Shown in pieces: positions 1 through 64,000 of a stretch of 64,000 nucleotides of DNA. The DNA is from a virus. The translations under genes were made by a program, and so were the position numbers. The DNA is taken from positions 148,343-212,342 of the IMG/VR virus record IMGVR_UViG_3300046170_000378. One strand, 5' to 3'. How positions within the stretch are numbered: position 1 is the stretch's first letter; each line of letters begins with the position of its first letter. The notes below the pieces were generated by a model. It saw only the letters and a program-made list of their open reading frames with translations. It had not been told where the DNA came from and did not search any database.

Positions 1-1280
1 ACGCAGACGGTGAAGAGTACGAAAAAGCTGACGATAGAGCAGAAGATAATTCAGACGAATTAGAAGATGAAATCGAAGACGGCGAAGAAGGTGCTAAAGA
101 AGTTACTGAAGACGAAGGTGAAGAAGCTGGCAAAGAAGTTGAAGAAATTGAAGACGACGCAGCTGAAGATCTTGGTGAAGATAAAGCTGAAGAAATCGAA
201 GACGACATCAACGACAAAGGTGAAGTTGAAGATCTAGACGACAAAGTAGAAGATACTCCAGAAGAAGTTGATAATGCTGAAGATCACGTAGGCGAAGATT
301 TAGAAGATGAAGTTTCTGATATTGCTAAAGATGAAATCGAAGATCACGAAGAAGAAATGCACTCTAAAGGTGAAGAAGAAGCTGAAGGTGAAGAAGAAGC
401 TGAAGAAGAAGTTGAAGCTGAAGAAGAAGTTGAAGCTGAAGAAGAAGTTGAAGCTGAAGAAGAAGTTGAAGCTGAAGAAGAAGTTGAAGAAATGACTGAA
501 GACGTTGAAGGTGAAGACGCTGGAGAAGAAGGTGAAGAAGTTGTTAAGAAAGGCGAAGAAGAACTAGACAAAATAGGCGATAACTCAGCTGAAGGTGATG
601 TTGATTCTCACAAAGCTGGTGAAGAAGGCGAAGATCTAGAATCTGATTTAGATAACAGTGATCAAGAAATTCCACCAACAGGTAATACTGACGAAGCAGA
701 ACCTGGTGAAGGCGAAGAAGAAGCTGAAGGCGAAGATGGCGCACAAGATCCATTAGAAGCTTATAAAAGCGAAATCTCTGCAAAACTAAACAATTTGATC
801 GAAACAGCTCAAATTAAAGAAAATGAAAATCCATCTTTCTTTAGAGTCGTATCATCATCTACAATAGAAAAGTATAACGCTCTTAACGAAGACGCTAAAA
901 CAGAAGTTAGATCAGCAGTATCTAAAAGAGGTTTTATGACTGAAAGAGAAATTACTTCTATTATTGAATCATCTCAATTAATCGTTGAGAATAAAAACGC
1001 TGAACCATTTTTCCTAGCGGCTATGCCACTAGAATACAAAGAAACATGGGAAAACTTAAGCGAAGCTAAAAAATCTCAAATTGGTGCACAATCTAAGTAT
1101 CACACTTTAAACACTGAATACCAAGTAAGAAACTTTTGGCAAACTAGAGATCTTAGAGAAACTAAGGTTGATTTAAACAAAGTAGCAATGGTTAACGAAT
1201 CTAAGACAGAAGATAAGCCTTCACTTGGATATGATGCATCTAGCTACGCTGACGCGTTTAAGAAAAGATTCAACAAATAA
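1..1280 (+). CDS. Prohead core/scaffold protein (gp22-like), 5' partial
   Basis: The frame is open from the left edge, so the start lies upstream. The visible part is about 425 residues. Its first ~260 residues are extremely acidic (Glu/Asp/Gly/Ala runs), with five exact 18-bp repeats encoding A-E-E-E-V-E around 399-488. The C-terminal ~150 residues are a normal globular or helical segment ending in F-K-K-R-F-N-K. In T4-like phages the scaffold gene 22 lies directly upstream of the capsid gene 23, as here, and prohead core proteins are acidic, helical and later degraded. The assignment rests on position and composition, not on a recognised motif. It could instead be another prohead core component (gp67/gp68 type). 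Confidence 0.6.
   Translation, partial: ADGEEYEKADDRAEDNSDELEDEIEDGEEGAKEVTEDEGEEAGKEVEEIEDDAAEDLGEDKAEEIEDDINDKGEVEDLDDKVEDTPEEVDNAEDHVGEDLEDEVSDIAKDEIEDHEEEMHSKGEEEAEGEEEAEEEVEAEEEVEAEEEVEAEEEVEAEEEVEEMTEDVEGEDAGEEGEEVVKKGEEELDKIGDNSAEGDVDSHKAGEEGEDLESDLDNSDQEIPPTGNTDEAEPGEGEEEAEGEDGAQDPLEAYKSEISAKLNNLIETAQIKENENPSFFRVVSSSTIEKYNALNEDAKTEVRSAVSKRGFMTEREITSIIESSQLIVENKNAEPFFLAAMPLEYKETWENLSEAKKSQIGAQSKYHTLNTEYQVRNFWQTRDLRETKVDLNKVAMVNESKTEDKPSLGYDASSYADAFKKRFNK
399..488 (+). repeat. Five tandem 18-bp repeats in scaffold gene
   Basis: Five exact copies of GCTGAAGAAGAAGTTGAA (399-416, 417-434, 435-452, 453-470, 471-488). Each encodes Ala-Glu-Glu-Glu-Val-Glu in frame, so the array keeps the frame and lengthens an acidic helix. 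Confidence 0.9.
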
Positions 1281-1283
1281 AAG

Positions 1284-1291
1284 GATATATA
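1284..1291 (+). promoter_or_regulatory. Late promoter-like box GATATATA (capsid gene)
   Basis: GATATATA followed by ATAATATAA, 93 nt before the capsid start. The same octamer precedes most virion and lysis transcription units in the window. It resembles the single-element T4 late promoter (TATAAATA at -10). Assignment is by recurrence and position. Confidence 0.6.
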
Positions 1292-1300
1292 ATAATATAA

Positions 1301-1344
1301 TCGACGAAAACGGGTGACAGAAGCAGAAAACCCAAGCATGTCGA
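1301..1344 (+). other. Structured leader of the capsid mRNA
   Basis: Nested inverted repeats lie between the late box and the capsid start: TCGAC (1301-1305) pairs with GTCGA (1340-1344), and inside it GGGT (1312-1315) pairs with ACCC (1330-1333). This could be a stabilising or translational 5'UTR structure. The function is inferred. Confidence 0.4.
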
Positions 1345-1384
1345 GTTTAACTATAAACACAAACAAAAAAAGAACATTTACAAA

Positions 1385-2845
1385 ATGGCAAATTTAATTA
1401 ACGAATCTGAGATCAGAGGTACTTGGGCTCCTATTATTGAGGAAGCAACAGGAATCAATGAATCAGAAAAGCTAGCTTGGATGTCGACTTACTGTCACAA
1501 TCACAAGCTTTATGAAGACGCTCAAATGATGGCGTTAAACCCAGTTTCTCCGGGAACTCAAAACATCGGTGGTATGGGCTCTGTAGTCCTTCCAGATGCA
1601 ACTGCATCTTTCGCAAATCAAAGAGGTTCAGGTGACAAAGCTCCAACTTTATTACCTTTAGCAATGCAAGTTGCTGCTCAAACGATTGCATTAGACTTAG
1701 TACCAGTTGTACCAATGGCAGGTCCTATGGGCTTACTATCTTACTTAGACTTCGTATACGAAGGTGGTAGAATTGACGGTGGTGTTGCTCCAACATTCAT
1801 CAAGTCAGAAGATGCTGACGGTGCTGGTGAAGCAAGCGGTTACAAATTCACTAAATTAGACAAAGCATCAAGAATTGATGGTTTTGCTATCTATGAAGTT
1901 GAAGAAACTGGTGCACACGTTGACGCTAACGGTGCTCCTGTTACTTTACTAGCTGCATTTAGAGCTACTAATGCTGCTGATGATGCTGATATCGAATTAG
2001 TAAAAGCGTTAGAAGACCACATTCCAGGATTCTCTGGTGCTGGTGCATTTAGCGGCGAAGGCGGTGTAAGCAATGTTTATCCAATGTCAAGAGAGACAGG
2101 GGAAAGAACTCCAGACAAATTAATGGGTCTAAGCTTATTCTCTAAGTCAGTTGCTGCTGAAACTTTCCAAGTTGCTGCTGCAGTTACAAGAGAGCAAGTA
2201 CAAGATCTTAAGCAATTCGGTGTTGACGCTGTTGCTCAAGTAGAAGCAGTATTAACTAACGAATTGACTCAGTCTATCAACCAACACATCTTAGCTGAAA
2301 TGAGAAGATTAGCTAAAGAAAATGCTGGTACTGAATTAGCTGCTTCAGTTGATTTCACTACAGCATACGATTTAGGTGGTAACACTTTCGGTGATGTAAA
2401 CAGAAGAGTCCTTACTCACATCTTAGCTCACGCTAACTTCATCGCTAACAAAGGTAGAAGAGGTGCTGGTAACTTTGCAGTTGTTTCTGCAAAAATGGCA
2501 TCAGTTTTACAAGGTGTTGCAGGTTTCGTACCTAACCCAATGGCTAACACAGTTAACCAAGTTGCAGGTGCAATCTATCCATTAGGTTCAGTTGCAGGTA
2601 TCAACATATACACTGACCCTACTCAGAAATTTGAGTCAGGTGACGTATTAGTTGGTAGAAAAGGTGACGGTAACGGTCCTGGTTTAGTATTCATGCCATA
2701 CTTAATGGCTGAATCAGTACAAACTATTGCTGAAGGTACTATGGCTCCAAAGGTAGCTGTAAAATCTAGATACGCATTAGTTGAAGCTGGATTCCACCCA
2801 CAAACTCAATACTCTACGTTCGAGGTTAAGAACATCCAACTATAA
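1385..2845 (+). CDS. Major capsid protein (gp23-like)
   Basis: 486 residues, close to T4 gp23 (521) and its relatives. The N-terminus (I-R-G-T-W-A-P-I-I-E-E-A-T-G) has the gp23-type pattern of a short helical leader that the prohead protease removes in T4. The rest is Ala/Val/Gly-rich with many A-N-P-M-A-N and A-G-I-N-I-Y-type segments typical of HK97-fold T4-like capsid proteins. It follows the acidic scaffold gene and a late promoter-like box and is closed by a terminator. The AAA/ACA-rich leader without a Shine-Dalgarno site fits a Bacteroidota host. It is expected to form the hexamers of the head; a separate vertex protein is not seen in the window. Confidence 0.88.
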   Translation: MANLINESEIRGTWAPIIEEATGINESEKLAWMSTYCHNHKLYEDAQMMALNPVSPGTQNIGGMGSVVLPDATASFANQRGSGDKAPTLLPLAMQVAAQTIALDLVPVVPMAGPMGLLSYLDFVYEGGRIDGGVAPTFIKSEDADGAGEASGYKFTKLDKASRIDGFAIYEVEETGAHVDANGAPVTLLAAFRATNAADDADIELVKALEDHIPGFSGAGAFSGEGGVSNVYPMSRETGERTPDKLMGLSLFSKSVAAETFQVAAAVTREQVQDLKQFGVDAVAQVEAVLTNELTQSINQHILAEMRRLAKENAGTELAASVDFTTAYDLGGNTFGDVNRRVLTHILAHANFIANKGRRGAGNFAVVSAKMASVLQGVAGFVPNPMANTVNQVAGAIYPLGSVAGINIYTDPTQKFESGDVLVGRKGDGNGPGLVFMPYLMAESVQTIAEGTMAPKVAVKSRYALVEAGFHPQTQYSTFEVKNIQL

Positions 2846-2873
2846 GAGTTAAATAGCAATATTTAAATTAAAA

Positions 2874-2900
2874 GGCCCTCTTTTTGAGGGTCTTTTTTTT
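2874..2900 (+). terminator. Rho-independent terminator after capsid gene
   Basis: A 7-bp stem (GGCCCTC, 2874-2880, with GAGGGTC, 2886-2892, one G-U pair), a TTTTT loop and then a run of eight T. It lies 28 bp after the capsid stop. Confidence 0.85.
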
Positions 2901-2927
2901 GCTTTAAACTTTAGGCTTATTTAAGAA

Positions 2928-2935
2928 GATATATA
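2928..2935 (+). promoter_or_regulatory. Late promoter-like box GATATATA
   Basis: GATATATAA 30 nt upstream of the internal-head-protein candidate at 2966, just after the capsid terminator. Same octamer as before the other virion genes. Confidence 0.6.
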
Positions 2936-2965
2936 AACCATAGACATTTTAAAAAATATACACAA

Positions 2966-4887
2966 ATGATGAAACTTAATAAAAGAATCAAATTGTATGA
3001 AGAATTTGCAGGAACTGCAATGGATTCTTCAAATAATACGGCACCTGCTTCTAAAACTACGTCTAATTCTGTAGCAGTTGACAAGACTAACGTTAAATCA
3101 GATGATGCTACAAAAAAAGCAGAAGGTGAAAAAGTAAGAGCTAGTGTTATTAAGGATGTAGATGCTATTTTAACAAACTTATCTAAATTATCAGATCAGA
3201 TCAAAGAACATTATATGATCAATGAAGAGGTTTCTATGGAAAGTGTTTTAGCTTCTCTTAAATCTTCTTTCGCTATAGCTAAATGCGAAAGTAAACTAGG
3301 AAAGTATAAAAAGATTGCATTGATGGCAAATAAAGATCAACAAACTGCAGATAACATACAGAGTGAATTTAAAACAATGGCCAAATTTGATAAGCAGATA
3401 GAAGCAGCAGAAGGTGAAAAAAAGGTAAAACTTAAAGAAGCTAAGAAGAATGCTAAAACAGAATTAGATCATAATAAAGAAGTTAACGCTGAAAAATTAA
3501 AAAATGCTCTTCAAGAATTCGAAGATGAACTAGGAGAAGCTGAAAAAAACATAGCTAAAGACAGTCCATTAGGAAAGGTATATTTTAAAAGAAAGGCAGT
3601 TTTAAAGAACATAGTCGCAGAAGAAGGTTTAGAGAATAAGGCTAAGGTATTTAAAGCTATGGGTAAAAAAGAAGCGGCATTAGCTGCAGCTGGAGAATTA
3701 AAAGAAGTTCAACAAAAGGGAAAAGAATTAGCTCAGGCAATAGCAGATGGAGAAAAAGAAGCAAGTGACGATATTAAAGAACTAGAAGGCGTTAAAGCAT
3801 TCCTTCCTGAAATTGAAGCTATTCAAAAAACTTCGGTTGCTATAAAGAAAATCGGAGATCAAGCAGACGCTCATATAAATAAATTAAAGCCTGCTAAAAA
3901 GGAAGAAACAGCTGACGACACCAAGACTGACGACACCGAAGACTGACGACACCAAGACTGACGACACCAAGACTGACGACACGAAGACTGACGACACGAA
4001 GACTGACGACACCAAGACTGACGACACCAAGACTGACGACACCAAGACTGACGACACGAAGACTGACGACACCGAAGACTGACGACACCAAGACTGACGA
4101 GATACCAAGACTGACGATGATACCAAGACTGACGATGACAAGAATAAAATAAAAGAAGAATCTTTGGACATAGACAATGTTGTAGAAAACGCTAAAGTAG
4201 AAGATCTTTATTCTGCAGCAAAGGGTGCTAATGATGAAGGTGCTTTAAATAAGGCTAAAGAATTAGCTTCATCCTTTAAATCGGCAGCTGCAGCTGAAGA
4301 ATTAGCTGCAAAAACCTGCATTAGCAAATAAAATTGCAGGAAAAGAAGTTCCTAAAACTATTATAATTCTAGCAGGTGGAGACGACGAGTCTGCCAAAGA
4401 AGGTGAAGACGGTTATACTCTCGGTAACTTTATTGACAAATACGGAGGCGGATCTTCTATAGTAGGTAAAGAAGATTATTCACCTATTAAAATAGCAGAT
4501 GAAATTTTAGCTAGCGTAGACGATGCAATTGCAAGTGCTACCGGTAAATCAGACGACACTGACACTTCAAAAGATGATGACACTTCAAAAGACGATACAT
4601 CTGATGATGAAACACCAGAAAAGAATTCTAAGAAAGACATGATTGCTAGATACAAAAAATTAATTGACGGCACCGATGATGAAGAAAAGAAAAAGAAGTA
4701 TCAAGATAAAATAGACAAGCTAAGTAAAACAGAAGAATCTAAATTTTTAGATCCAGATTTTATAGCTGTATTAGAAGCTGAGCTATTAGCGTTTGAAAAT
4801 TCAATAAATGAATCAGAAGAACTACCCAAGAAAGTTAAGCTTTATGTAGGTATGTCAATTGCTGATAGATTTAAAGCATTAATGTAA
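2966..4887 (+). CDS. Coiled-coil protein with D-D-T-K-T repeat array, internal head protein candidate (frame broken)
   Basis: One gene of about 640 codons, read in three frames. 2966-3946 encodes a Lys/Glu/Ala-rich, mostly helical protein. A tandem array (3916-4135) of 15-bp units encoding D-D-T-K-T follows, in which two 16-bp, one 17-bp and one 18-bp unit break the frame. The frame resumes around 4131, is broken again by one base near 4311 (A-run and CC), and continues to the stop at 4887. The whole is hydrophilic. The N-terminus (K-L-N-K-R-I-K-L-Y-E-E-F) resembles capsid-targeting peptides of T4 internal proteins. Position after the capsid gene and the late box suggest a protein packed in the head. 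No enzymatic motif was recognised. The breaks may be assembly errors or real repeat-length variation. Confidence 0.55.
3916..4135 (+). repeat. Tandem 15-bp repeat array (D-D-T-K-T)
   Basis: About 14 units based on GACGACACCAAGACT, with CACGAAG variants. Two units carry an extra G (CACCGAAG, near 3927 and 4070), and the last units lengthen to GACGAGATACC and GACGATGATACC. There are no spacers, so it is a coding minisatellite rather than a CRISPR. Confidence 0.85.
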
Positions 4888-4889
4888 TA

Positions 4890-5396
4890 TTAAAGAGAGC
4901 GCCTAGCGTTCTTTTTAGCCAACTTAAGAAACTCCTCTCGTTCTGCGAGCAGGAGTTTTTTACATTCCTTGCGAAACTCAATTGAAGATTTAAGTATACG
5001 ACTGTCAATCATAGGAGCGTCTAAAACATCTAAGTATTCTGGATGAATAAAGTTTTCTAGATCAAAGTTCATAAATTTGGCCTTAATTGGTTTTAAGCTT
5101 ATTGCACATAACCAATCTACACTATTATAAGAAGCGTGTAAAGTGTCAATATCAACGACCTCGTTAGTACTATGATCCCAATATAATTTTAAACTACTTG
5201 CAGATTTACTACTGGTTCTGTGCATTCTCAGAATGCAGCCCATAAATTGATCACTATCTGACCATGTTTTAATATGTCTGTGTTCTATTAAGAATTTTCG
5301 ATGATTCTTTTTTAGACAACCTAAAATTATCCCATGTCTATTCCTAGGATTTGGACCATTTGTTCTTATTATTTGTATGTCAACCTTTCTAGCCAT
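4890..5396 (-). CDS. Conserved-looking hypothetical protein
   Basis: 168 residues on the minus strand, converging with the repeat-bearing gene (stops 2 bp apart) and divergent from the clamp loader. Basic, with an N-terminal segment V-D-I-Q-I-I-R-T-N-G-P-N-P-R-N-R-H-G-I and a Lys/Glu-rich C-terminal helix. Its ATG follows AT-rich GATAAATATAATAT, which could act as a promoter box. No family recognised. It is the only clear reading frame in this stretch, so it is likely real. Confidence 0.6.
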   Translation of the reverse strand: MARKVDIQIIRTNGPNPRNRHGIILGCLKKNHRKFLIEHRHIKTWSDSDQFMGCILRMHRTSSKSASSLKLYWDHSTNEVVDIDTLHASYNSVDWLCAISLKPIKAKFMNFDLENFIHPEYLDVLDAPMIDSRILKSSIEFRKECKKLLLAEREEFLKLAKKNARRSL

Positions 5397-5411
5397 ATAT
5401 TATATTTATCT

Positions 5412-5442
5412 TTGAAACTTTAACGCCTTGTGTGTGTATAAT
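5412..5442 (+). promoter_or_regulatory. TGAAAC/TATAAT-type promoter (clamp loader)
   Basis: TTGAAA (5412-5417) and TATAAT (5437-5442) with a 19-bp spacer, 16 bp before the ATG. The same pair recurs at several other gene and tRNA starts. Confidence 0.6.
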
Positions 5443-5458
5443 TACCAAAACATATTAT

Positions 5459-6418
5459 ATGCAGTCAATAAATCAACTCTTTACAGAGAAGTATCGTCCA
5501 AAAAATTTAGATGATTTGATTTTGCCAGATAGAGTCATGGCAAAATTTAAAGATGGATTAGTCCAAAACATGTTGTTATCAGGGTTCACCAGGAACTGGT
5601 AAAACTTCATGTGCAAAAGCAATTGTTAATCAGTTTAAGCTACCATATCTTTATATTAATGCGTCTACTGATACTTCAGTTGATGTTATTAGAACTAAGA
5701 TTATAGATTTCTGTTCAACTGTGTCTATTATGGATGCACCTGGAATGTTCAAAGTAGTAATACTAGATGAGGTTGATGGAGTATCAGATCAATTCTTTAA
5801 AGCTTTGCGTGCAACAATGGAACAATTTGCTAGTAATTCTAGATTTATTGCAACATGTAATTACATTAACAAGCTACCAGATCCAATTCTTTCAAGATTT
5901 GAAGTTATTAATTTTGACTTTGATAAAGAAGAAGAATCAGAATTGACAAAGAAGTATATTAAGCGAGTATACCAGATATGTGGTGATGAAGGTATGACAA
6001 TTGAAAAACCAGCATTGGTTGAATTTGTTAGACGTAATTTTCCAGATTTAAGATCAACTCTAAATAAGTTACAAGGGCTATAAAACACAAGGAACTTCTA
6101 ATATTACAGTAGAAGATGTTAAGAAATTTAATTCTGTTTACAAAGATGTATTTGAACTTGTATTTAATGAGACAGATCCAGCTAAGAATTATCAACTTCT
6201 AGTTAGTAATTATGGTAATAAAGGTAGATGACATATTACAAACTTTAGGTGAAGAATTTGTTGAATATATACAACAAGAGAAATTACAACATATTAAACA
6301 CATCCCTCAAATTATCATTACTGTTGCAAAACACCAAGCGCAACGAGTACATGTTATTGATCCAGTGATTACAATGTTAAGTTGTGTGTATGAAATACAA
6401 TCTATTGTTAACTCTTAA
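5459..6418 (+). CDS. Sliding clamp loader large subunit (gp44-like), frame broken
   Basis: AAA+ ATPase that would load the sliding clamp on DNA. The ATG at 5459 opens M-Q-S-I-N-Q-L-F-T-E-K-Y-R-P, the typical clamp-loader start. Then come the P-loop S-P-G-T-G-K-T-S, Walker B V-V-I-L-D-E-V-D-G, the sensor T-C-N-Y and the arginine-finger S-R-F. The reading is broken by one extra base at GGG 5582-5584, at GGG 6075-6077 and at GG 6223-6224. Removing one G at each restores about 318 continuous codons, the same length as T4 gp44 (319). This points to sequencing error rather than a pseudogene. Small subunit and clamp genes are not in the window. Confidence 0.85.
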
Positions 6419-6436
6419 AAAATAAGTTAGTATAAA

Positions 6437-6470
6437 TTTTTTATTGTCAAATATTTTTGGTATATTAGCA
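6437..6470 (+). promoter_or_regulatory. Conserved GGTATATTAG promoter element (variant)
   Basis: TTTTTTATTGTCAA, then TTTTTGGTATATTAGCA, 22 bp before the RNase H-type gene. It is one of nine copies of a roughly 35-bp element always placed just before a gene start. Confidence 0.65.
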
Positions 6471-6492
6471 ATAAGATAAAACAAATAAAGAT

Positions 6493-7761
6493 ATGAAAGT
6501 GGGAAAACACACACTATTAATCGACGGTAATTATTTTGTATTCAGTAGACTATTCGTCCTACCGAAACCTAAAAATGGAGTGCCATTGCTAGGCGATGAT
6601 AAGCAAAAGTCTCAGTTTATGAGAAAGCTTGCTATTGATTTTGCATCAGAGATGCGTAAACTAAAAATGTTTGTAGATGATGTTGTATTAACAGTTGATT
6701 CTAAATCATGGCGTAAGGACTTATATCCTGAAGCAGATTACAAAGGTACTAGAAAGCAAAGTTCAGATGTGGATTGGACTGCAGTCTACGGAGTCTATGA
6801 AGAATTTCAAAAGATTGTAGCCAAAAAAGGTGTAACAGTACACCAGATCCAAGGCGCAGAAGCAGATGACGTAATTTTCGGATGGTCAACAATGCTTAAT
6901 GCACGTGGCAAATCATGTATTGTATGGTCTGGTGATAAAGATCTTATTCAATTAGTAAACTATTCAAATACTAATGATGCACACACATTGTGGTACTATA
7001 ATACACGAAAGCAATTGTATGCATATAAAGGTTTTGCAGAAGATATGGCAACCTCTGCCGCTGCAGATCTATCAAACGACGATATGTTATTCAACATGGG
7101 CGGTCAAACGATGCTTAGAGATAATTATCAAGGTGACATTACGAATTGGATTACTGCCAATAAGATCTCTATTGAGGAAATAGATTGTGACGAGTTTATT
7201 CTTAAGAAGATCTTAACGGGCGACAAATCAGATAATATTCCTGCATGTGTTACATGGCAAAAAGAAATGAAGACAGGTAAGCTTCGTAATTATTCTTTAA
7301 CAATGAAACATGCTGACACCATATATGATCAGTTTATTAAAGAATACGACAATTTTATTATAGATCACCTGTTCTCTTCTGAATACAAAGATAAGCTATC
7401 TGATATAATTTATCGTGTAGTTGGTCATAGTACGCCCACACTCATTAAAGTAGCACTGTCAACGAATATTGCACTGATGTTATTGCATAATAAAACTATA
7501 CCAGATGCAATACAACGTGCTATCTATGATTCTATTGAAAAGGATTGGGAAGGTGCAATCGAGAATAAGGATTCTATTATGGAAATGGATAAAATATTAG
7601 AAGGCACTGGATGGTTGGATAAAGAAAATAGTTTTGCTCCCGATGCATTTGCAGGTATGGACATTCCAAAAGAAGATAGCAAACCTAAAAGAAAGCCTAT
7701 GAAATTGGTAGGTAAGAAAACTAAAAAAGTAACTAAGGATCCAACTAAAAAGTTATTTTAA
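6493..7761 (+). CDS. T4 RNase H-type 5'-3' exonuclease (FEN family)
   Basis: 422 residues. Flap/5'-exonuclease family enzyme that in T4 removes RNA primers from lagging-strand fragments. The acidic metal-binding set is visible: D11 (I-D-G-N-Y-F), D69, the A-E-A-D-D pair near 125-126, and S-G-D-K-D near 147-150. The helix-hairpin-helix signature G-D-K-S-D-N-I-P lies at 243-250. The last ~45 residues are a Lys-rich tail. In T4, rnh sits near other replication and late-transcription genes, and here it follows the clamp loader under its own promoter. Its product would work with the ligase at 25.9 kb. Confidence 0.85.
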   Translation: MKVGKHTLLIDGNYFVFSRLFVLPKPKNGVPLLGDDKQKSQFMRKLAIDFASEMRKLKMFVDDVVLTVDSKSWRKDLYPEADYKGTRKQSSDVDWTAVYGVYEEFQKIVAKKGVTVHQIQGAEADDVIFGWSTMLNARGKSCIVWSGDKDLIQLVNYSNTNDAHTLWYYNTRKQLYAYKGFAEDMATSAAADLSNDDMLFNMGGQTMLRDNYQGDITNWITANKISIEEIDCDEFILKKILTGDKSDNIPACVTWQKEMKTGKLRNYSLTMKHADTIYDQFIKEYDNFIIDHLFSSEYKDKLSDIIYRVVGHSTPTLIKVALSTNIALMLLHNKTIPDAIQRAIYDSIEKDWEGAIENKDSIMEMDKILEGTGWLDKENSFAPDAFAGMDIPKEDSKPKRKPMKLVGKKTKKVTKDPTKKLF

Positions 7762-7762
7762 T

Positions 7763-7924
7763 ATGACACTGACTGATTATATTCAAATAGAAGAAATATT
7801 AGCAGAAGCAAATGCACATAATCTAAAGCCAGAAGTTATTGAGCTAGCTAACAAAATAGAAATGCTCCATGATTTTTCAAAAGTAGATGCATATCAACAT
7901 GCATTTAATACACTTATAGGGTAA
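7763..7924 (+). CDS. Small hypothetical protein (53 aa)
   Basis: Starts one base after the preceding stop (TAATATG) and encodes a 53-residue helical, acidic protein beginning M-T-L-T-D-Y-I-Q-I-E-E-I. In T4 the region after rnh holds dsbA, 33 and 59, so a small transcription or replication factor is conceivable, but no similarity was recognised. Confidence 0.55.
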   Translation: MTLTDYIQIEEILAEANAHNLKPEVIELANKIEMLHDFSKVDAYQHAFNTLIG

Positions 7925-7953
7925 ACTTTCTTACCTAATAACATATAATAAGT

Positions 7954-8385
7954 ATGCTAGACGAAACTAAATTATTTGACTTCGTAAAGATAATGTTTAC
8001 GAAAAAAAGTCAATACGATAAAATAAAAAATCACAACAAAAAACGCCATCATTTTATGATCAATCGTTTTATGGCTATTAAATATCCAGCGAATGCTCAG
8101 TTGTTTAACGTTAATGGAATTAGTGGTGCTAATGTTGTAGAATCTTGGGCAATGGTAGCTCAAAGATTTAAATCTGTACCAGGGTGGTTTTATACAAAAA
8201 CCAAGAAATCGGCCACAAAAAATAAAGCTGATAAATATATTCCAACAGAACAATCTATTCAAATATATCTTAATAAAAACGAGATAGGAATGAGAGAGTT
8301 TAATGAACTTAAAGTTTTTGCAAAAGAAGAACTTTATTCTGATTTAAAAAAAATAGAAGCCCAGGTCGATGTCTACAGGAAATAG
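7954..8385 (+). CDS. Hypothetical protein in replication region
   Basis: 143 residues, basic. Notable segments are H-H-F-M-I-N-R-F-M-A-I-K-Y-P near residue 32 and V-P-G-W-F-Y-T-K-T-K-K near 75. Its stop overlaps the next gene's ATG by 17 bp, so translation is probably coupled. No family named. Position (after the RNase H-type gene) suggests a replication or late-transcription accessory role, which is inference only. Confidence 0.65.
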   Translation: MLDETKLFDFVKIMFTKKSQYDKIKNHNKKRHHFMINRFMAIKYPANAQLFNVNGISGANVVESWAMVAQRFKSVPGWFYTKTKKSATKNKADKYIPTEQSIQIYLNKNEIGMREFNELKVFAKEELYSDLKKIEAQVDVYRK

Positions 8386-9019
8386 AGATAATTTTTCAGA
8401 GGTAATAGATATTACATTACATAAATATAATTCTATTGATCTAAGATTGTGGGGAATAATCTCTAGATTTTCTACCGCTAAAACTTTAGGGGACAACACT
8501 ATGTTGCTTTCAGTAGAAGATCTTAGAAAAATAATTTACAATGCATTTAAATCTGAAATATCTAGGTTTAAAGCAATAAGTGATGTTGCCATTCATAAAG
8601 AAGCCACATCTATTTACTTTATAAATCAAATATTAGATACGATGTCTAATTTGATGTGGGTTAAATTTACACTTAACACTAATTCTAGTTATAGTAGAAT
8701 CGTCAATATCGATCAAATAAAAACTATTAAATTTAGTACAAAAACACTTAGAGGTAGTATTAGACTATTTGATATTTTTAATGAACACGAAGCTGATGTA
8801 GCAGGAATGATTCTAAGAAGGGCTAATCTATTGGGACCTGAAGATCATTTTATGGTCATGAGAGTTAGAAAGTTTTTATCTACATTAGATTTATTCTTAT
8901 CAGAGAATAATACCACTGAAGTTTATAACATAATCAACGCAATCATTCAACGAGTAGAGGTATACGAATCTGATGACCCAGAGATGCTTTTAATAGCTGA
9001 CAAAAAATCAGATATATAA
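8369..9019 (+). CDS. Hypothetical protein (216 aa)
   Basis: 216 residues, mixed helical, overlapping the upstream gene by 17 bp. The length and place after rnh match T4 gene 59 (217 residues, helicase loader), but no gp59 motif could be recognised, so the role is left open. Its stop codon lies inside the next late promoter-like box (GATATATAA). Confidence 0.6.
   Translation: MSTGNRDNFSEVIDITLHKYNSIDLRLWGIISRFSTAKTLGDNTMLLSVEDLRKIIYNAFKSEISRFKAISDVAIHKEATSIYFINQILDTMSNLMWVKFTLNTNSSYSRIVNIDQIKTIKFSTKTLRGSIRLFDIFNEHEADVAGMILRRANLLGPEDHFMVMRVRKFLSTLDLFLSENNTTEVYNIINAIIQRVEVYESDDPEMLLIADKKSDI
9011..9018 (+). promoter_or_regulatory. Late promoter-like box GATATATA
   Basis: GATATATAAATAAAAATAGG, 31 nt before the neck/tail-completion gene. 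It overlaps the upstream stop codon, separating the replication block from the virion block. Confidence 0.6.
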
Positions 9020-9049
9020 ATAAAAATAGGTCGTAGACTTTAATCGTTA

Positions 9050-10987
9050 ATGGTAACTAATTTTACAGCAAATCAAATCGGTGACTTTATGTTCGCTAAA
9101 CTTGTAGATCCTTATGAGGATATTACTAAAGTTACGGGCTGGAATGTTACTACGGGTGTTTCTACACCAAATACTGTTGGACTTTTATCTATGTCTCTTG
9201 GCGGTTTCAATATCACAGGAATAGACACTAACTTAGATTTAGTTCCAGGTGAAAAAATATTGATTTCTAATTATACAGTTACTGTTGATGCTATAATTAG
9301 CCCTAACGAGTTTACTATTTTAGAAGGAGCTCCGATTTCAACTACAGGAATCAAATTCTATAAAAAACCAGATTCTAATAATCATTTTGAATATTCATAT
9401 AGATGGTCTCAAAATGGTCCTAGTACAGATGGTGGACAAATGTCTCCATCTAGGGTATTAAATATGGGTACTGGACCTAATGATTTATTAGGCCAAACAT
9501 TTGATCCTACAAAGCCGCTTTGGTTAGACGTTAAAGCAGAGGTTAATAGATTAAGTGACTACAACACAATAACATTATTAAGTGTTACATTTGAATTACT
9601 TTCTGAGAACGGTGTAATAGAAAGTTGTCCACAATTTTGTGGGGATTGTGATGACGCATGGTCAATGAGTGGATGTGCTAATATTGTTATAGACTGTGAT
9701 GCACCGTTATATGATCCATATAATTTACAGAGGCCAGTTGATACTTATAGAGATATAAGTGAATTATCTTCAGAAATGTGGGGTCACCCAGTAAAATACT
9801 TTAGAGTAGAACCTGACAAAAGGTCGAGTGATGTGGTGTTAATGGAATATTCGCTGTATAATGTAACAGAAAACGCGGAACTTAAAATAATGGTGCCAGA
9901 CAATGCAATGCCTACCCAAGAATTTCAATATGATATTTTTGGAATGGGGTTTGAAGACTTTGAGGTGCATATTACGCAAGGCCAATTTAAAGCGGCATTT
10001 GGTTTAGGACCAAGTCCTAGATCTAGAGATTACTTATATTTCCCACTAATGAATAGGATGTACGAAGTACGTACGGTTTCTTTCGCAGATGAATTCAATA
10101 TGGATATGACGTATTGGAGAGTAATGCTAACTAAATACGAAGAAAGAACAAGCTCTATACATACCGATACTGCAATTGAACAAGAGGTAGATGATTTAGT
10201 TACGGGAATAGAAGAGGTATTTGGTGAAGAGTTACAAGAAGAATATGCAAAGGTAACTAAACCAGAACAATATAAAACAGTTTTTAGTGAAGTTAATGAT
10301 GGCACTAGATATAAAATACATAATGATTTAACTATCAAAGATACTGAAATTAGAAATCAGTGGACAATCGTAGCCAAAAACTGTTATGATATGTCTAGTA
10401 TTAAAGATGTTGGCGTTGAAGCATTACAATATGTAAAAAAATCACAATTAGCAGTTGATAAAAATCTAGCAATGACACTTTGGTTTAGACCTGGTGATAA
10501 ATCATTTACTTCAATTAATCCAAATATAAACTTAGTAAAGGGTAGAACAGGATCTAAGGGATTAAGCTTAGAAACTTCTAAAGATTCAATTACAATAAAG
10601 TTAAACAACGATACACATACATTTAATTACAATTCTGAATTAGAACACAATGTATGGTATGGTGTTGTATTTAATTTAAGTAATACTTATTTCGGGCTAA
10701 GTGTTGATGTTTATAGATTAGATCCTATGAGCAATTGGCAAAACGGCCAATCAATACAGGATACATTGACTTCAGTATTATCAGAAAAACTAGATAGTAT
10801 TACCCCATATGGTTGGACAACGCCTGACAGATGGTCTCTGATGCCAGGTCCACATGAAATAACAAACATAAGGTTATTTAATAAAGTTATTGGAGATGAA
10901 CAACATATTAATCTTTTACAACAGTATGTCGTTAGAGATAATCAATATGCACATATTATCGACAATGCAATACCTTCTATCAACTAA
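9050..10987 (+). CDS. Neck/tail-completion protein with C-terminal LamG-like domain
   Basis: 645 residues. The middle (about 230-380) contains P-S-P-R-S-R-D-Y-L-Y-F-P-L-M-N-R-M-Y-E-V, which resembles T4-like neck (gp14-type) proteins, and the position just before the small terminase matches the T4 order 13-14-15-16-17. A Cys-rich patch (C-P-Q-F-C-G-D-C-D, then C-A-N-I-V-I-D-C) lies near 190-220. The last ~200 residues (L-A-M-T-L-W-F-R-P-G near 480, N-I-R-L-F-N-K near 610) look like a concanavalin A/laminin G-like jelly roll. T4 gp14 is only 256 residues, so this is an enlarged version that may display a carbohydrate-binding domain. Confidence 0.6.
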   Translation: MVTNFTANQIGDFMFAKLVDPYEDITKVTGWNVTTGVSTPNTVGLLSMSLGGFNITGIDTNLDLVPGEKILISNYTVTVDAIISPNEFTILEGAPISTTGIKFYKKPDSNNHFEYSYRWSQNGPSTDGGQMSPSRVLNMGTGPNDLLGQTFDPTKPLWLDVKAEVNRLSDYNTITLLSVTFELLSENGVIESCPQFCGDCDDAWSMSGCANIVIDCDAPLYDPYNLQRPVDTYRDISELSSEMWGHPVKYFRVEPDKRSSDVVLMEYSLYNVTENAELKIMVPDNAMPTQEFQYDIFGMGFEDFEVHITQGQFKAAFGLGPSPRSRDYLYFPLMNRMYEVRTVSFADEFNMDMTYWRVMLTKYEERTSSIHTDTAIEQEVDDLVTGIEEVFGEELQEEYAKVTKPEQYKTVFSEVNDGTRYKIHNDLTIKDTEIRNQWTIVAKNCYDMSSIKDVGVEALQYVKKSQLAVDKNLAMTLWFRPGDKSFTSINPNINLVKGRTGSKGLSLETSKDSITIKLNNDTHTFNYNSELEHNVWYGVVFNLSNTYFGLSVDVYRLDPMSNWQNGQSIQDTLTSVLSEKLDSITPYGWTTPDRWSLMPGPHEITNIRLFNKVIGDEQHINLLQQYVVRDNQYAHIIDNAIPSIN

Positions 10988-11014
10988 GACGCTACAATCA
11001 AGCTAGATAAATTA

Positions 11015-11034
11015 GTAACAAATTAATTTGTTAC
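11015..11034. other. 20-bp perfect palindrome before terminase operon
   Basis: GTAACAAATTAATTTGTTAC is its own reverse complement. It lies between the neck-gene stop (10987) and the late box at 11047 and could be a weak terminator (followed by AATGTTTTATT) or an operator. Confidence 0.5.
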
Positions 11035-11046
11035 AATGTTTTATTA

Positions 11047-11054
11047 GATATATA
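11047..11054 (+). promoter_or_regulatory. Late promoter-like box GATATATA (terminase)
   Basis: GATATATAGATTATAATATAATA, 17 nt before the small-terminase ATG. Confidence 0.6.
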
Positions 11055-11071
11055 GATTATAATATAATAAT

Positions 11072-11738
11072 ATGAGCGAAGACAAAAAGAAAAGCATTTC
11101 GGATCAAGCTGATGAAATCAGAAAAGAATTAGATGCTTTAATAGGTGAAAATCAAATGGATGTAGAAACAGATCCGACCGATTTACCAATGATACAGAGA
11201 GAAACTAGTTTAGCTCCTGTAAATTATACCGAATTAAAATCAAGTGCTGCTAAAAAAGCAACAAAAACTATTACGTCCCTGATGAAGTTTTATCTCGATG
11301 CAGATATTATTGAAAAGGACGAATATATTCAAGCAAAAAAGAAAATGGATGAAATGACAATGTCGTCATTGATCTATCAACTACAGGCAGGCGAAAGAGC
11401 ACTTACAACACTATTAGAAACTATAGATTCTGGAGAATTGGCACCAAGGATGTTCGAAGTACTTGCAACTCTACAGAAATCAATGTTAGATATTATTAAA
11501 TCTCAGACCATGTATTTAATGGCTGCAGAAGAATCTACTAAAAGAATAGCCAGAGATATTGAGATTTATAGAAAAAGAGATGATGTTGCAGAAATTGAAG
11601 CAGCCGGTGGAGATTCATCAGAAAGAAATGTACAAAGAGGGTACAAAAGATTTAATGGCTGCAATTCAAGCAGGTATTAATCAAACAAAAGAAGAAGATA
11701 TAGAAGACGTCGATATAGAAGAGTCTGACGAAGAATAA
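11072..11738 (+). CDS. Terminase small subunit (gp16-like), frame broken near its end
   Basis: About 221 residues when one extra A in the AAA at 11622-11624 is discounted. Without that correction the frame ends at 11680 in an unrelated tail, and with it the frame runs to TAA 11736-11738, overlapping the large-subunit ATG by one base. The protein is helical and acidic with a central coiled region, fitting a small terminase that recognises DNA and regulates the packaging motor. It is assigned by position directly upstream of the large subunit and by helical composition. Small terminases are poorly conserved. Confidence 0.65.
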
Positions 11739-13571
11739 TGAGCGATTACGTAGGAGACAATAAATGGATACCAAAAGAAGACACTGCACAAGCAGCTTCT
11801 GATAGGATTGTTTGGTCTACTAAACAAGTAGACGATCTTATGCTTGCACTTGATCAAGGGTACAGGCCAAAGGTTGCAATGCCATTTTATGAAGGTAAAC
11901 AGTTTCTACGTAAAGGTAATATTGTATTTGAATACACAGATGAAGAAATTACTGAATTAGCTAGATGTGCTCAAGACATCGTTTACTTTGCAGAAAAATA
12001 TGCAGTAGTAATGACAGATGATGGTATTCAACAAGTAAAACTTAGAGAATATCAAAAAAGAATGTTGAGAAACTTTCAAAATGAAAGATTTAACATTGTT
12101 CTTGCATCTCGACAAATGGGTAAAACAGTAACTGCATCAATATTTAATGCGTGGTATGTTACTTTTAACACAGACAAAAATACACTTTTATTAGCTAATA
12201 AATCTGACTCGACAAAGGAAATTATAGATAAAGCAAAAGGTTGTAGTTGAAAATTTACCATTCTTCATGAAGCCTGGTATTATCAAATATGACGTGATGA
12301 ACGTGAGATGTGATAATGGTTGTCGATTAATAGGACAATCAACTACAGCAAAATCAGGTATTGGTTTTACAATTCACAACCTATACTTAGATGAGTTTGC
12401 CCACATTCACCCATCGATAGCCGATACTTTTTATGAAAATGTATATCCAACGCTATCGTCTTCTAAAGTTTCTAGAATTACTATTACTTCTACACCAAAC
12501 GGATTTAATAAATTTTATAATATTTATGCCGCTGCAGAACGAGGTGATAACGAATACCATGCAATGCGTATTGATTGGTGGGAACACCCAGACAGAGATG
12601 ACGCATGGTATGAAAGAGAGCTGGCAAATTTAGGTACTATTGAGGCATTTAATAAACAATATGGAAATGAATTTGTTTCGTCTTCAAACCTACTTCTAGA
12701 TCCAGTCGATATGAAGAAAATGCGTAAGCGTATGAAAAAATATATTCATAACGAGTTTGATCAATTTGATTACATTAGTATTGATGTAAAAGACTATTTA
12801 ACATGGGACCCTGAATTTGATATTGAAACATGTAAAGATGGTGGCAATTTTTGGTTATTTTCGGTAGATATAGCAGAAGGAAATGGAGGTGATTATTCAG
12901 TGATTAATATTTTTAAAATAGATCACATGAATGAACAAGAAATAAAAAACGTTGTAAATCCTGGAGCGATGTATGATTTCTTTAAATTTAAACAAGTTGC
13001 AGTCTTTAGGTCTAACGAACATGTTATTGAAGATTTTGCTAAAATACTATATACACTAAGCGTTGATATTTTCAATCCAGAGAATGTTAAGATGGTAGTA
13101 GAATACAACACATATGGTACTGTACTTTTCCAATACTTAGGAACTGTGTTTCCGCAAAGAAACGATTTTGATGAAGAGATGATTGTTAGATTTAAGCACA
13201 GACATGATAGTAAAACACTAAAACCAGGAATAAAATTAAAAACAGATAATAAAGCAATATTTTGTCAGAATTTTGCAAAATTATACAAGATAAATAGATT
13301 AGATTTGACAGATGAATCAACGATAGTAGAAGCTAGTTTGTTTGGTACATTAAGAAATGGAAGTTACGGAGCTCAAATGGGAAATGACGATACCATTATG
13401 ACAGCGATTACCGGAACAGAATTTTTTAATACCACAGACTATGCAGATTATATTGAGGAACTCTTAGATGTCATTGACCCTGATGTCCACGATGCAATGG
13501 AAAGAATCTTATTTAAAGATAACTCTGAGCAAGGGGATTTACAGTTTGACATTTATGATCTGCTTAAATAA
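11738..13571 (+). CDS. Terminase large subunit (gp17-like), frame broken
   Basis: DNA-packaging motor ATPase and nuclease, about 610 residues, the same size as T4 gp17 (610). The N-terminal ATPase shows Walker A S-R-Q-M-G-K-T at about 124-130, Walker B L-Y-L-D-E-F-A-H and the coupling motif T-S-T-P-N-G. The C-terminal RNase H-fold nuclease begins at F-S-V-D-I-A-E-G-N-G-G-D-Y-S and includes later V-V-E-Y-N and G-N-D-D-T. One extra G at GG 12239-12240 breaks the frame; removing it joins the two halves as A-K-V-V-V-E-N-L-P-F. It works with the small terminase and the portal, which is not in the window. Confidence 0.93.
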
Positions 13572-13589
13572 ATTTACTAAACGGAAACG

Positions 13590-13597
13590 GATATATA
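13590..13597 (+). promoter_or_regulatory. Late promoter-like box GATATATA (tail sheath)
   Basis: GATATATAATAAAAGAAC, 32 nt before the sheath ATG. Confidence 0.6.
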
Positions 13598-13629
13598 ATA
13601 AAAGAACAAAAAAATAAACTAGAAAAATT

Positions 13630-16506
13630 ATGGCATTAAGTCCTCAATTACAACAGTTCAAAAGCTCAGGCGTATATCGTCTAGAGTTTGACAAATCACA
13701 AACTGTTAACATTCCAGCTGAAACTATTAGATTAGTTGTAGGTAGATCTAAAAAAGGTCCTTACAATACTCCAGTATTCATTGAAGATGTTGAACAGTTT
13801 ACACAAGTTTTTGGCGGTGTAGATAAGTCTTTAGAAAAGAAAGGAATGTTTTTCCACAGATCTGCAATCGAAACTCTATCAAGAGGCCCAATCTTGGCAC
13901 TAAACTTAACTGAAGCGGATATAGCTGACAAAGTAGCAATTGTATCTCCTTCAACTAATTCTAGTCAAGAAGGCGGAACGGCAATAAACTTAGAAGCACA
14001 ATATAGCGCAGTTTTCGATACAGATAAATTCTGGAATCCAGCTGACTATAAATTATTAGCTGCTGCAAATAATGAAGAAGAGACTTCTGATAACGCAATT
14101 TCATTTGTAAATATCAAGCAAGATCCTATTACTATCATTATTAGACAAGCTGCTAACACTGAAGGTTTCAACTTAACAGCAAGAGAATGGTACGGAGAAG
14201 CTAACATTCCAGAAGGAATCGAAGAATTAGAATACGTATCTGACTACATGGTAGATGTAATGATCTTTAAAGGTAAGTTTGATGCAGCTGCATTAAACAA
14301 TGACCCAACATATGGTGAAATGTTTGAACAAAGCGGTCTTAAAAGATCTGAGCTTTCAAAATTTGCTGCACTAAGAGAAGTTACTTTATTAGCACAATAC
14401 ACTGGATCACTTATTCCTGACTTTATGGATAATGAAGGTCGTCAATTATACATTGAGACTTTAATTAATCTTGAAGCTAGAAGAACTGGTTTATTCTGTG
14501 CAATTAATGAAGAAGCATTAGAAAGAATCGATCTAGTAGGTAAAAACTTTAATATCTACCAAGATTATCAAGTACTTTCACACAGAGTTGACCAAACTGT
14601 AACATCAGATGACGTTGCATTTGGTAAAGTAATGATCGTTGATGGTAATGAATTAGAAGTAGCTGATTTATCTGCTGCAGAATTAGCACTATTATCAACT
14701 CCAGTTGTACCTGGTAAATTCTTAAACTCATCAGTTTCAGGAGAATGGTTACAAATCTCATCTGTTGAAAACAGAGTAGACGGATCTGGCAACATTATAG
14801 GTTCTACTATTAAAACCTGAAGAAGGTACTTTTGACAAAGTTGAATACGAAGCATATGACAGTGACGCTGCAAATGTTGCACCAGGCTACATGGGTAAGC
14901 AGGCGTAGATATTACAGTTGATGTTGATGGTTCTCTTATCATATCAAGTAACGCATGGACACAAGGTCAAGTATTAGAAGGAAACTTCTTACCAAGTGCA
15001 TCTAATGGTGAATTTGTTGCTATTTCAGCAGTTGATGTTAATTATGGTCAAGACGGAGATCAAATTAGAATCGCACCTGCAGGTGGAGAAGCATTCTCTG
15101 CATCTTTCAACGGCTTAACAGGTATTACTACATTACAAGCTTCAGTTAGAAAAGCAACCGAAACAGGCATTAGTATCTGTAGGTTGATCCTAACGACAGA
15201 GCGGTATTATTACCAAACGTTGGTTCAGGATGGAGCTTTGATGATATGGGTGCAGGTAAAATTATTTACTCTTACACTGGTACAGAACTAGATCCATTTA
15301 ACTGGGCAGACGTTAAGGTTGGAATGTACATTCCTACTAAAAGCGGAAACTTAGCTAAAATTCAAAGAAAAGTAAAAGTTGTAGATGGTACAACTACTAA
15401 ATATGAATTCCAAGTTCATAGAGATGTTGAGAACGAAAGACCTGGACATGCTCTTAAGAGATACGAAGAATCTACTGAACTTTATACAATGTTCCCATTA
15501 AATGGCGCAACACATACGCCTAAGAAAATTGCAGAATTAATGGCAGCAATTAAGCCAGGTACTGGTTTAGGTAATGCATTAGTAGACAAAGATAACATTA
15601 CATTTAGATATGTTGTTGATACCTTTTGGATCATTAGAAGATGGTACTATCTTAAATAAAGAAGAATTAACACTTCTTTGTAAAGAAAGACAAAACGCAT
15701 CAGCTATCCTAAATGCACCAATGGTAAAAGAATTGAAGAAATCAACAAATCCTTCATTCTTAAATACTTTATCTGGAGCATTTGATGTTAACACAATAGC
15801 AACTGGTGGTAATTTAGATTTAAATCCATCATTATTGTATACACTACCTTCAATCAACGAAGGTGCTAACTACGGATTCTACTATGGTCCTGGTTTAAAT
15901 GTACTTGAGAACGGTAAAACGTTGGTAATTCCACCAGCAGGTTACGTATCTAACAACTACATTGATAAGTATACAAGTGCTTTACCATGGTCAATCATCG
16001 CAGGACCAAGAAGAGGTGTTGTTGGTGGTACAGGTGTACAAAGTGTTGAATTTGCATTCGATAAGAATGACAGAGATGTACTTGAGCCATTTGGTTACAA
16101 CCCAATCGTATTCGAAAGAGGCGTTGGTCTTACAATCAAAGGTAACAAAACTGCACAACAAGGAATTCAATCAGCATTATCTTCTGCACACGTTAGAGAA
16201 GCAATGATCTACATCGAAGATGGTTTAGCTGAGATATTGAAGAACTACTTGTTCGAGTTTAATACTGCTCAAACTAGATTAGAGATTAAAACTTTAGCAG
16301 ACAACTTTATGGAGTCAGTTAAGAAAGATCAAGGTGTTTACGATTACAGAAACATCATGGACGGAACTAACAACACTAACGAAGTTATTGACAACAACAT
16401 GGGTATTTTAGATACTTACGTTGAGCCAGTTAAAGGTCTTGAAATCTTAGTATCGAGAGTAACAATCTTGAATACAGGAGAAATCGCAACAGGTAACTTT
16501 GCATAA
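13630..16506 (+). CDS. Tail sheath protein (gp18-like), frame broken
   Basis: Contractile sheath subunit of about 958 residues once four breaks are joined (extra A in AAAA 14812-14815, missing A near 14897, missing base near 15185, extra base near 15620). The N-terminus (S-S-G-V-Y-R-L-E-F-D, then R-L-V-V-G-R-S-K-K-G-P-Y-N-T-P-V) is typical of gp18. The C-terminal domain, with E-D-G-L-A-E-I-L-K-N-Y-L-F-E-F-N and V-S-R-V-T-I-L-N-T-G, matches the sheath core. It is longer than T4 gp18 (659), as in other large T4-like phages with extra surface domains. The tail tube gene follows, as in T4. Confidence 0.88.
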
Positions 16507-16514
16507 GAAAACTA

Positions 16515-16522
16515 GATATATA
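16515..16522 (+). promoter_or_regulatory. Late promoter-like box GATATATA (tail tube)
   Basis: GATATATAAAATAAAC, 21 nt before the tube ATG. Confidence 0.6.
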
Positions 16523-16543
16523 AAATAAACAAAGATAAAAATT

Positions 16544-17101
16544 ATGGCTTTACCACATTATTCAGAGGATCAAACTCAAAAGAAAGGTAGAAATTTTGAA
16601 GCTGTACAGGCTAACCTGTTCGAAGTAACAATCTTACCACCAGACGGTGTAACAGGACAAGGAATGTTATTACAGCACATTAACTCTATCTCAGGACTTG
16701 ACACTCTACACAGGGAAGTAGCTGCGGTTGAACAAAAGTACAAGTTTGCTACCAGATCATTTGCTGGTATGCCTGACGGAACTGCGATTGACGTAACAGT
16801 TAACTTTACATTAAACCTAAACGATTCTAACCAAGCTTACTTATACAAGACTATAAGACAATGGTACAGATCTCAATATAATCCAGAAACTGGTGAAATG
16901 GGTCTTAAAAAGAATTACGTAGGTACAATTGTAATCGTACAATTCAACAGAGAAGGAGATATTTACAGAAAGGTAACACTTGATGATTGTTTCATTACTT
17001 CTGGAGTTGGTTTCACAGGTGAATTAAACTATGAAACTGCTGATCCACAAACATTAGAGATCACTTGGAGAGCTGATGTTTGGGCTGAAGAACTAAACTA
17101 A
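16544..17101 (+). CDS. Tail tube protein (gp19-like)
   Basis: 185 residues (T4 gp19 has 163). It forms the hexameric rings of the inner tail tube. Recognisable are N-L-F-E-V-T-I-L-P near residue 24, a central V-T-V-N-F-T-L-N-L segment, and the C-terminal beta-sandwich ending L-E-I-T-W-R-A-D-V-W. It lies between sheath and a terminator under its own late promoter-like box. Confidence 0.88.
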   Translation: MALPHYSEDQTQKKGRNFEAVQANLFEVTILPPDGVTGQGMLLQHINSISGLDTLHREVAAVEQKYKFATRSFAGMPDGTAIDVTVNFTLNLNDSNQAYLYKTIRQWYRSQYNPETGEMGLKKNYVGTIVIVQFNREGDIYRKVTLDDCFITSGVGFTGELNYETADPQTLEITWRADVWAEELN

Positions 17102-17110
17102 GATAAATTT

Positions 17111-17148
17111 AAAGGAGAGGATGCTTCTGTATCTTCTCCTTTTATTTT
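17111..17148 (+). terminator. Rho-independent terminator after tail tube
   Basis: A 12-bp stem (AAAGGAGAGGAT with ATCTTCTCCTTT, one G-U pair), loop GCTTCTGT, followed by TTTATTTT, 10 bp after the stop. Confidence 0.85.
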
Positions 17149-17188
17149 GCACAGAAAATATATTATATTATTAACATATCAAAATATT

Positions 17189-17411
17189 ATGAATAACAAT
17201 AAATTAACCAAAAAAGCTCCAAGTGCTTCTAACAGAAGCCGAAGTACGAGAGGTTAATCGGGTTATTTTAAATGAAGCATTAGAAACAGAAACTCGCCCA
17301 GTATCAGTAAGTGCATGGATACGAGATCTTATTCAAAAAGAGTTATCTTTAAAAACACCCGATCAAAAATCAATTTTAAAACAAACACTTAAAAACCTAA
17401 AAGACAAATAA
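17189..17411 (+). CDS. Ribbon-helix-helix-like small protein, frame broken
   Basis: About 73 residues if one A of the A6 run near 17210 is removed. The joined start reads M-N-N-N-K-L-T-K-K-L-Q-V-L-L-T-E-A-E-V. A short beta strand followed by T-E-A-E-V-R-E-V-N and S-V-S-A-W-I-R-D-L-I-Q-K-E-L matches the CopG/Arc ribbon-helix-helix layout, which would make it a DNA-binding regulator. As sequenced, the ATG frame stops after 22 codons and the rest lacks an ATG (GTG at 17223). Confidence 0.5.
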
Positions 17412-17412
17412 T

Positions 17413-18652
17413 ATGAGTGACGAATTAAACAAAAAAGAAGAAGCGGCTAAAAGGGCTCTAGAGTCAAAGGACGCTATTAATCAATCTTCTGTTCCAGAAA
17501 ACACAGAAGAAGTTTCTAACATGGAAGCCGTAATCGATAGTCAAGGATTAGGTAAAGTTAATATGGGTTCATTTAACCCACCAAAAGCTGCACCTTCTGA
17601 TGATCTATTAGGATGGCATGTTGAGAATTTAGATAATTTGCCTTCAAAGGGTAAATTCTATCCAGCAGATACTATTATTAAGATTAGATCTGCAAAGGCA
17701 GCAGAGATTAGACATTTCTCTACAATGGACGATAACAATTATATCGACATGGAAGAAAAGCTAAACGCTATTGTAGAATCTTGTGCTAAAATCATGTCAG
17801 GTGATAGAAGATTATCTTACAAAGATATTTTAGAAGAAGACAGAATTGTACTTCTTTTGAGTATTAGAGACTTAACTTTCCCAGAACCTGAAAATAAGTT
17901 AATCCTAAAGGGTAAAACTAAAAAAGGTAAAAAGACAGTTGAAATTGAATTAGCAACTAAAAACTTAGTACCTACTGTGATTGAACCAGAAATTGAAAAA
18001 TATTACAATTCTGGAGAAAGAATCTACACAATCCAAACTAGATCAGCTGGTGAAATCAGAATGAAACCACCTACAATTGGTGTAATGGAAGAAGTAACTG
18101 CTTACTTAAAAGATCGTCAAGAAAAAGAGATCGAAATGGATAAAGCATTTATTCAAGTTTTACCATATATTGTTGGTGATTGGAGATCTTTATCACTTCC
18201 TAAGATATTTCAATTAGAAGTTGATTATAAAGGTTGGGATGATAGAAAATACATGATCGTTTATAGATTAGCAGAAAAAATGAGAATTGGTGTACAAACA
18301 ACACTTGAAACAGAAATCGATGGGGAGATCGCAACGGCCCCTCTTGACTTCCCAGGTGGCATCAAAAGTCTTTTCATTATTTCAGATCTCTCTGCAGAAC
18401 TACTTTAAGACTAAGTTCTACCTGGGTATACATCTTAGAATGCAGCCCTCGGAGATTGAAGAAATGTACTACTATGAATATTGGTATTATGTTCAAAATC
18501 TTCAAGAGTACATTAAGGCTAAGAATAAACAAACATCGGAACAACAAGAACAACAGGAGAAACAATCGGCCGCTATGAGATCGCAGTCCTCTCCTAAGAT
18601 GCCCAAAGTTCCATCAATGAAAGCACCTTCGTTTAAGATGCCGAAATTGTAA
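17413..18652 (+). CDS. Baseplate hub protein (gp26/T4_baseplate family), frame shift near C-terminus
   Basis: A hydrophilic ~65-residue head is followed by L-P-S-K-G-K-F-Y-P, the hallmark of T4 gp26-type hub proteins, then V-L-L-L-S-I-R-D-L-T-F and a long alpha/beta body. Frame 1 stops at 18408. A second frame overlapping it (18287-18652) continues with F-K-T-K-F-Y-L-G-I-H-L-R-M, then E-M-Y-Y-Y-E-Y-W-Y-Y-V-Q-N-L, and has no ATG of its own. I read this as one ~413-residue gene with an indel near 18390-18405. A programmed shift, as in tail-assembly chaperones encoded just before tape-measure genes, is the alternative. Confidence 0.6.
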
Positions 18653-18653
18653 A

Positions 18654-18661
18654 GATATATA
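18654..18661 (+). promoter_or_regulatory. Late promoter-like box GATATATA (tape measure)
   Basis: GATATATAGTATG right after the hub-protein stop, 82 nt before the tape-measure ATG. Confidence 0.6.
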
Positions 18662-18707
18662 GTATGAGAGACGGTGTGCTGGTCTAACGATCAGTACACC
18701 ACATACT
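18661..18707 (+). other. Strong hairpin in tape-measure leader
   Basis: A 12-bp stem (18673-18684 with 18689-18700, two G-U pairs) capped by the tetraloop TAAC, enclosed by AGTATG (18661-18666) pairing with CATACT (18702-18707). No T-run follows, so it is a leader structure rather than a terminator. Confidence 0.6.
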
Positions 18708-18743
18708 TAAAAAATATTTCTCTAAAACTTGAATTTAAATTTC

Positions 18744-21700
18744 ATGAAAAACGCCTTCGATAGAATGGGGGCGCAGAGCAAGGCGATTGAAGAACTCAAT
18801 GAATCAGCTAAAGTAACTGCTGCGGCAGTTTCAGTAGGTGGAGATTTGTATTCTAGAATCGACGCTCTAGTAACAGTATTAGAGGATATGGCTTCCGGTA
18901 AATCTAGGCGGCGGAGGCAATAAGACAAGCATTAAAGAAGCTATGGCCATGGCTATCATGGCACCTACGCTAAAGCCAATAGGTACAGGTTTAGGTTATA
19001 TAGTAGCAGCACTTAACAAATTAGGACCTGACGGTGAGAAAAAGGCTAAGGCAATGGAAGGTATTGCTGGCGCTTTATCAAAACTTGGTGCAGTCGGTAA
19101 GTCTATATTCGCATTCGCAGGGGTATATGGCACTTTCAATTCCACTTTTAATAATAACAGCAATGGCATCGCCCTTTAATAGCGATAGCTCTTTTTGCGA
19201 CAATTGGTGCAGTGATGTTAGTGGCCAAAATACTAGATAAAAAGAAGTTAAAGGCATTAGCACAGCTTAAAAAAGTAGGTTTAGCCCTTTTAGTTTTTGC
19301 TGGATCACTGGCTTTAATATCTTTATTTATAGGACCTGCAATTAAAGGAGCTGTAGGGGTTGCTATTATGTTAGGTATAATAGGTATAACTCTAAAGGTG
19401 CTTGAGATGTTAGGTATCCTAGACGGTAAAAGATTAAAAGAATTTGGAACGGGAATGATGTTATTGGGTCTTGGTATATTAGCCATGGCTGTTTCATTCG
19501 CATTAGTTCAATTAATAATGCCACAAGCAATGAAAGGTGCTATATGGGCACTAGGTATTATATTAGTAATGGGATTAATGTTCTGGATGCTAGATAAGAT
19601 GGGAGTTGACAAAAGCATGCGAGAAGGTATTATGGCAATTGCCATGGCAGGTATCGCCATTGTTGGTTTAGGTCTTGCATTCGCAATATTTAAGTATTTA
19701 ATTCCAGATATGGAAACAATTTGGGCAGCTATTAAAATGTTAGCAATTATTGGTGTAACATTTGCAATAATAGGGGTGTTCCAAAAACCAATCATGACAG
19801 GTGCTAAAGCTCTATTATGGGCTTCATTGGCGATAGTAGTTGTAGCATTAGCATTTCTAATCTTAAATGCATTAATTCCACCTGGAGAAATGACACTCGA
19901 ATCATTTATGCCTCTTTTAGTAGTAGCAGGAATAGCAGCTGCATTCGTAGTTATAGGTTTAGGAGCTAGTTTAATTCAACAAGGTGCTATCGCAATGATT
20001 TTAGCAGGTGTGTCTATAATATTAATAGCGCTTGCAGTAAGAATGATCCAAAAGCCACTTGAAAAAGGAGGTTGGGAACTTATCGGTCAAATAGGTGCTT
20101 TAGTAGCGATGATAGCCGTAGAATTCGGTTTACTTGGTTTAGCATCTCCGTTTATATTGGCAGGTGCCGCGGCAATGTTAGTTTCTGGTGTTGCATTGAT
20201 CACTGTTGCAGGTGGTGTTGCAGCCATGGGCGCAGCAATGGATAAATCTAAAAAGTTATTAGCACAACACCCATCTGGTGATGGGACAAATTTAGGCGTA
20301 CTAATGAGTCAAATTGGAGATAGTTTCAATATGTGGCCATGGGAAGCAGCTGGTATATTATTAGGATCAGCAGCAATGTTAACCGCAGGTTTAGCATTAA
20401 TATCAATTGGTATAGGTATTAATAAATTCCAAAAAATATCTGAGAAGGCTGATTTACCTACGCTAGCTGAAAATATAGCGTTTATGGTCGGTTCATTAGC
20501 AGTTCCTTTTAATTTAATAGGTGGAGGTGGAACGCTTACTGTTAAGGATCCAATGACTGGGAAAGACACAGAAATTAAATTCACTGGTGGTGGAGGTGGT
20601 TTCTTCGGCTTAGGTGGTAGTAATCCAGTAGCTATGGGTATTTCTTCTGTACATGGTATGGGAGCTGCATTAACTGGTATTGCTAAAGGTGTTCAAAACA
20701 TGGCAAATCTTAAATTCCCAACAGGGTTTGATAAAGAAGGTAATGCTACAGGATATGAAACACTATCTGGAGATATTTGGAAAACAGTTATTGAAAATAC
20801 AGTAACTATGGTCGGTTCATTAGCAGTTCCATTTGCTATGATTGGTAACGGTCTTACAATAACAGATCCAGAAACTGGTCAACAAATTAAATTACCAGGT
20901 GGTGGTAAAAAAGGACTTTTAGCTTCTATATTTGGTGGAGGTGAATCTAATCCAGTAGCAGACGGTATTTCTTCTGTACAGGGTATGGGTGAAGCTTTAA
21001 CTGGTATAGCAATGGGTGTACAAGCTATGGCAATGCTTAAAATGCCAACAGGTTTTGATCCAGAAACGGGCGAACCAACAGGATTTGAGGTTTTTAATTT
21101 AGAGCATGCTAAAACAGTTACAGCAAACACTAAAACTTTGATAACAGCACTATCAGGTACTTTTGCACAAATAGGTAATTCGCCTAATGCCAAAACTAGT
21201 TGGTGGGGAGGAAAGTCTACAATACAAAAAGGTATTGATCTAGCACAAGGCATGGGAACACCTCTTAAAAACTTGGCAACAGGTGTTCAAGATATGGCTA
21301 ATTTAAAATTTGCTAAAGGATATGATGCTGAAGGTAAAGCCACTGGATATTACACTATTTCAGATCTAGATAAAATTGTACCTAAGATTGAAAAAAATTC
21401 ACAAATGCTAATTAAGGCATTAACAAACGTATTTACTACTATTGGTGGTAGTGAAGCTGCTAAAGGTAGAGGATGGTCATTCTGGAAACCTACCAAGTTT
21501 GAAAAGGGTATTGCTCTAGTTGAAAAAATTGCAGATCCATTTAAGAAATTAGCGGGAGCTGCAAAGAACGCTGCAAATATAGTTAAGGATATTTCGAACG
21601 CTCAAGAGGTTCAAGAAAAGGTTAAAGCTATGATTCAAGCTATTACTGAAGCTGGTGGAGAAAAATCACAATCAGAAATAGAAACGGCAATTAGGATGAT

Positions 21701-22613
21701 AAATGCCCTAGGCCACAACTACGATATATTTAGTTATGCTATACCCAAAATAGTAACCGCTGTAAATGGGTTCGAAGCTAAAAAGGGTAAAGCATTTATG
21801 AGTATTTTTGGTGGTGAATCAACACCGAAAACTTTAGTTCCTAAACTAATGATGTTAAAGGGACTTAGTACAGCATATGGTAAAATGTCATGGGCAATTC
21901 CAAAAATGACTGCAGCTATTAACAGTTTAGTAAAAGAACAAATGGATTCGTTTGTTAAAGTAATTGGAGGTAATGCTTGGAATCCTGCATTGGCAGGAGC
22001 CAAAATGGCATTATTTATGACAGTTGGTACCACATTTGGTATAATGGGTAATTCTATTCCAAAAATTACAGCAGCTATCAATGGTTTAAATCAAGTCAAC
22101 GCAGTGACTATGAAGGAAATGTTCATTGGTCCTGTAAGCTACCTAAGACCTATCGCAGGATACCGAGCTCAAGCTGAATTGTGGAATGCTATCGGCAGAA
22201 ACATGACTGCTAACTCTTCTGCATTCCCTAAAGTTGCTGAATCTATTAATTCAATGGATCTTACTAAACTTAAAGAATCCAGACAAATGTTTGAAGCACT
22301 TGCGGTTCTTGCAAGCGGAGATAGTCCAGATGATATACTTGCTGCAATGGGAGAATCTTTAGAAGATGCATTACAGAATTTAGCAGATATGATTGAGCAA
22401 TTTAAAACTTCGGTCGGTGAAGGTAATGCAGAAAATGCAAGTATTCTTGAAAAAGCAGCAGGTGGCATCGGTGGTGCCATTGGTGCATTTAAAGATGGAA
22501 TCACCGGTGGTGGTGGCGGAGACTCTGCTCAAGTAGTTGCAGCCGTTAATACATTAACTAAAGTATTAGTTAGAAGTGGTGTTAAGATTAGTAATATTGA
22601 CGACTTAGTCTAA
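18744..22613 (+). CDS. Tail tape-measure protein candidate, frame broken
   Basis: About 1290 residues after joining breaks near 18907, 19130 and 19185. ATG 18744 is preferred over the upstream TTG. The first third is very hydrophobic, with a series of Gly/Ala/Ile/Leu helices (about 130-560). The middle has repeated blocks (S-S-V-H-G-M-G / S-S-V-Q-G-M-G and L-K-F-P-T-G-F-D / L-K-M-P-T-G-F-D, then A-Q-G-M-G), and the C-terminus ends in a Gly-rich linker and short helix. Length, helical repeats, hydrophobic segments and place after the gp26-type gene fit a tape measure. T4 gp29 has 590 residues, so a longer tail is implied if this is correct. The repeats suggest growth by internal duplication. 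Confidence 0.65.
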
Positions 22614-22626
22614 TAAATAATTTATT

Positions 22627-22657
22627 TTGAAACCTTTTATACACGACGCGGTATAAC
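22627..22657 (+). promoter_or_regulatory. TGAAAC/TATAAC-type promoter
   Basis: TTGAAA (22627-22632), 19-bp spacer, TATAAC (22652-22657), 15 bp before the KTSC gene. It marks the change from late virion genes to small accessory genes. Confidence 0.55.
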
Positions 22658-22672
22658 TACTAAACAAAATAA

Positions 22673-22969
22673 ATGAGAACATCAACAACTTCACATTATA
22701 ATAGTTCTACTTTAACATCAGCTGAATATGATTTTAAAGAAAAGACATTAATTGTAAATTTTAACCATGCTAGTTACATGTATGAGGGTGTAGAGCCTGC
22801 AGACTTTAATGCCTTTGATCAAGCCGATTCTCAAGGTAAAGCACTAAACGAATTTATTAAAGGTAAATACGAGTATGATAAATTAGTTGATGAGAATATA
22901 GATACTAAATATCCAAAGGGTAGTCTATTAAATGAATTACCACCCGCGGATTATCAACTAGATAATTAA
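22673..22969 (+). CDS. KTSC-domain protein
   Basis: 98 residues. The KTSC pattern is visible: S-S-T-L near 12, E-Y-D-F-K-E-K-T-L-I-V-N-F near 18-30, Y-M-Y-E-G-V-E near 35-41 and A-D-S-Q-G-K-A-L-N-E-F-I-K-G near 51-64. KTSC domains occur alone or fused to lysyl-tRNA synthetase and other enzymes and are thought to bind nucleic acid. Role here unknown. Confidence 0.75.
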   Translation: MRTSTTSHYNSSTLTSAEYDFKEKTLIVNFNHASYMYEGVEPADFNAFDQADSQGKALNEFIKGKYEYDKLVDENIDTKYPKGSLLNELPPADYQLDN

Positions 22970-22980
22970 TATATCAAATC

Positions 22981-23172
22981 ATGACAAAAGCAAGCATTGT
23001 ACAGAGATTGCTAGATGAAAAAAGAATTACAGCAGAAGAAGCGGTAATTTTGTTACAGTCAGAAACTGTAAATATTCCAATGTATACACCTAATCCTTAT
23101 TACACTAGACCAGATTGGTCATCACCACCACCAGTTTGGTGCGAAGATAACACAACAAGTAACATCGATTAA
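22981..23172 (+). CDS. Small hypothetical protein (63 aa)
   Basis: An N-terminal helix pair (I-V-Q-R-L-L-D-E-K-R-I-T-A-E-E-A-V-I-L-L) is followed by a Pro/Tyr-rich tail. The first part resembles SHOCT-like short C-terminal helices. Function unknown. Confidence 0.6.
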   Translation: MTKASIVQRLLDEKRITAEEAVILLQSETVNIPMYTPNPYYTRPDWSSPPPVWCEDNTTSNID

Positions 23173-23183
23173 ACTATTTACTA

Positions 23184-23342
23184 ATGAAGAAGCGTAAACT
23201 ATCGCGTGAGGATATTAATCCCGAAGATCGTAAACGTAAACTCAACTTTAAAAAGAAGAGACAACGTAATCAAGAACCAACTTTTGACCACCGTAGAGTT
23301 AGAAGTTTAAAAGATTTAGATGACTATGAAGAAGAATTCTAA
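23184..23342 (+). CDS. Very basic small protein (52 aa)
   Basis: Encodes M-K-K-R-K-L-S-R-E-D-I-N followed by a Lys/Arg-dense stretch (K-K-K-R-Q-R-N) and an acidic end (D-D-Y-E-E-E-F). Probably nucleic-acid binding by composition. It is the first of a chain of overlapping small genes to 24240. Confidence 0.5.
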   Translation: MKKRKLSREDINPEDRKRKLNFKKKRQRNQEPTFDHRRVRSLKDLDDYEEEF

Positions 23343-23433
23343 ATGGAATTGGACCATGATAATCACATGGTCTATTCTTATGACAATATCATATGCACTT
23401 TGGTCAACAATATTTAAAGCTGTTCTAACATGA
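23326..23433 (+). CDS. Single-span membrane peptide (35 aa)
   Basis: Starts inside the preceding gene (17-bp overlap) and ends in ATGA overlap with the next. Encodes K-K-N-S-K-W-N-W-T followed by one hydrophobic span (M-I-I-T-W-S-I-L-M-T-I-S-Y-A-L). Overlap chaining supports it. Confidence 0.45.
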   Translation: MKKNSKWNWTMIITWSILMTISYALWSTIFKAVLT

Positions 23434-23636
23434 ATGGATATTATATAAGTGATGAGTATAGAACTAATTCAAAAAGTCTTGTTCCAGGAGGATGGGATGT
23501 TGAAGTAGAATTTCACAACAATGAAAAGAGAATTTACTCAAACATTAAAAACACAGAAGCATACGCTAAGCATATATTGGCAAATGATAAAAATGTGAAA
23601 TCAGTAACAGTAATCGGAGAAAGTAAGACGCAATGA
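23430..23636 (+). CDS. Small hypothetical protein (68 aa)
   Basis: ATGA overlaps on both sides show tight coupling. It has a likely beta-rich core (W-D-V-E-V-E-F-H-N-N-E-K-R-I-Y) and a C-terminal V-K-S-V-T-V-I-G strand. No family recognised. Confidence 0.6.
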   Translation: MNGYYISDEYRTNSKSLVPGGWDVEVEFHNNEKRIYSNIKNTEAYAKHILANDKNVKSVTVIGESKTQ

Positions 23637-23842
23637 AAGAAGAAGATTTTATACACAGACACATTGAGAGCATATTAGATGTTCCTGGTGATCTTAGTTC
23701 TGGAATCAACGGTTGTATACTCGCAACTGCATTCGACAGAGCATGTAATATCCTAGAAGCTAATGGATCTAAAAAACCCAGAGTCGTGCAAGTAATAGAT
23801 GATCCAGAGTGCGAACTCACATATTTGGTAGAAAATGAATGA
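23633..23842 (+). CDS. Small hypothetical protein (69 aa)
   Basis: Acidic and helical in its first half (E-E-D-F-I-H-R-H-I-E-S-I-L), with two Cys (C28, C39) and a C-terminal strand. Overlaps both neighbours. Confidence 0.55.
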   Translation: MKEEDFIHRHIESILDVPGDLSSGINGCILATAFDRACNILEANGSKKPRVVQVIDDPECELTYLVENE

Positions 23843-23963
23843 CGATATGATATTTTGGGACGATATGTGGAACATGTCGGATAAAAAATTAAAAAAAATA
23901 ACAAAACATGAAGATACTTCAGAAGATAGCGTGGAAGACACGCAAGTGGAACCTAAAGATTAA
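23835..23963 (+). CDS. Small acidic protein (42 aa)
   Basis: Starts in the 3' end of the preceding gene and overlaps the next by 56 bp. Trp/Met-rich start (M-I-F-W-D-D-M-W-N-M), then a charged tail. Supported only by the chain of overlaps. Confidence 0.4.
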   Translation: MNDDMIFWDDMWNMSDKKLKKITKHEDTSEDSVEDTQVEPKD

Positions 23964-24240
23964 CCTATTTGATTTATTCCTCCATGATGGCGATGGCTGT
24001 TGGGGATTTGTTTTGTTTGAAATAGTACATAATTTCGAAACAAAGTCATTGTTGGCTTTTGAGTTTAGATTACCAAACGGAGGCAATGTTAAAGAATTCA
24101 CCATTGATAACTGGGATTTCTTATTCGTTAGAAGTTATATGTATAAGCAATGGGCAAAGTTAGACGACAGAAAGATGTGGTCTGGACCTCTTTCTAGATG
24201 GGATGAGATTAAATTGAAGGTGCTTGAGAAAATACTTTGA
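23908..24240 (+). CDS. Hypothetical protein (110 aa)
   Basis: Trp- and Phe-rich, with L-F-L-H-D-G-D-G-C-W-G-F-V near residue 24 and W-S-G-P-L-S-R-W-D near 92. Last gene of the overlapping chain before a new promoter element. No family recognised. Confidence 0.55.
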   Translation: MKILQKIAWKTRKWNLKINLFDLFLHDGDGCWGFVLFEIVHNFETKSLLAFEFRLPNGGNVKEFTIDNWDFLFVRSYMYKQWAKLDDRKMWSGPLSRWDEIKLKVLEKIL

Positions 24241-24264
24241 TTTTTTTTGAAAATAGTTTAGCCC

Positions 24265-24300
24265 AGATTTTTTTATGTCAAAAGAATTTGGTATATTAGT
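24265..24300 (+). promoter_or_regulatory. Conserved GGTATATTAGT promoter element
   Basis: AGATTTTTTTATGTCAAA, then TTTGGTATATTAGT, 35 bp before the next ATG. Near-identical to the copies at 33820 and 48561. Confidence 0.75.
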
Positions 24301-24335
24301 AGAGTAATTAATAGTTAAACTAAAAAAAACAAATT

Positions 24336-24710
24336 ATGCCTTACATTAGTAAAGAACAAGTAAAAGAAAAAAGAAAAGCTCTTAAAGCTGCACTTCCGCA
24401 GTACAAATTATCTATTACCACTGAGCATTATAGCGGTATCAAAGTTGCCATTATGGAAGGACCTACAGATTTTGGGTCTACATACGAGCAGCTTAATCAT
24501 TTTCACGATTACAGAGAAGAAAGATGGAATAGAGACACCGAACAGTATGAATCTAATCCACAAATAGCAGACGTTATGGATGTTATTATGCCTATTTTAA
24601 ACGAGGGCAAAGGTGAAGGATTTGAAGACAGTGATTATGGACATGTGCCGTCATATTACACTTGGGTACATATCGGTAAATGGGACAAACCATATACTAT
24701 TAAAAAATAA
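24336..24710 (+). CDS. LPD29-like domain protein
   Basis: 124 residues. The pattern R-K-A-L-K-A-A-L-P-Q-Y-K-L-S-I, then I-K-V-A-I-M-E-G-P-T-D and a C-terminal H-I-G-K-W-D-K-P-Y resembles large polyvalent-protein-associated domain 29, found in many phage and plasmid proteins of unknown biochemical role. It has its own promoter element. Confidence 0.55.
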   Translation: MPYISKEQVKEKRKALKAALPQYKLSITTEHYSGIKVAIMEGPTDFGSTYEQLNHFHDYREERWNRDTEQYESNPQIADVMDVIMPILNEGKGEGFEDSDYGHVPSYYTWVHIGKWDKPYTIKK

Positions 24711-24877
24711 TGAAAAACGAAAAGTTTTTGGAAGCTGTAAATATTTTTGGTAAAGATGTGGTTGACGAGGTTATTGCCATCGTCAATCTCTCTGATCCAG
24801 ATACTGCAGCAATTCAATTTGAAGACGATGATCTAGAGGATCATGTAGCATGTGTAGAATTTATATACTTTAGTTAA
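24710..24877 (+). CDS. Small acidic protein (55 aa)
   Basis: Starts on the last base of the upstream stop codon (TAATG). Acidic C-terminal half (F-E-D-D-D-L-E-D-H). Unknown. Confidence 0.5.
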   Translation: MKNEKFLEAVNIFGKDVVDEVIAIVNLSDPDTAAIQFEDDDLEDHVACVEFIYFS

Positions 24878-24878
24878 T

Positions 24879-24992
24879 ATGAAAAAAATCAAAACAATTA
24901 TTAGAAAAATAGAAGCAACCGACATCTTTTTGATTACGGCATTCGGCTTGTATTTAACTCTTTTAATTTCAAATCTTTTGAAAATGATGTAA
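24879..24992 (+). CDS. Single-span membrane peptide (37 aa)
   Basis: Basic start (K-K-I-K-T-I-I-R-K-I-E) then one hydrophobic span (I-F-L-I-T-A-F-G-L-Y-L-T-L-L-I). One base after the upstream stop. Unknown. Confidence 0.45.
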   Translation: MKKIKTIIRKIEATDIFLITAFGLYLTLLISNLLKMM

Positions 24993-25022
24993 ATTTTCCA
25001 GAAAGTATGTAATTATACTTAT

Positions 25023-25214
25023 ATGGAAAACAAAATCAAAACACCAATCGTAGAATTAATTGAGCAATTTGAGTCAGAGCTACATCACAGTAGCACTCGT
25101 CAAGGATTACAATATGCGATTGAAATTTCTAAGCGAATGCTTAAGAAAGAACAGAAGATAATGTGCTGGTTTGCTCAAGAGTGGCACGAAATGAAAATTA
25201 AAACAGAATACTAA
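25023..25214 (+). CDS. Small hypothetical protein (63 aa)
   Basis: Helical (V-E-L-I-E-Q-F-E-S-E-L-H-H). The stop overlaps the start of the nuclease-like gene by one base, so the two may work together. Confidence 0.55.
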   Translation: MENKIKTPIVELIEQFESELHHSSTRQGLQYAIEISKRMLKKEQKIMCWFAQEWHEMKIKTEY

Positions 25215-25639
25215 TGCAAGAATTATTTAAAGAAAGAGTTAATTATAACAAATTAGGTGGCAAAGAGCAAGAGGTTTATAATTTTGCTAAAACAGCAGCA
25301 GTACTAGTAGAATATGGATTTGCGTGTTCTCAGATCACAGCAGATAAGCATGGTGCAGACATGATTGCATATCATATAGATACAGCTACTCCATATTCTA
25401 TTCAGCTAAAAGGCTCCAGGGCTACACTGGATCGTAAGTATTCTGGTAAAAACATTTGGATTGCATATACAGATCGTAAAACAAATGAGCTTTGTATTTA
25501 TAATCATGATCAAGCTGCAGAGATATTTGAAAAAACCAAATCAGGTCAATGTGACACATGGAAAAACAAAGGATGGTATAGTGGAATGAGTATGCATAAA
25601 CATTTTGAAGAAATTATTACTCGTTTAAAAATAAATTGA
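25214..25639 (+). CDS. PD-(D/E)XK nuclease-like protein
   Basis: 141 residues. The core G-A-D-M-I-A-Y-H (near 53) followed by Y-S-I-Q-L-K-G-S (near 68) gives a D...QxK arrangement typical of PD-(D/E)XK nucleases and Holliday-junction-resolvase-like folds. An upstream helix E-Q-E-V-Y-N-F-A-K-T-A-A-V-L-V-E-Y-G precedes it, as in such enzymes. Whether it cleaves host, phage or branched DNA is not known. Confidence 0.55.
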   Translation: MQELFKERVNYNKLGGKEQEVYNFAKTAAVLVEYGFACSQITADKHGADMIAYHIDTATPYSIQLKGSRATLDRKYSGKNIWIAYTDRKTNELCIYNHDQAAEIFEKTKSGQCDTWKNKGWYSGMSMHKHFEEIITRLKIN

Positions 25640-25653
25640 AAATAATTAGTCCC

Positions 25654-25690
25654 AGATTTTTTTATGTCAATTATTTGTGGTATATTAGTA
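25654..25690 (+). promoter_or_regulatory. Conserved GGTATATTAGTA promoter element (ligase operon)
   Basis: AGATTTTTTTATGTCAAT, then TTTGTGGTATATTAGTA, 22 bp before the next ATG. The downstream AAAAGCTAAAAGATATG is shared with the copy at 33520. Confidence 0.75.
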
Positions 25691-25712
25691 TTGTATTTAA
25701 AAGCTAAAAGAT

Positions 25713-25943
25713 ATGACAATTAAACAATTTTACTTAGAGAACTATCCAAGCGATGATTTGGGTACTGAGATCGATGAAAGCGCAACTTTTGCAGGTTTGC
25801 TAAATAATATAATTACAGCCAACGACGTGTATTCATATATTGGTGTAGGTGATAGTATTATTAGAGAAAGATTATTTTCTAAATTAGCAGAACAATTAAA
25901 CACAAGTTACGATTACGTTTATAATTTATGGTTAAAAAAATAA
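25713..25943 (+). CDS. Small hypothetical protein (76 aa)
   Basis: Helical and acidic, overlapping the ligase gene by 16 bp. Starts M-T-I-K-Q-F-Y-L-E-N-Y. Unknown. Co-transcribed with the ligase. Confidence 0.6.
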   Translation: MTIKQFYLENYPSDDLGTEIDESATFAGLLNNIITANDVYSYIGVGDSIIRERLFSKLAEQLNTSYDYVYNLWLKK

Positions 25944-27238
25944 AAGACATGACAGATTTTCAACTTATTGCAGATTTCGTTGAAGCATCAAATGCTACGA
26001 ACTCTAATTCAGATAAACTAGAAGTTATCAAAGAATATACTCAGTATGATATTGTGTGTAAGGCACTTAATTATACTTACGACACATTTAAACAATATGG
26101 CGTAACTTCTGCTAATTGTAAGAAAAATTCAGATTTGGTAAGTCCTTACCACCAATTTGAAGACTTTTTCTTGTTGTTAGATTATCTAAACGATAGAACT
26201 CTTACGGGCCACGATGCAATTAAATCAGTTAACCGATATGTGTCAGATAATCCGCTTTATGCAGATCTTATTTGGAATATTATCGATCGTAACTTGAAGA
26301 CTAGATCTACTGCATCTATGATCAATAAAGTAAAACCTGGCCTAATTCCTACATTTGATGTGGCACTCGCTCAAGCATATGACGAGAAGACTAAGAAAAA
26401 GGTAGATTGGAATGATGGTTGGTATGCAAGTCGTAAACTTGATGGAGTTAGGTGTCTTGGTGTTATTGATGATAAAGGTAAAGTTAAATTTTACTCAAGA
26501 CAAGGTAAAGAGTTTTTGACTCTTGACAATCTTAAGCCATCGATTGAGAAGCTTGGCCTAACTAACATGGTTTTTGACGGAGAAGTTTGTGTAGTAGATG
26601 AAAATGGTAATGAAGATTTTCAAGGTATTATTAAAGAGATCAAACGAAAAGATCATACTATTGAAAAGCCATTCTATTATATCTTTGATTTATTGACTTC
26701 TAAAGATTTTGCAGATAAAGAATCTATCACTACACTTTCTGAAAGACTTGAAACTGCAAGAGCATATGTAATGAATGACGATTACATTGGAGTTTTAAAA
26801 CAAATTTTGGCAGATGACATGGTAATGGAAACTATGATGGAAAAGTCAAAGCGTGAAGGTTGGGAAGGTCTTATGTTGCGTAAAGATACAACTTACAAAG
26901 GTAAGCGTTCTAATGATGTTCTTAAAGTTAAGAAATTCTTTGATGATGAGTATGTAGTTGTCGATCTAGAAAACGATACACATCGTGTTATTGTCGATGG
27001 CACAGAGGTTGAAGAAGTAATGTTGAAGAATGTTATTATTGAACACAAAGGAAATCGCGTACAAGTCGGCAGTGGCTTTAATCATGAGCAGCGTAGATAC
27101 TATTTCCAAAATCCTAATCAGATTTTAGGAAAACAAATCACAGTTCAATACTTTGAAGAAACAACAAATATGAATGGAACTCACTCACTAAGATTTCCAG
27201 TAATTAAAGCGGTGTATGAAACACCAAGAGACATTTAA
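25928..27238 (+). CDS. ATP-dependent DNA ligase (gp30-like)
   Basis: 436 residues. Seals nicks during replication and repair. Adenylation motif Y-A-S-R-K-L-D-G-V-R with catalytic K170, then F-D-G-E-V near 218, a mid motif F-Y-Y-I-F-D-L-L, E-G-L-M-L-R-K near 318 and D-V-L-K-V-K-K near 331, i.e. ligase motifs I, III, IIIa, IV and V in order, followed by an OB-fold. Length is close to T4 ligase (487). It probably acts with the RNase H-type nuclease on Okazaki fragments. Confidence 0.92.
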   Translation: MVKKIKDMTDFQLIADFVEASNATNSNSDKLEVIKEYTQYDIVCKALNYTYDTFKQYGVTSANCKKNSDLVSPYHQFEDFFLLLDYLNDRTLTGHDAIKSVNRYVSDNPLYADLIWNIIDRNLKTRSTASMINKVKPGLIPTFDVALAQAYDEKTKKKVDWNDGWYASRKLDGVRCLGVIDDKGKVKFYSRQGKEFLTLDNLKPSIEKLGLTNMVFDGEVCVVDENGNEDFQGIIKEIKRKDHTIEKPFYYIFDLLTSKDFADKESITTLSERLETARAYVMNDDYIGVLKQILADDMVMETMMEKSKREGWEGLMLRKDTTYKGKRSNDVLKVKKFFDDEYVVVDLENDTHRVIVDGTEVEEVMLKNVIIEHKGNRVQVGSGFNHEQRRYYFQNPNQILGKQITVQYFEETTNMNGTHSLRFPVIKAVYETPRDI

Positions 27239-27249
27239 ATATAAATAAT

Positions 27250-27474
27250 ATGAGATATACAGTAACTTACGAGGTTTACATTGAAGGCGACAATGACAAA
27301 CATGCCCTTTCTAAGGCAGAACTAATAGCCAAAAATCAAAACGCATTACATCCGAGTCAAAGATGGGATGTACATAAACTACATATCACTCCATTTGCAT
27401 CATTAAATGTAAAAGAAGTCGATATTGATGCTATTAGAACAGAAAAATTACTAAAAGAAGATTTACCATTTTAA
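27250..27474 (+). CDS. Small hypothetical protein (74 aa)
   Basis: Lies between ligase and glycosylase with short gaps (11 and 2 bp), so it is probably in the same operon. Beta strand start (R-Y-T-V-T-Y-E-V-Y-I-E-G) then a helix (K-H-A-L-S-K-A-E-L-I-A). Unknown. Confidence 0.6.
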   Translation: MRYTVTYEVYIEGDNDKHALSKAELIAKNQNALHPSQRWDVHKLHITPFASLNVKEVDIDAIRTEKLLKEDLPF

Positions 27475-27476
27475 TT

Positions 27477-28331
27477 ATGCCAGAATTAGCCGAACTTAAA
27501 TTAACATCAGATTACGTAAATAATTGCTCAGAAGGAGTAACATATGCTCGCGTAGAAAAGAATCCCCAACACAAAGGTAAGGAGCTAGATATTCCATTTA
27601 AATATTTCAGGCTTAAATCAGAAAGTAAAGGTAAAGAAATTGTACTAACTATTAAAGATGAAGATAGCAAAGATTTTATTCCTATTCGTATTACTATGGG
27701 AATGTCAGGTCATTTTCAACTAACAAATACTGGCCAAGAGCCAAAGCACGCACACCTTAAGTTCCATCGAAAAGACGGCACTACACTATCGTTTGTAGAT
27801 GTACGTAGATTTGGTAAATGGACACAAGGTGTTGCATGGAACGAGGACAGAGGACCAGATCCAACGTCAGATTTCGATGCCTTCTTTTTGAATATTATGA
27901 CTAATCTTACTAAAAGAACATTTCGTAAGCCACTTTATGAAGTTCTTATGGACCAAAAATGGTTTAATGGGATTGGTAATTATCTAAGAGCTGAAATTAT
28001 ATTTAGAGCAGAGAATGTTGATCCATTTCTCCCAGCATCTCAGCAAATTGCTAAGTACCCAAAGATCTTGGAACTATGTAGAGATATTCCGATGTTGGCG
28101 TATGCCAAAGGAGGCGGAAGTATTCGAGACTGGGACAATCCATTTGGATCTGATGCCATCCAAGAAAAATTTATGCTCTGTTATGGAAACAAAACGATGG
28201 ATACTCGTATAGATCCTAAGGGACGTAGATTTTGGTATGATCCTAAATGGAACGCACCGATGCACAGAGACGATTTAAAAGATTGGGATTATTATAGCGG
28301 CTTACCAAGTCCTTCAGCATATAAATCATAA
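27477..28331 (+). CDS. Fpg/Nei-family DNA glycosylase, zincless-finger type
   Basis: 284 residues. Base-excision repair glycosylase/AP lyase. The N-terminal P-E-L-A-E supplies the catalytic Pro and Glu of the family, followed by M-G-M-S-G-H-F, F-V-D-V-R-R-F-G-K-W and the H2TH region with W-F-N-G-I-G-N-Y-L-R-A-E-I. The usual C-terminal CxxC...CxxC zinc finger is absent. Instead the segment near 240-262 (C-Y-G-N-K-T-M-D, then G-R-R-F-W-Y-D-P) fits the zincless finger known in NEIL1, plant FPG and mimivirus Nei1. It follows the ligase in one operon, which suggests a small repair module. Confidence 0.82.
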   Translation: MPELAELKLTSDYVNNCSEGVTYARVEKNPQHKGKELDIPFKYFRLKSESKGKEIVLTIKDEDSKDFIPIRITMGMSGHFQLTNTGQEPKHAHLKFHRKDGTTLSFVDVRRFGKWTQGVAWNEDRGPDPTSDFDAFFLNIMTNLTKRTFRKPLYEVLMDQKWFNGIGNYLRAEIIFRAENVDPFLPASQQIAKYPKILELCRDIPMLAYAKGGGSIRDWDNPFGSDAIQEKFMLCYGNKTMDTRIDPKGRRFWYDPKWNAPMHRDDLKDWDYYSGLPSPSAYKS

Positions 28332-28342
28332 ATAAATTGATA

Positions 28343-28588
28343 ATGAGAAACACAGTTAAATTACCACAGCCACAAAAGGATATTATTGTAAAAGCCTTAC
28401 AAGTTTATCAAACAGCATTAAGAACGTTAGAAGATAAAACTGATGATCAAGAATTTACTGACTTTGATATTACTGCTTTAACTGGAATGTTTAAGGACAT
28501 TGATGTTGATATAAGAATTGAATTAGATGAAGAGGTACACAACTCATTTGTACACCGTCATGGTGTAGATTTTCCAATGTATGTTTAA
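28343..28588 (+). CDS. Small hypothetical protein (81 aa)
   Basis: ATG 28343 is chosen over an in-frame TTG six bases earlier. Acidic and helical. Ends in TTTAACACCAAAG, the gene-start motif of the next three genes. Unknown. Confidence 0.6.
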   Translation: MRNTVKLPQPQKDIIVKALQVYQTALRTLEDKTDDQEFTDFDITALTGMFKDIDVDIRIELDEEVHNSFVHRHGVDFPMYV

Positions 28589-28599
28589 CACCAAAGACA

Positions 28600-28749
28600 A
28601 TGGGTAATTACTTAAAGCAAGGATTTGTAAGAGAGTTGGAATGGAAACTCAACAGAGAAGAAATCTCTTACTCTAAAATGGTAGAGTTGATGGAAGAAGA
28701 ATGCATAAAGAACTATAATGCAGAAACCTTTAAAACCAAAGAGAGATGA
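28600..28749 (+). CDS. Small hypothetical protein (49 aa)
   Basis: Preceded by TTTAACACCAAAGACA. Charged and helical (M-V-E-L-M-E-E-E-C). Its stop overlaps the next start (ATGA), and its last codons (E-T-F-K-T-K-E-R) are encoded by the gene-start motif of the next gene. Confidence 0.55.
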   Translation: MGNYLKQGFVRELEWKLNREEISYSKMVELMEEECIKNYNAETFKTKER

Positions 28750-28904
28750 GACCATTAGACAATGTTCAAATGATTGAAGTCAAAGAAGGGGTAGTAACCA
28801 TCACTTATAAAGATGGTACAACACTTACCACTAAAGAGGATATTACACTTGGACTTGGGTATAAGAATGAGAATGATATACCATTAAATGACCATTGTCT
28901 TTAA
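28746..28904 (+). CDS. Small hypothetical protein (52 aa)
   Basis: Beta-rich: V-Q-M-I-E-V-K-E-G-V-V-T-I-T-Y-K-D-G-T-T. Overlaps the upstream stop (ATGA) and ends inside the next repeated start motif. Unknown. Confidence 0.55.
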   Translation: MRPLDNVQMIEVKEGVVTITYKDGTTLTTKEDITLGLGYKNENDIPLNDHCL

Positions 28905-28916
28905 CACCAAAGAGAA

Positions 28917-29201
28917 ATGAGTGAAGTAAATCCAAATTACAATCCACAAGCAGATTTTGACAACTTTGGTGAAGAGATGGAACACATCGTTAAGACAACA
29001 CCTAAAGAGGTGCTAAAAAAGGAGTGGGATAAAGTATTAGCAGAATATGGTACTGATACACACGACAAGATTCTATCTATGACTGATGACTTTGTTCAGT
29101 CTAATCGTAGTGAAGGACAAACCTATGCTCATTATCACTATGATATGATGGCAGACTTTGCTCTACATATATTAGAAACCTTTAACACCAAAGAGAGATG
29201 A
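28917..29201 (+). CDS. Hypothetical protein (94 aa)
   Basis: Third gene of the repeated-start-motif group. Acidic N-terminus, His-rich centre (Y-A-H-Y-H-Y-D). Ends in the same E-T-F-N-T-K-E-R encoded by the motif. Unknown. Confidence 0.6.
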   Translation: MSEVNPNYNPQADFDNFGEEMEHIVKTTPKEVLKKEWDKVLAEYGTDTHDKILSMTDDFVQSNRSEGQTYAHYHYDMMADFALHILETFNTKER

Positions 29202-29281
29202 AAGAAGAAAGAATTTATACAATAATTAATATTCTTACAGTGATTGGATTTTTTACTCTAATGATACTAGGATCAAAATGA
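29198..29281 (+). CDS. Single-span membrane peptide (27 aa)
   Basis: Short charged start then I-I-N-I-L-T-V-I-G-F-F-T-L-M-I-L. ATGA overlaps on both sides, and it begins at the fourth repeated start motif. Supported by this context. Confidence 0.45.
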   Translation: MKEERIYTIINILTVIGFFTLMILGSK

Positions 29282-29517
29282 CAGAAGAACAAATTGATAG
29301 AATTATAGAAATGGCTTGGGAGGATAGAACTCCATTTGAAGCGATAGAATTCCAATTTGGTCTTAAAGAGAATGATGTTAGGAAGCTAATGAGGAAACAC
29401 ATGAAAGAATCCTCGTTTAAAATGTGGAGAGAAAGAGTTAAAGGCAGAAAAACAAAACATGCCAAAAATAGCGAAGGTACCAGATTTAAAAGCAAGAATC
29501 AAAAAGCAAATAGATGA
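29278..29517 (+). CDS. DUF2805/TIGR03643 family protein
   Basis: 79 residues with the full family pattern: I-I-E-M-A-W-E-D-R-T-P-F-E-A-I near 10-24, F-G-L-K-E-N-D-V near 27-34, L-M-R-K-H-M-K near 37 and S-F-K-M-W-R-E-R-V-K-G-R near 45-56. The family is widespread in marine Bacteroidota and Proteobacteria, of unknown function, helix-turn-helix-like in appearance. Its presence suggests gene transfer from a host. Confidence 0.8.
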   Translation: MTEEQIDRIIEMAWEDRTPFEAIEFQFGLKENDVRKLMRKHMKESSFKMWRERVKGRKTKHAKNSEGTRFKSKNQKANR

Positions 29518-30137
29518 AAAAATTAGAAAGAATGCAGAACTTGATTGTAGTTGGTCATCCAGATCAAAAATCATTCTGTTACGATGGGATCTTTAAAACA
29601 ATTCAAGAGACGTTATTGTCGCAAGATGGATATTTAAATGAGATCGAAGTAATTGATCTTTACAGAGATGATTTCTCTCAGCCGAGAACAGATCTTATTA
29701 AGAAATATCAAGAACTAGTGACATGGGCAGACAGAATCTATTTTGTATCTCCTGTTTGGTGGTTTAGACTTACACCAAGAACAGAAATCTTTTTTGATGA
29801 GGTGATGACACCTGGTTTTGCATATAAATTTATACCTCTTTTTGGTAACTATGCATATCCTAAGCCATTCTTAAGTGATAAAAAGGTAAGAACGTACATT
29901 ACTCACGGTGCTCCTGCGCTTCCGGTAAAAACACTCTATTTGAACTCAGTTAAACTAAGATTAGTAATGGGAGTATTTACATTTGTGTTCGGATGGAACA
30001 TTTCTAGATGGCTAAAAACTAAACAATTTTGGGCAGTACCATTTGTAAGTGCAGAAAAAAGAGCTAAATATTTAGAAACAGTTAAGAAAGACATCATAAA
30101 AGATATTAAGAAACATCAAATAAAACAAGTAAAATGA
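29514..30137 (+). CDS. NAD(P)H quinone oxidoreductase, flavodoxin fold
   Basis: 207 residues. Starts at ATG 29514 (overlapping the previous stop), with a second possible start at M7 next to the first strand N-L-I-V-V-G-H-P-D. Other MdaB/NQO1-like features are S-P-V-W-W-F-R-L-T-P-R near 80 and the FMN/FAD-binding T-P-G-F-A-Y near 101. Such enzymes reduce quinones with NAD(P)H. An auxiliary redox role during infection is inferred. Confidence 0.75.
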   Translation: MKKLERMQNLIVVGHPDQKSFCYDGIFKTIQETLLSQDGYLNEIEVIDLYRDDFSQPRTDLIKKYQELVTWADRIYFVSPVWWFRLTPRTEIFFDEVMTPGFAYKFIPLFGNYAYPKPFLSDKKVRTYITHGAPALPVKTLYLNSVKLRLVMGVFTFVFGWNISRWLKTKQFWAVPFVSAEKRAKYLETVKKDIIKDIKKHQIKQVK

Positions 30138-30313
30138 AAAAGATTAACAAATTCTTTCAGAGCTGGTATCCAGTGATCTTCGCGTTTATGTGTCTACTCT
30201 ATTCAGTAGGTTTGGGATTAGCTGGTCATACAGAAGAGGCCCAATACTCAGCACATTGGCCAGGAACTATCCTCCTTTTTGCGATAGCAATCAGACAAAG
30301 ACGCACATCATGA
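30134..30313 (+). CDS. Small membrane protein (59 aa)
   Basis: Two hydrophobic segments (Y-P-V-I-F-A-F-M-C-L-L-Y and T-I-L-L-F-A-I-A-I) separated by a short loop. ATGA overlaps on both sides. Unknown. Confidence 0.5.
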   Translation: MKKINKFFQSWYPVIFAFMCLLYSVGLGLAGHTEEAQYSAHWPGTILLFAIAIRQRRTS

Positions 30314-30588
30314 GTCCAACGTTTTTTCTAGTAGGTGGAATTATTTTCGCAGCTTACATGTATTTTACTATATGGAACATATTCTATAGTTCAAGAAAAA
30401 GCAGAGAAGAAAACTACCCTACTGTGAATAGAGTATCAGATGAAGTGGATATGGATGGCATGGGAAACTTTAGTAGGTTTCCTTCTACTGAACCAGCTCC
30501 CAGAAAAAGAAATAAAAAGAGTAAGAAAAGATCAATTAACGAGATTAGACAAGTTAAAGATTCTGTTTACAAAGCACCTGTAAAATAA
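30310..30588 (+). CDS. Membrane-anchored basic protein (92 aa)
   Basis: ATG 30310 is chosen because the longer upstream reading lies inside the previous gene. One N-terminal span (F-L-V-G-G-I-I-F-A-A-Y-M-Y-F-T) and a Lys/Arg-rich cytoplasmic tail (R-K-R-N-K-K-S-K-K-R). Unknown. Confidence 0.55.
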   Translation: MSPTFFLVGGIIFAAYMYFTIWNIFYSSRKSREENYPTVNRVSDEVDMDGMGNFSRFPSTEPAPRKRNKKSKKRSINEIRQVKDSVYKAPVK

Positions 30589-31347
30589 ATGAAGTTCGAC
30601 AAGATCTACGTATTAGCAATAAATCATACACAAGAGAAAATTGATTCTATTGTAAAAAAATTATCTGCATTAGAAACAGATGGTGTAACTAACTATGAGA
30701 TTTTGGTCGGACACAATGGTTGGCAAGAAGAGCTACCTGAAGGTGCAAAAATATATGAGAATTGGGGTCAACCTGAAAGTTGGAATGATTTTTGGAAAAA
30801 GGATGTTCAACCCGGAGAAGTTGGCTGTACATTAAGTCACATCTCCGCTTGGAATAAAATAGTAGAAGACGGAGTTTCAAGAGCATTAATTCTAGAAGAG
30901 GACTTTGTACCCAAATTACCACTTTTAGAATTGCCAGAACCCGATGAGAATTGGCCATATAAATGGGACTATCTAAATCTAGGCCGATATATTTTTAATA
31001 AGGAAAATGACATCATGATCAACGATGCATATTGTATCCCATCTTTACACTATAACATGCACGCATATGTGCTGACCAACATAGGAGCTCAAAAATTAGT
31101 AGATTATAATTTACAAAAAAATATATTCATTAATGACGAGTTTATAACGGCGACATATATGAATCACAGGAGATCAGATATAGAAGAATTATATCCAATT
31201 AAAAATATTAATGCATTAGCAACAAACAAAAATTGGATAGGTCAAAACTCTAACGCAGAAACTACAATGGTGAGTGGACACACTAAAACATTTGAAAATC
31301 CAAATAGAGAAAGCCTGTTAAAGGCAAACGAAAAAGAAACAAAATAA
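30589..31347 (+). CDS. Glycosyltransferase family 25-like
   Basis: 252 residues. GT25 (LPS/collagen galactosyltransferase type) signature: start K-I-Y-V-L-A-I-N-H, central G-E-V-G-C-T-L-S-H-I-S-A-W near 82-94 and the metal-site A-L-I-L-E-E-D-F-V near 103-111. It probably adds a sugar to a surface polysaccharide or virion component; the acceptor is unknown. Directly abuts the upstream gene. Confidence 0.75.
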   Translation: MKFDKIYVLAINHTQEKIDSIVKKLSALETDGVTNYEILVGHNGWQEELPEGAKIYENWGQPESWNDFWKKDVQPGEVGCTLSHISAWNKIVEDGVSRALILEEDFVPKLPLLELPEPDENWPYKWDYLNLGRYIFNKENDIMINDAYCIPSLHYNMHAYVLTNIGAQKLVDYNLQKNIFINDEFITATYMNHRRSDIEELYPIKNINALATNKNWIGQNSNAETTMVSGHTKTFENPNRESLLKANEKETK

Positions 31348-31367
31348 ACACATTACGTATAAGTTAT

Positions 31368-31841
31368 ATGAAAATAATACTCGTAGGCAAAGCAGCTGCT
31401 GGAAAAGACTTTTTAAAGAATAAACTCTCAGATAGAGGGTTTAAAGCTGGAGTTAGTCATACTACTAGACCACCCAGACAAAACGAAACAAATGGTGTAG
31501 ATTATCATTTTGTCAGTAAAGATGAATTTCTGATTATGATTGATCAGGGTAAGTTTATAGAGTATATGGAATTTAATGGATGGTATTATGGTCAAACAGA
31601 AGAAGATTTTGACGGTGCTGACATTATGATTATGTCTAAAGATGGTTTAGATATGTTACCAAAAAAATACAGAAGTCAATGTATTGTAATATATTTAGAT
31701 CCTTCTAGATTAGAAAGATTAAAAAGACTAGAATCTAGAAATGACTTAAATGATTCTATTGTAAGAAGAATGGACACTGATGATCAACAATTTAAAGGCT
31801 TTAGAGATTATGACATCCGAATCTCTAATGCTGATTTTTAA
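31368..31841 (+). CDS. Guanylate kinase-like P-loop protein
   Basis: 157 residues. P-loop G-K-A-A-A-G-K-D (7-14), then V-S-H-T-T-R-P-P-R near 29, Y-H-F-V near 47, F-I-E-Y-M-E-F near 63 and Y-Y-G-Q-T near 73, all typical of guanylate kinases. Shorter than bacterial Gmk (~205), with a reduced C-terminus. Likely a dGMP/GMP kinase feeding phage DNA synthesis. Confidence 0.75.
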   Translation: MKIILVGKAAAGKDFLKNKLSDRGFKAGVSHTTRPPRQNETNGVDYHFVSKDEFLIMIDQGKFIEYMEFNGWYYGQTEEDFDGADIMIMSKDGLDMLPKKYRSQCIVIYLDPSRLERLKRLESRNDLNDSIVRRMDTDDQQFKGFRDYDIRISNADF

Positions 31842-31878
31842 TTAGGATAAATAATAAATACACTTAAATATTTTAAAA

Positions 31879-32418
31879 ATGAGTACAGAACAAACTAAAA
31901 CTAATGAGCAATTAATTCAAGAAAGATTTGAGTTAGAGCAAGAAGTAAACAAACTACAAGTTGCTTCAGCTGAACGTAAATTTGAAATTAATTTCTCTGA
32001 TCAAAAGATGATCAAAACAGTAATGGATCACCTTAACAAAGGTTATACTTGGAAAACTGCGGATGCTGCGGTTCTAGTGACGCTTTATGACCAGCTTAAA
32101 AATCAAAATAAAGCATATACTAAAGCTAATGAAGAATTAGAAACGTATACAATTGAACTTAGAGGTCATGAGCTAAACGCACTATATCAAGCGCTTTTAA
32201 ATGTTACAGGAACTGGTGTTGAAAACGCTAGAAGATTTATTACAATGTTAACACACGTCGGTGAAACTGTTTCTATCGCTATGAGTGAGCTTGCAGATCT
32301 TAACACTGAGATCAATGAAATGCACACAAAACTAGCAGAACTTGATGCTACTATTGTTACTGAACAAATTGATGCAGAACTAGAAGAGAATAAAGAGACA
32401 GCAAACGCCGGTAAATAA
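31879..32418 (+). CDS. Coiled-coil hypothetical protein (179 aa)
   Basis: Predominantly helical: an N-terminal coiled coil (E-R-F-E-L-E-Q-E-V-N-K-L), a middle domain and a long C-terminal helix rich in Glu, Leu and Thr. No family recognised. Moderate size and clean frame support it. Confidence 0.65.
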   Translation: MSTEQTKTNEQLIQERFELEQEVNKLQVASAERKFEINFSDQKMIKTVMDHLNKGYTWKTADAAVLVTLYDQLKNQNKAYTKANEELETYTIELRGHELNALYQALLNVTGTGVENARRFITMLTHVGETVSIAMSELADLNTEINEMHTKLAELDATIVTEQIDAELEENKETANAGK

Positions 32419-32429
32419 AACCAGCAAGT

Positions 32430-32966
32430 ATGAAACAAGCTAGTAAAAGTCAGAAAAGAATAGACTTCTTAGACTTAGTCACAGAAGCTATTACTCACGA
32501 AGACATCTTCGGAACAATTGACTACAAGAACAAAAGCGAAGACAAAATCATACAATTCATTTATCCACACCTTGTGAGTTCCTTAACAGAATATGTTATG
32601 GAAACACAGGGCAAGGATAAGGATTCTGCCAAAGACTTCGTTAAGAAAAACCTTAAATGGGAAGGTAATGTTAATACAACAGTAAACCACATTCTATTTA
32701 TGGGTACTCAAAATAGACCAGATATGGTCTTAGAGATTAACGGTTTAAAGATTGGTATTGAATTTAAAAGAGGTCAAAAAGGATCAGAATTAAGAAGTGG
32801 TATTGGACAATCTATGGTCTATGCAACACATTATGATTTTGTACTCTACTTATTTGTTGATACTAGTGATGATAGTCGTATTAAGAATGCCCAAACGGGT
32901 GTAAATGAAACCGAATTCATAGATAATCTGTGGAATCAATATAACATAAAATTTATAGTAGCTTAA
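32430..32966 (+). CDS. PD-(D/E)XK endonuclease-like protein
   Basis: 178 residues. The catalytic core reads R-P-D-M-V-L-E-I-N-G-L-K-I-G-I-E-F-K-R-G around 92-111, i.e. PD...E-x-K, followed by G-I-G-Q-S-M-V-Y-A as in restriction-endonuclease-like folds. The first 90 residues are helical. It overlaps the next gene by one base. Possibly host-DNA degradation or recombination; not known. Confidence 0.65.
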   Translation: MKQASKSQKRIDFLDLVTEAITHEDIFGTIDYKNKSEDKIIQFIYPHLVSSLTEYVMETQGKDKDSAKDFVKKNLKWEGNVNTTVNHILFMGTQNRPDMVLEINGLKIGIEFKRGQKGSELRSGIGQSMVYATHYDFVLYLFVDTSDDSRIKNAQTGVNETEFIDNLWNQYNIKFIVA

Positions 32967-33484
32967 TGGCAATATTTGTAACATCCAATCTCCAGCTCGG
33001 AAGACCTGGTGCAATCAAAAAATATAATAGGAATTACGACAACGTTGATCAAATGACAGAAGATCTTATTCTGAAGTGGAACGAAGTCGTAAAACAAGAG
33101 GATACCGTATATCATTTAGGTAATTTTGCTTGGGATCCAAAGACTGCACAAGATGCACTATTGCGTCTTAATGGTAGAATTTATTTTACAAGGGGTGATC
33201 ACGATAAAGCTTTAGAAGTTTTAGACGAAAAGGGAATGCTTAGAAATAGAGTACAGATGATTGATTGTCTTACTACCCTACCAGAACTCAATCTTAGTTT
33301 AACATATTGGCCATTAAAAGCGTGGCCTAATAAAAGAGGTAAAAAAGCATATAACATTATAGGTTATCCTGAAAAGAAATTTAAATCAGATCCAAAAGAA
33401 AGAATCATTAATGTTTCTACTGATTTATGGAAGAACCAACCACAAGACCTTAATAAATTATTAGAAATATTTTCAGATTTCTAA
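32966..33484 (+). CDS. Calcineurin-like phosphoesterase with degenerate motifs
   Basis: 172 residues with the fold's motif order: S-N-L-Q-L-G-R-P-G (usual D-x-H-x-G), H-L-G-N-F-A-W (usual G-D-x-x-D) and T-R-G-D-H-D (usual G-N-H-D). Several metal ligands are replaced (D to N, H to Q, D to N), so catalysis may be altered or lost. The C-terminal half has an H-less L-S-L-T-Y-W-P motif. Confidence 0.6.
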   Translation: MAIFVTSNLQLGRPGAIKKYNRNYDNVDQMTEDLILKWNEVVKQEDTVYHLGNFAWDPKTAQDALLRLNGRIYFTRGDHDKALEVLDEKGMLRNRVQMIDCLTTLPELNLSLTYWPLKAWPNKRGKKAYNIIGYPEKKFKSDPKERIINVSTDLWKNQPQDLNKLLEIFSDF

Positions 33485-33519
33485 TTGTTCGTAACTTTTA
33501 GTAAAATAACCGTCATTTA

Positions 33520-33553
33520 ATTTTTTTATGTCGGTTATTTGTGGTATATTAGT
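33520..33553 (+). promoter_or_regulatory. Conserved GGTATATTAGTA promoter element
   Basis: ATTTTTTTATGTCGGT, then TTTGTGGTATATTAGTA, 23 bp before the ATG at 33577. Confidence 0.75.
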
Positions 33554-33576
33554 ACTGTATTTAAAAGCTAAAAGAT

Positions 33577-33801
33577 ATGATTAGATCAAAACAACCAAAA
33601 TCAGAAATAATTATCGATTTAACAGGACCGCAAGGAAATGCATTTTATCTACTTGGAGTTGCAAAGGATTTTTGTAAGCAATTAGATATGACAAAGAAAA
33701 ATACACAATCAATTCTTGATGAAATGACCAGTGGTGATTACGAAAACTTAATTCAAGTTTTTGATCGTGAATTCGGATCAGTGGTAATTTTAGAAAGATA
33801 A
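33577..33801 (+). CDS. Small hypothetical protein (74 aa)
   Basis: Own promoter element. Start I-I-I-D-L-T-G-P-Q-G-N-A-F-Y-L-L-G-V-A, then a helix and an acidic middle. A single-gene unit between two promoter elements. Unknown function. Confidence 0.6.
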   Translation: MIRSKQPKSEIIIDLTGPQGNAFYLLGVAKDFCKQLDMTKKNTQSILDEMTSGDYENLIQVFDREFGSVVILER

Positions 33802-33819
33802 TTAAAAATAATTCAGCCC

Positions 33820-33854
33820 AGATTTTTTTATGTCAAAAAGATTTGGTATATTAG
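33820..33854 (+). promoter_or_regulatory. Conserved GGTATATTAGC promoter element (sigma gene)
   Basis: AGATTTTTTTATGTCAAA, then TTTGGTATATTAGCC, 28 bp before the sigma-factor ATG. Confidence 0.75.
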
Positions 33855-33882
33855 CCTAGTAATAATTAAAAAAAGAAAACAT

Positions 33883-34494
33883 ATGTCAAAATCAAAAGAG
33901 TTAAGCTACCGTCAGCTATCAGAGAATTTCATCAATTCTAAATCAGAAAAAGATTATAATGCGCTTTACGTTCGTGTGAAGCCAGGTTTGAAAAACTACA
34001 TTCATAATGTGGTCAAAGATAATGAAGCTACAGATGATATTTTGACAAATACTCTTACGAAGATGTGGACCAAGATAGATCAATATGATCCTAAATATCA
34101 AATCACTACATGGCTTTATCGTATTGCCTTTAATGAATGTCTTGGTTGGATTCGTCAACGTAATCGTAAATATAGCATCGATGCAATGAAAGAATATGGT
34201 ATTGAAATCTCAGAACACTATTCTCATACATCAGCTCATGATCTTCTTATTGAGATTGAGAGTAAAACCGAAGCAGATTTTATTGAAGAAGACGAAGCAC
34301 TTATGAATTCTTATGAATTGGCACTAAAAGCAATTCAAGATCTAAAGCCAATGTATCGAGATATTATCGAAGATCGTCTACTTAACAACATGAAATACGA
34401 AGATATTGCATCAAAGTATGGTGTGCCTCTTCAAACTGTTAAGAATCGTATCCGTAGGGGTAAGATTTTGATTCAAGAATCAATGACAAAATAA
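33883..34494 (+). CDS. ECF-like sigma-70 family RNA polymerase sigma factor
   Basis: 203 residues. Region 2 spans about 25-95 with D-D-I-L-T-N-T-L-T-K-M-W and the -10-recognition-like I-T-T-W-L-Y-R-I-A-F-N-E-C-L-G-W-I-R. An acidic linker (E-E-D-E-A) follows, then a region 4 helix-turn-helix at about 150-198 with M-K-Y-E-D-I-A-S-K-Y-G-V-P-L-Q-T-V-K-N-R-I-R-R-G. This is the two-domain layout of ECF sigma factors. In T4 the late sigma gp55 recognises a single -10 element, so this protein is a candidate to read the GATATATA boxes, possibly through host polymerase. That link is inference. It sits just before the tRNA cluster. Confidence 0.85.
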   Translation: MSKSKELSYRQLSENFINSKSEKDYNALYVRVKPGLKNYIHNVVKDNEATDDILTNTLTKMWTKIDQYDPKYQITTWLYRIAFNECLGWIRQRNRKYSIDAMKEYGIEISEHYSHTSAHDLLIEIESKTEADFIEEDEALMNSYELALKAIQDLKPMYRDIIEDRLLNNMKYEDIASKYGVPLQTVKNRIRRGKILIQESMTK

Positions 34495-34506
34495 ATATCC
34501 CACCAA

Positions 34507-34536
34507 TTGAAACCTTGCAAATAGCGCAAGTATAAA
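34507..34536 (+). promoter_or_regulatory. TGAAAC/TATAAA-type promoter for tRNA cluster
   Basis: TTGAAA (34507-34512), 18-bp spacer containing CTTGC...GCAAG, TATAAA (34531-34536), 62 bp before the first tRNA. Confidence 0.6.
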
Positions 34537-34598
34537 GATAGCAATCAGCAACGGCAGATTGAATGAAGAGCGAATTTGAAATGTAGATAGAAATCAAT

Positions 34599-34687
34599 GC
34601 CGGAATGGTGGAATTGGTAGACACGAGGGACTTAAAATCCCTTGGGCAGTAATGCCCGTGACGGTTCGAGCCCGTCTTCCGGTACCA
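34599..34687 (+). tRNA. tRNA-Leu (UAA)
   Basis: Acceptor GCCGGAA/TTCCGGT, anticodon stem AGGGA/TCCCT with TAA, long variable arm, T-loop GTTCGAG, encoded CCA at 34685-34687. Confidence 0.93.
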
Positions 34688-34748
34688 AGCAGGGAGTTAT
34701 ACAATACATGTTGGAACTATATAACTTTAAAATAGAACCCTGCGATAT

Positions 34749-34822
34749 GGACCAGTAGCTCAGCTGGATAGAGCATCTGCCTTCTAAGCAGACGGTCACA
34801 GGTTCGAATCCTGTCTGGTTCA
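34749..34822 (+). tRNA. tRNA-Arg (UCU)
   Basis: Acceptor GGACCAG/CTGGTTC, anticodon stem TCTGC/GCAGA with TCT. CCA is not encoded (ACT follows). Confidence 0.93.
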
Positions 34823-34830
34823 CTAAATAT

Positions 34831-34946
34831 GGGGAGTTAGTCAAATAGGTACGACGCTCCAGCTATAAGGCCGAAAACATCATACTAGTTACGAGGTGTG
34901 ATTAGGCTTGTTGGCAGAAGTAGGGGTTCGAATCCCCTACTCCCCC
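34831..34946 (+). tRNA. Interrupted tRNA-like element, specificity unclear
   Basis: A 7-bp acceptor (GGGGAGT 34831-34837 with ACTCCCC 34939-34945) and a perfect T-arm (AGGGG/CCCCT around TTCGAAT) are present, and GTC...GAC gives a weak D-arm. The centre is about 40 nt too long. CCAGC (34859-34863) can pair with GTTGG near 34911 as an anticodon-type stem, with an extended loop between. This may be a tRNA with a small intron-like insert, a degenerate tRNA or a tRNA mimic. No CCA encoded. Confidence 0.55.
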
Positions 34947-35047
34947 GCTCTTAGATAGGTTTAACAACCGAACAACGAGGCGTCAAATCTCACGCCTACA
35001 AGTCGAAAGACGGAGTCTAAGTGGAGTAATTTAAATATATAAACCTC

Positions 35048-35135
35048 GGAGAGGTGGCAGAGTGGTCGAATGCACTGGTCTTGAAAACCAGCGTACAGCA
35101 ATGTACCGGGGGTTCGAATCCCTCCCTCTCCGCCA
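35048..35135 (+). tRNA. tRNA-Ser (UGA)
   Basis: Acceptor GGAGAGG/CCTCTCC, anticodon stem CTGGT/ACCAG with TGA, class II variable arm, encoded CCA. Confidence 0.93.
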
Positions 35136-35137
35136 TT

Positions 35138-35214
35138 GGTCTGGTAGTTCAGTTGGTTAGAATACTTGCCTGTCACGCAAGGGGTCGCGAGTTCGAGTCT
35201 CGTCCAGACCGCCA
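35138..35214 (+). tRNA. tRNA-Asp (GUC)
   Basis: Acceptor GGTCTGG/CCAGACC, anticodon stem CTTGC/GCAAG with GTC, encoded CCA. Two bases after tRNA-Ser. Confidence 0.93.
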
Positions 35215-35232
35215 AAAAGAAAGAGAGAGAGT

Positions 35233-35658
35233 ATGAGGTTGTTGGTGGCACTTCTTTTTAGTACAATGATGTGGGCACAAGATTGTTCACCATATCATAA
35301 GGTTGATAAGTGGGAAGTAAATGATGATGTAGATTTTACTGCAGCTTGGGTTAGTTGTTTCCACGCATCTGGCTTAGCGTTTTCAATGGATTATAACAAC
35401 ATCTCTTTAGGAACTCATCTGATGGGCGAAGGCCATATGAATTCTGCATACGTGTTCTTGAGCTATCAATATCAACCACTCGATAGAATTAAATTATCTG
35501 CTGGACCTCTGTATAAATTAAATAACAATAGTGGCTTAATGGTTGCACAATATGGTGGAGATATTAAGTTATATAAATCTATCTGGCTCACGAGTAGAAT
35601 TTTGCAAATTAGAACAGATTTAAATTATCTTAACGTAGGACTTAAAATTGTGCTATAA
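35233..35658 (+). CDS. Exported beta-rich protein (141 aa)
   Basis: A signal peptide (R-L-L-V-A-L-L-F-S-T-M-M-W-A-Q, cut after A-x-A-like W-A-Q) is followed by alternating hydrophobic strands (for example Y-V-F-L-S-Y-Q-Y and L-N-Y-L-N-V-G-L-K-I), which looks like a small outer-membrane barrel or periplasmic protein. Its location between tRNAs is unusual. No family recognised. Confidence 0.55.
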   Translation: MRLLVALLFSTMMWAQDCSPYHKVDKWEVNDDVDFTAAWVSCFHASGLAFSMDYNNISLGTHLMGEGHMNSAYVFLSYQYQPLDRIKLSAGPLYKLNNNSGLMVAQYGGDIKLYKSIWLTSRILQIRTDLNYLNVGLKIVL

Positions 35659-35661
35659 TTG

Positions 35662-35669
35662 GATATATA
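35662..35669 (+). promoter_or_regulatory. Late promoter-like box GATATATA
   Basis: GATATATAAAATAAATATATG, 20 nt before the ATG at 35690. Confidence 0.55.
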
Positions 35670-35689
35670 AAATAAATATATGTCCTTAA

Positions 35690-36148
35690 ATGTCATTCAC
35701 AGAATTCAAAAATAAATTCGGTAACGTTATTTTTACAGTTACTGCTATTGGTGCATTGGTTACATTAATTGGTTACATTAGCCCAATTGTTGACTATGCG
35801 TCTGACCTTAATAAATTAGTTAATGAGTACGAGCAAATTCATAAATCTATGCAGAGAATAGAAACTCACATAGATCAATATGAAAGTGACAGAACTAATA
35901 AGAAGAAAACCTTCTCTATCGGACTTAGATCTGATACTGAAAATGGACAAATGATCTATGTAGATGAGAACAATGGAATCTATAGAGCGTTTCTAGACCC
36001 TAAAACTAAAGAATATTTTTATTATGATTCCGATGGACATCCGGTCTATTGTTATTCACAAAGAAAGGTTAATGGCGAAAAAGATCATATAGAAATTAAG
36101 CCTCTAGTTCTACCTGAAATTATTATCCTTACAGACTCTATCCAATAA
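35690..36148 (+). CDS. Membrane-anchored protein with coiled coil (152 aa)
   Basis: An N-terminal transmembrane span (V-I-F-T-V-T-A-I-G-A-L-V-T-L-I) is followed by a coiled coil (L-N-K-L-V-N-E-Y-E-Q-I-H) and a Tyr-rich C-terminal domain (Y-F-Y-Y-D-S-D-G-H-P-V-Y). Late box upstream suggests a late envelope function such as lysis control, which is not proven. Confidence 0.55.
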   Translation: MSFTEFKNKFGNVIFTVTAIGALVTLIGYISPIVDYASDLNKLVNEYEQIHKSMQRIETHIDQYESDRTNKKKTFSIGLRSDTENGQMIYVDENNGIYRAFLDPKTKEYFYYDSDGHPVYCYSQRKVNGEKDHIEIKPLVLPEIIILTDSIQ

Positions 36149-36153
36149 ATCAA

Positions 36154-36183
36154 ATGAAACAGTATTATACTGTATTGTATAAG
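36154..36183 (+). promoter_or_regulatory. TGAAAC/TATAAG-type promoter for structured RNA and tRNAs
   Basis: ATGAAA (36154-36159), 18-bp spacer with ACAGTAT/ATACTGT, TATAAG (36178-36183), 20 bp before the structured RNA. Confidence 0.5.
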
Positions 36184-36203
36184 TATTGGCTGTCAGTCAA
36201 GCT

Positions 36204-36328
36204 TTAGAGAGGTAGTGAAGCTGTAGTTAAGAAGTAGAGTGTATTAATTGTCGAAAAAGGGTTTATAGTAGACAGGCGTTACTCATTGCACTTAACCAGA
36301 AACCCCGAAAGACCCGAAGCCTCTCTAA
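36204..36328 (+). ncRNA. Structured noncoding RNA candidate
   Basis: The region between a protein gene and tRNA-Glu has no convincing ORF. It is closed by a perfect 9-bp stem, TTAGAGAGG (36204-36212) with CCTCTCTAA (36320-36328), and contains a second stem GGGTTT (36259-36264) with AAACCC (36300-36305). A promoter-like element lies 20 bp upstream. It could be a phage small RNA or a highly altered tRNA-like molecule. Confidence 0.5.
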
Positions 36329-36331
36329 TTT

Positions 36332-36403
36332 GCTCCGTTCGTCTAACGGTTAGGACATTAGGTTTTCATCCTAAAAATAGGAGTTCGATTCTCCTACGGA
36401 GTA
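36332..36403 (+). tRNA. tRNA-Glu (UUC)
   Basis: Acceptor GCTCCGT/ACGGAGT, anticodon stem TTAGG/CCTAA with TTC. No encoded CCA. Confidence 0.9.
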
Positions 36404-36435
36404 CAATTATATAGCAAGTTTATATAAGTAAACAA

Positions 36436-36508
36436 TGTCCCTTGGTGTAATTGGCAACACGTCTGGTTTTGGTCCAGAAGAGTATAGGTTCGACCCCTGT
36501 AGGGACAA
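36436..36508 (+). tRNA. tRNA-Gln (UUG)
   Basis: Acceptor TGTCCCT/AGGGACA, anticodon stem TCTGG/CCAGA with TTG. No encoded CCA. Confidence 0.92.
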
Positions 36509-36516
36509 CAATTTTT

Positions 36517-36591
36517 CGGGGTGTAGCGTAGCCCGGTTATCGCGCCACGTTTGGGACGTGGAGGCCGCAGGTTCGAATCCTGCCACCCCGA
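36517..36591 (+). tRNA. tRNA-Pro (UGG)
   Basis: Acceptor CGGGGTG/CACCCCG, anticodon stem CCACG/CGTGG with TGG. No encoded CCA. Confidence 0.93.
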
Positions 36592-36609
36592 CATTTTAAC
36601 ACCATTTCA

Positions 36610-36639
36610 CTGAAACCTTTCAAATCAGCTTAATATAAC
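36610..36639 (+). promoter_or_regulatory. TGAAAC/TATAAC-type promoter for second tRNA group
   Basis: CTGAAA (36610-36615), 18-bp spacer, TATAAC (36634-36639). The ~105 nt between this and tRNA-Ile hold a small CACCT/AGGTG hairpin and nothing else recognised. Confidence 0.5.
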
Positions 36640-36745
36640 TATCAAATCTAACAAACCTAGATTTTAAAAGTTATTTGACTTGCTAAACAAATAGATCATA
36701 GATCGAGTCTTGCACCTCTACATAGATTATAGGTGTTTTCAACAT

Positions 36746-36822
36746 GGGGATGTAGCTCAGTTGGTTAGAGCAGGACTCTTATATAGTCAAGGTCGTGGGT
36801 TCGAGCCCCGCCATCCCTACCA
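36746..36822 (+). tRNA. tRNA-Ile (UAU)
   Basis: Acceptor GGGGATG/CATCCCT, anticodon loop CTTATAT with TAT, encoded CCA. It reads AUA directly, a codon that bacteria usually read with a lysidine-modified CAU tRNA. One mismatch at 27-43. Confidence 0.85.
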
Positions 36823-36843
36823 AAGGCAACTATGATTTATTAA

Positions 36844-36916
36844 GATCTCTTAGCTCAGTTGGTAGAGCATCACACTTTTAATGTGAGGGTCCAGGGTTCG
36901 AGCCCCTGAGGGATCA
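36844..36916 (+). tRNA. tRNA-Lys (UUU)
   Basis: Acceptor GATCTCT/AGGGATC, anticodon stem TCACA/TGTGA with TTT. No encoded CCA. Confidence 0.92.
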
Positions 36917-36919
36917 CTT

Positions 36920-37001
36920 GCGGATGTGGTGAAATTGGTAGACACGCTAGTTTTAGGCACTAGTGCTTTATAGCTTGAAGGTTCGAGTCCTTTCATCCGC
37001 A
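36920..37001 (+). tRNA. tRNA-Leu (UAG)
   Basis: Acceptor GCGGATG/CATCCGC, anticodon stem CTAGT/ACTAG with TAG, class II variable arm. No encoded CCA. Confidence 0.92.
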
Positions 37002-37023
37002 CGTGTCATGCAAGCGCAAAAGA

Positions 37024-37058
37024 CGGGGTCCCAAACAAAAGACAAGTTTGGGGCCCCG
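37024..37058 (+). terminator. Strong GC-rich hairpin ending the tRNA cluster
   Basis: A 13-bp stem (37024-37036 with 37046-37058, one G-U pair) and a 9-nt loop, 22 nt after tRNA-Leu. No T-run follows, so it may be a processing or stability structure rather than an intrinsic terminator. Confidence 0.6.
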
Positions 37059-37066
37059 GTAAGAAT

Positions 37067-37074
37067 GATATATA
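37067..37074 (+). promoter_or_regulatory. Late promoter-like box GATATATA (CCA enzyme)
   Basis: GATATATAGTATGTAAAATAAAC, 22 nt before the ATG at 37097. Confidence 0.55.
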
Positions 37075-37096
37075 GTATGTAAAATAAACTATTGTT

Positions 37097-38236
37097 ATGC
37101 AAAAATTTAGTAACTTTATGCTTCTTAGAGAAGCTGAAACCAAACTTAAAGTTAATGTACCTTCGGATATATTAGACTTATACAATCTTTTCAAAAAGAA
37201 TGGTAAAGAATTGTATGTGGTTGGTGGTGCAGTACGAGATGCATTATTAGGTAAAAAACCAAAAGACTTTGATTTGGCTACTGACGCATTTCCTGCAGAA
37301 GTTATTGATATTGTTACTAAAGGAGGTTATTCAACAACAGGTGAAGTTGGACACCAATTTGGTGTAGTTATTGTAAACGTACCTTCTGATCCAGCGGGTG
37401 TTGAGATTGCTACTTTTAGAGAAGACATTGGAAAGGGTAGAAGACCAGATGCAGTTGAGTATTCTACTATTGATAAAGATGTACTAAGACGAGATTTAAC
37501 AATCAATGCACTGTTCTATGATATGGGCAGACAAGAGGTTGTTGATTTAGTTGGTGGTTTGGATGATATAAAAAATTCAAAGATTAGAACTGTAGGTGTT
37601 GCAGCTGATAGATTCGCTGAAGATCCTTTAAGAAAACTAAGAGCTTTAAGATTTGCTGGTAGAACTGGATCAAACTTAGAAGAAGAAACTGCTAATGCCA
37701 TTTTAACAGATAATAGTTTAGAAGGTATTAGTGCAGAGAGAATTAGAGATGAGTTTAAAAAATCTATAGTTTCTGCTAAGTCCGCTAAGAAGTACTTAGA
37801 GATGGTCTCTGAATTCAACCTGTGGTCTGTTATGTTTCCTACATTAGAGATCAATAAAAAATTCATAGACACCAATACTTGGCTTGTTCAATTGGGTACA
37901 CTGTTTATTGCCAATGAACATAAAAAAGAAATGAACAAACTTACATTTACCAATGATGAGATTGATGCATGTATTTTCTTAAAGAGAATCATGGCGTTCG
38001 ATGTAAATGACGTGTTTGATTTACATAAGCAATTTAAAAACACCAACATGGACAAGAAAGAAGTTCTTGAATTTGCAAAAATACACAAATTAGATATTAA
38101 AACCTTGAAGGCGTTCTTTAAATATAAACCAACTACTAATGGTAAGGATGTAATGAAAGAGTTCGGCATCAAAGGACCAGAAGTTGCAATAAAGATAAAA
38201 CAAATAGAATCAGATAAATTTAAAAAGACTATTTAA
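37097..38236 (+). CDS. CCA-adding tRNA nucleotidyltransferase (poly(A) polymerase family)
   Basis: 379 residues. Class II nucleotidyltransferase: V-V-G-G-A-V-R-D at 41-48, metal-binding D-F-D at 57-59, R-R-D-L-T-I-N-A near 130 and A-E-D-P-L-R-K-L-R-A-L-R-F-A near 173. It adds or repairs the 3' CCA of tRNA. At least seven tRNAs here lack an encoded CCA, so the enzyme would complete them. The first residues (F-S-N-F-M-L-L-R-E-A) precede the normal fold and resemble a capsid-targeting peptide. It overlaps the thioesterase by one base. Confidence 0.88.
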   Translation: MQKFSNFMLLREAETKLKVNVPSDILDLYNLFKKNGKELYVVGGAVRDALLGKKPKDFDLATDAFPAEVIDIVTKGGYSTTGEVGHQFGVVIVNVPSDPAGVEIATFREDIGKGRRPDAVEYSTIDKDVLRRDLTINALFYDMGRQEVVDLVGGLDDIKNSKIRTVGVAADRFAEDPLRKLRALRFAGRTGSNLEEETANAILTDNSLEGISAERIRDEFKKSIVSAKSAKKYLEMVSEFNLWSVMFPTLEINKKFIDTNTWLVQLGTLFIANEHKKEMNKLTFTNDEIDACIFLKRIMAFDVNDVFDLHKQFKNTNMDKKEVLEFAKIHKLDIKTLKAFFKYKPTTNGKDVMKEFGIKGPEVAIKIKQIESDKFKKTI

Positions 38237-38622
38237 TGGAATTAATTTCAACACACCCTGTTAAAAAATCAGATTTAGGTTTTCATGGTAATCTTTTCGG
38301 TGGTAAATTATTAGCATGGGTAGATGCAGCTGGCGCATCTTACGCATCTCAGGTATGTGATACGCCAAGAATGGTAACAGTACTTATTGACGAGTGTGTA
38401 TTTAAGAAACCTGCAAAAGAAGGACATTTACTTAAAATTTACGGAGAAGTAGAAACCATAGGTAGAACTTCAGTAATATTAAAGGTTGAGGCTAGATCAC
38501 ATAATGTGTATGATGGAAGGCAAGCTATTATTCTTGCTACAAATATTAAATTTGTTAGAATAGATGAACAAGGGGAAGCAATTCCTATTAGTCAAAGGGT
38601 AAAAGATAAATTTAAGAAATAA
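38236..38622 (+). CDS. Acyl-CoA thioesterase, hotdog fold (YciA/BACH type)
   Basis: 128 residues, the usual single-hotdog length. H-G-N-L-F-G-G-K-L-L-A-W-V-D-A-A-G near 18-34 is the family's catalytic helix region with the Asp. V-D/V-L-I-D-E-C-V-F-K-K-P and the C-terminal F-V-R-I-D follow. It hydrolyses acyl-CoAs to free fatty acid and CoA. In a phage it may alter host lipid metabolism, an inferred role. Coupled to the CCA enzyme. Confidence 0.8.
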   Translation: MELISTHPVKKSDLGFHGNLFGGKLLAWVDAAGASYASQVCDTPRMVTVLIDECVFKKPAKEGHLLKIYGEVETIGRTSVILKVEARSHNVYDGRQAIILATNIKFVRIDEQGEAIPISQRVKDKFKK

Positions 38623-38681
38623 GAGTAATATATACTAGCCATAGTTATTTTAGCCATGGAAAGTAAGAAACAATAATAGCA

Positions 38682-38822
38682 ATGAATAACGAGCAACAAA
38701 ACGGTAACACTCAGTTAAATCAAGACAGAAACGCTTTCAATCAGAAAGTAAGTAAACTATCTATGTTAGGCAGAACTAAGAAAGTTCAATGGTCTAATAG
38801 ACGTAGATGGAGAAACGTGTAA
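38682..38822 (+). CDS. Small basic protein (46 aa)
   Basis: Asn/Gln-rich first half, basic end (W-S-N-R-R-R-W-R-N-V). 14 bp before the MarC-like gene. Unknown. Confidence 0.45.
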   Translation: MNNEQQNGNTQLNQDRNAFNQKVSKLSMLGRTKKVQWSNRRRWRNV

Positions 38823-38836
38823 ACACATAAAATCTT

Positions 38837-39430
38837 ATGGAATTTTTATTAAACGTCTTAACGGTGTTTTTAACACTGTTCGCTGTCATAGATATGCCAG
38901 GAAACGTACCTTTGATTATTAAGCTACGTAAAGAAAATGGTGAAATAGAATCTCTAAAATCTACAATAATAGCCACGGTTATTATGGTCTCAATTCTATT
39001 TGTAGGGCAAACTTTATTTAGACTTTTGGGAATTGAAACATTTCACTTTGCATTGGCAGGCGCGATGCTTCTCCTATATTTCGGTGTTAAGATGGTACTA
39101 GGGATAGAATCAGAATCTAATTCAGAACCAATGCCAGCAACTATATTTCCAATAGCATTTCCAATTATAGCAGGACCAGGAACCTTATCAACTATCATGT
39201 CACTGACTCAAGATTTAAGTAATATTGAAATTATTTTGGGTATTATATTGAATGCTATAATGATTTACATATTCTTAAAGACAGCACCTTGGATTCAAAA
39301 CAAATTAGGCGTTGTTGGAATTACTATTATGGAGAGAGTCTTTGGAATCTTACTAGTTGCCATTGGAATGAAAATACTAATCAATTCTTTGGTACTAAGT
39401 GTTGTTGCAGCTCAATCAGCGATAGGCTAA
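38837..39430 (+). CDS. MarC-family integral membrane protein
   Basis: 197 residues, about six hydrophobic spans. Family features: F-A-V-I-D-M-P-G-N-V-P near 15-25, A-L-A-G-A-M-L-L near 73 and A-F-P-I-I-A-G-P-G-T-L-S-T near 109-121. MarC/UPF0056 proteins are inner-membrane proteins of uncertain function. Host-derived in appearance. The 147 nt downstream hold no recognised feature. Confidence 0.82.
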   Translation: MEFLLNVLTVFLTLFAVIDMPGNVPLIIKLRKENGEIESLKSTIIATVIMVSILFVGQTLFRLLGIETFHFALAGAMLLLYFGVKMVLGIESESNSEPMPATIFPIAFPIIAGPGTLSTIMSLTQDLSNIEIILGIILNAIMIYIFLKTAPWIQNKLGVVGITIMERVFGILLVAIGMKILINSLVLSVVAAQSAIG

Positions 39431-39577
39431 ATAATGGCCAATGTAAATACAAGTACCATAATTACTACGTAAAGTACTTTAGATATGTCAATTCTTTTTT
39501 CCATGTAATATTTATTTGAAAGCTACAGTGGAAACAAGATTCGGCACATTAATTAATTGTTAAGCAATTATTAAATG

Positions 39578-39946
39578 TTAGTACAGTATTTGTTTAGGAT
39601 ATTTTTCAAATAAGATATATCCGGATCTAATTCTAGCATCTACGTGAGGAGTAGCGTAGTCAACTATTTCTACTATTTTAGATAATTCCACATTGTCTTC
39701 ACCTTCTAATTTAGGATTATCAAAATAAGCATATCTGTTTTTATCAAAAACCTTTTGCATAATAATCCACTTGGAGATAAAGTAATCCATCTCATCTTTA
39801 AGCCTTTCTAAATGTAAAAGATGTGGAGAAACTTTCTTGCTAAGGTAAGATTTATCAACCGATTCCAAATAAGCATATAAAACATATTGCTTATGTTCAA
39901 AATCAACTGGAGCTTGAGAATACCAATCTAAATCTAATAGCTTCAT
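39578..39946 (-). CDS. Hypothetical protein (122 aa)
   Basis: First-to-end member of the minus-strand island. Helical, Tyr-rich, no signal peptide. Preceded by GATATATA only 4 nt before its ATG and by the terminator of the next gene, so it may be a leaderless late transcript. No family recognised. Confidence 0.6.
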   Translation of the reverse strand: MKLLDLDWYSQAPVDFEHKQYVLYAYLESVDKSYLSKKVSPHLLHLERLKDEMDYFISKWIIMQKVFDKNRYAYFDNPKLEGEDNVELSKIVEIVDYATPHVDARIRSGYILFEKYPKQILY

Positions 39947-39950
39947 AATT

Positions 39951-39958
39951 TATATATC
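39951..39958 (-). promoter_or_regulatory. Late promoter-like box GATATATA, minus strand
   Basis: GATATATAAATT reading leftwards, directly before the gene ending at 39578. The short distance to the ATG makes it less certain than the other copies. Confidence 0.4.
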
Positions 39959-39984
39959 AAAAAAAAGAGGGCCGAAGCCCTCTT
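39958..39984 (-). terminator. Terminator of minus-strand island
   Basis: Stem AAGAGGGC (39965-39972) with GCCCTCTT (39977-39984), loop CGAA. Read on the minus strand it is followed by eight T, two bases after the lipoprotein stop. Confidence 0.85.
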
Positions 39985-39986
39985 TC

Positions 39987-40259
39987 TTATTGTCCATGTA
40001 CTTCACTTTTTACAATGAAGATATATTCACCAGGTCGTTCGGGATCTGGTTTGAAATCAATATCAATTATTTCATAATTAAATACTAATCTCATTGTCTC
40101 TCCTGGTTTTGCTCTCATAGTCCATGTTGTACCATAAGGATTTGCAAAATAATCTAGAATATCCACATCAGTATTAAAGTAGCGTGGAGATTTGATCTCT
40201 GAATAGTTAGCGCAACCAAATAGAGTTGCGAAGCATAAAAAAGTAAATAGTTTTTTCAT
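39987..40259 (-). CDS. Small lipoprotein (90 aa)
   Basis: Lipoprotein signal K-K-L-F-T-F-L-C-F-A-T-L-F-G-C with the lipobox Cys at 16, then a short Tyr/Asp-rich mature domain. Follows the large secreted protein by 14 bp and ends in a terminator, so the two are probably co-transcribed. It may be a periplasmic or outer-membrane partner; unknown. Confidence 0.7.
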   Translation of the reverse strand: MKKLFTFLCFATLFGCANYSEIKSPRYFNTDVDILDYFANPYGTTWTMRAKPGETMRLVFNYEIIDIDFKPDPERPGEYIFIVKSEVHGQ

Positions 40260-40273
40260 AATTAATTTTGTTT

Positions 40274-42073
40274 TTATCTAAATATGGTTATATGTCCGGA
40301 TCTTTGGTAAACTTCTGGAGAATTCCATTTACGTGCATAGAATGTATATGTGTAAACACCGTCTGAAACATAGCTCGGTCCATTATTAACACTTCCATTC
40401 CAATATGGATATGAATCAAAATCATCACCATATCCATGATAAATCTCACTACCCCATCTGTTAAAGACCCTAAACTCAACATCGACCCAGCAATTTAGAT
40501 CATAGATCATTTTCCATACATCGTTGATGCCATCGTTGTTAGGTGTAAATGTATTAGGTATAAAAACGGTCCATGGCCAGCATTCTTGCATACCGGGATC
40601 ATCAACACATGGCATACCGGTTTCGCAATCTACAGGAATGAACTCAGTTATAGTGTCTGTTAAATACACATACTCTACGACATCAATAAATGTGGTGTCA
40701 TATTGAGTTACATATAATGTATCAGTTATGAACACAGGAACCTCTACCTCAACAGTGTCTATCACATCAATATAAATAGTATCAGTTATGAACACAGGAA
40801 CCTCTACCTCAACGGTGTCTATTATGTTTACATAAACAGTATCGGTTATTGTTATCGTTTCATATTCACATGAACCATCGTCTTCTTCTGCATTTGGGTC
40901 AAAGTTAATTGCACATATATCTGTGCATCCTACTTCTGGCTCACACAGTGGAACAGGCGGTAAGTTCACAACAGTAGTGTTATTACCAGTAACTATTTCG
41001 TCATTAACAGTATTAACTTCTATTACAAATAATCCACCTTCAGACCAACCTTCTGGAAATACAAACTGTCCAGTATTAAATGTTTGACCTTCACCTGGCG
41101 GTATTTGTAAAATCATACTATCTCCACTATCATAACAAAACGTCGCGTCGGGATGCCAAAGTTCTACACAATATGTGTTCATATCAATGTCACCAGAATT
41201 AGTTATAGTAAATTGAACTTGATAATATGGATTTCCAGAGGCATCACAGCCGGTTATGAATTCAACATTTCCGGCTACTTGTGCATCTGTTGAGCCTTCA
41301 GGTGGATAGACACAGCTACCATCATCTTCAGTTGCATTTGGTTCATAATTTAATGCATCGGGATCGGTACAACCTGGAATAACAACAGTTTCGCAAATGA
41401 AATCTTCACCCTGGATCATTGCAGGTCCAGGATTGTCTTCTCTACAAACTGACCATGAATTATCACAATCCATATCTGGATATATTTGCACATTTGAAAG
41501 TGGCTGTTGTCCATCGTCATTAGCACCTAATTCAGCCCAACCTCCACCTGGGGCGTTAGGGCCATCATTTTGATACCATGAGTTTGAATAGTTTATTTGC
41601 CAAATAACAAACTCTACACATTCTCCTTGATCTAGCCAATAATCAATTACTGGAGCAGCACAGCAGCCTATTGCTGGAGAACCATCACAATTACCATTAC
41701 TTGGATTATCTAGCTCTACAACAAAGGTATCTCCAGTGTACAGTGGAAATTCTGAACTAGCATAATTTGATGGAAAATCAGAAGCTGATGGACCATACCA
41801 CCAACCAGGATGATTAGAAGTTGGTGCCATAAAACATGGACCATCGTCGTCTACATCGACAGCTTCATTTTGACCAGGAATATGAAAGCCAATCATTACC
41901 ATATTGACATGATCATTACTTCCATTATATCCAGTAGCTCCGCAGCCCTCGCCGTTAATGACTTCAACTGTAACTTCATAAGTATTTAAATTTACATCTG
42001 TAATTGCCAAATCACATTGACCTGAAATCACAAATACATGAAAAAACGTAAGTAAAAATAATAATCTTTTCAT
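40274..42073 (-). CDS. Secreted multidomain protein with T9SS type B sorting domain
   Basis: 599 residues. Signal peptide (R-L-L-F-L-L-T-F-F-H-V-F-V-I-S-G). Two G-C-T-D...N-Y/F-x-P-N-A-x-x-D-D-G-S-C modules near 235 and 385, common in marine Bacteroidota surface proteins. A beta-rich CARDB-like stretch lies between them. A repeated I-T-D-T-V/I-Y-V, E-V-E-V-P-V-F segment follows (about 410-470). The last ~98 residues, from I-P-N-T-F-T-P-N-N-D-G through F-R-V-F-N-R-W-G and W-N-G to H-I-T-I-F-R, are a gliding-motility-type C-terminal (T9SS type B) domain. Such proteins are exported by the host T9SS and held on the surface. Very unusual for a phage. Confidence 0.8.
   Translation of the reverse strand: MKRLLFLLTFFHVFVISGQCDLAITDVNLNTYEVTVEVINGEGCGATGYNGSNDHVNMVMIGFHIPGQNEAVDVDDDGPCFMAPTSNHPGWWYGPSASDFPSNYASSEFPLYTGDTFVVELDNPSNGNCDGSPAIGCCAAPVIDYWLDQGECVEFVIWQINYSNSWYQNDGPNAPGGGWAELGANDDGQQPLSNVQIYPDMDCDNSWSVCREDNPGPAMIQGEDFICETVVIPGCTDPDALNYEPNATEDDGSCVYPPEGSTDAQVAGNVEFITGCDASGNPYYQVQFTITNSGDIDMNTYCVELWHPDATFCYDSGDSMILQIPPGEGQTFNTGQFVFPEGWSEGGLFVIEVNTVNDEIVTGNNTTVVNLPPVPLCEPEVGCTDICAINFDPNAEEDDGSCEYETITITDTVYVNIIDTVEVEVPVFITDTIYIDVIDTVEVEVPVFITDTLYVTQYDTTFIDVVEYVYLTDTITEFIPVDCETGMPCVDDPGMQECWPWTVFIPNTFTPNNDGINDVWKMIYDLNCWVDVEFRVFNRWGSEIYHGYGDDFDSYPYWNGSVNNGPSYVSDGVYTYTFYARKWNSPEVYQRSGHITIFR
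40719..40822 (-). repeat. 60-bp-period repeat in T9SS protein gene
   Basis: Two near-identical 44-bp segments (40719-40762 and 40779-40822) encode the repeated D-T-V-E-V-E-V-P-V-F-I-T-D-T strand pattern. Confidence 0.85.
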
Positions 42074-43345
42074 TATCTAATAAATATTTTTCTAGTAATA
42101 ACAATACCACCGATGTATTCTTCTACCTGAATATAAAATCCTGGAGTTAGATCACCATACTCAGAGTATGTTCTACCTAATATGTCCACCCATTTTACTT
42201 CAACTATGTCATCATCTAAGTTTCTCACTAAATTTTTAAGATTACCTGATTCAATCATACCCGCATCTCCAGTATCACATTCAGTACCATAATTGACTAA
42301 AAATAAAGTAAGATCATTAACATCTACGACTCCGTCATAGTTAAAATCTGCAGGCAAACATGCTCCGGTTTGGGTGTGCCACGTCAAATAATCTAAAAAG
42401 TCATTGATATTAATATATCCGTTTCCGTCTAAATCCCATGGACAATTACCTAAATCACATCCACTACATTCATTATTAATAGCTGCAGTTCTACCCAATT
42501 CTAATTGAGCGTGCATTCTATTAATTTGACCAGGAGTAAATAAATCTTGACAATTATCAGGCGCATATGACATATAAGATTCGTCGACCTCATCTATATC
42601 TGGACAAGCATCTTGACACGACCAATCAATTGCAGTTGGGGGCGTATCACAAACCCTATCACCTTCAAGTTCACAATCAACTTCGTTAAGAGCAGTAGGT
42701 ACAAGAATAGTTGTTACCGAATAAGTCTCTAGAAAAAGTGTGAGATAATCCACACCAGTGTCCAGCCTCATGTGTAAATGTTTTAGAATCAGAATCTACT
42801 ACTTCTGTAGCTCTAACCCAAACACCAACATTAGCAGGTGGAAGAGCAGTAAATCCTAAAATTCCACCACTCCATTCACCAATGTAGACTTCCATAATGT
42901 CACCGGTGTTTTCACCTATTTCATTTTGAACTTGATTATAACAATATATTGGGTTACTACACCACGAAGATAATTCCGATTCTTCATAAAACCTAACATC
43001 CTCCAAACAAAAAGAAATATCAGTGTTATTGATTTCAAATTGTTCATTTAGATAATCAAATTCATTTTGAATGTCTAATTCAGTAAAATCATACGTGCTT
43101 TGAATAACGTGTATAATTGTAGGAATTGTTTTAAGTGTATTTTGTTGTCTCGCTAACTTTTTTTCTACAGCGTCCTGTAGAGCAAAGAAGGATCTAGCGA
43201 ACTTCTCATCTTTGAGCTCTTCGCTAGTAGTTATAGCTTGCCCACATTTCTCAACGTGATGTAAGCTCTTTTGTGCAATGGCAGTATTAATAGTCAATAG
43301 ACATACCACGGCACTCATAAAAACAGATAGTTTTTTGAGTTGCAT
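42073..43345 (-). CDS. Secreted pappalysin-like (M43B) metalloprotease with T9SS type A tail, frame broken
   Basis: About 423 residues after joining two frames at an indel near 42697. Signal peptide 1-24 (ends T-A-I-A-Q). A zinc-binding H-E-A-G-H-W-C-G-L-S-H at 192-202 matches the extended metzincin motif. Downstream G-D-R-V-C-D-T-P-P and S-Y-M-S-Y (Met-turn) are typical of M43B. Two EF-hand/dockerin-like repeats follow (D-L-D-G-N-G-Y-I-N-I-N-D-F and D-F-N-Y-D-G-V-V-D-V-N-D-L). The C-terminus (W-V-D-I-L-G-R, P-G-F-Y-I-Q-V, I-T-R-K-I-F-I-R) is a Por-type T9SS sorting tail. Stop and next start overlap (40274-42073 gene). Expected to cleave extracellular or surface proteins. Confidence 0.8.
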
Positions 43346-43388
43346 TTAATAACAGTTTATTTTGATTTCTAGCCCATAGAAGTTTAAA

Positions 43389-43422
43389 TGTCGGCGTTCC
43401 GACAGGGCATACCATATATATC
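43389..43422 (-). promoter_or_regulatory. Minus-strand late box and leader hairpin of the T9SS island
   Basis: GATATATA at 43415-43422 on the minus strand, 70 nt before the metalloprotease ATG. The leader holds a perfect 6-bp hairpin TGTCGG-CGTT-CCGACA... (43389-43404, read on either strand). The 242-nt gap to the lysis genes otherwise holds only AT-rich sequence and the plus-strand late box. Confidence 0.6.
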
Positions 43423-43539
43423 GAAAAAGAAGCTTATTTTTATATTTGTGTTGAGCGTTTTTTAAAAAATATTAAATATTTTTACACTAAACACTATACA
43501 TAATAGATGAATATTTAAATAAATCAGACCAACAACCGA

Positions 43540-43547
43540 GATATATA
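43540..43547 (+). promoter_or_regulatory. Late promoter-like box GATATATA (lysis cassette)
   Basis: GATATATAGATTAATTAC, 40 nt before the holin-like gene. Divergent from the minus-strand box at 43415. Confidence 0.6.
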
Positions 43548-43587
43548 GATTAATTACACTCATGTAATAAAAAAATAATCAGATATT

Positions 43588-43830
43588 ATGGCATTTAAAG
43601 ACATATTTAAAGACAGTAATGACATTAATGAAAAAAATGTTGTAGGTTTTGCATCATTCGCAATCATGTCGCTGTTTGCACTGGCTGATTTGGTTACTGG
43701 TTTCTTTGGTGAAACATTAACTATTGACGATACTATTTTTAACTCATTTGTAATTGTTACTCTTGGTTCATTTGGTATCGATGGTGTTACTAAAATCTTC
43801 AAAAAATCTGAAGGTAATAAAGAAGGATAA
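43588..43830 (+). CDS. Holin-like membrane protein
   Basis: 80 residues with two hydrophobic spans (G-F-A-S-F-A-I-M-S-L-F-A-L-A-D-L and F-V-I-V-T-L-G-S-F-G-I) and a charged C-terminus (K-I-F-K-K-S-E-G-N-K-E). Size, topology and place upstream of the endolysin fit a class II-type holin. No family assigned. Confidence 0.6.
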   Translation: MAFKDIFKDSNDINEKNVVGFASFAIMSLFALADLVTGFFGETLTIDDTIFNSFVIVTLGSFGIDGVTKIFKKSEGNKEG

Positions 43831-43847
43831 AAAATACAAACTTAATA

Positions 43848-44042
43848 ATGAGAAAGAAGATGATAGCATTGTCGTTAAGTTCAATATTATTATTCGGATG
43901 TGGCGCTAGTAAGCCTGCATCGGACGGATGTTGCAAACAAGAGGCACATTTAACAGAAAGAGCAGCTGATGAAGGAATATTAAATGGTTTATTGTTTACA
44001 TTAATAACTTACGCGATACTTAGTACTTTAAAAATAAACTAA
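43848..44042 (+). CDS. Lipoprotein with C-terminal membrane span, spanin-like
   Basis: 64 residues. Lipobox L-L-F-G-C (Cys 18) at the N-terminus and a hydrophobic C-terminal span (G-L-L-F-T-L-I-T-Y-A-I-L). An outer-membrane lipid anchor plus inner-membrane span is the layout of unimolecular spanins, which fuse the two membranes at lysis, and the gene lies between holin and endolysin candidates. The linker is short compared with known u-spanins, so this is tentative. Confidence 0.55.
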   Translation: MRKKMIALSLSSILLFGCGASKPASDGCCKQEAHLTERAADEGILNGLLFTLITYAILSTLKIN

Positions 44043-44055
44043 GAATAAAGAGAAC

Positions 44056-44937
44056 ATGATTTTAAAGAAAGGAACAAGAGGTAAAGAAGTTAAACAACTC
44101 CAAGAGTATTTAGAAATAGGTGCAGATGGTGTATTCGGGCCTGGAACTGAAGCTGCAGTAAAAAAGTGGCAAAAAGAAAATAGCTTAGTAGTAGATGGCA
44201 TCGTTGGTCCTAAAACATGGGAAGCCATGGGATTAGCAACTACGGACGAAAGCGAGCAAGTTTATACAACTGATAATGGTTTAATTGTTAATAGACATTT
44301 CTTACCAAAGGGTGAATACTTAAATGGTCCATCTAAAAAAGAATATTGTTTCTTACACCACACAGCTGGTTGGAATAATCCATATAAAACTGTTAGAAAT
44401 TGGGGTAATGACACTAGAGGCCGCATTGCTACAGAGTTTGTGTTAGGTGGGCAAAAACTCACTAATGGTAACAATGACTACGATGGTGTAATGGTACAGT
44501 GTATGCCAGAAGGAGCATATGGATGGCATTTAGGCAAGAACGGATCACAGTATATGCACAAACATTCAGTAGGTATTGAAGTTAATAACTTTGGTTACTT
44601 AAAGAACGGTAAAGCATATCAAGGTAGTACTGCTCACGAATCTCAAATAGTAGAGTTAGCAGAATCATTTAGAGGCTACAAACAATGGCATAGATATTCA
44701 GATGCACAAATAGAAGCATTAGATAAATGGATTCGTTGGATTGGCGAAAGAGATGGTATTGATATTAGAGCTGGATTGCCAGCATTGGTTAAAGAAAAAG
44801 GTGCAGCGGCATTTGAGTGGAACGCAGACGCTTATTATGGTAAAGTCAAAGGTCTATGGACTCACACTAATACTAGAAAAGATAAGACTGATATGTTTCC
44901 ACAGCAGGAGCTTTTAGATTTATTAACTTCGTTATAA
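44056..44937 (+). CDS. Endolysin: PG-binding domain + N-acetylmuramoyl-L-alanine amidase
   Basis: 293 residues. N-terminal peptidoglycan-binding domain (1-58): L-K-K-G-T-R-G-K-E-V-K-Q-L-Q, D-G-V-F-G-P-G-T and D-G-I-V-G-P-K-T-W. The amidase domain has the zinc-ligand region F-L-H-H-T-A-G (99-105), G-W-H-L-G, H-S-V-G-I-E-V-N-N and, later, W-T-H-T-N-T-R-K-D-K-T-D. Cleaves the amide between MurNAc and L-Ala. A diverged copy occurs at 57560. Confidence 0.88.
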   Translation: MILKKGTRGKEVKQLQEYLEIGADGVFGPGTEAAVKKWQKENSLVVDGIVGPKTWEAMGLATTDESEQVYTTDNGLIVNRHFLPKGEYLNGPSKKEYCFLHHTAGWNNPYKTVRNWGNDTRGRIATEFVLGGQKLTNGNNDYDGVMVQCMPEGAYGWHLGKNGSQYMHKHSVGIEVNNFGYLKNGKAYQGSTAHESQIVELAESFRGYKQWHRYSDAQIEALDKWIRWIGERDGIDIRAGLPALVKEKGAAAFEWNADAYYGKVKGLWTHTNTRKDKTDMFPQQELLDLLTSL

Positions 44938-44940
44938 GAT

Positions 44941-45045
44941 ATGAATAAGAATTGTAAATGCACTTCATGTAAGTGCAACCCTAAACCCGAGCGAGTTAGT
45001 TTGTGGACCAAGTTTAAAAAGAGGTTTATGAGATTAATGAGTTAG
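44941..45045 (+). CDS. Cys-rich peptide (34 aa)
   Basis: Begins M-N-K-N-C-K-C-T-S-C-K-C (four Cys in eight residues), then a basic helix (K-F-K-K-R-F-M-R-L-M). Metal binding is possible. Three bases after the endolysin stop, likely part of the lysis transcript. Confidence 0.45.
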   Translation: MNKNCKCTSCKCNPKPERVSLWTKFKKRFMRLMS

Positions 45046-45066
45046 ATTAAATATACGTAGAAGAAT

Positions 45067-45555
45067 ATGTTGAGGCAGATGAAATTTTTGATAATAATGA
45101 TCTTAATGATCACTCAAATAAAAACAAAAACTAAGCCCAAACCTCAGTCTATTCCTATAAATAATTTAATCTCTATTGATTATAAAACCTGGCAACCTAA
45201 AGATTTTCATAAAGAGTGGATTAGAGATAGTCTACAGCCAGGAATACCTCAAATTCCATGGACAATTAATTGGGAATATCAACCACTAAATCACAGAATA
45301 GCTGGAATTACCAGACACATTGACACACGATACATTCTAATAGATTTAAATCCATTATATGCATATGAATGGGATCATGTTTTTATGCACGAATTAATAC
45401 ATGCTCAGCAAATAATTAGAGGAGATCTTGTACAAGAAGGCGATATATGGTATTGGAAAGGCGAAGTAGTAGATTGGTCAATTTCATGGGCAAATAGACC
45501 ATGGGAGATAGATGCTGAAGAAAGGGCAAAAAGTTTTATAAATAGTAGAAAATAA
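45067..45555 (+). CDS. Zincin-like HExxH protein, exported or membrane anchored
   Basis: 162 residues. N-terminal hydrophobic segment (F-L-I-I-M-I-L-M-I-T-Q). H-E-L-I-H-A-Q-Q near 108-115 gives the HExxH zinc motif, with a downstream R-P-W-E-I-D-A-E-E-R-A that may supply the third ligand Glu, as in some bacterial zincins. Substrate unknown; late-position neighbours suggest a role at lysis or on the envelope. Confidence 0.65.
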   Translation: MLRQMKFLIIMILMITQIKTKTKPKPQSIPINNLISIDYKTWQPKDFHKEWIRDSLQPGIPQIPWTINWEYQPLNHRIAGITRHIDTRYILIDLNPLYAYEWDHVFMHELIHAQQIIRGDLVQEGDIWYWKGEVVDWSISWANRPWEIDAEERAKSFINSRK

Positions 45556-45563
45556 TTGCTTCT

Positions 45564-45600
45564 AGATTTTTTTATGTCAATTATTTGTGGTATATTAGTA
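45564..45600 (+). promoter_or_regulatory. Conserved GGTATATTAGTA promoter element
   Basis: AGATTTTTTTATGTCAAT, then TTTGTGGTATATTAGTA, 15 bp before ATG 45616. Confidence 0.75.
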
Positions 45601-45615
45601 GTATAATTAAAAGCT

Positions 45616-45777
45616 ATGAGCAAGAAAAGGAAATATGATGATAATTTAAACTTCAATGGAGGGTGGTCCTCTGGTGAAGCAGCACATCACATTTCTAAAA
45701 AAATGACTGAACAGACTGTAAAGTCAAAGAAAGCATATACTAGAAAGAAGAAGCATAAAAATAAAGACGATGAGTAA
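45616..45777 (+). CDS. Small basic protein (53 aa)
   Basis: Lys-rich, with W-S-S-G-E-A-A-H-H-I in the centre and a basic tail (R-K-K-K-H-K-N-K). First gene after the promoter element; overlaps the phosphoesterase ATG by 8 bp. Confidence 0.5.
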   Translation: MSKKRKYDDNLNFNGGWSSGEAAHHISKKMTEQTVKSKKAYTRKKKHKNKDDE

Positions 45778-46447
45778 AATAGTAGTTGTAGGAGATATTC
45801 ATGGGTGTGACAGGTGGAAAGACCTTGTTCATATGCATTCTGATGCTACCGAGTTTGTATTCATTGGGGATTACTTTGATTCTTTTACCAGAAATCACGC
45901 AGAGTGTATTTATAATTTTAAAGAAATTATCGAGTGGAAAGAATCTACCAACATTAAAGTAACTATGTTGATCGGTAATCATGATTTCCACTATATGTCA
46001 GAATGTGGAGGAAGATATGGTGGATGGAGCGCTTGGCATGCTGCTGAAATTGGAGAATTGCTTAAAGCAAATAAACACCACCTACAAGTGGCATATCAGT
46101 ATGATAAATATTTGTTTACTCATGCTGGTGTTTCTAAACAATGGTACGAAGCCAATTTTCCGGAAGAAGGTGATATTGTAGAACAAATCAATGACCTGTG
46201 GTCATATGATAAGCGACCATTTAATCACAGCGGCATGGAAATGTATGGTAATTATGATGGTGAAGGACCGATGTGGATTAGACCCGCTGCGTTGAGAAGA
46301 AATATGCTTAATGAGTCTATTGTTCAAATCGTAGGACATACCCACATGGAAGTAATCGATTATGATGATAATCACTATTTTATCGATACTCTTCCACATG
46401 AATACATGACAATTGAAAATGGTGTTCCAGTCATTTACGAACTATAA
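45770..46447 (+). CDS. Calcineurin-like metallophosphoesterase
   Basis: 225 residues with intact motifs: G-D-I-H-G (8-12), G-D-Y-F-D (34-38), G-N-H-D (65-68 region) and G-H-T-H in the C-terminal part. PPP-type fold. Substrate unknown (protein phosphate, nucleotide or RNA ends). Two bases before the C26 gene. Confidence 0.82.
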   Translation: MSKIVVVGDIHGCDRWKDLVHMHSDATEFVFIGDYFDSFTRNHAECIYNFKEIIEWKESTNIKVTMLIGNHDFHYMSECGGRYGGWSAWHAAEIGELLKANKHHLQVAYQYDKYLFTHAGVSKQWYEANFPEEGDIVEQINDLWSYDKRPFNHSGMEMYGNYDGEGPMWIRPAALRRNMLNESIVQIVGHTHMEVIDYDDNHYFIDTLPHEYMTIENGVPVIYEL

Positions 46448-46449
46448 AT

Positions 46450-47040
46450 ATGGAAATCTACGTAGCACCACCGCGAGGCAAAAAAGAAAAAGAGGCATGT
46501 TTGTTTTGGTTAAACCATTTCGGACATGAGGTTATTTGGTTAGATCTAAGGCGTAAAGTTAAAGGTCCATTATTGCTTTGTGGTGGTGCTGACATAGGAA
46601 AAGATCCAGAACGAGACAAGAAAGAATTTATTTGGATCAAACAAGCACTAGATGGTGGACATAAAATCCTCGGAATATGTAGAGGTATGCAAATATTAAA
46701 CACCTATTTCGGTGGTACAGTAATAGATTTACCAGATATTATAGTTGAAGAACATAAGGCTGCTGACTTTTCAGAGAACATAGATCACAGCGGAAAGCCA
46801 TCACAATTCCATACAGTAGAAGATCTTGATGGTAATTTGATCAATGTTAATTCAAGACATCATCAATACTGTAATATTATAGCAGATAATTTTAAAACAA
46901 CACATATATCATTTCCAATGAACTCGATCGTTGAGGGATTTGAAGATCTAGAAAACCAGATCTGGGCAGTACAATGGCATCCAGAAAAAATGGAGTCAGA
47001 AAACAACGAATATCCTTTAGATAAACTTTTTCGAAAATAA
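46450..47040 (+). CDS. Class I glutamine amidotransferase-like hydrolase (peptidase C26)
   Basis: 196 residues. Motifs of gamma-glutamyl-GABA hydrolase-type C26 enzymes: L-L-C-G-G-A-D-I near 41, nucleophile elbow G-I-C-R-G-M-Q near 75-81 (Cys nucleophile), S-R-H-H-Q and Q-W-H-P-E (catalytic His and Glu). Hydrolyses gamma-glutamyl bonds. Role in infection unknown. Confidence 0.82.
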   Translation: MEIYVAPPRGKKEKEACLFWLNHFGHEVIWLDLRRKVKGPLLLCGGADIGKDPERDKKEFIWIKQALDGGHKILGICRGMQILNTYFGGTVIDLPDIIVEEHKAADFSENIDHSGKPSQFHTVEDLDGNLINVNSRHHQYCNIIADNFKTTHISFPMNSIVEGFEDLENQIWAVQWHPEKMESENNEYPLDKLFRK

Positions 47041-47048
47041 TTCACCAG

Positions 47049-47083
47049 GATTTTTTTATGTCAATTATTTGTGGTATATTAGT
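47049..47083 (+). promoter_or_regulatory. Conserved GGTATATTAGTA promoter element
   Basis: GATTTTTTTATGTCAAT, then TTTGTGGTATATTAGTA, 18 bp before ATG 47102. Confidence 0.75.
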
Positions 47084-47101
47084 ACTATAATTAAAAACTA
47101 A

Positions 47102-47617
47102 ATGAGAAAGGCACCAAACACAGTTGATCATCAAGAATGGAACGAACAGTTCTTACCAATTATGTGGGCGTTTGTTCAGAGTTATCAAGCATCTGAAAAT
47201 AGTTTCTTAAAAAAGAAAATCAAAGAAGCACTTAAACGTACTATTTACAAGTGGACAGATTTGCCACCTAAATATGTTTCTACAGAGATCATAAGACTTT
47301 TTGAAGAGAATGGTATCGAAGAAGATCCATTTAATCTTATATACACCGACCGTAAAATGTTGGGTAGAGATGAGAACGGTAGAACTATTATGTTGTGGGA
47401 ACACACAACAACAAATCACGAAACTTATCAAACATTTGTTAAGTGTCAATCTCAAGAAGAATTAAAAGAAGCAATGTCAAACCACACTGGAGTTTGTTGG
47501 ATTACTCGCGAAGAGGACAACAGACTCAATAAGAGTGGATTTAGATCAAATAGAGAAGAAGGCTGGAAAGCGGTTTATGAAAAATGCGGTATAAACGTAA
47601 TTGTTCGTAACTTTTAA
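47102..47617 (+). CDS. Hypothetical protein (171 aa)
   Basis: Helical N-terminus (W-N-E-Q-F-L-P-I-M-W-A-F-V), basic middle, C-terminal H-T-G-V-C-W-I-T-R-E-E-D-N-R-L-N. Single gene under its own element. No family recognised. Confidence 0.65.
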   Translation: MRKAPNTVDHQEWNEQFLPIMWAFVQSYQASENSFLKKKIKEALKRTIYKWTDLPPKYVSTEIIRLFEENGIEEDPFNLIYTDRKMLGRDENGRTIMLWEHTTTNHETYQTFVKCQSQEELKEAMSNHTGVCWITREEDNRLNKSGFRSNREEGWKAVYEKCGINVIVRNF

Positions 47618-47639
47618 AAATAAACAGCAAAAAGCTTTC

Positions 47640-47670
47640 CCCGTTAAAATAAAAGTGGTATATTAGTACT
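47640..47670 (+). promoter_or_regulatory. Degenerate GGTATATTAGTA promoter element
   Basis: The right half (AAGTGGTATATTAGTACTGTAATTAAAA) is conserved; the T-run and ATGTCA half is replaced by CCGTTAAAATAA. 28 bp before ATG 47698. Confidence 0.6.
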
Positions 47671-47697
47671 GTAATTAAAAAGCTAAAAATAAAAAAT

Positions 47698-48015
47698 ATG
47701 TCAAACATCCTAACATTCGTACTTAGAAACTCCATGGGAGATTCAACAAACAACGGTCTAACTTCAAGAGAAGACTCAATTATTCTGCACCACGGCCCAG
47801 ATGTCGATTTAGCAGATTTAACTCTAATTCCAGATGATGAATTAGTTTTAGTAGAAAGACAACTATTTGGAGAAGATGCGTTTTATGCAGTTCCTGCCGG
47901 ATTATACAAGAACAACAAACACACAATGTTTGGTGGTAACTTTATCCACACTTCAGATTCTAGATTTCCAGGTAGAGCACCGATTCCAGTTCACGACAGA
48001 GTAGAAAATAATTAA
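47698..48015 (+). CDS. Hypothetical protein (105 aa)
   Basis: Starts S-N-I-L-T-F-V-L-R-N-S-M-G-D-S. Acidic, beta-rich. Leads a three-gene unit with the SWIM protein. Unknown. Confidence 0.6.
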   Translation: MSNILTFVLRNSMGDSTNNGLTSREDSIILHHGPDVDLADLTLIPDDELVLVERQLFGEDAFYAVPAGLYKNNKHTMFGGNFIHTSDSRFPGRAPIPVHDRVENN

Positions 48016-48033
48016 TCACTTAAAAATAAAATT

Positions 48034-48219
48034 ATGCAATTATCAGAACTAAAAGCTTACGCTGAAAAATTATCCAACGCATTTCCACAAATGGATGAAC
48101 AAATTAGAGATCTTTATTTTCTAGCAGTAGATGAGGTAGAAAGTGGAGAATCAGAGGCAAACGAATGCGAATTAGCGTATTCAGATATGAATGAATTAAC
48201 GGGCGTTAATGAGCACTAA
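48034..48219 (+). CDS. Small acidic protein (61 aa)
   Basis: Helical, strongly acidic (D-E-V-E-S-G-E-S-E-A-N-E). Overlaps the SWIM gene by 11 bp. Unknown. Confidence 0.55.
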   Translation: MQLSELKAYAEKLSNAFPQMDEQIRDLYFLAVDEVESGESEANECELAYSDMNELTGVNEH

Positions 48220-48562
48220 AACGTATACATTTCCACCAGATGATTGCTATGGTGATGTTTTCGCCATGGTAAACACTGCTTCGGGTACTTATGTATGCCC
48301 CGGTTGGCATCCAGTACCTAAGGGAACTACTAGGGATCAGATTAAATTTAGTAAGAGTACTAAAGTAGTAAAACCAAAAGCTGCGCCAGTGATCACTAAA
48401 ACTGAGAACAGATCATGGAAAGTAGAGTCATCAAAACCTGGTAAATTCTATGAAGTTACCGAAAGAGATGGAGTTTGGGGATGTGATTGTCCTGCAATGA
48501 ACTTCTTTAGAGGTGACTGTAAACACATTAAGGCTAAAAAAAGTGAAAATATTTTAGCCTAG
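48209..48562 (+). CDS. SWIM zinc-finger protein
   Basis: 117 residues. The C-terminal part holds the SWIM pattern C-D-C-P-A-M-N-F-F-R-G-D-C-K-H (CxC-x(n)-CxH), preceded by the usual strands S-W-K-V-E-S and Y-E-V-T-E-R-D-G-V-W. SWIM domains bind DNA or protein. The first half is unassigned. Confidence 0.75.
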   Translation: MSTKTYTFPPDDCYGDVFAMVNTASGTYVCPGWHPVPKGTTRDQIKFSKSTKVVKPKAAPVITKTENRSWKVESSKPGKFYEVTERDGVWGCDCPAMNFFRGDCKHIKAKKSENILA

Positions 48563-48596
48563 ATTTTTTTATGTCAAAAAGATTTGGTATATTAGT
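48561..48596 (+). promoter_or_regulatory. Conserved GGTATATTAGTA promoter element
   Basis: AGATTTTTTTATGTCAAA, then TTTGGTATATTAGTA, 26 bp before ATG 48622. It overlaps the SWIM-gene stop. Confidence 0.75.
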
Positions 48597-48621
48597 AGAG
48601 TAATAATTAAAGAAAGAAAAC

Positions 48622-48822
48622 ATGGCAGAATTAAAAAACAAACAATATATGTTCACCTTTGAAGGTGGCGGTTGGAACACAGTGTGGGCCAAAACCAAAC
48701 GAGGTGCAATTAAAGCAGCTCTTAAAGAGTACAAAGATTCAGATACTTTGAATCCACGTATTGATTCTTTTCACGTAGCTACCGAAGAAGGTCTTCGAGG
48801 TGCAATGTCTCTTTTTTACTAA
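48622..48822 (+). CDS. Small hypothetical protein (66 aa)
   Basis: Strand-helix pattern F-T-F-E-G-G-G-W-N-T-V-W-A-K-T-K-R-G-A-I-K-A-A. Unknown. Confidence 0.55.
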   Translation: MAELKNKQYMFTFEGGGWNTVWAKTKRGAIKAALKEYKDSDTLNPRIDSFHVATEEGLRGAMSLFY

Positions 48823-48840
48823 TCTAAAATAAATAATAAA

Positions 48841-49317
48841 ATGAATAAATTACAAGCACTTAAGTGCATCGAGGTTACCTCACAGACACAAGCAGATAAT
48901 GGCAACATATGTTACCATGACCCAATTGCAAATTGCGATTACATTCTTTATGAAAACGGATATGTGCGCAGATCTCTTCCAAGAGTTCGCAACTACTATG
49001 GTAGACTAGATACCACACATGCAATTTATCAATTAAATCCAACTAGAACAGAAAAGCACGTCAGCGAATGGAGTGGCAATATATTCGATAATAAAATTCG
49101 TATTATGTTACCTACACATGAAGAGCGCATGGAATGTGCTGCACGTGGAGTTGTTAATTATCGTAATACTCTTAAAAAGCGAGATCGAGTTAAGCTCATG
49201 AGAGGTGCTATCAATAATATCAAACAACTTATTAATAACCTAGAAGACGAGCATGGACAATATAACCTCTCTAAACTAGATAATACACTAACTGAAATTA
49301 AAACCCTAGTAAAATAA
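48841..49317 (+). CDS. Hypothetical protein (158 aa)
   Basis: N-terminal half with several Cys (C9, C24, C32) and Tyr, C-terminal helical (N-N-I-K-Q-L-I-N-N-L-E-D). Codon use differs slightly from flanking genes (more CGC/CGT). Unknown. Confidence 0.6.
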   Translation: MNKLQALKCIEVTSQTQADNGNICYHDPIANCDYILYENGYVRRSLPRVRNYYGRLDTTHAIYQLNPTRTEKHVSEWSGNIFDNKIRIMLPTHEERMECAARGVVNYRNTLKKRDRVKLMRGAINNIKQLINNLEDEHGQYNLSKLDNTLTEIKTLVK

Positions 49318-49322
49318 TCGAC

Positions 49323-49565
49323 ATGAACAAAGATAATCTAACACCATTTGAACAAGAGCTACTTAAAAACCTAAACAAAAAAGCCATGCTAATGGTGAAA
49401 GCTGAAGAATATCTCCGCGAAGCCAAAATTCCATTTACTACCGCTATATTTGACGAAATGTCAGAAGAGGATCTAGAAGCGTTTACAGTTACATGGAATC
49501 CCGAAAACCAAAAAAAGATGAGGGAAAAGTACATTAATAATAGTGAAACAAAAGAGGACAACTAG
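49323..49565 (+). CDS. Small hypothetical protein (80 aa)
   Basis: Helical, charged: F-E-Q-E-L-L-K-N-L-N-K-K-A-M. In line with the flanking genes, gap 5 bp. Unknown. Confidence 0.55.
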   Translation: MNKDNLTPFEQELLKNLNKKAMLMVKAEEYLREAKIPFTTAIFDEMSEEDLEAFTVTWNPENQKKMREKYINNSETKEDN

Positions 49566-49574
49566 CATAGAAAA

Positions 49575-49889
49575 ATGGATTTAAACCAAAGAGAAGAATC
49601 TGGGCCAAAACCCATAGTTGTGTACTACCTACACTATTTTGACGATCTCCAACTCGAGCGCGCATTTAATAAACACAAGGACTTCGCAATTTGTGTTATG
49701 GCAGAATCAAGTGCAGAAGCAATTGAAAAGGCCAAAGTTATCGCTCAAAATCCTAATATCAAAATTATGGGCATTGCAAATGGAAAAGAATCGTGGGTAA
49801 ATGAAAAAGCACCTATGGGAACGGGCGAAGAGATCATGCCTCTTGGTGGTTGGGATAAAGCTTGGAGAAATAGGGCCAAGAAATCCTAA
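49575..49889 (+). CDS. Hypothetical protein (104 aa)
   Basis: I-V-V-Y-Y-L-H-Y-F-D near 15 and A-E-A-I-E-K-A-K-V-I-A-Q-N near 45 form a strand-helix unit. Unknown. Confidence 0.55.
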   Translation: MDLNQREESGPKPIVVYYLHYFDDLQLERAFNKHKDFAICVMAESSAEAIEKAKVIAQNPNIKIMGIANGKESWVNEKAPMGTGEEIMPLGGWDKAWRNRAKKS

Positions 49890-49899
49890 TATATAATTC

Positions 49900-50730
49900 A
49901 TGGAGAAAGTAAAACTCTTTGAAGATTTCACTGCTAATACAAAAACATATGTCTTTGTTGGTGATATTATGCAACACCCCGAACAGATCAATTATGAATT
50001 AGATCATAACTTTTCTTATAGTGGAGTTTTTGATGAGGTTTTATTTTTATTCAAAGGCGCTGACATGGTTCTAGGAAATCTAGAAACTACAATTTCTAAG
50101 TCTATCGATACAGACGTTGAGGATAGAACAGGAAAATTCAAAGCGCATCCTAATTTTTTAAAAGCTCTCTTGCAAGCCGGATTTTCACACTTAGCCACAG
50201 AAAACAATCACATGCTAGATTTTAAAGAAGATGGTTATAAAGAAACTTTAAAATTAATTCAAGAAGCTGGTTTAATTCCAATTAATAAAAACTCGCAAGA
50301 AATTCTAAATTTCACAACACACATTAACGGTCAAGATAGATTATCATTAGAACAAATTAAGGAATTAATCAAATCATCTAATGACACTTCAGGTATTGCA
50401 TACATTCATTGGGGTGATCAATATAATACAAAACCAACGAACGAACAAATAGAAGTTGCTGAACTTTTACGAGAAGCAGGGTATCCAATCATTATCGGTT
50501 CAGGTACACACACTTACAATGCCACGGTGTATGACGGTAATCTTATAGCTTATTCTCTGGGTGATTTTTTATCTGATCATCAAGCACCAAATACGACAGA
50601 CGTTGGAAAAATACTTGTTGTTAAGACTACTGAAGATAGAGTAACTAAAGTAAAGGAGTATTATACGACTACGAACACAGATCAAGGTAAAAGCAAAATC
50701 GTTATTACGGATTCTAAAGTAATTTTATAA
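49900..50730 (+). CDS. CapA-like (PGA capsule synthesis) metallophosphatase-fold protein
   Basis: 276 residues. CapA motifs: F-V-G-D-I-M near 19, M-V-L-G-N-L-E-T near 56, A-T-E-N-N-H-M-L-D near 99, H-W-G near 162 and I-G-S-G-T-H with Y-S-L-G-D-F near 190-213. Family members take part in polyglutamate capsule formation and share the calcineurin-like fold. An N-terminal E-K-V-K-L-F-E-D-F peptide resembles that of other candidate packaged proteins. No signal peptide, so it acts in the cytoplasm or virion. Confidence 0.75.
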   Translation: MEKVKLFEDFTANTKTYVFVGDIMQHPEQINYELDHNFSYSGVFDEVLFLFKGADMVLGNLETTISKSIDTDVEDRTGKFKAHPNFLKALLQAGFSHLATENNHMLDFKEDGYKETLKLIQEAGLIPINKNSQEILNFTTHINGQDRLSLEQIKELIKSSNDTSGIAYIHWGDQYNTKPTNEQIEVAELLREAGYPIIIGSGTHTYNATVYDGNLIAYSLGDFLSDHQAPNTTDVGKILVVKTTEDRVTKVKEYYTTTNTDQGKSKIVITDSKVIL

Positions 50731-50759
50731 ACAATTTTTATTTACATCATATAAGTAGT

Positions 50760-50954
50760 ATGAAAGATAAAAAAACAGACGAAGTCATAGACATTTTAGA
50801 AGGAAGGACCAAAGAGTGGAATCCTAATGATTGGCAAGGTAGATCTAAATCACAAGTAGAAGGTAATTACAAGATTTTAGATTGGACTTTAATGGGTGTA
50901 GGAATATTTTTATTTGGTTGGGTAGTATATACCGCCATCACTTCTTTATTCTAA
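50760..50954 (+). CDS. Tail-anchored small membrane protein (64 aa)
   Basis: Hydrophilic first 40 residues, then one C-terminal span (L-M-G-V-G-I-F-L-F-G-W-V-V-Y). Unknown. Confidence 0.55.
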   Translation: MKDKKTDEVIDILEGRTKEWNPNDWQGRSKSQVEGNYKILDWTLMGVGIFLFGWVVYTAITSLF

Positions 50955-50958
50955 TAAT

Positions 50959-51165
50959 TTGAGTAAGTTGCCTGAACTAGACGAGCTTAATTACTATCAA
51001 ATGATGGATAGGCTCCACACTACAATGGTAAATATAAACACTCACATTCAACAAAACCCAGTTTCTAAAATAGACACAGAAGTAAAAGATCATGTGTGTA
51101 ATGCAGTAGATCATTTATTTAAGGCATATAAATTAGTAGAAGCTAAATTAAATAATAATGAATAA
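50959..51165 (+). CDS. Small hypothetical protein (68 aa)
   Basis: TTG start at 50959, no ATG before M15. Helical. Overlaps the M42 peptidase start by 8 bp, so translation is probably coupled. Confidence 0.5.
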   Translation: MSKLPELDELNYYQMMDRLHTTMVNINTHIQQNPVSKIDTEVKDHVCNAVDHLFKAYKLVEAKLNNNE

Positions 51166-52234
51166 ACAAGAACAATTTTTACATGACTATTTGAATGCTT
51201 ATGCACCAGTAGCTCAAGAAACTGAAGGTCAACAAATATGGTCAGATTATATTAAACCATATTGTGATTTCTTAAAACAAGATGCATATGGAACTAGTTA
51301 TGGTATTTTAAAAGGAAGAACTGGATCTAGAAAGAATTCAAATCGTGTAATCATTGAAGCACACTGTGACGAGATTGCATGGATAATTACACATATCGAA
51401 AAAGATGGAATGATTAGAGTTAGACGCCATGGTGGGTCTGATAATATGATAGCACCATCAAAGTCTGTAATGATCCATACACATGATGGCAAAAAAGTTA
51501 GAGGAGTTTTTGGATGGCCAGCAATCCACACACGAACAAAAAGAGTCGAACAAGGATATGATCAACATGAATTGTGGGTAGATTGTGGACTTAAAGATTT
51601 TGATGCTGTAAATGCAGCTGGTGTTGAAGTTGGAAACCTAATCACATTTGACACACAATTAGAAGAGATTGGAGACTACTATGTCGGTAGATCGTTAGAT
51701 AATAAGATAGGTGGTTACATCATAGCAGAAGCTCTTAGAACTATTTGGGAAAAAGGTGTTGGTTTACCATATGATTTATATGTAGTAAACTCAGTTCAAG
51801 AAGAAGTTGGCCTTTATGGTGCTAAGAAAATAGCTAAAGAACTACAAGCAGATTTGGCACTCGTACACGATGTGTGCCATAATGTTAATACACCAAAAAT
51901 GGACCGAGCTAAGTATGGCCCAGTCGATGGTGGCAAAGGACCTTCATTAGAATACACATCTCAAAATCATAGAGGTATTTTAAATATGTTAAAGGACGTA
52001 GCTAAAGATGCAAAATTACCATTGCAACATCACGTTGGCAGTTATGGTAATGACACTGTTGCTTTCTTTTTAGAAAACACTCCAACTGCAATTCTAGCAA
52101 CACCTGTCAAATATATGCATACTACTGTAGAAATGGCACATAAAGAAGATGTAGAAAATTGCATTAAATTGTTTGTAGAATTCTTAGAGGCACTAACTCC
52201 AGAAAAAATAGATGAAATTAATAATAAGGGGTGA
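51158..52234 (+). CDS. M42-family metallo-aminopeptidase
   Basis: 358 residues, the normal M42 length. Dinuclear-zinc motifs: I-I-E-A-H-C-D-E-I near 64-72, R-S-L-D-N-K-I-G-G near 178, catalytic Q-E-E-V-G-L near 212, H-D-V near 233 and K-Y-M-H-T-T-V-E near 325. Tetrahedral-type aminopeptidases trim N-terminal residues of peptides in the cytoplasm. Looks acquired from a cellular host. May recycle amino acids during infection. Confidence 0.88.
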   Translation: MNKQEQFLHDYLNAYAPVAQETEGQQIWSDYIKPYCDFLKQDAYGTSYGILKGRTGSRKNSNRVIIEAHCDEIAWIITHIEKDGMIRVRRHGGSDNMIAPSKSVMIHTHDGKKVRGVFGWPAIHTRTKRVEQGYDQHELWVDCGLKDFDAVNAAGVEVGNLITFDTQLEEIGDYYVGRSLDNKIGGYIIAEALRTIWEKGVGLPYDLYVVNSVQEEVGLYGAKKIAKELQADLALVHDVCHNVNTPKMDRAKYGPVDGGKGPSLEYTSQNHRGILNMLKDVAKDAKLPLQHHVGSYGNDTVAFFLENTPTAILATPVKYMHTTVEMAHKEDVENCIKLFVEFLEALTPEKIDEINNKG

Positions 52235-52260
52235 AACCTTTAAAAAATAACAAGTATAAT
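52231..52260 (+). promoter_or_regulatory. TGAAAC/TATAAT-type promoter
   Basis: GTGAAA (52231-52236), 18-bp spacer, TATAAT (52255-52260), 23 bp before ATG 52284. Confidence 0.6.
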
Positions 52261-52283
52261 ACCCGAACAAAAATAAATTAAAC

Positions 52284-52643
52284 ATGTCTTATCAAATTAG
52301 AAAGGTAGAACGTTACACAAACTGGGAAGCTACACAAGCAGTAGATATTGATCCTAGTGATTTTACAGATCTTGCGACATTTCCCTACGAAGGCGATTCA
52401 GAACAAGATTTTGTTGAGTATATTCAAGATCTTTATTACGAAGATTGGTATGAAATTTGTGAAGAATTAGAAAGTTTAGATAGATTGACATCAGCAGACG
52501 CCTTGGCAACTATATTTGAAGGTGAAATGGAAATCTATTCCTCATCTGTAGAAAAAGAAGAGGTTTCGTGGATCGAAGTTGGGGAAATTGACGAATCATA
52601 TAGCAAGTATGGTGGTTTTAACGCAAGTGCTAGCACATTATAA
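52284..52643 (+). CDS. Acidic hypothetical protein (119 aa)
   Basis: Strongly acidic with many Tyr and Trp (E-D-W-Y-E-I-C-E-E-L-E). Acidic small phage proteins can mimic DNA, but no specific similarity was seen. Own promoter. Confidence 0.55.
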   Translation: MSYQIRKVERYTNWEATQAVDIDPSDFTDLATFPYEGDSEQDFVEYIQDLYYEDWYEICEELESLDRLTSADALATIFEGEMEIYSSSVEKEEVSWIEVGEIDESYSKYGGFNASASTL

Positions 52644-52650
52644 TAAATTT

Positions 52651-52680
52651 TTGAAACAAAAAAGAGTAATCATATATAAT
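52651..52680 (+). promoter_or_regulatory. TGAAAC/TATAAT-type promoter (histone-like gene)
   Basis: TTGAAA (52651-52656), 18-bp spacer, TATAAT (52675-52680), 25 bp before ATG 52706. Confidence 0.65.
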
Positions 52681-52705
52681 TAGTATTAAACAAATAAATT
52701 AAACA

Positions 52706-52882
52706 ATGGAAGAATTATTAAACCAAATGAACGAGATTTTAGCTGACATCCAAGATGACGCAGTAAAATTTGAAGAAAAAGGAAATAAAGCAGCAGGTAC
52801 AAGAGTACGTAAAGCGATGCAAAACATCAAAGCTGTGGCACAAGAAGTAAGAGTTTACGTAAGCGCTAAAAACAACGCGTAA
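52706..52882 (+). CDS. Histone H1/Hc1-like DNA-binding protein
   Basis: 58 residues. Matches the Hc1-like family common in Bacteroidota and chlamydiae: an acidic first helix, E-K-G-N-K-A-A-G-T-R-V-R-K-A near 24-37 and a second helix. The Lys/Ala-rich tail of longer members is reduced. Such proteins bind and compact DNA. Its strong promoter and a tRNA-Ala shortly downstream suggest an early, highly expressed unit. Confidence 0.75.
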   Translation: MEELLNQMNEILADIQDDAVKFEEKGNKAAGTRVRKAMQNIKAVAQEVRVYVSAKNNA

Positions 52883-52929
52883 GTAAACAAAAGTCTATTC
52901 AGCAATTGAGACTTAAAATATAGATTGTT

Positions 52930-53003
52930 GGGGGATTAGCTCAGCTGGCTAGAGCGCCTGCCTTGCACGCAGGAGGTCATCAGTTCGACTCTGATATTCT
53001 CCA
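52930..53003 (+). tRNA. tRNA-Ala (UGC)
   Basis: Acceptor GGGGGAT/ATTCTCC (two G-U pairs), anticodon stem CCTGC/GCAGG with TGC. No encoded CCA. Confidence 0.9.
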
Positions 53004-53440
53004 CTGAAGACACAGTTCTTTGAAATATTGGGAAGGCACATTTGATACTGATCATTGATGATGTGAGTGTATTGCCGAAAAAATCCTGACGGAAAGAGGG
53101 ATTAAGGCACACCAGACACCGAACACGTTTCGGCTTAGTTGCAGAAGTGAGTAACTAAGACTTGGCAAAGTAGATGGTGGTAGATCGAGAAAGATAACAT
53201 AAACTAATCTTTCTAGGAGCATTGCAAGTACCCGAGAGGAAATCTTGCCCAAGTGACCGAATATCCTGTCTTATTAGGGGATAAGGTACAATCAAAGCCG
53301 TTGCGGCGCTACAACGAGATTAACCATCTTGAGTAGAACTTGAAATAATAGTAAAGTTGATTGGTATGCAGTAATCATTACAATAAGTCGATCTTCTAGA
53401 GCTGGTATACTCTAGTACACGATCCTTCCTTTTTTTATTA
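53004..53440 (+). ncRNA. Structured noncoding region between tRNA-Ala and tRNA-Gly
   Basis: About 440 nt without a credible ORF. Successive stems are visible: CCGAA/TTCGG (near 53117), CTTAGTT/AACTAAG (near 53133), a perfect 8-bp AGAAAGAT/ATCTTTCT (near 53189), GCCG/CGGC (near 53299) and CTAGAG/CTCTAG (near 53396), ending near a T7 run at 53428. The first bases, AGTTCTTTGAAATATTGGG, resemble the segment after tRNA-Ala in Bacteroidota rRNA spacers. It does not fit tmRNA or RNase P RNA. Confidence 0.5.
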
Positions 53441-53441
53441 A

Positions 53442-53517
53442 GCGAAAGTAGCTCAGCTGGTAGAGCATGACCTTGCCAAGGTCAGGGTCGCCGGTTCGAA
53501 CCCGGTCTTTCGCTCCA
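53442..53517 (+). tRNA. tRNA-Gly (GCC)
   Basis: Acceptor GCGAAAG/CTTTCGC, anticodon stem TGACC/GGTCA-type with GCC, encoded CCA (53515-53517). Confidence 0.93.
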
Positions 53518-53611
53518 TCAACAAAGAGAAATGTATCCTTACTTCTCTTGAGTTCGAGGACACGCAGCATAAAATTCTAGACAAGCAGAAGTCGTAGGTT
53601 CCCGAACACCT

Positions 53612-53651
53612 AAACCGCCTATCCGATACAGGAAACAGCGGTTTTTTTTTT
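53612..53651 (+). terminator. Terminator of histone/tRNA transcript
   Basis: Stem AAACCGC (53612-53618) with GCGGTTT (53638-53644) and a run of about ten T. The preceding ~95 nt after tRNA-Gly hold an AGAGA/TCTCT hairpin and nothing else recognised. Confidence 0.75.
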
Positions 53652-53679
53652 GAAACAAACAACCCTTTGTAAATATAAT
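53650..53679 (+). promoter_or_regulatory. TGAAAC/TATAAT-type promoter
   Basis: TTGAAA (53650-53655), 18-bp spacer, TATAAT (53674-53679), 16 bp before ATG 53696. Its -35 overlaps the terminator T-run. Confidence 0.65.
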
Positions 53680-53695
53680 ATAAAAGATTTTAGAC

Positions 53696-53917
53696 ATGAA
53701 TATAGAATTATGGATTGACCAATTACAATTAGATCAAATGGTCAAAAATATAGAGAATCCAATTGAAGCTGCTGAAGAGGCATTTGAAAACTTAGTAGAA
53801 TACACAACATTGCCAACATTAGAAGGACAAATATGTGTCTCAGTTAACTATGATACATATATTAGTTTGATTGACAATGACCTATTGTCTGAGTGGACTG
53901 TAAATGAAAATCTATAA
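53696..53917 (+). CDS. Small acidic protein (73 aa)
   Basis: Acidic and helical then strand-rich (Q-I-C-V-S-V-N-Y-D-T-Y-I). Two bases before thioredoxin, same operon. Unknown. Confidence 0.6.
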   Translation: MNIELWIDQLQLDQMVKNIENPIEAAEEAFENLVEYTTLPTLEGQICVSVNYDTYISLIDNDLLSEWTVNENL

Positions 53918-53919
53918 TT

Positions 53920-54201
53920 ATGAATAAAGAAGATCTTAAAACAGGCAGAGTATTAGTTGATTTTTATGCTAATTGGTGTGGGCCATGCAGAATGCTAAGT
54001 AAACAATTAGATCAATATCAAGAAGAAATTACAGAAGTAAATGTAATTAAGGTTGATATTGAAGTGGAACATGAAATGGCACAAGCGTTCGGTGTTAGAT
54101 CTCTTCCAACACTAGTTTATATGGAAAATGGAGAAGTGATTGACAAGACAACTGGTATGATGCGAGTTAATGAATTAAAGCAATTTACTAAAACAGAATA
54201 A
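53920..54201 (+). CDS. Thioredoxin
   Basis: 93 residues. V-D-F-Y-A-N-W-C-G-P-C-R at 13-24 holds the redox CGPC, and the cis-Pro loop R-S-L-P-T-L-V is near 66-72. Slightly shorter than bacterial thioredoxin (~105). A dithiol reductant, possibly for ribonucleotide reductase or as a polymerase factor. Confidence 0.9.
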   Translation: MNKEDLKTGRVLVDFYANWCGPCRMLSKQLDQYQEEITEVNVIKVDIEVEHEMAQAFGVRSLPTLVYMENGEVIDKTTGMMRVNELKQFTKTE

Positions 54202-54202
54202 T

Positions 54203-54688
54203 ATGAAATGGTTAACAAGTACCTTTACTTACTGGTACGACTTGTATAAAGATATAAGAATGTGGTGGATCTTTAGAAAAACCGCTAGAGAAAATATTAA
54301 GATGCTCAATGAAGAGCATGAACTTAGAGTCGATTGGTTGGGTAGAATTTACGGTGTGGTTAATCTGCCAGAAGAAGTAAGATCTGCATCATTAGATGTA
54401 CAACAAGCATACGTCTTACAACAAATTACAAAGTATGGTGATTGCATGCTCAAAATAGGATTAGCTGATGTTGTATATCCACAAATAGAAAAAGTCAAAG
54501 ACAGTGCCTCATTCCTAATAGTATTGTGGCCAGTATTTGATGATTTATCATTATTGCCTATTCTGGGTAATATTATTAAAACAACATTTGTTGCATTTAT
54601 AACATTCGTGATCGTTAAATTCACATACGGTAATCTAGATCTAGTTTCAGCTTTGTGGGAGAAAGCATCTAATTGGATTAAATCATAA
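54203..54688 (+). CDS. Membrane-associated hypothetical protein (161 aa)
   Basis: Starts one base after the thioredoxin stop. Trp/Tyr-rich N-terminus, a central helical part and one or two C-terminal hydrophobic segments (L-I-V-L-W-P-V-F and T-F-V-A-F-I-T-F-V-I-V). Unknown. Confidence 0.6.
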   Translation: MKWLTSTFTYWYDLYKDIRMWWIFRKTARENIKMLNEEHELRVDWLGRIYGVVNLPEEVRSASLDVQQAYVLQQITKYGDCMLKIGLADVVYPQIEKVKDSASFLIVLWPVFDDLSLLPILGNIIKTTFVAFITFVIVKFTYGNLDLVSALWEKASNWIKS

Positions 54689-54692
54689 AAGT

Positions 54693-55457
54693 TTGGAAGG
54701 ATACGAAATTAATAGAGTCCAGGAAAATGGACTAAGATTCTATAGAGTAACCAAAGGTGACGAAGAAGTTGCAAAGTTACCATCTGTAACCACTGTCTTA
54801 GGTAATACCAAAGACATGTCTGGTTTAGAGAAGTGGAAAAAAAGAGTTGGTGAAGCAGAAGCCAACCGCATTTCTACATTGTCTATGAATAGAGGTACTA
54901 TTATGCACAGATTAATAGAACTTTATAAAGGAGAGACTTCGGGTGAACCAGAAGAAAGGTTAGCACAACTAAAGGAAATCTCTAAAGAAGACGAAGAAGT
55001 TAATCAATTCAAAGACGAAGAATTAGGAGCTTTCTTTTTACAACAAGCATGGACATTTTTTTACAAATTCTATTATAATCACGATGTGTACTTCGATAGA
55101 ATAAATGAGGTACTAGAAGCAGAAACTTTTTTATGGACCACTAAAGGTGGTGGATGGGCAGGAACAGTAGATAACATATCTGAACTTGTTGATAATAAAA
55201 TTATGATCATTGATTATAAGAATTCTCGTAAGCCTAAACAAGAAAAATGGATTCAAGATTACTTCTTACAGGCTGCAGCTTATTTTATAGCATATTGGGA
55301 TATGTCAGGTAAAAAGGCAGATGGTGCAGAGATTTGGATTGCTAATGAATTAGATAATTTACCACAAACATTTAGCATCACTCAAAGAGATTTGGAGTTC
55401 TATGCAAAGGAGTTTATGAAGCGCAGGAAGACGTTTAAAGAAAAATTCGATATATAA
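54693..55457 (+). CDS. PD-(D/E)XK exonuclease, MGME1/RecB-like
   Basis: 254 residues from a TTG at 54693 (no better ATG). Features of the MGME1/RecB-type single-strand exonucleases found in many T4-like phages: L-P-S-V-T-T-V-L-G near 29, N-R-G-T-I-M-H-R-L-I-E near 67, W-A-G-T-V-D-N-I near 156 (catalytic Asp) and I-I-D-Y-K-N-S near 173 (D-x-K), then Y-F-L-Q-A-A-A-Y. Likely recombination or replication processing. Confidence 0.78.
   Translation: MEGYEINRVQENGLRFYRVTKGDEEVAKLPSVTTVLGNTKDMSGLEKWKKRVGEAEANRISTLSMNRGTIMHRLIELYKGETSGEPEERLAQLKEISKEDEEVNQFKDEELGAFFLQQAWTFFYKFYYNHDVYFDRINEVLEAETFLWTTKGGGWAGTVDNISELVDNKIMIIDYKNSRKPKQEKWIQDYFLQAAAYFIAYWDMSGKKADGAEIWIANELDNLPQTFSITQRDLEFYAKEFMKRRKTFKEKFDI
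55449..55456 (+). promoter_or_regulatory. Late promoter-like box GATATATA
   Basis: GATATATAATACATAAATTAAAC overlapping the exonuclease stop, 23 nt before ATG 55480. Confidence 0.5.
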
Positions 55458-55479
55458 TACATAAATTAAACATAACATT

Positions 55480-55779
55480 ATGAACAAATTTAATACATTT
55501 TTAGCAGATCACGGTACAAAATTAATTCTTGTATTGTTGGTTTTAACATACTTCAAATCATGCGGAATTGATTCTGAAGTTGAAAAAACAAAGAAAGAAC
55601 TTAGACAAGTTGAGGCAGAAATTGACACACTAAATGCTACATTAATTAACACTATCATTACTGAAGAAAAGATGATAGAATTGATTAAAGAAACTCCAGC
55701 TTGGAAAACTTTAAGAATTGAAGAGATTTCAGATAAAGAAAGAATTTCAATCAACGCATTAGAAGAAAAAGAAGATTAA
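55480..55779 (+). CDS. Membrane-anchored coiled-coil protein (99 aa)
   Basis: One N-terminal span (L-I-L-V-L-L-V-L-T-Y-F) then a Glu/Lys/Thr coiled coil (E-K-T-K-K-E-L-R-Q-V-E-A-E-I). Topology resembles an i-spanin or tail-assembly membrane protein, without proof. Confidence 0.55.
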   Translation: MNKFNTFLADHGTKLILVLLVLTYFKSCGIDSEVEKTKKELRQVEAEIDTLNATLINTIITEEKMIELIKETPAWKTLRIEEISDKERISINALEEKED

Positions 55780-55784
55780 TTTTT

Positions 55785-56130
55785 ATGTCAAAGGAGAATA
55801 ATCATTCAGAAATAGCCAAAAAATTTGGTATAATTACTCCACCTACAATAAAGACGCCTGATGAACAACCTTCACAGATTAGTCAAATATTTACAGGATG
55901 GGCTAATTATATTAAAGATAAATTTGATAGGCTTTCTCCAGAAGTAAAAGAACTCAGTGAATCTAGGTTAAAATCTTGCGACTCATGTCATATGAGATCT
56001 GGACACAAATGTGATCCTAGTAAACAGGGTAAAAACGTAAAAACAGGCAATATGGTAAATGGGCTGTGGATGTAATATTGCTGCTAAAACCATGTCACCT
56101 GGATCATCTTGTCCTTTAGGCAAGTGGTAA
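55785..56130 (+). CDS. Cys-rich zinc-ribbon-like protein, frame broken
   Basis: About 114 residues when one G of GGG 56061-56063 is removed; uncorrected it stops at 56075. Cysteines C-D-S-C-H near 67, C-D-P near 77, C-G-C near 94 and a final C-P-L-G give a two-knuckle metal site. The N-terminal half is Pro/Lys-rich and helical. Unknown function. Confidence 0.55.
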
Positions 56131-56145
56131 ATATACAATAATAAA

Positions 56146-57163
56146 ATGGACAGAAATAAATTAGTAAAAAGATTTGTAATAGGTACGTTTATAACGACTA
56201 TACGCGTTAGTGTCTGTTATTTCTACTATTCACGTAATCGACTTTTTTGAGTTATCTAACCCATATTGGTTAGCAGTTACATTGGCAATAGGTTTTGAAA
56301 TAGGAGCAGCAGCTTCTTTGGCGTCTTTAGTGATTTTAAAGAAGATGAATAAAACTTTAGTTTGGGCATTATTCATTACTATTACATTAATGCAAATGCA
56401 AGGAAACATGTATTACGCATTTATAAATTTAGAAGATTTTGGAAGTTGGGCAGAGTTATTTGACCTGATAGATGAAGATATTATTGATCAAAAAAGAATT
56501 TTAGCATTTGTTTCAGGTGCAATACTTCCTTTAATTGCATTAGGATTTATTAAATCTCTAGTTGATTATATCAAACCAGAAGATGAGGACGAAGAATGGG
56601 ATGATGAAATCCCAGAAGACAGTATGTTAAATGACATTGAAAAAAATCTCGAAGAGGATGTTGAAGAAATGTATGATGCATATGTCGATAGACATGCTCC
56701 AGATCCAATAGATGAAGCTGAGTTTTTTGCAGCACATGATAACGGATTCGATGAGGAGCACGCATTAGACTTAGTACTTAATGATATGGTCGAGGACTTG
56801 ACAGATGAAGAACTAGATGATATTTTTGAAGAAGATTTAGATTTACTTGAAGAAGAACTAGATAAAGCTGAAGAAGAACTAGATAAAGCTGAAGAAGAAC
56901 TAGATAAAGTTGAAGAAGAGTTAGAAGAATTATCTGATAAGTTTGAAGTAGAAAATACTTCAGGAGATGTAGAAGTAATAAAAGTTAATCGTTCTAATCC
57001 ACCTTCTGCAACAGATGGAATGACCCAGTCAGAAATTGAAGCTTGGCAAACATTACACAGAAAGGGTGAAGAAGACTTACTAAAGAAGGCGCTAGATAAC
57101 AAGGCTAATTCAGACATGAAAGATTACATTAAAAAAGATTCAGATGCAAATAACAAATCTTAA
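56146..57163 (+). CDS. Multispan membrane protein with acidic heptad-repeat tail, frame broken
   Basis: About 338 residues from ATG 56146 with one extra base near 56205 (uncorrected, the longer frame starts at GTG 56210). Four hydrophobic segments in the first ~160 residues (for example L-A-V-T-L-A-I-G-F-E-I-G-A-A-A). A very acidic region follows, then a perfect heptad series E-E-E-L-D-K-A repeated three to four times (near 56850-56920), i.e. a coiled coil, and a basic end. It overlaps the next gene by 20 bp. Unknown. Confidence 0.6.
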
Positions 57164-57581
57164 TATAGATTTATCTAAAAAATATATTAACGAACCTTTA
57201 CAAAAAGAAGCACTAGTAGAAGTTGTTAAAGGTGGTAGCCATTTTACGGCACATAGGCTATATTTAATAGTTAATGGTTTAAAAGAAAGGTATAAGTTTT
57301 TAGAAGTAGACGATCATGAAAAATATGTTGTTTCGGCATCAGTGTATGTAAAATATGCATACGCAGGTAAAGCTAAACACCAAGTAGATTCTATTTCTTT
57401 TATGAAACCTCTTTTAAAACAGAAGAATGAATATAAGATTTCATTTTATATCACTGAACGAGAAACTAGAAAAGAGTTATTTTCATTTAAACACACAACA
57501 ACAAGCCAACAGGAATTGTGTGATCTGATCAATGATCTCAGAAATAAAACACAAAAGATATGCAATCAAAATACATTGTAA
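57144..57581 (+). CDS. Hypothetical protein (145 aa)
   Basis: Basic, beta-rich centre (Y-V-V-S-A-S-V-Y-V-K-Y-A-Y). Overlaps both neighbours (20 and 22 bp), so it is translationally coupled to the amidase paralogue. Unknown. Confidence 0.6.
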   Translation: MQITNLNIDLSKKYINEPLQKEALVEVVKGGSHFTAHRLYLIVNGLKERYKFLEVDDHEKYVVSASVYVKYAYAGKAKHQVDSISFMKPLLKQKNEYKISFYITERETRKELFSFKHTTTSQQELCDLINDLRNKTQKICNQNTL

Positions 57582-58480
57582 AATTTGGGCAGACCGGTGA
57601 TTTAGTATCTATACTACAAGATGCGTTAGGTGTAAAACAGGATGGTGTTTTTGGGCATGTGACAAAACAAGCGGTTCGTTTATTTCAAATACAACACAAA
57701 TTACAAGCGGATTCAGTAGTTGGACACGTGACATGGCTTAAGTTGGGTATTAATCCACTAGAATTAGATGCAGATACTGACATTACTACTTCTGCAACAT
57801 GGATTGAGCAGTATAATTTACCAGAAGGAGAATACGTTAACGAGATAGATGCTAAGCGATATATTTTTATATCTGTAAATAATGGCCAACATTCGCCATA
57901 TGAAGTTATAGACAGATGGGCTTCTGATCAAAGAGGTAGAGTTGGGGCGCATTATGTTATAGGTGGATTAGCAACGCATTTAGATGTTGATAAATTATCA
58001 GGGTCAGATAGTACATATGACGGTAAAGTTTTGCAAGCAATCAAAGATGAAAACAGAGGGTTTCATTTAGGTCGTATTAAGTCACATAAATTAATTAAAC
58101 ACAGTATAAGTGTAGAGCTGTGTTCTGCAGGGTATTTGAAAGAACAAGGAGGTAAGTATTTTACGTGGTATAATCAAGAAGTACATCCTAGTCAAGTTGT
58201 TAGATTAGAAAAATCATATAGAGGTTATAGATATTTTCACAAATATTCACAGAATCAGTTGGAATCATTAGAAGCATTACTAAAACTATTATGTGAAAAA
58301 CATGAGATCTATAATTATTCCACAGATATTAATAAACTCAGAGTCTCTGGCGTTAATCATTTTGATGATGCTATTGAATCTGACTTGAAAGTTTCTTCAA
58401 GAGACGTTCTAAGAAGCGATACTATAAGTATATCTCCACAAAGTGGATTATTAGATGTTCTTAGTAGATTTACCAGATGA
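57560..58480 (+). CDS. Endolysin paralogue with lost catalytic residues
   Basis: 306 residues. Same plan as the endolysin at 44056: PG-binding domain (1-62, D-G-V-F-G-H-V-T) then an amidase-like domain with the aligned blocks W-A-S-D-Q-R-G-R-V, H-Y-V-I-G-G, G-F-H-L-G-R and H-S-I-S-V-E-L. The zinc-ligand motif L-H-H-T-A-G is replaced by S-V-N-N-G-Q (105-110), and the C-terminal W-T-H-T-N-T-R-K-D-K-T-D is lost. It may bind peptidoglycan without cutting, perhaps as a virion or regulatory protein. Confidence 0.75.
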   Translation: MQSKYIVKFGQTGDLVSILQDALGVKQDGVFGHVTKQAVRLFQIQHKLQADSVVGHVTWLKLGINPLELDADTDITTSATWIEQYNLPEGEYVNEIDAKRYIFISVNNGQHSPYEVIDRWASDQRGRVGAHYVIGGLATHLDVDKLSGSDSTYDGKVLQAIKDENRGFHLGRIKSHKLIKHSISVELCSAGYLKEQGGKYFTWYNQEVHPSQVVRLEKSYRGYRYFHKYSQNQLESLEALLKLLCEKHEIYNYSTDINKLRVSGVNHFDDAIESDLKVSSRDVLRSDTISISPQSGLLDVLSRFTR

Positions 58481-58506
58481 AACTTATAATAGATTTTTTA
58501 TATAAC
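58478..58506 (+). promoter_or_regulatory. Weak TGAAAC/TATAAC-type promoter
   Basis: ATGAAA (58478-58483), 17-bp spacer, TATAAC (58501-58506), 17 bp before ATG 58524. Confidence 0.4.
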
Positions 58507-58523
58507 TTTTAAATAATTATAAC

Positions 58524-58760
58524 ATGCAAAAAGTATCTAATACACAACCTAACAATACAGAAGCAGAAGCTCAAGTGCTTTCTTCTCCATTTGAAGAGGT
58601 AAAGAACATGAATCAAGTAATGGCGGTTAATGTTCTTATTCAAGCAGCAAATGCTGCACAAGGCGCAGGAGCACTAAGCGTCCGTGATTCAGTTTTGGTA
58701 GCTAGCGCTGCCGAGTTTTTAACTCAAAGAACTACTGATACCACAAATGAAAAAGCTTAA
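58524..58760 (+). CDS. Ala-rich hypothetical protein (78 aa)
   Basis: Helical, Ala/Gln/Val-rich (L-I-Q-A-A-N-A-A-Q-G-A-G-A-L). Overlaps the next gene by 14 bp. First gene of the glycosylation operon. Unknown. Confidence 0.6.
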   Translation: MQKVSNTQPNNTEAEAQVLSSPFEEVKNMNQVMAVNVLIQAANAAQGAGALSVRDSVLVASAAEFLTQRTTDTTNEKA

Positions 58761-58977
58761 AGACATCTCATTAGAAGAGTTAAATCAAAAGTATACCGAT
58801 TTAATTAGACCTACTAATTTTATTCACGTTTTTAAATCAGACGATGAATTTAGAGAATGGGCTAGATTAGGTAGCACTGAAGATTTAGAATGGGCAATTA
58901 AAGAATTTGAAAAGGATGAACTTTTCAAATACTGTAACATTTTAAAACAAATTAAAGATGAAAATAGAAGTATCTAA
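58747..58977 (+). CDS. Small hypothetical protein (76 aa)
   Basis: Charged, helical: D-L-E-W-A-I-K-E-F-E-K-D-E. Overlaps both neighbours. Unknown. Confidence 0.55.
   Translation: MKKLKDISLEELNQKYTDLIRPTNFIHVFKSDDEFREWARLGSTEDLEWAIKEFEKDELFKYCNILKQIKDENRSI

Positions 58978-64000: not shown

Follow-up and report, generated by a model that had tools for sequence, protein, structure and literature searches.

Type B cargo of the type IX secretion system (T9SS), such as SprB and PG1035, combines a signal sequence with a CHU_C domain at the extreme C-terminus. The available text of PMC9143113 describes SprB as the major gliding adhesin as well as a type B cargo, and reports that type B cargo needs a cognate PorP-like protein, for example SprF for SprB and PorP for PG1035. 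Gliding proteins have been linked to phage sensitivity (PMC7345892, available sections), and SprB and RemA, both exported by the T9SS, may be phage receptors (PMC13288928 and PMC7345892, available sections). T9SS-tagged phage proteins are already known. In the accessible part of PMC7468147, the cryophage cargo proteins that bear type A domains are an endoglucanase, a GH39 and a PA14 protein, and the authors also propose superinfection exclusion; in that of PMC6949934, gut phage contigs encode T9SS sorting-domain proteins near crAss-BACON ORFs, upstream of head genes.

Here we describe a locus in a 64,000-nucleotide stretch of a virus record (IMGVR_UViG_3300046170_000378, positions 148,343 to 212,342; hereafter the window) where a 599-residue protein with a type B domain is encoded next to an M43 metalloprotease. 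Its family resembles SprB and PG1035 in having a signal sequence and an extreme C-terminal CHU_C domain, but it is phage-encoded, and its N-terminal domain (N-domain) was unconfirmed on bacterial and archaeal contigs in two pattern scans. Mirolysin and ulilysin are M43B pappalysins, and mirolysin is a T9SS-secreted protease; both are matched by the protease part of a related locus, L046, whereas the proteases here are phage-encoded and in loci L045 and L046 share one chain with a novel domain, a stalk and a type B tag. The cryophage proteins are likewise phage-encoded with T9SS sorting domains, but the family here is of type B, has an M43 partner and occurs in two lineages (PMC7468147, accessible part). 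The gut phage contigs also encode T9SS sorting domains, upstream of head genes, but neither a family nor a link to a protease or to type B is described in the accessible part of PMC6949934. Neither the 599-residue family nor the M43-CHU_C fusion was found in the available text of these two papers or among the matches listed in a search of literature other than preprints, and the available text of PMC11205867 contains nothing on phage-encoded T9SS cargo.

Organization of the locus

The ORFs of the locus span 39578-43345 on the minus strand (Table 1), opposite to nearly all other long gene-like ORFs of the window, as the earlier note had described; the 90-residue product likewise agrees with the lipoprotein listed there. 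GC skew turns negative at 40-43 kb, and GC content shows no break at the unit. The start of the 599-residue gene overlaps the stop of the protease (TAATG). Because a terminator-like hairpin follows the lipoprotein gene, the 122-residue gene probably lies outside the unit. The late box said to lead the unit was not recovered: no TATAAATA box occurs in the ~255 bases upstream, and counts of this T4-type late box over the window give no sign of enrichment (9 on the plus and 3 on the minus strand, with 6.3 expected per strand). A T4-type late transcription unit was rejected on both counts. In the divergent neighbour, the amidase endolysin matches PF01510 (39.6 bits) and PF01471 (58.2 bits). The 80-residue membrane protein beside it is holin-like by eye, without a family match.

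Table 1. Features of the minus-strand unit and its surroundings (window coordinates)
Feature	Position	Strand	Basis or remarks
M43 metalloprotease, N-terminal ORF, 219 aa	42686..43345	-	ORF; signal sequence, propeptide-like part, zinc motif HEAGHWCGLSH
M43 metalloprotease, C-terminal ORF, other frame, 232 aa	42073..42771	-	Met-turn SYMSY, GC-type dockerin/EF-hand-like part, T9SS type A-like half tail
599-aa stalked putative surface protein with T9SS type B sorting domain	40274..42073	-	ORF and profiles
N-terminal domain of 599-aa protein, residues 19-216, Ig-like by prediction, four invariant Cys	41426..42019	-	
DT-repeat stalk of 599-aa protein, about residues 413-481	40631..40837	-	Sequence
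CHU_C / T9SS type B domain, extreme C-terminus of 599-aa protein	40277..40582	-	Profiles
90-aa putative lipoprotein, in unit with 599-aa gene	39987..40259	-	Lipobox-like LFGC by eye; relative adjoins fused gene of L046
Intrinsic-terminator-like hairpin, 9 pairs, end of unit	39964..39985	-	Stem palindromic and listed for plus strand; T run after it on minus strand
122-aa gene, function unassigned, past terminator	39578..39946	-	Relatives close to the family gene in three further groups
Divergent neighbour: 80-aa membrane protein, 64-aa lipoprotein-like protein, amidase endolysin	43588..44937	+	

A type B sorting domain on the 599-residue protein

The 599-residue protein begins with a Sec-type signal sequence, recognized by eye (MKRLLFLLTFFHVFVISG/QCD), and its residues 504-597 match PF13585 (CHU_C) with 50.7 bits against a cut-off of 27. 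The score with TIGR04131 is 35.0 bits, exactly at the cut-off of 35; among five relatives, three pass (45.5, 47.1 and 38.1) and two are slightly under (33.1 and 31.9). The type B C-terminal domain proposed for this protein is thus confirmed by the profile check, and signal peptides are present, as proposed, on both large proteins, the N-terminal ORF of the protease having its own. Identification of the 599-residue protein as putative T9SS cargo is well supported by these matches, and its tethering at the cell surface is likely. The broader suggestion that the phage sends cargo through the host T9SS holds up for this protein, which belongs to a widespread family, and fails for the protease tail at curated thresholds (see below). 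A search of phage records with PF11751 (PorP_SprF) matched 0 of 16, and the control of the same search also matched in no genome.

A family spread over viral contigs

Relatives of the 599-residue protein occur on many IMG/VR contigs. From 240 confirmed stretches, 79 loci were kept; dereplication of the loci analysed gave 52 groups, and in crAss-like and jumbo phages one architecture recurs: a signal sequence, the novel N-domain, a variable stalk and a C-terminal CHU_C domain. In the cleaner sample, 13 relatives (10 groups) fetched by N-domain-only patterns, 11 (9 groups) end exactly in CHU_C; the two exceptions are cut by a contig end (L031) or frame-broken (L032). Across all loci the C-terminal domain is terminal in 59 of 59 ORFs with both ends, a rate biased by the use of a C-terminal domain pattern in finding part of this larger set. 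A signal-like segment, called by a composition rule, precedes the N-domain in 53 of these 59 full members; four of the remaining six are truncated, one (L045) is fused and one (L057) falls just below threshold. The spacer between the two domains ranges from 24 to 399 residues in the 59 members.

Two pattern scans of 84,980 bacterial and archaeal species, one genome each, matched 39 and 99 stretches, none of which was confirmed. Three of 50,697 phage records matched the family, only in the C-terminal domain, and at that sensitivity the isolated Flavobacterium and Cellulophaga phages gave no family match. Loci L004-L009 were rejected as members, having only the stalk and a DCETGMPC motif in common with the family in records that lack CHU_C. 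For a beta-barrel-like neighbour family (A7), neither NCBIfam nor the PDB gave a match.

The L029 terminase, from the first lineage, matched 156 phage records, which include crAss-like phages and phages of Bacteroides, Flavobacterium and Cellulophaga. The window terminase matched 2,213 records of many hosts; its best-listed isolates, all at 27-31%, include Flavobacterium MaF61 and Tenacibaculum PTm1/PTm5 (30%) as well as Sphingomonas PAU, Xanthomonas X1 and Pseudomonas pf16. From sequence we infer a Bacteroidota host for the phage of the window.

The N-terminal domain

All 36 aligned N-domain sequences (A4) keep C2, C26, C62, C192, W140 and W161 unchanged. The AlphaFold2 model of the domain (pLDDT 73.6, pTM 0.77) is Ig-like by prediction and has no Foldseek match in the PDB at E<=0.001, the best being E 0.22. 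With VIA-align 2 the top rows are lamin Ig domains (Z 5.8, rmsd 3.9, 102 residues), possibly reflecting only a common arrangement. PDB sequence searches with A2 and A5 gave no matches, and that with A4 gave three at E 0.27-0.67, which were not used; the full-length 599-residue model (pLDDT 51) was not used for the fold search. A type III cohesin, listed by Foldseek at E 0.79, was likewise set aside. The domain model matches the predicted structure of A0A7S9STS8 from virus NIOZ-UU157 (Foldseek E 5.7e-9), so that databases already contain one family member; the likeness is known from this predicted structure and from the annotation, 'Gliding motility-associated C-terminal domain-containing protein'. 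Two papers name the virus, with available text on a different protein. So far the N-domain appears to be known only from viruses.

The M43 metalloprotease

In the window the protease is spread over two ORFs that overlap but differ in frame, 43345-42686 and 42771-42073. PF05572 positions 56-89 match the N-terminal ORF (19.2 bits) and positions 87-152 the C-terminal ORF (22.0 bits), each below the cut-off of 23 by itself. The zinc-site pattern HExxHxxGxxH and the Met-turn of M43 pappalysins are both present, and the break falls between them. The PF05572 scores of four relatives are 53.7-67.6 bits, and the protease is a single ORF in L021, L028, L049, L052 and L068. Of the metalloprotease reported in the earlier note, the M43 identity therefore stands and the intact gene does not. 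The frame break was seen with 10 of 10 relative queries, and sequencing or assembly error is its likely cause, since further conserved genes of the same record are also broken, among them the ribonucleotide reductase large subunit, an epimerase and the terminase. Of the five frame changes detected, one (17157-18454) affects a collagen-like repeat protein and is possibly spurious.

IMG/VR holds no near-identical copy of the break region, and pattern searches there for close relatives of the protease halves matched 96 and 6 stretches, with none confirmed. The protease relatives were obtained solely through the neighbourhoods of family genes; blastp with the N-terminal ORF identified L028, L068, L052 and L049. 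The L028 protease matched one annotated phage record.

A Por-type T9SS tail had also been claimed for the protease, and here the profile check was negative: TIGR04183 and PF18962 were not reached, and TIGR04183 matched neither the protease ORF nor anything else in the record. Among the relatives scanned it appeared only in L052, with 12.0 bits against a cut-off of 23. Alignment with hhalign of the tails of six relatives to three phage type A C-terminal domains gave 82%, over the C-terminal half only. A type A sorting tail was consequently rejected at curated thresholds. The GC-type dockerin profile NF041540 scores 29.0 on the C-terminal ORF, just at its cut-off of 29; L021 (22.9) and L044 (16.0) are under it, and L042, L087, L091 and L078 give no match. 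Pfam Dockerin_1 scores 28.1 in L021, above its cut-off of 22.9.

Protease partners and fused genes

An M43 gene adjoins the family gene on the same strand in 6 of the 52 groups and a dockerin-like secreted gene in 14, one or the other being present in 17. ORFs farther off or on the other strand matched the M43 or dockerin-like motif in 0 of 942 cases (near same-strand ORFs, n=202), a contrast that is descriptive because the dockerin-like motif was written after the neighbours were seen. In two groups beyond the six, M43 and CHU_C occupy a single ORF: L045 (67.6 and 56.2 bits) and L046 (63.6 and 56.3 bits). A PDB search places the protease part of L046 with ulilysin and mirolysin (E 1e-23 to 1e-22). 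On this independent contig the CHU_C protein, a 90-residue lipoprotein, a 122-residue gene and MarC on the other strand follow the order of the window. No M43 gene lies beside or within the family gene in 44 of 52 groups; at least 700 bases of sequence are available on both flanks in 44 groups, so missing sequence is not the sole cause of M43 absence.

Proposed role and alternative explanations

Domain content, gene order, conservation and fusion are properties of the sequences themselves. On balance we consider it probable that the unit is a phage surface-display cassette, by which a metalloprotease is shown on the infected cell through the host T9SS. The infected host would make a secreted M43 metalloprotease and the stalked 599-residue protein, and their signal peptides would direct both to the periplasm by Sec. 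The C-terminal type B domain would then have the host T9SS take the stalked protein over the outer membrane and would probably remain bound to a host barrel of the PorP/SprF type; given the reported need of type B cargo for a cognate barrel, and the lack of a PorP_SprF match on phage records in a search whose control was silent, a host barrel would have to accept this cargo. The N-domain would project from the cell on the DT-repeat stalk and hold or cooperate with the protease, which in some relatives appears as part of the same chain. Tethered in this way, the protease would most likely trim surface proteins of the infected cell, and perhaps of its neighbours, candidate substrates being the T9SS-exported adhesins that are possible receptors of Bacteroidota phages. 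Such trimming would limit superinfection and the loss of progeny to debris. Export, anchoring, timing and substrate we infer, and the purpose would be the stripping of T9SS-exported receptors; the protease fusions of L045 and L046 favour stripping over masking.

A more general proposal is tentative, and we would not expect it to hold in full: at least two unrelated Bacteroidota phage lineages may share a virus-restricted class of T9SS display protein, and some of them may hang a metalloprotease outside as a receptor-destroying enzyme against T9SS-exported adhesins. If true, its logic would parallel that of viral receptor-destroying enzymes, here in a phage, and the receptor-displaying machine would become a receptor-removing machine. 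T9SS tags on phage proteins were previously noted as isolated oddities (PMC7468147 and PMC6949934, accessible parts), and the conserved tag, the domain so far known only from viruses and the protease partner together indicate that T9SS hijack is a recurring strategy and suggest a testable cell-surface role. Because T9SS-exported gliding proteins are suspected receptors, infection, superinfection exclusion and gliding would be linked in abundant aquatic bacteria.

The N-domain might instead be an adhesin or lectin that binds glycans or neighbouring cells and renders the infected cell adhesive or hides receptors, the M43 or dockerin-like neighbour being optional. This is possible but rather unlikely. 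The 33 of 52 groups with neither an adjoining M43 or dockerin-like gene nor a fusion are consistent with it, as are the six invariant Cys and Trp positions and the precedent of SprB as adhesin and type B cargo (PMC9143113). However, the protease lies recurrently next to the family gene and is fused to it in L045 and L046, and the N-domain could not be matched with confidence to a known fold, whether of a lectin or of another protein.

An abundant type B cargo could also act as a decoy, filling host PorP/SprF barrels or the translocon so that gliding adhesins are kept off the surface and competing phages are blocked. The reported use of cognate PorP-like barrels (PMC9143113), the lack of a PF11751 match on the phage records, in a search with a silent control, and the link between gliding proteins and phage sensitivity (PMC7345892) point in that direction. 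We regard it as improbable, since a pure decoy would need neither a conserved N-domain nor a stalk nor a protease.

Still less probable is a virion or head-fibre protein whose Ig-like domains resemble CHU_C by chance. Predicted Ig-like folds are common on virions, and the crAss-like gene sits beside terminase and portal genes (in 21 of 52 groups a terminase gene lies no more than 2.4 kb away, and in 14 a portal gene lies no more than 4.6 kb away; the 21 terminase groups are used here in place of a 'crAss-type' label for 28 groups, set aside because the clusters are only partly named). Against this, most full members have a signal-like segment before the N-domain, the C-terminal domain exceeds curated T9SS thresholds in several members, and in the window the terminase and sheath genes are over 25 kb away from the family gene.

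A recent capture of host genes, or a chimera of host and phage sequence, with no phage function would agree with the frame-broken protease and with CHU_C and M43 being domains known from hosts, but this is very improbable and the chimera named in the earlier note was rejected, since the family is confirmed on viral contigs (240 IMG/VR stretches) and, in the two pattern scans, on none of the genome contigs, GC content is continuous across the unit, and the gene order is kept in L046.

Phage record and minus-strand block

The window is the final 64 kb of a 212,342-base IMG/VR virus record (G000:C1:148343-212342), and it is genuine phage DNA, since it contains a terminase large subunit gene divided between two ORFs, tail sheath and tail tube matches and an endolysin, and the record encodes a ribonucleotide reductase. 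Phage records with a match to the terminase number 2,213; among the matches listed, those to uncultured huge phages are best (52% to LR756500), followed at 27–31% by the isolates Flavobacterium MaF61, Sphingomonas PAU, Tenacibaculum PTm1/PTm5, Xanthomonas X1 and Pseudomonas pf16. Hosts are assigned here by terminase kinship, and on these matches a Bacteroidota host is likely. Secreted-looking DNA/RNA non-specific endonucleases are encoded at the end of the record and on the contig of relative L021.

Read in its own direction, the minus-strand block comprises an M43 metalloprotease in two ORFs of different frames, the 599-residue protein, a putative lipoprotein of 90 residues, a terminator-like hairpin and a 122-residue gene; signal peptides and the lipobox were called by composition and by eye. 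The protease stop overlaps the start of the 599-residue gene (TAATG), which suggests translational coupling of the two.

Coordinates of features in the window, its record (G000) and loci of relatives on IMG/VR viral contigs (L handles)
Feature	Location	Remark
Ribonucleotide reductase large subunit	G000:129640-131453	divided over frames
Terminase large subunit	window 11738-13571	divided over frames
Epimerase	window 62689-63575	divided over frames
MarC-family membrane protein and small PHROG 18230 protein	window 38236-39430, beside island	113.8 bits; 78.7 bits
599-residue protein	window 40274-42073(-)	
M43 protease, first ORF	window 42686-43345(-)	
M43 protease, second ORF	window 42073-42771(-)	
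Non-specific endonuclease	window 63554-64000	PF01223, 66.7 bits; truncated at record end
Non-specific endonuclease	L021:4476-5060	PF01223, 87.4 bits
Second CHU_C protein	L024:9857-10747	296 residues, 47.6 bits
Recurrent cassette	L029:9770-13593	
Recurrent cassette	L037:775-6028	
TonB-dependent receptor	L021:5144-7858	PF07715, 48.0 bits
TonB-dependent receptor	L028:12213-14951	PF07715, 50.9 bits
Secreted fasciclin-domain protein	L028:4485-5120	PF02469, 87.2 bits

A viral family with a terminal type B domain

Behind the signal sequence of the 599-residue protein come its N-terminal domain, a repeat bracketed by Cys residues, another beta-rich part and a stalk of DT repeats; residues 504–597 form a CHU_C domain. 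The proposal of the earlier note that its C-terminus carries a type IX secretion system (T9SS) sorting domain of type B is borne out by profile searches, clearly with PF13585 (50.7 bits, cut-off 27) and only at threshold with the NCBI model TIGR04131 (35.0 bits, cut-off 35). The N-domain model built from 36 sequences (pLDDT 73.6, pTM 0.77) finds nothing in the PDB at E 0.001 and bears a weak resemblance to Ig-like domains of lamin (Z 5.8). In BFVD it matches two viral proteins, one of which, from Virus NIOZ-UU157, is annotated as a gliding motility-associated C-terminal domain protein.

An initial scan, with the 599-residue protein alone as query, found eight viral loci, two with CHU_C. An N-domain pattern scan found 13 viral loci, or 10 groups once near-identical ones were removed; CHU_C is terminal in 11 of these loci (nine groups), while one of the remaining ORFs runs off its contig and the other is frame-broken. 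Scanning with ten aligned members confirmed 240 viral stretches, from which 79 loci, most of them found partly via the C-terminal domain (CTD) pattern, were retained. Loci with a family ORF, the window among them, number 80 and form 52 groups at 90% identity, derived partly from contig fragments and having 700 bases on both sides in 44 cases. Every one of the 59 ORFs in which N-domain and CTD are both present ends in the CTD. Among 50,697 annotated phage records three match the family, in the CTD only. In bacteria and archaea (84,980 species, each represented by a single genome) 0 of 39 and 0 of 99 pattern matches were confirmed. As the pattern scans, which are not exhaustive, succeeded on viral contigs, the N-domain looks restricted to viruses.

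At L024 the family gene stands in tandem with a gene for another, shorter CHU_C protein. Short secreted proteins at loci L004–L009 share with the family a stalk of DT repeats and the motif DCETGMPC and end otherwise (NLQGQVIRKPEDIYI and similar); CHU_C is absent from the L004–L009 records.

The protease partner

The window protease retains the zinc site HEAGHWCGLSH and the Met-turn SYMSY. M43 profile positions 56–89 fall on its first ORF and 87–152 on its second, each alone slightly under the cut-off, and all ten relative queries place the frame change there; intact relatives occur on other contigs. In the same test the record shows frame changes in five of the 37 places that have homologues, including the ribonucleotide reductase large subunit and the epimerase, one of the five being a doubtful collagen-like repeat. 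With conserved genes thus divided over frames, the record is by its sequence prone to indels, and since the terminase is also split, the protease break is probably a record error, though it may mark a real pseudogene. The T9SS tail that the earlier note had assigned to the protease does not reach the TIGR04183 threshold. In a profile comparison the tails of six relatives align, at 82% probability, with the C-terminal half of three phage type A domains, a result that is suggestive only.

An M43 protease adjoins the family gene (same strand, within 700 bases) in six of the 52 groups, namely the window, L021, L028, L049, L052/L053 and L068–L070. In 14 groups a gene so placed encodes a secreted protein bearing a dockerin-like calcium motif, a loose label since only some of these proteins pass a curated model, and 17 groups have at least one of the two neighbours; neither motif occurs in any of 942 ORFs farther off or on the opposite strand. 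In two relatives the protease is fused to the CHU_C protein (L045, M43 67.6 and CHU_C 56.2 bits; L046, 63.6 and 56.3 bits), with the N-domain in between detected in L045 (43 bits) and discerned by eye only in L046. Fusion in another genome of two neighbouring genes is a classic sign that their products act jointly. M43 thus lies beside or inside the family gene in eight groups, and an M43 or dockerin-like partner is present in 19 and absent in 33. Surrounding the L046 fusion is the gene order of the window, with the lipoprotein, the 122-residue gene and MarC on the other strand; MarC is near the family gene in four groups other than that of the window. The closest PDB entries to the L046 protease part are ulilysin and mirolysin.

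Proposed mechanism and relation to known systems

Signal peptides would direct Sec export and the terminal type B domain would direct passage through the T9SS, a route that the domain content makes very probable. Type B cargo has been linked, in the available text of PMC9143113, to PorP/SprF barrels for surface anchorage. The stalked protein would then hold the protease at the surface, by fusion in L045 and L046 and by assumed contact elsewhere, a tethering that is somewhat more likely than not. Phages may use SprB and RemA, two adhesins exported by the T9SS, as receptors (PMC13288928, in part), and for F. columnare and F. johnsoniae gliding proteins have been proposed in that role (PMC7345892, in part); for this reason removal of phage receptors by the protease is the favoured, if tentative and rather doubtful, reading of its function.

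T9SS tags on phage proteins are already known, the accessible portions of two sources noting them in Cryophage (PMC7468147) and on gut phage contigs that encode BACON domains (PMC6949934). The Cryophage proteins are of type A, whereas the window family is of type B with an M43 partner. A flavobacterial phage zinc metallopeptidase is mentioned, without T9SS, in the accessible part of PMC8776804. Among the matches listed from the open literature, preprints apart, none describes a type B phage family, an M43 partner or a fusion, all of which are apparently new.

Distribution among phages

In 21 of the 52 groups the family gene has, no more than 2.4 kb away, a gene of a cluster whose representatives L003, L071 and L029 are terminases; a gene of a portal cluster, identified by two representatives, is no more than 4.6 kb away in 14 groups. 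Among the 156 phage records that match the L029 terminase are crAss-like phages and others of Bacteroides, Flavobacterium and Cellulophaga. The remaining groups include jumbo relatives of the window, a second phage lineage: ribonucleotide reductase and clamp loader genes are common to the window's record, L021 and L028, and a tail sheath is present in the L021 record. True type A tags occur on large proteins of some crAss-like members and of the L021 record (TIGR04183 27.1, 34.3 and 48.5 bits; cut-off 23).

A cassette recurring in crAss-like phages and the L021 record contains a type A T9SS-tagged large protein, a conserved beta-barrel-like protein (alignment A7) with no match in NCBIfam or PDB, a small membrane protein and a thioredoxin-like protein. 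In 11 groups DUF5675, named from one representative, lies close to the family gene. Two cassette-bearing contigs, L021 and L028, carry TonB-dependent receptor genes 73% identical to each other, a phage-encoded outer-membrane receptor, and in L028 the gene for the fasciclin-domain protein precedes the family gene by some 2.8 kb on its upstream side.
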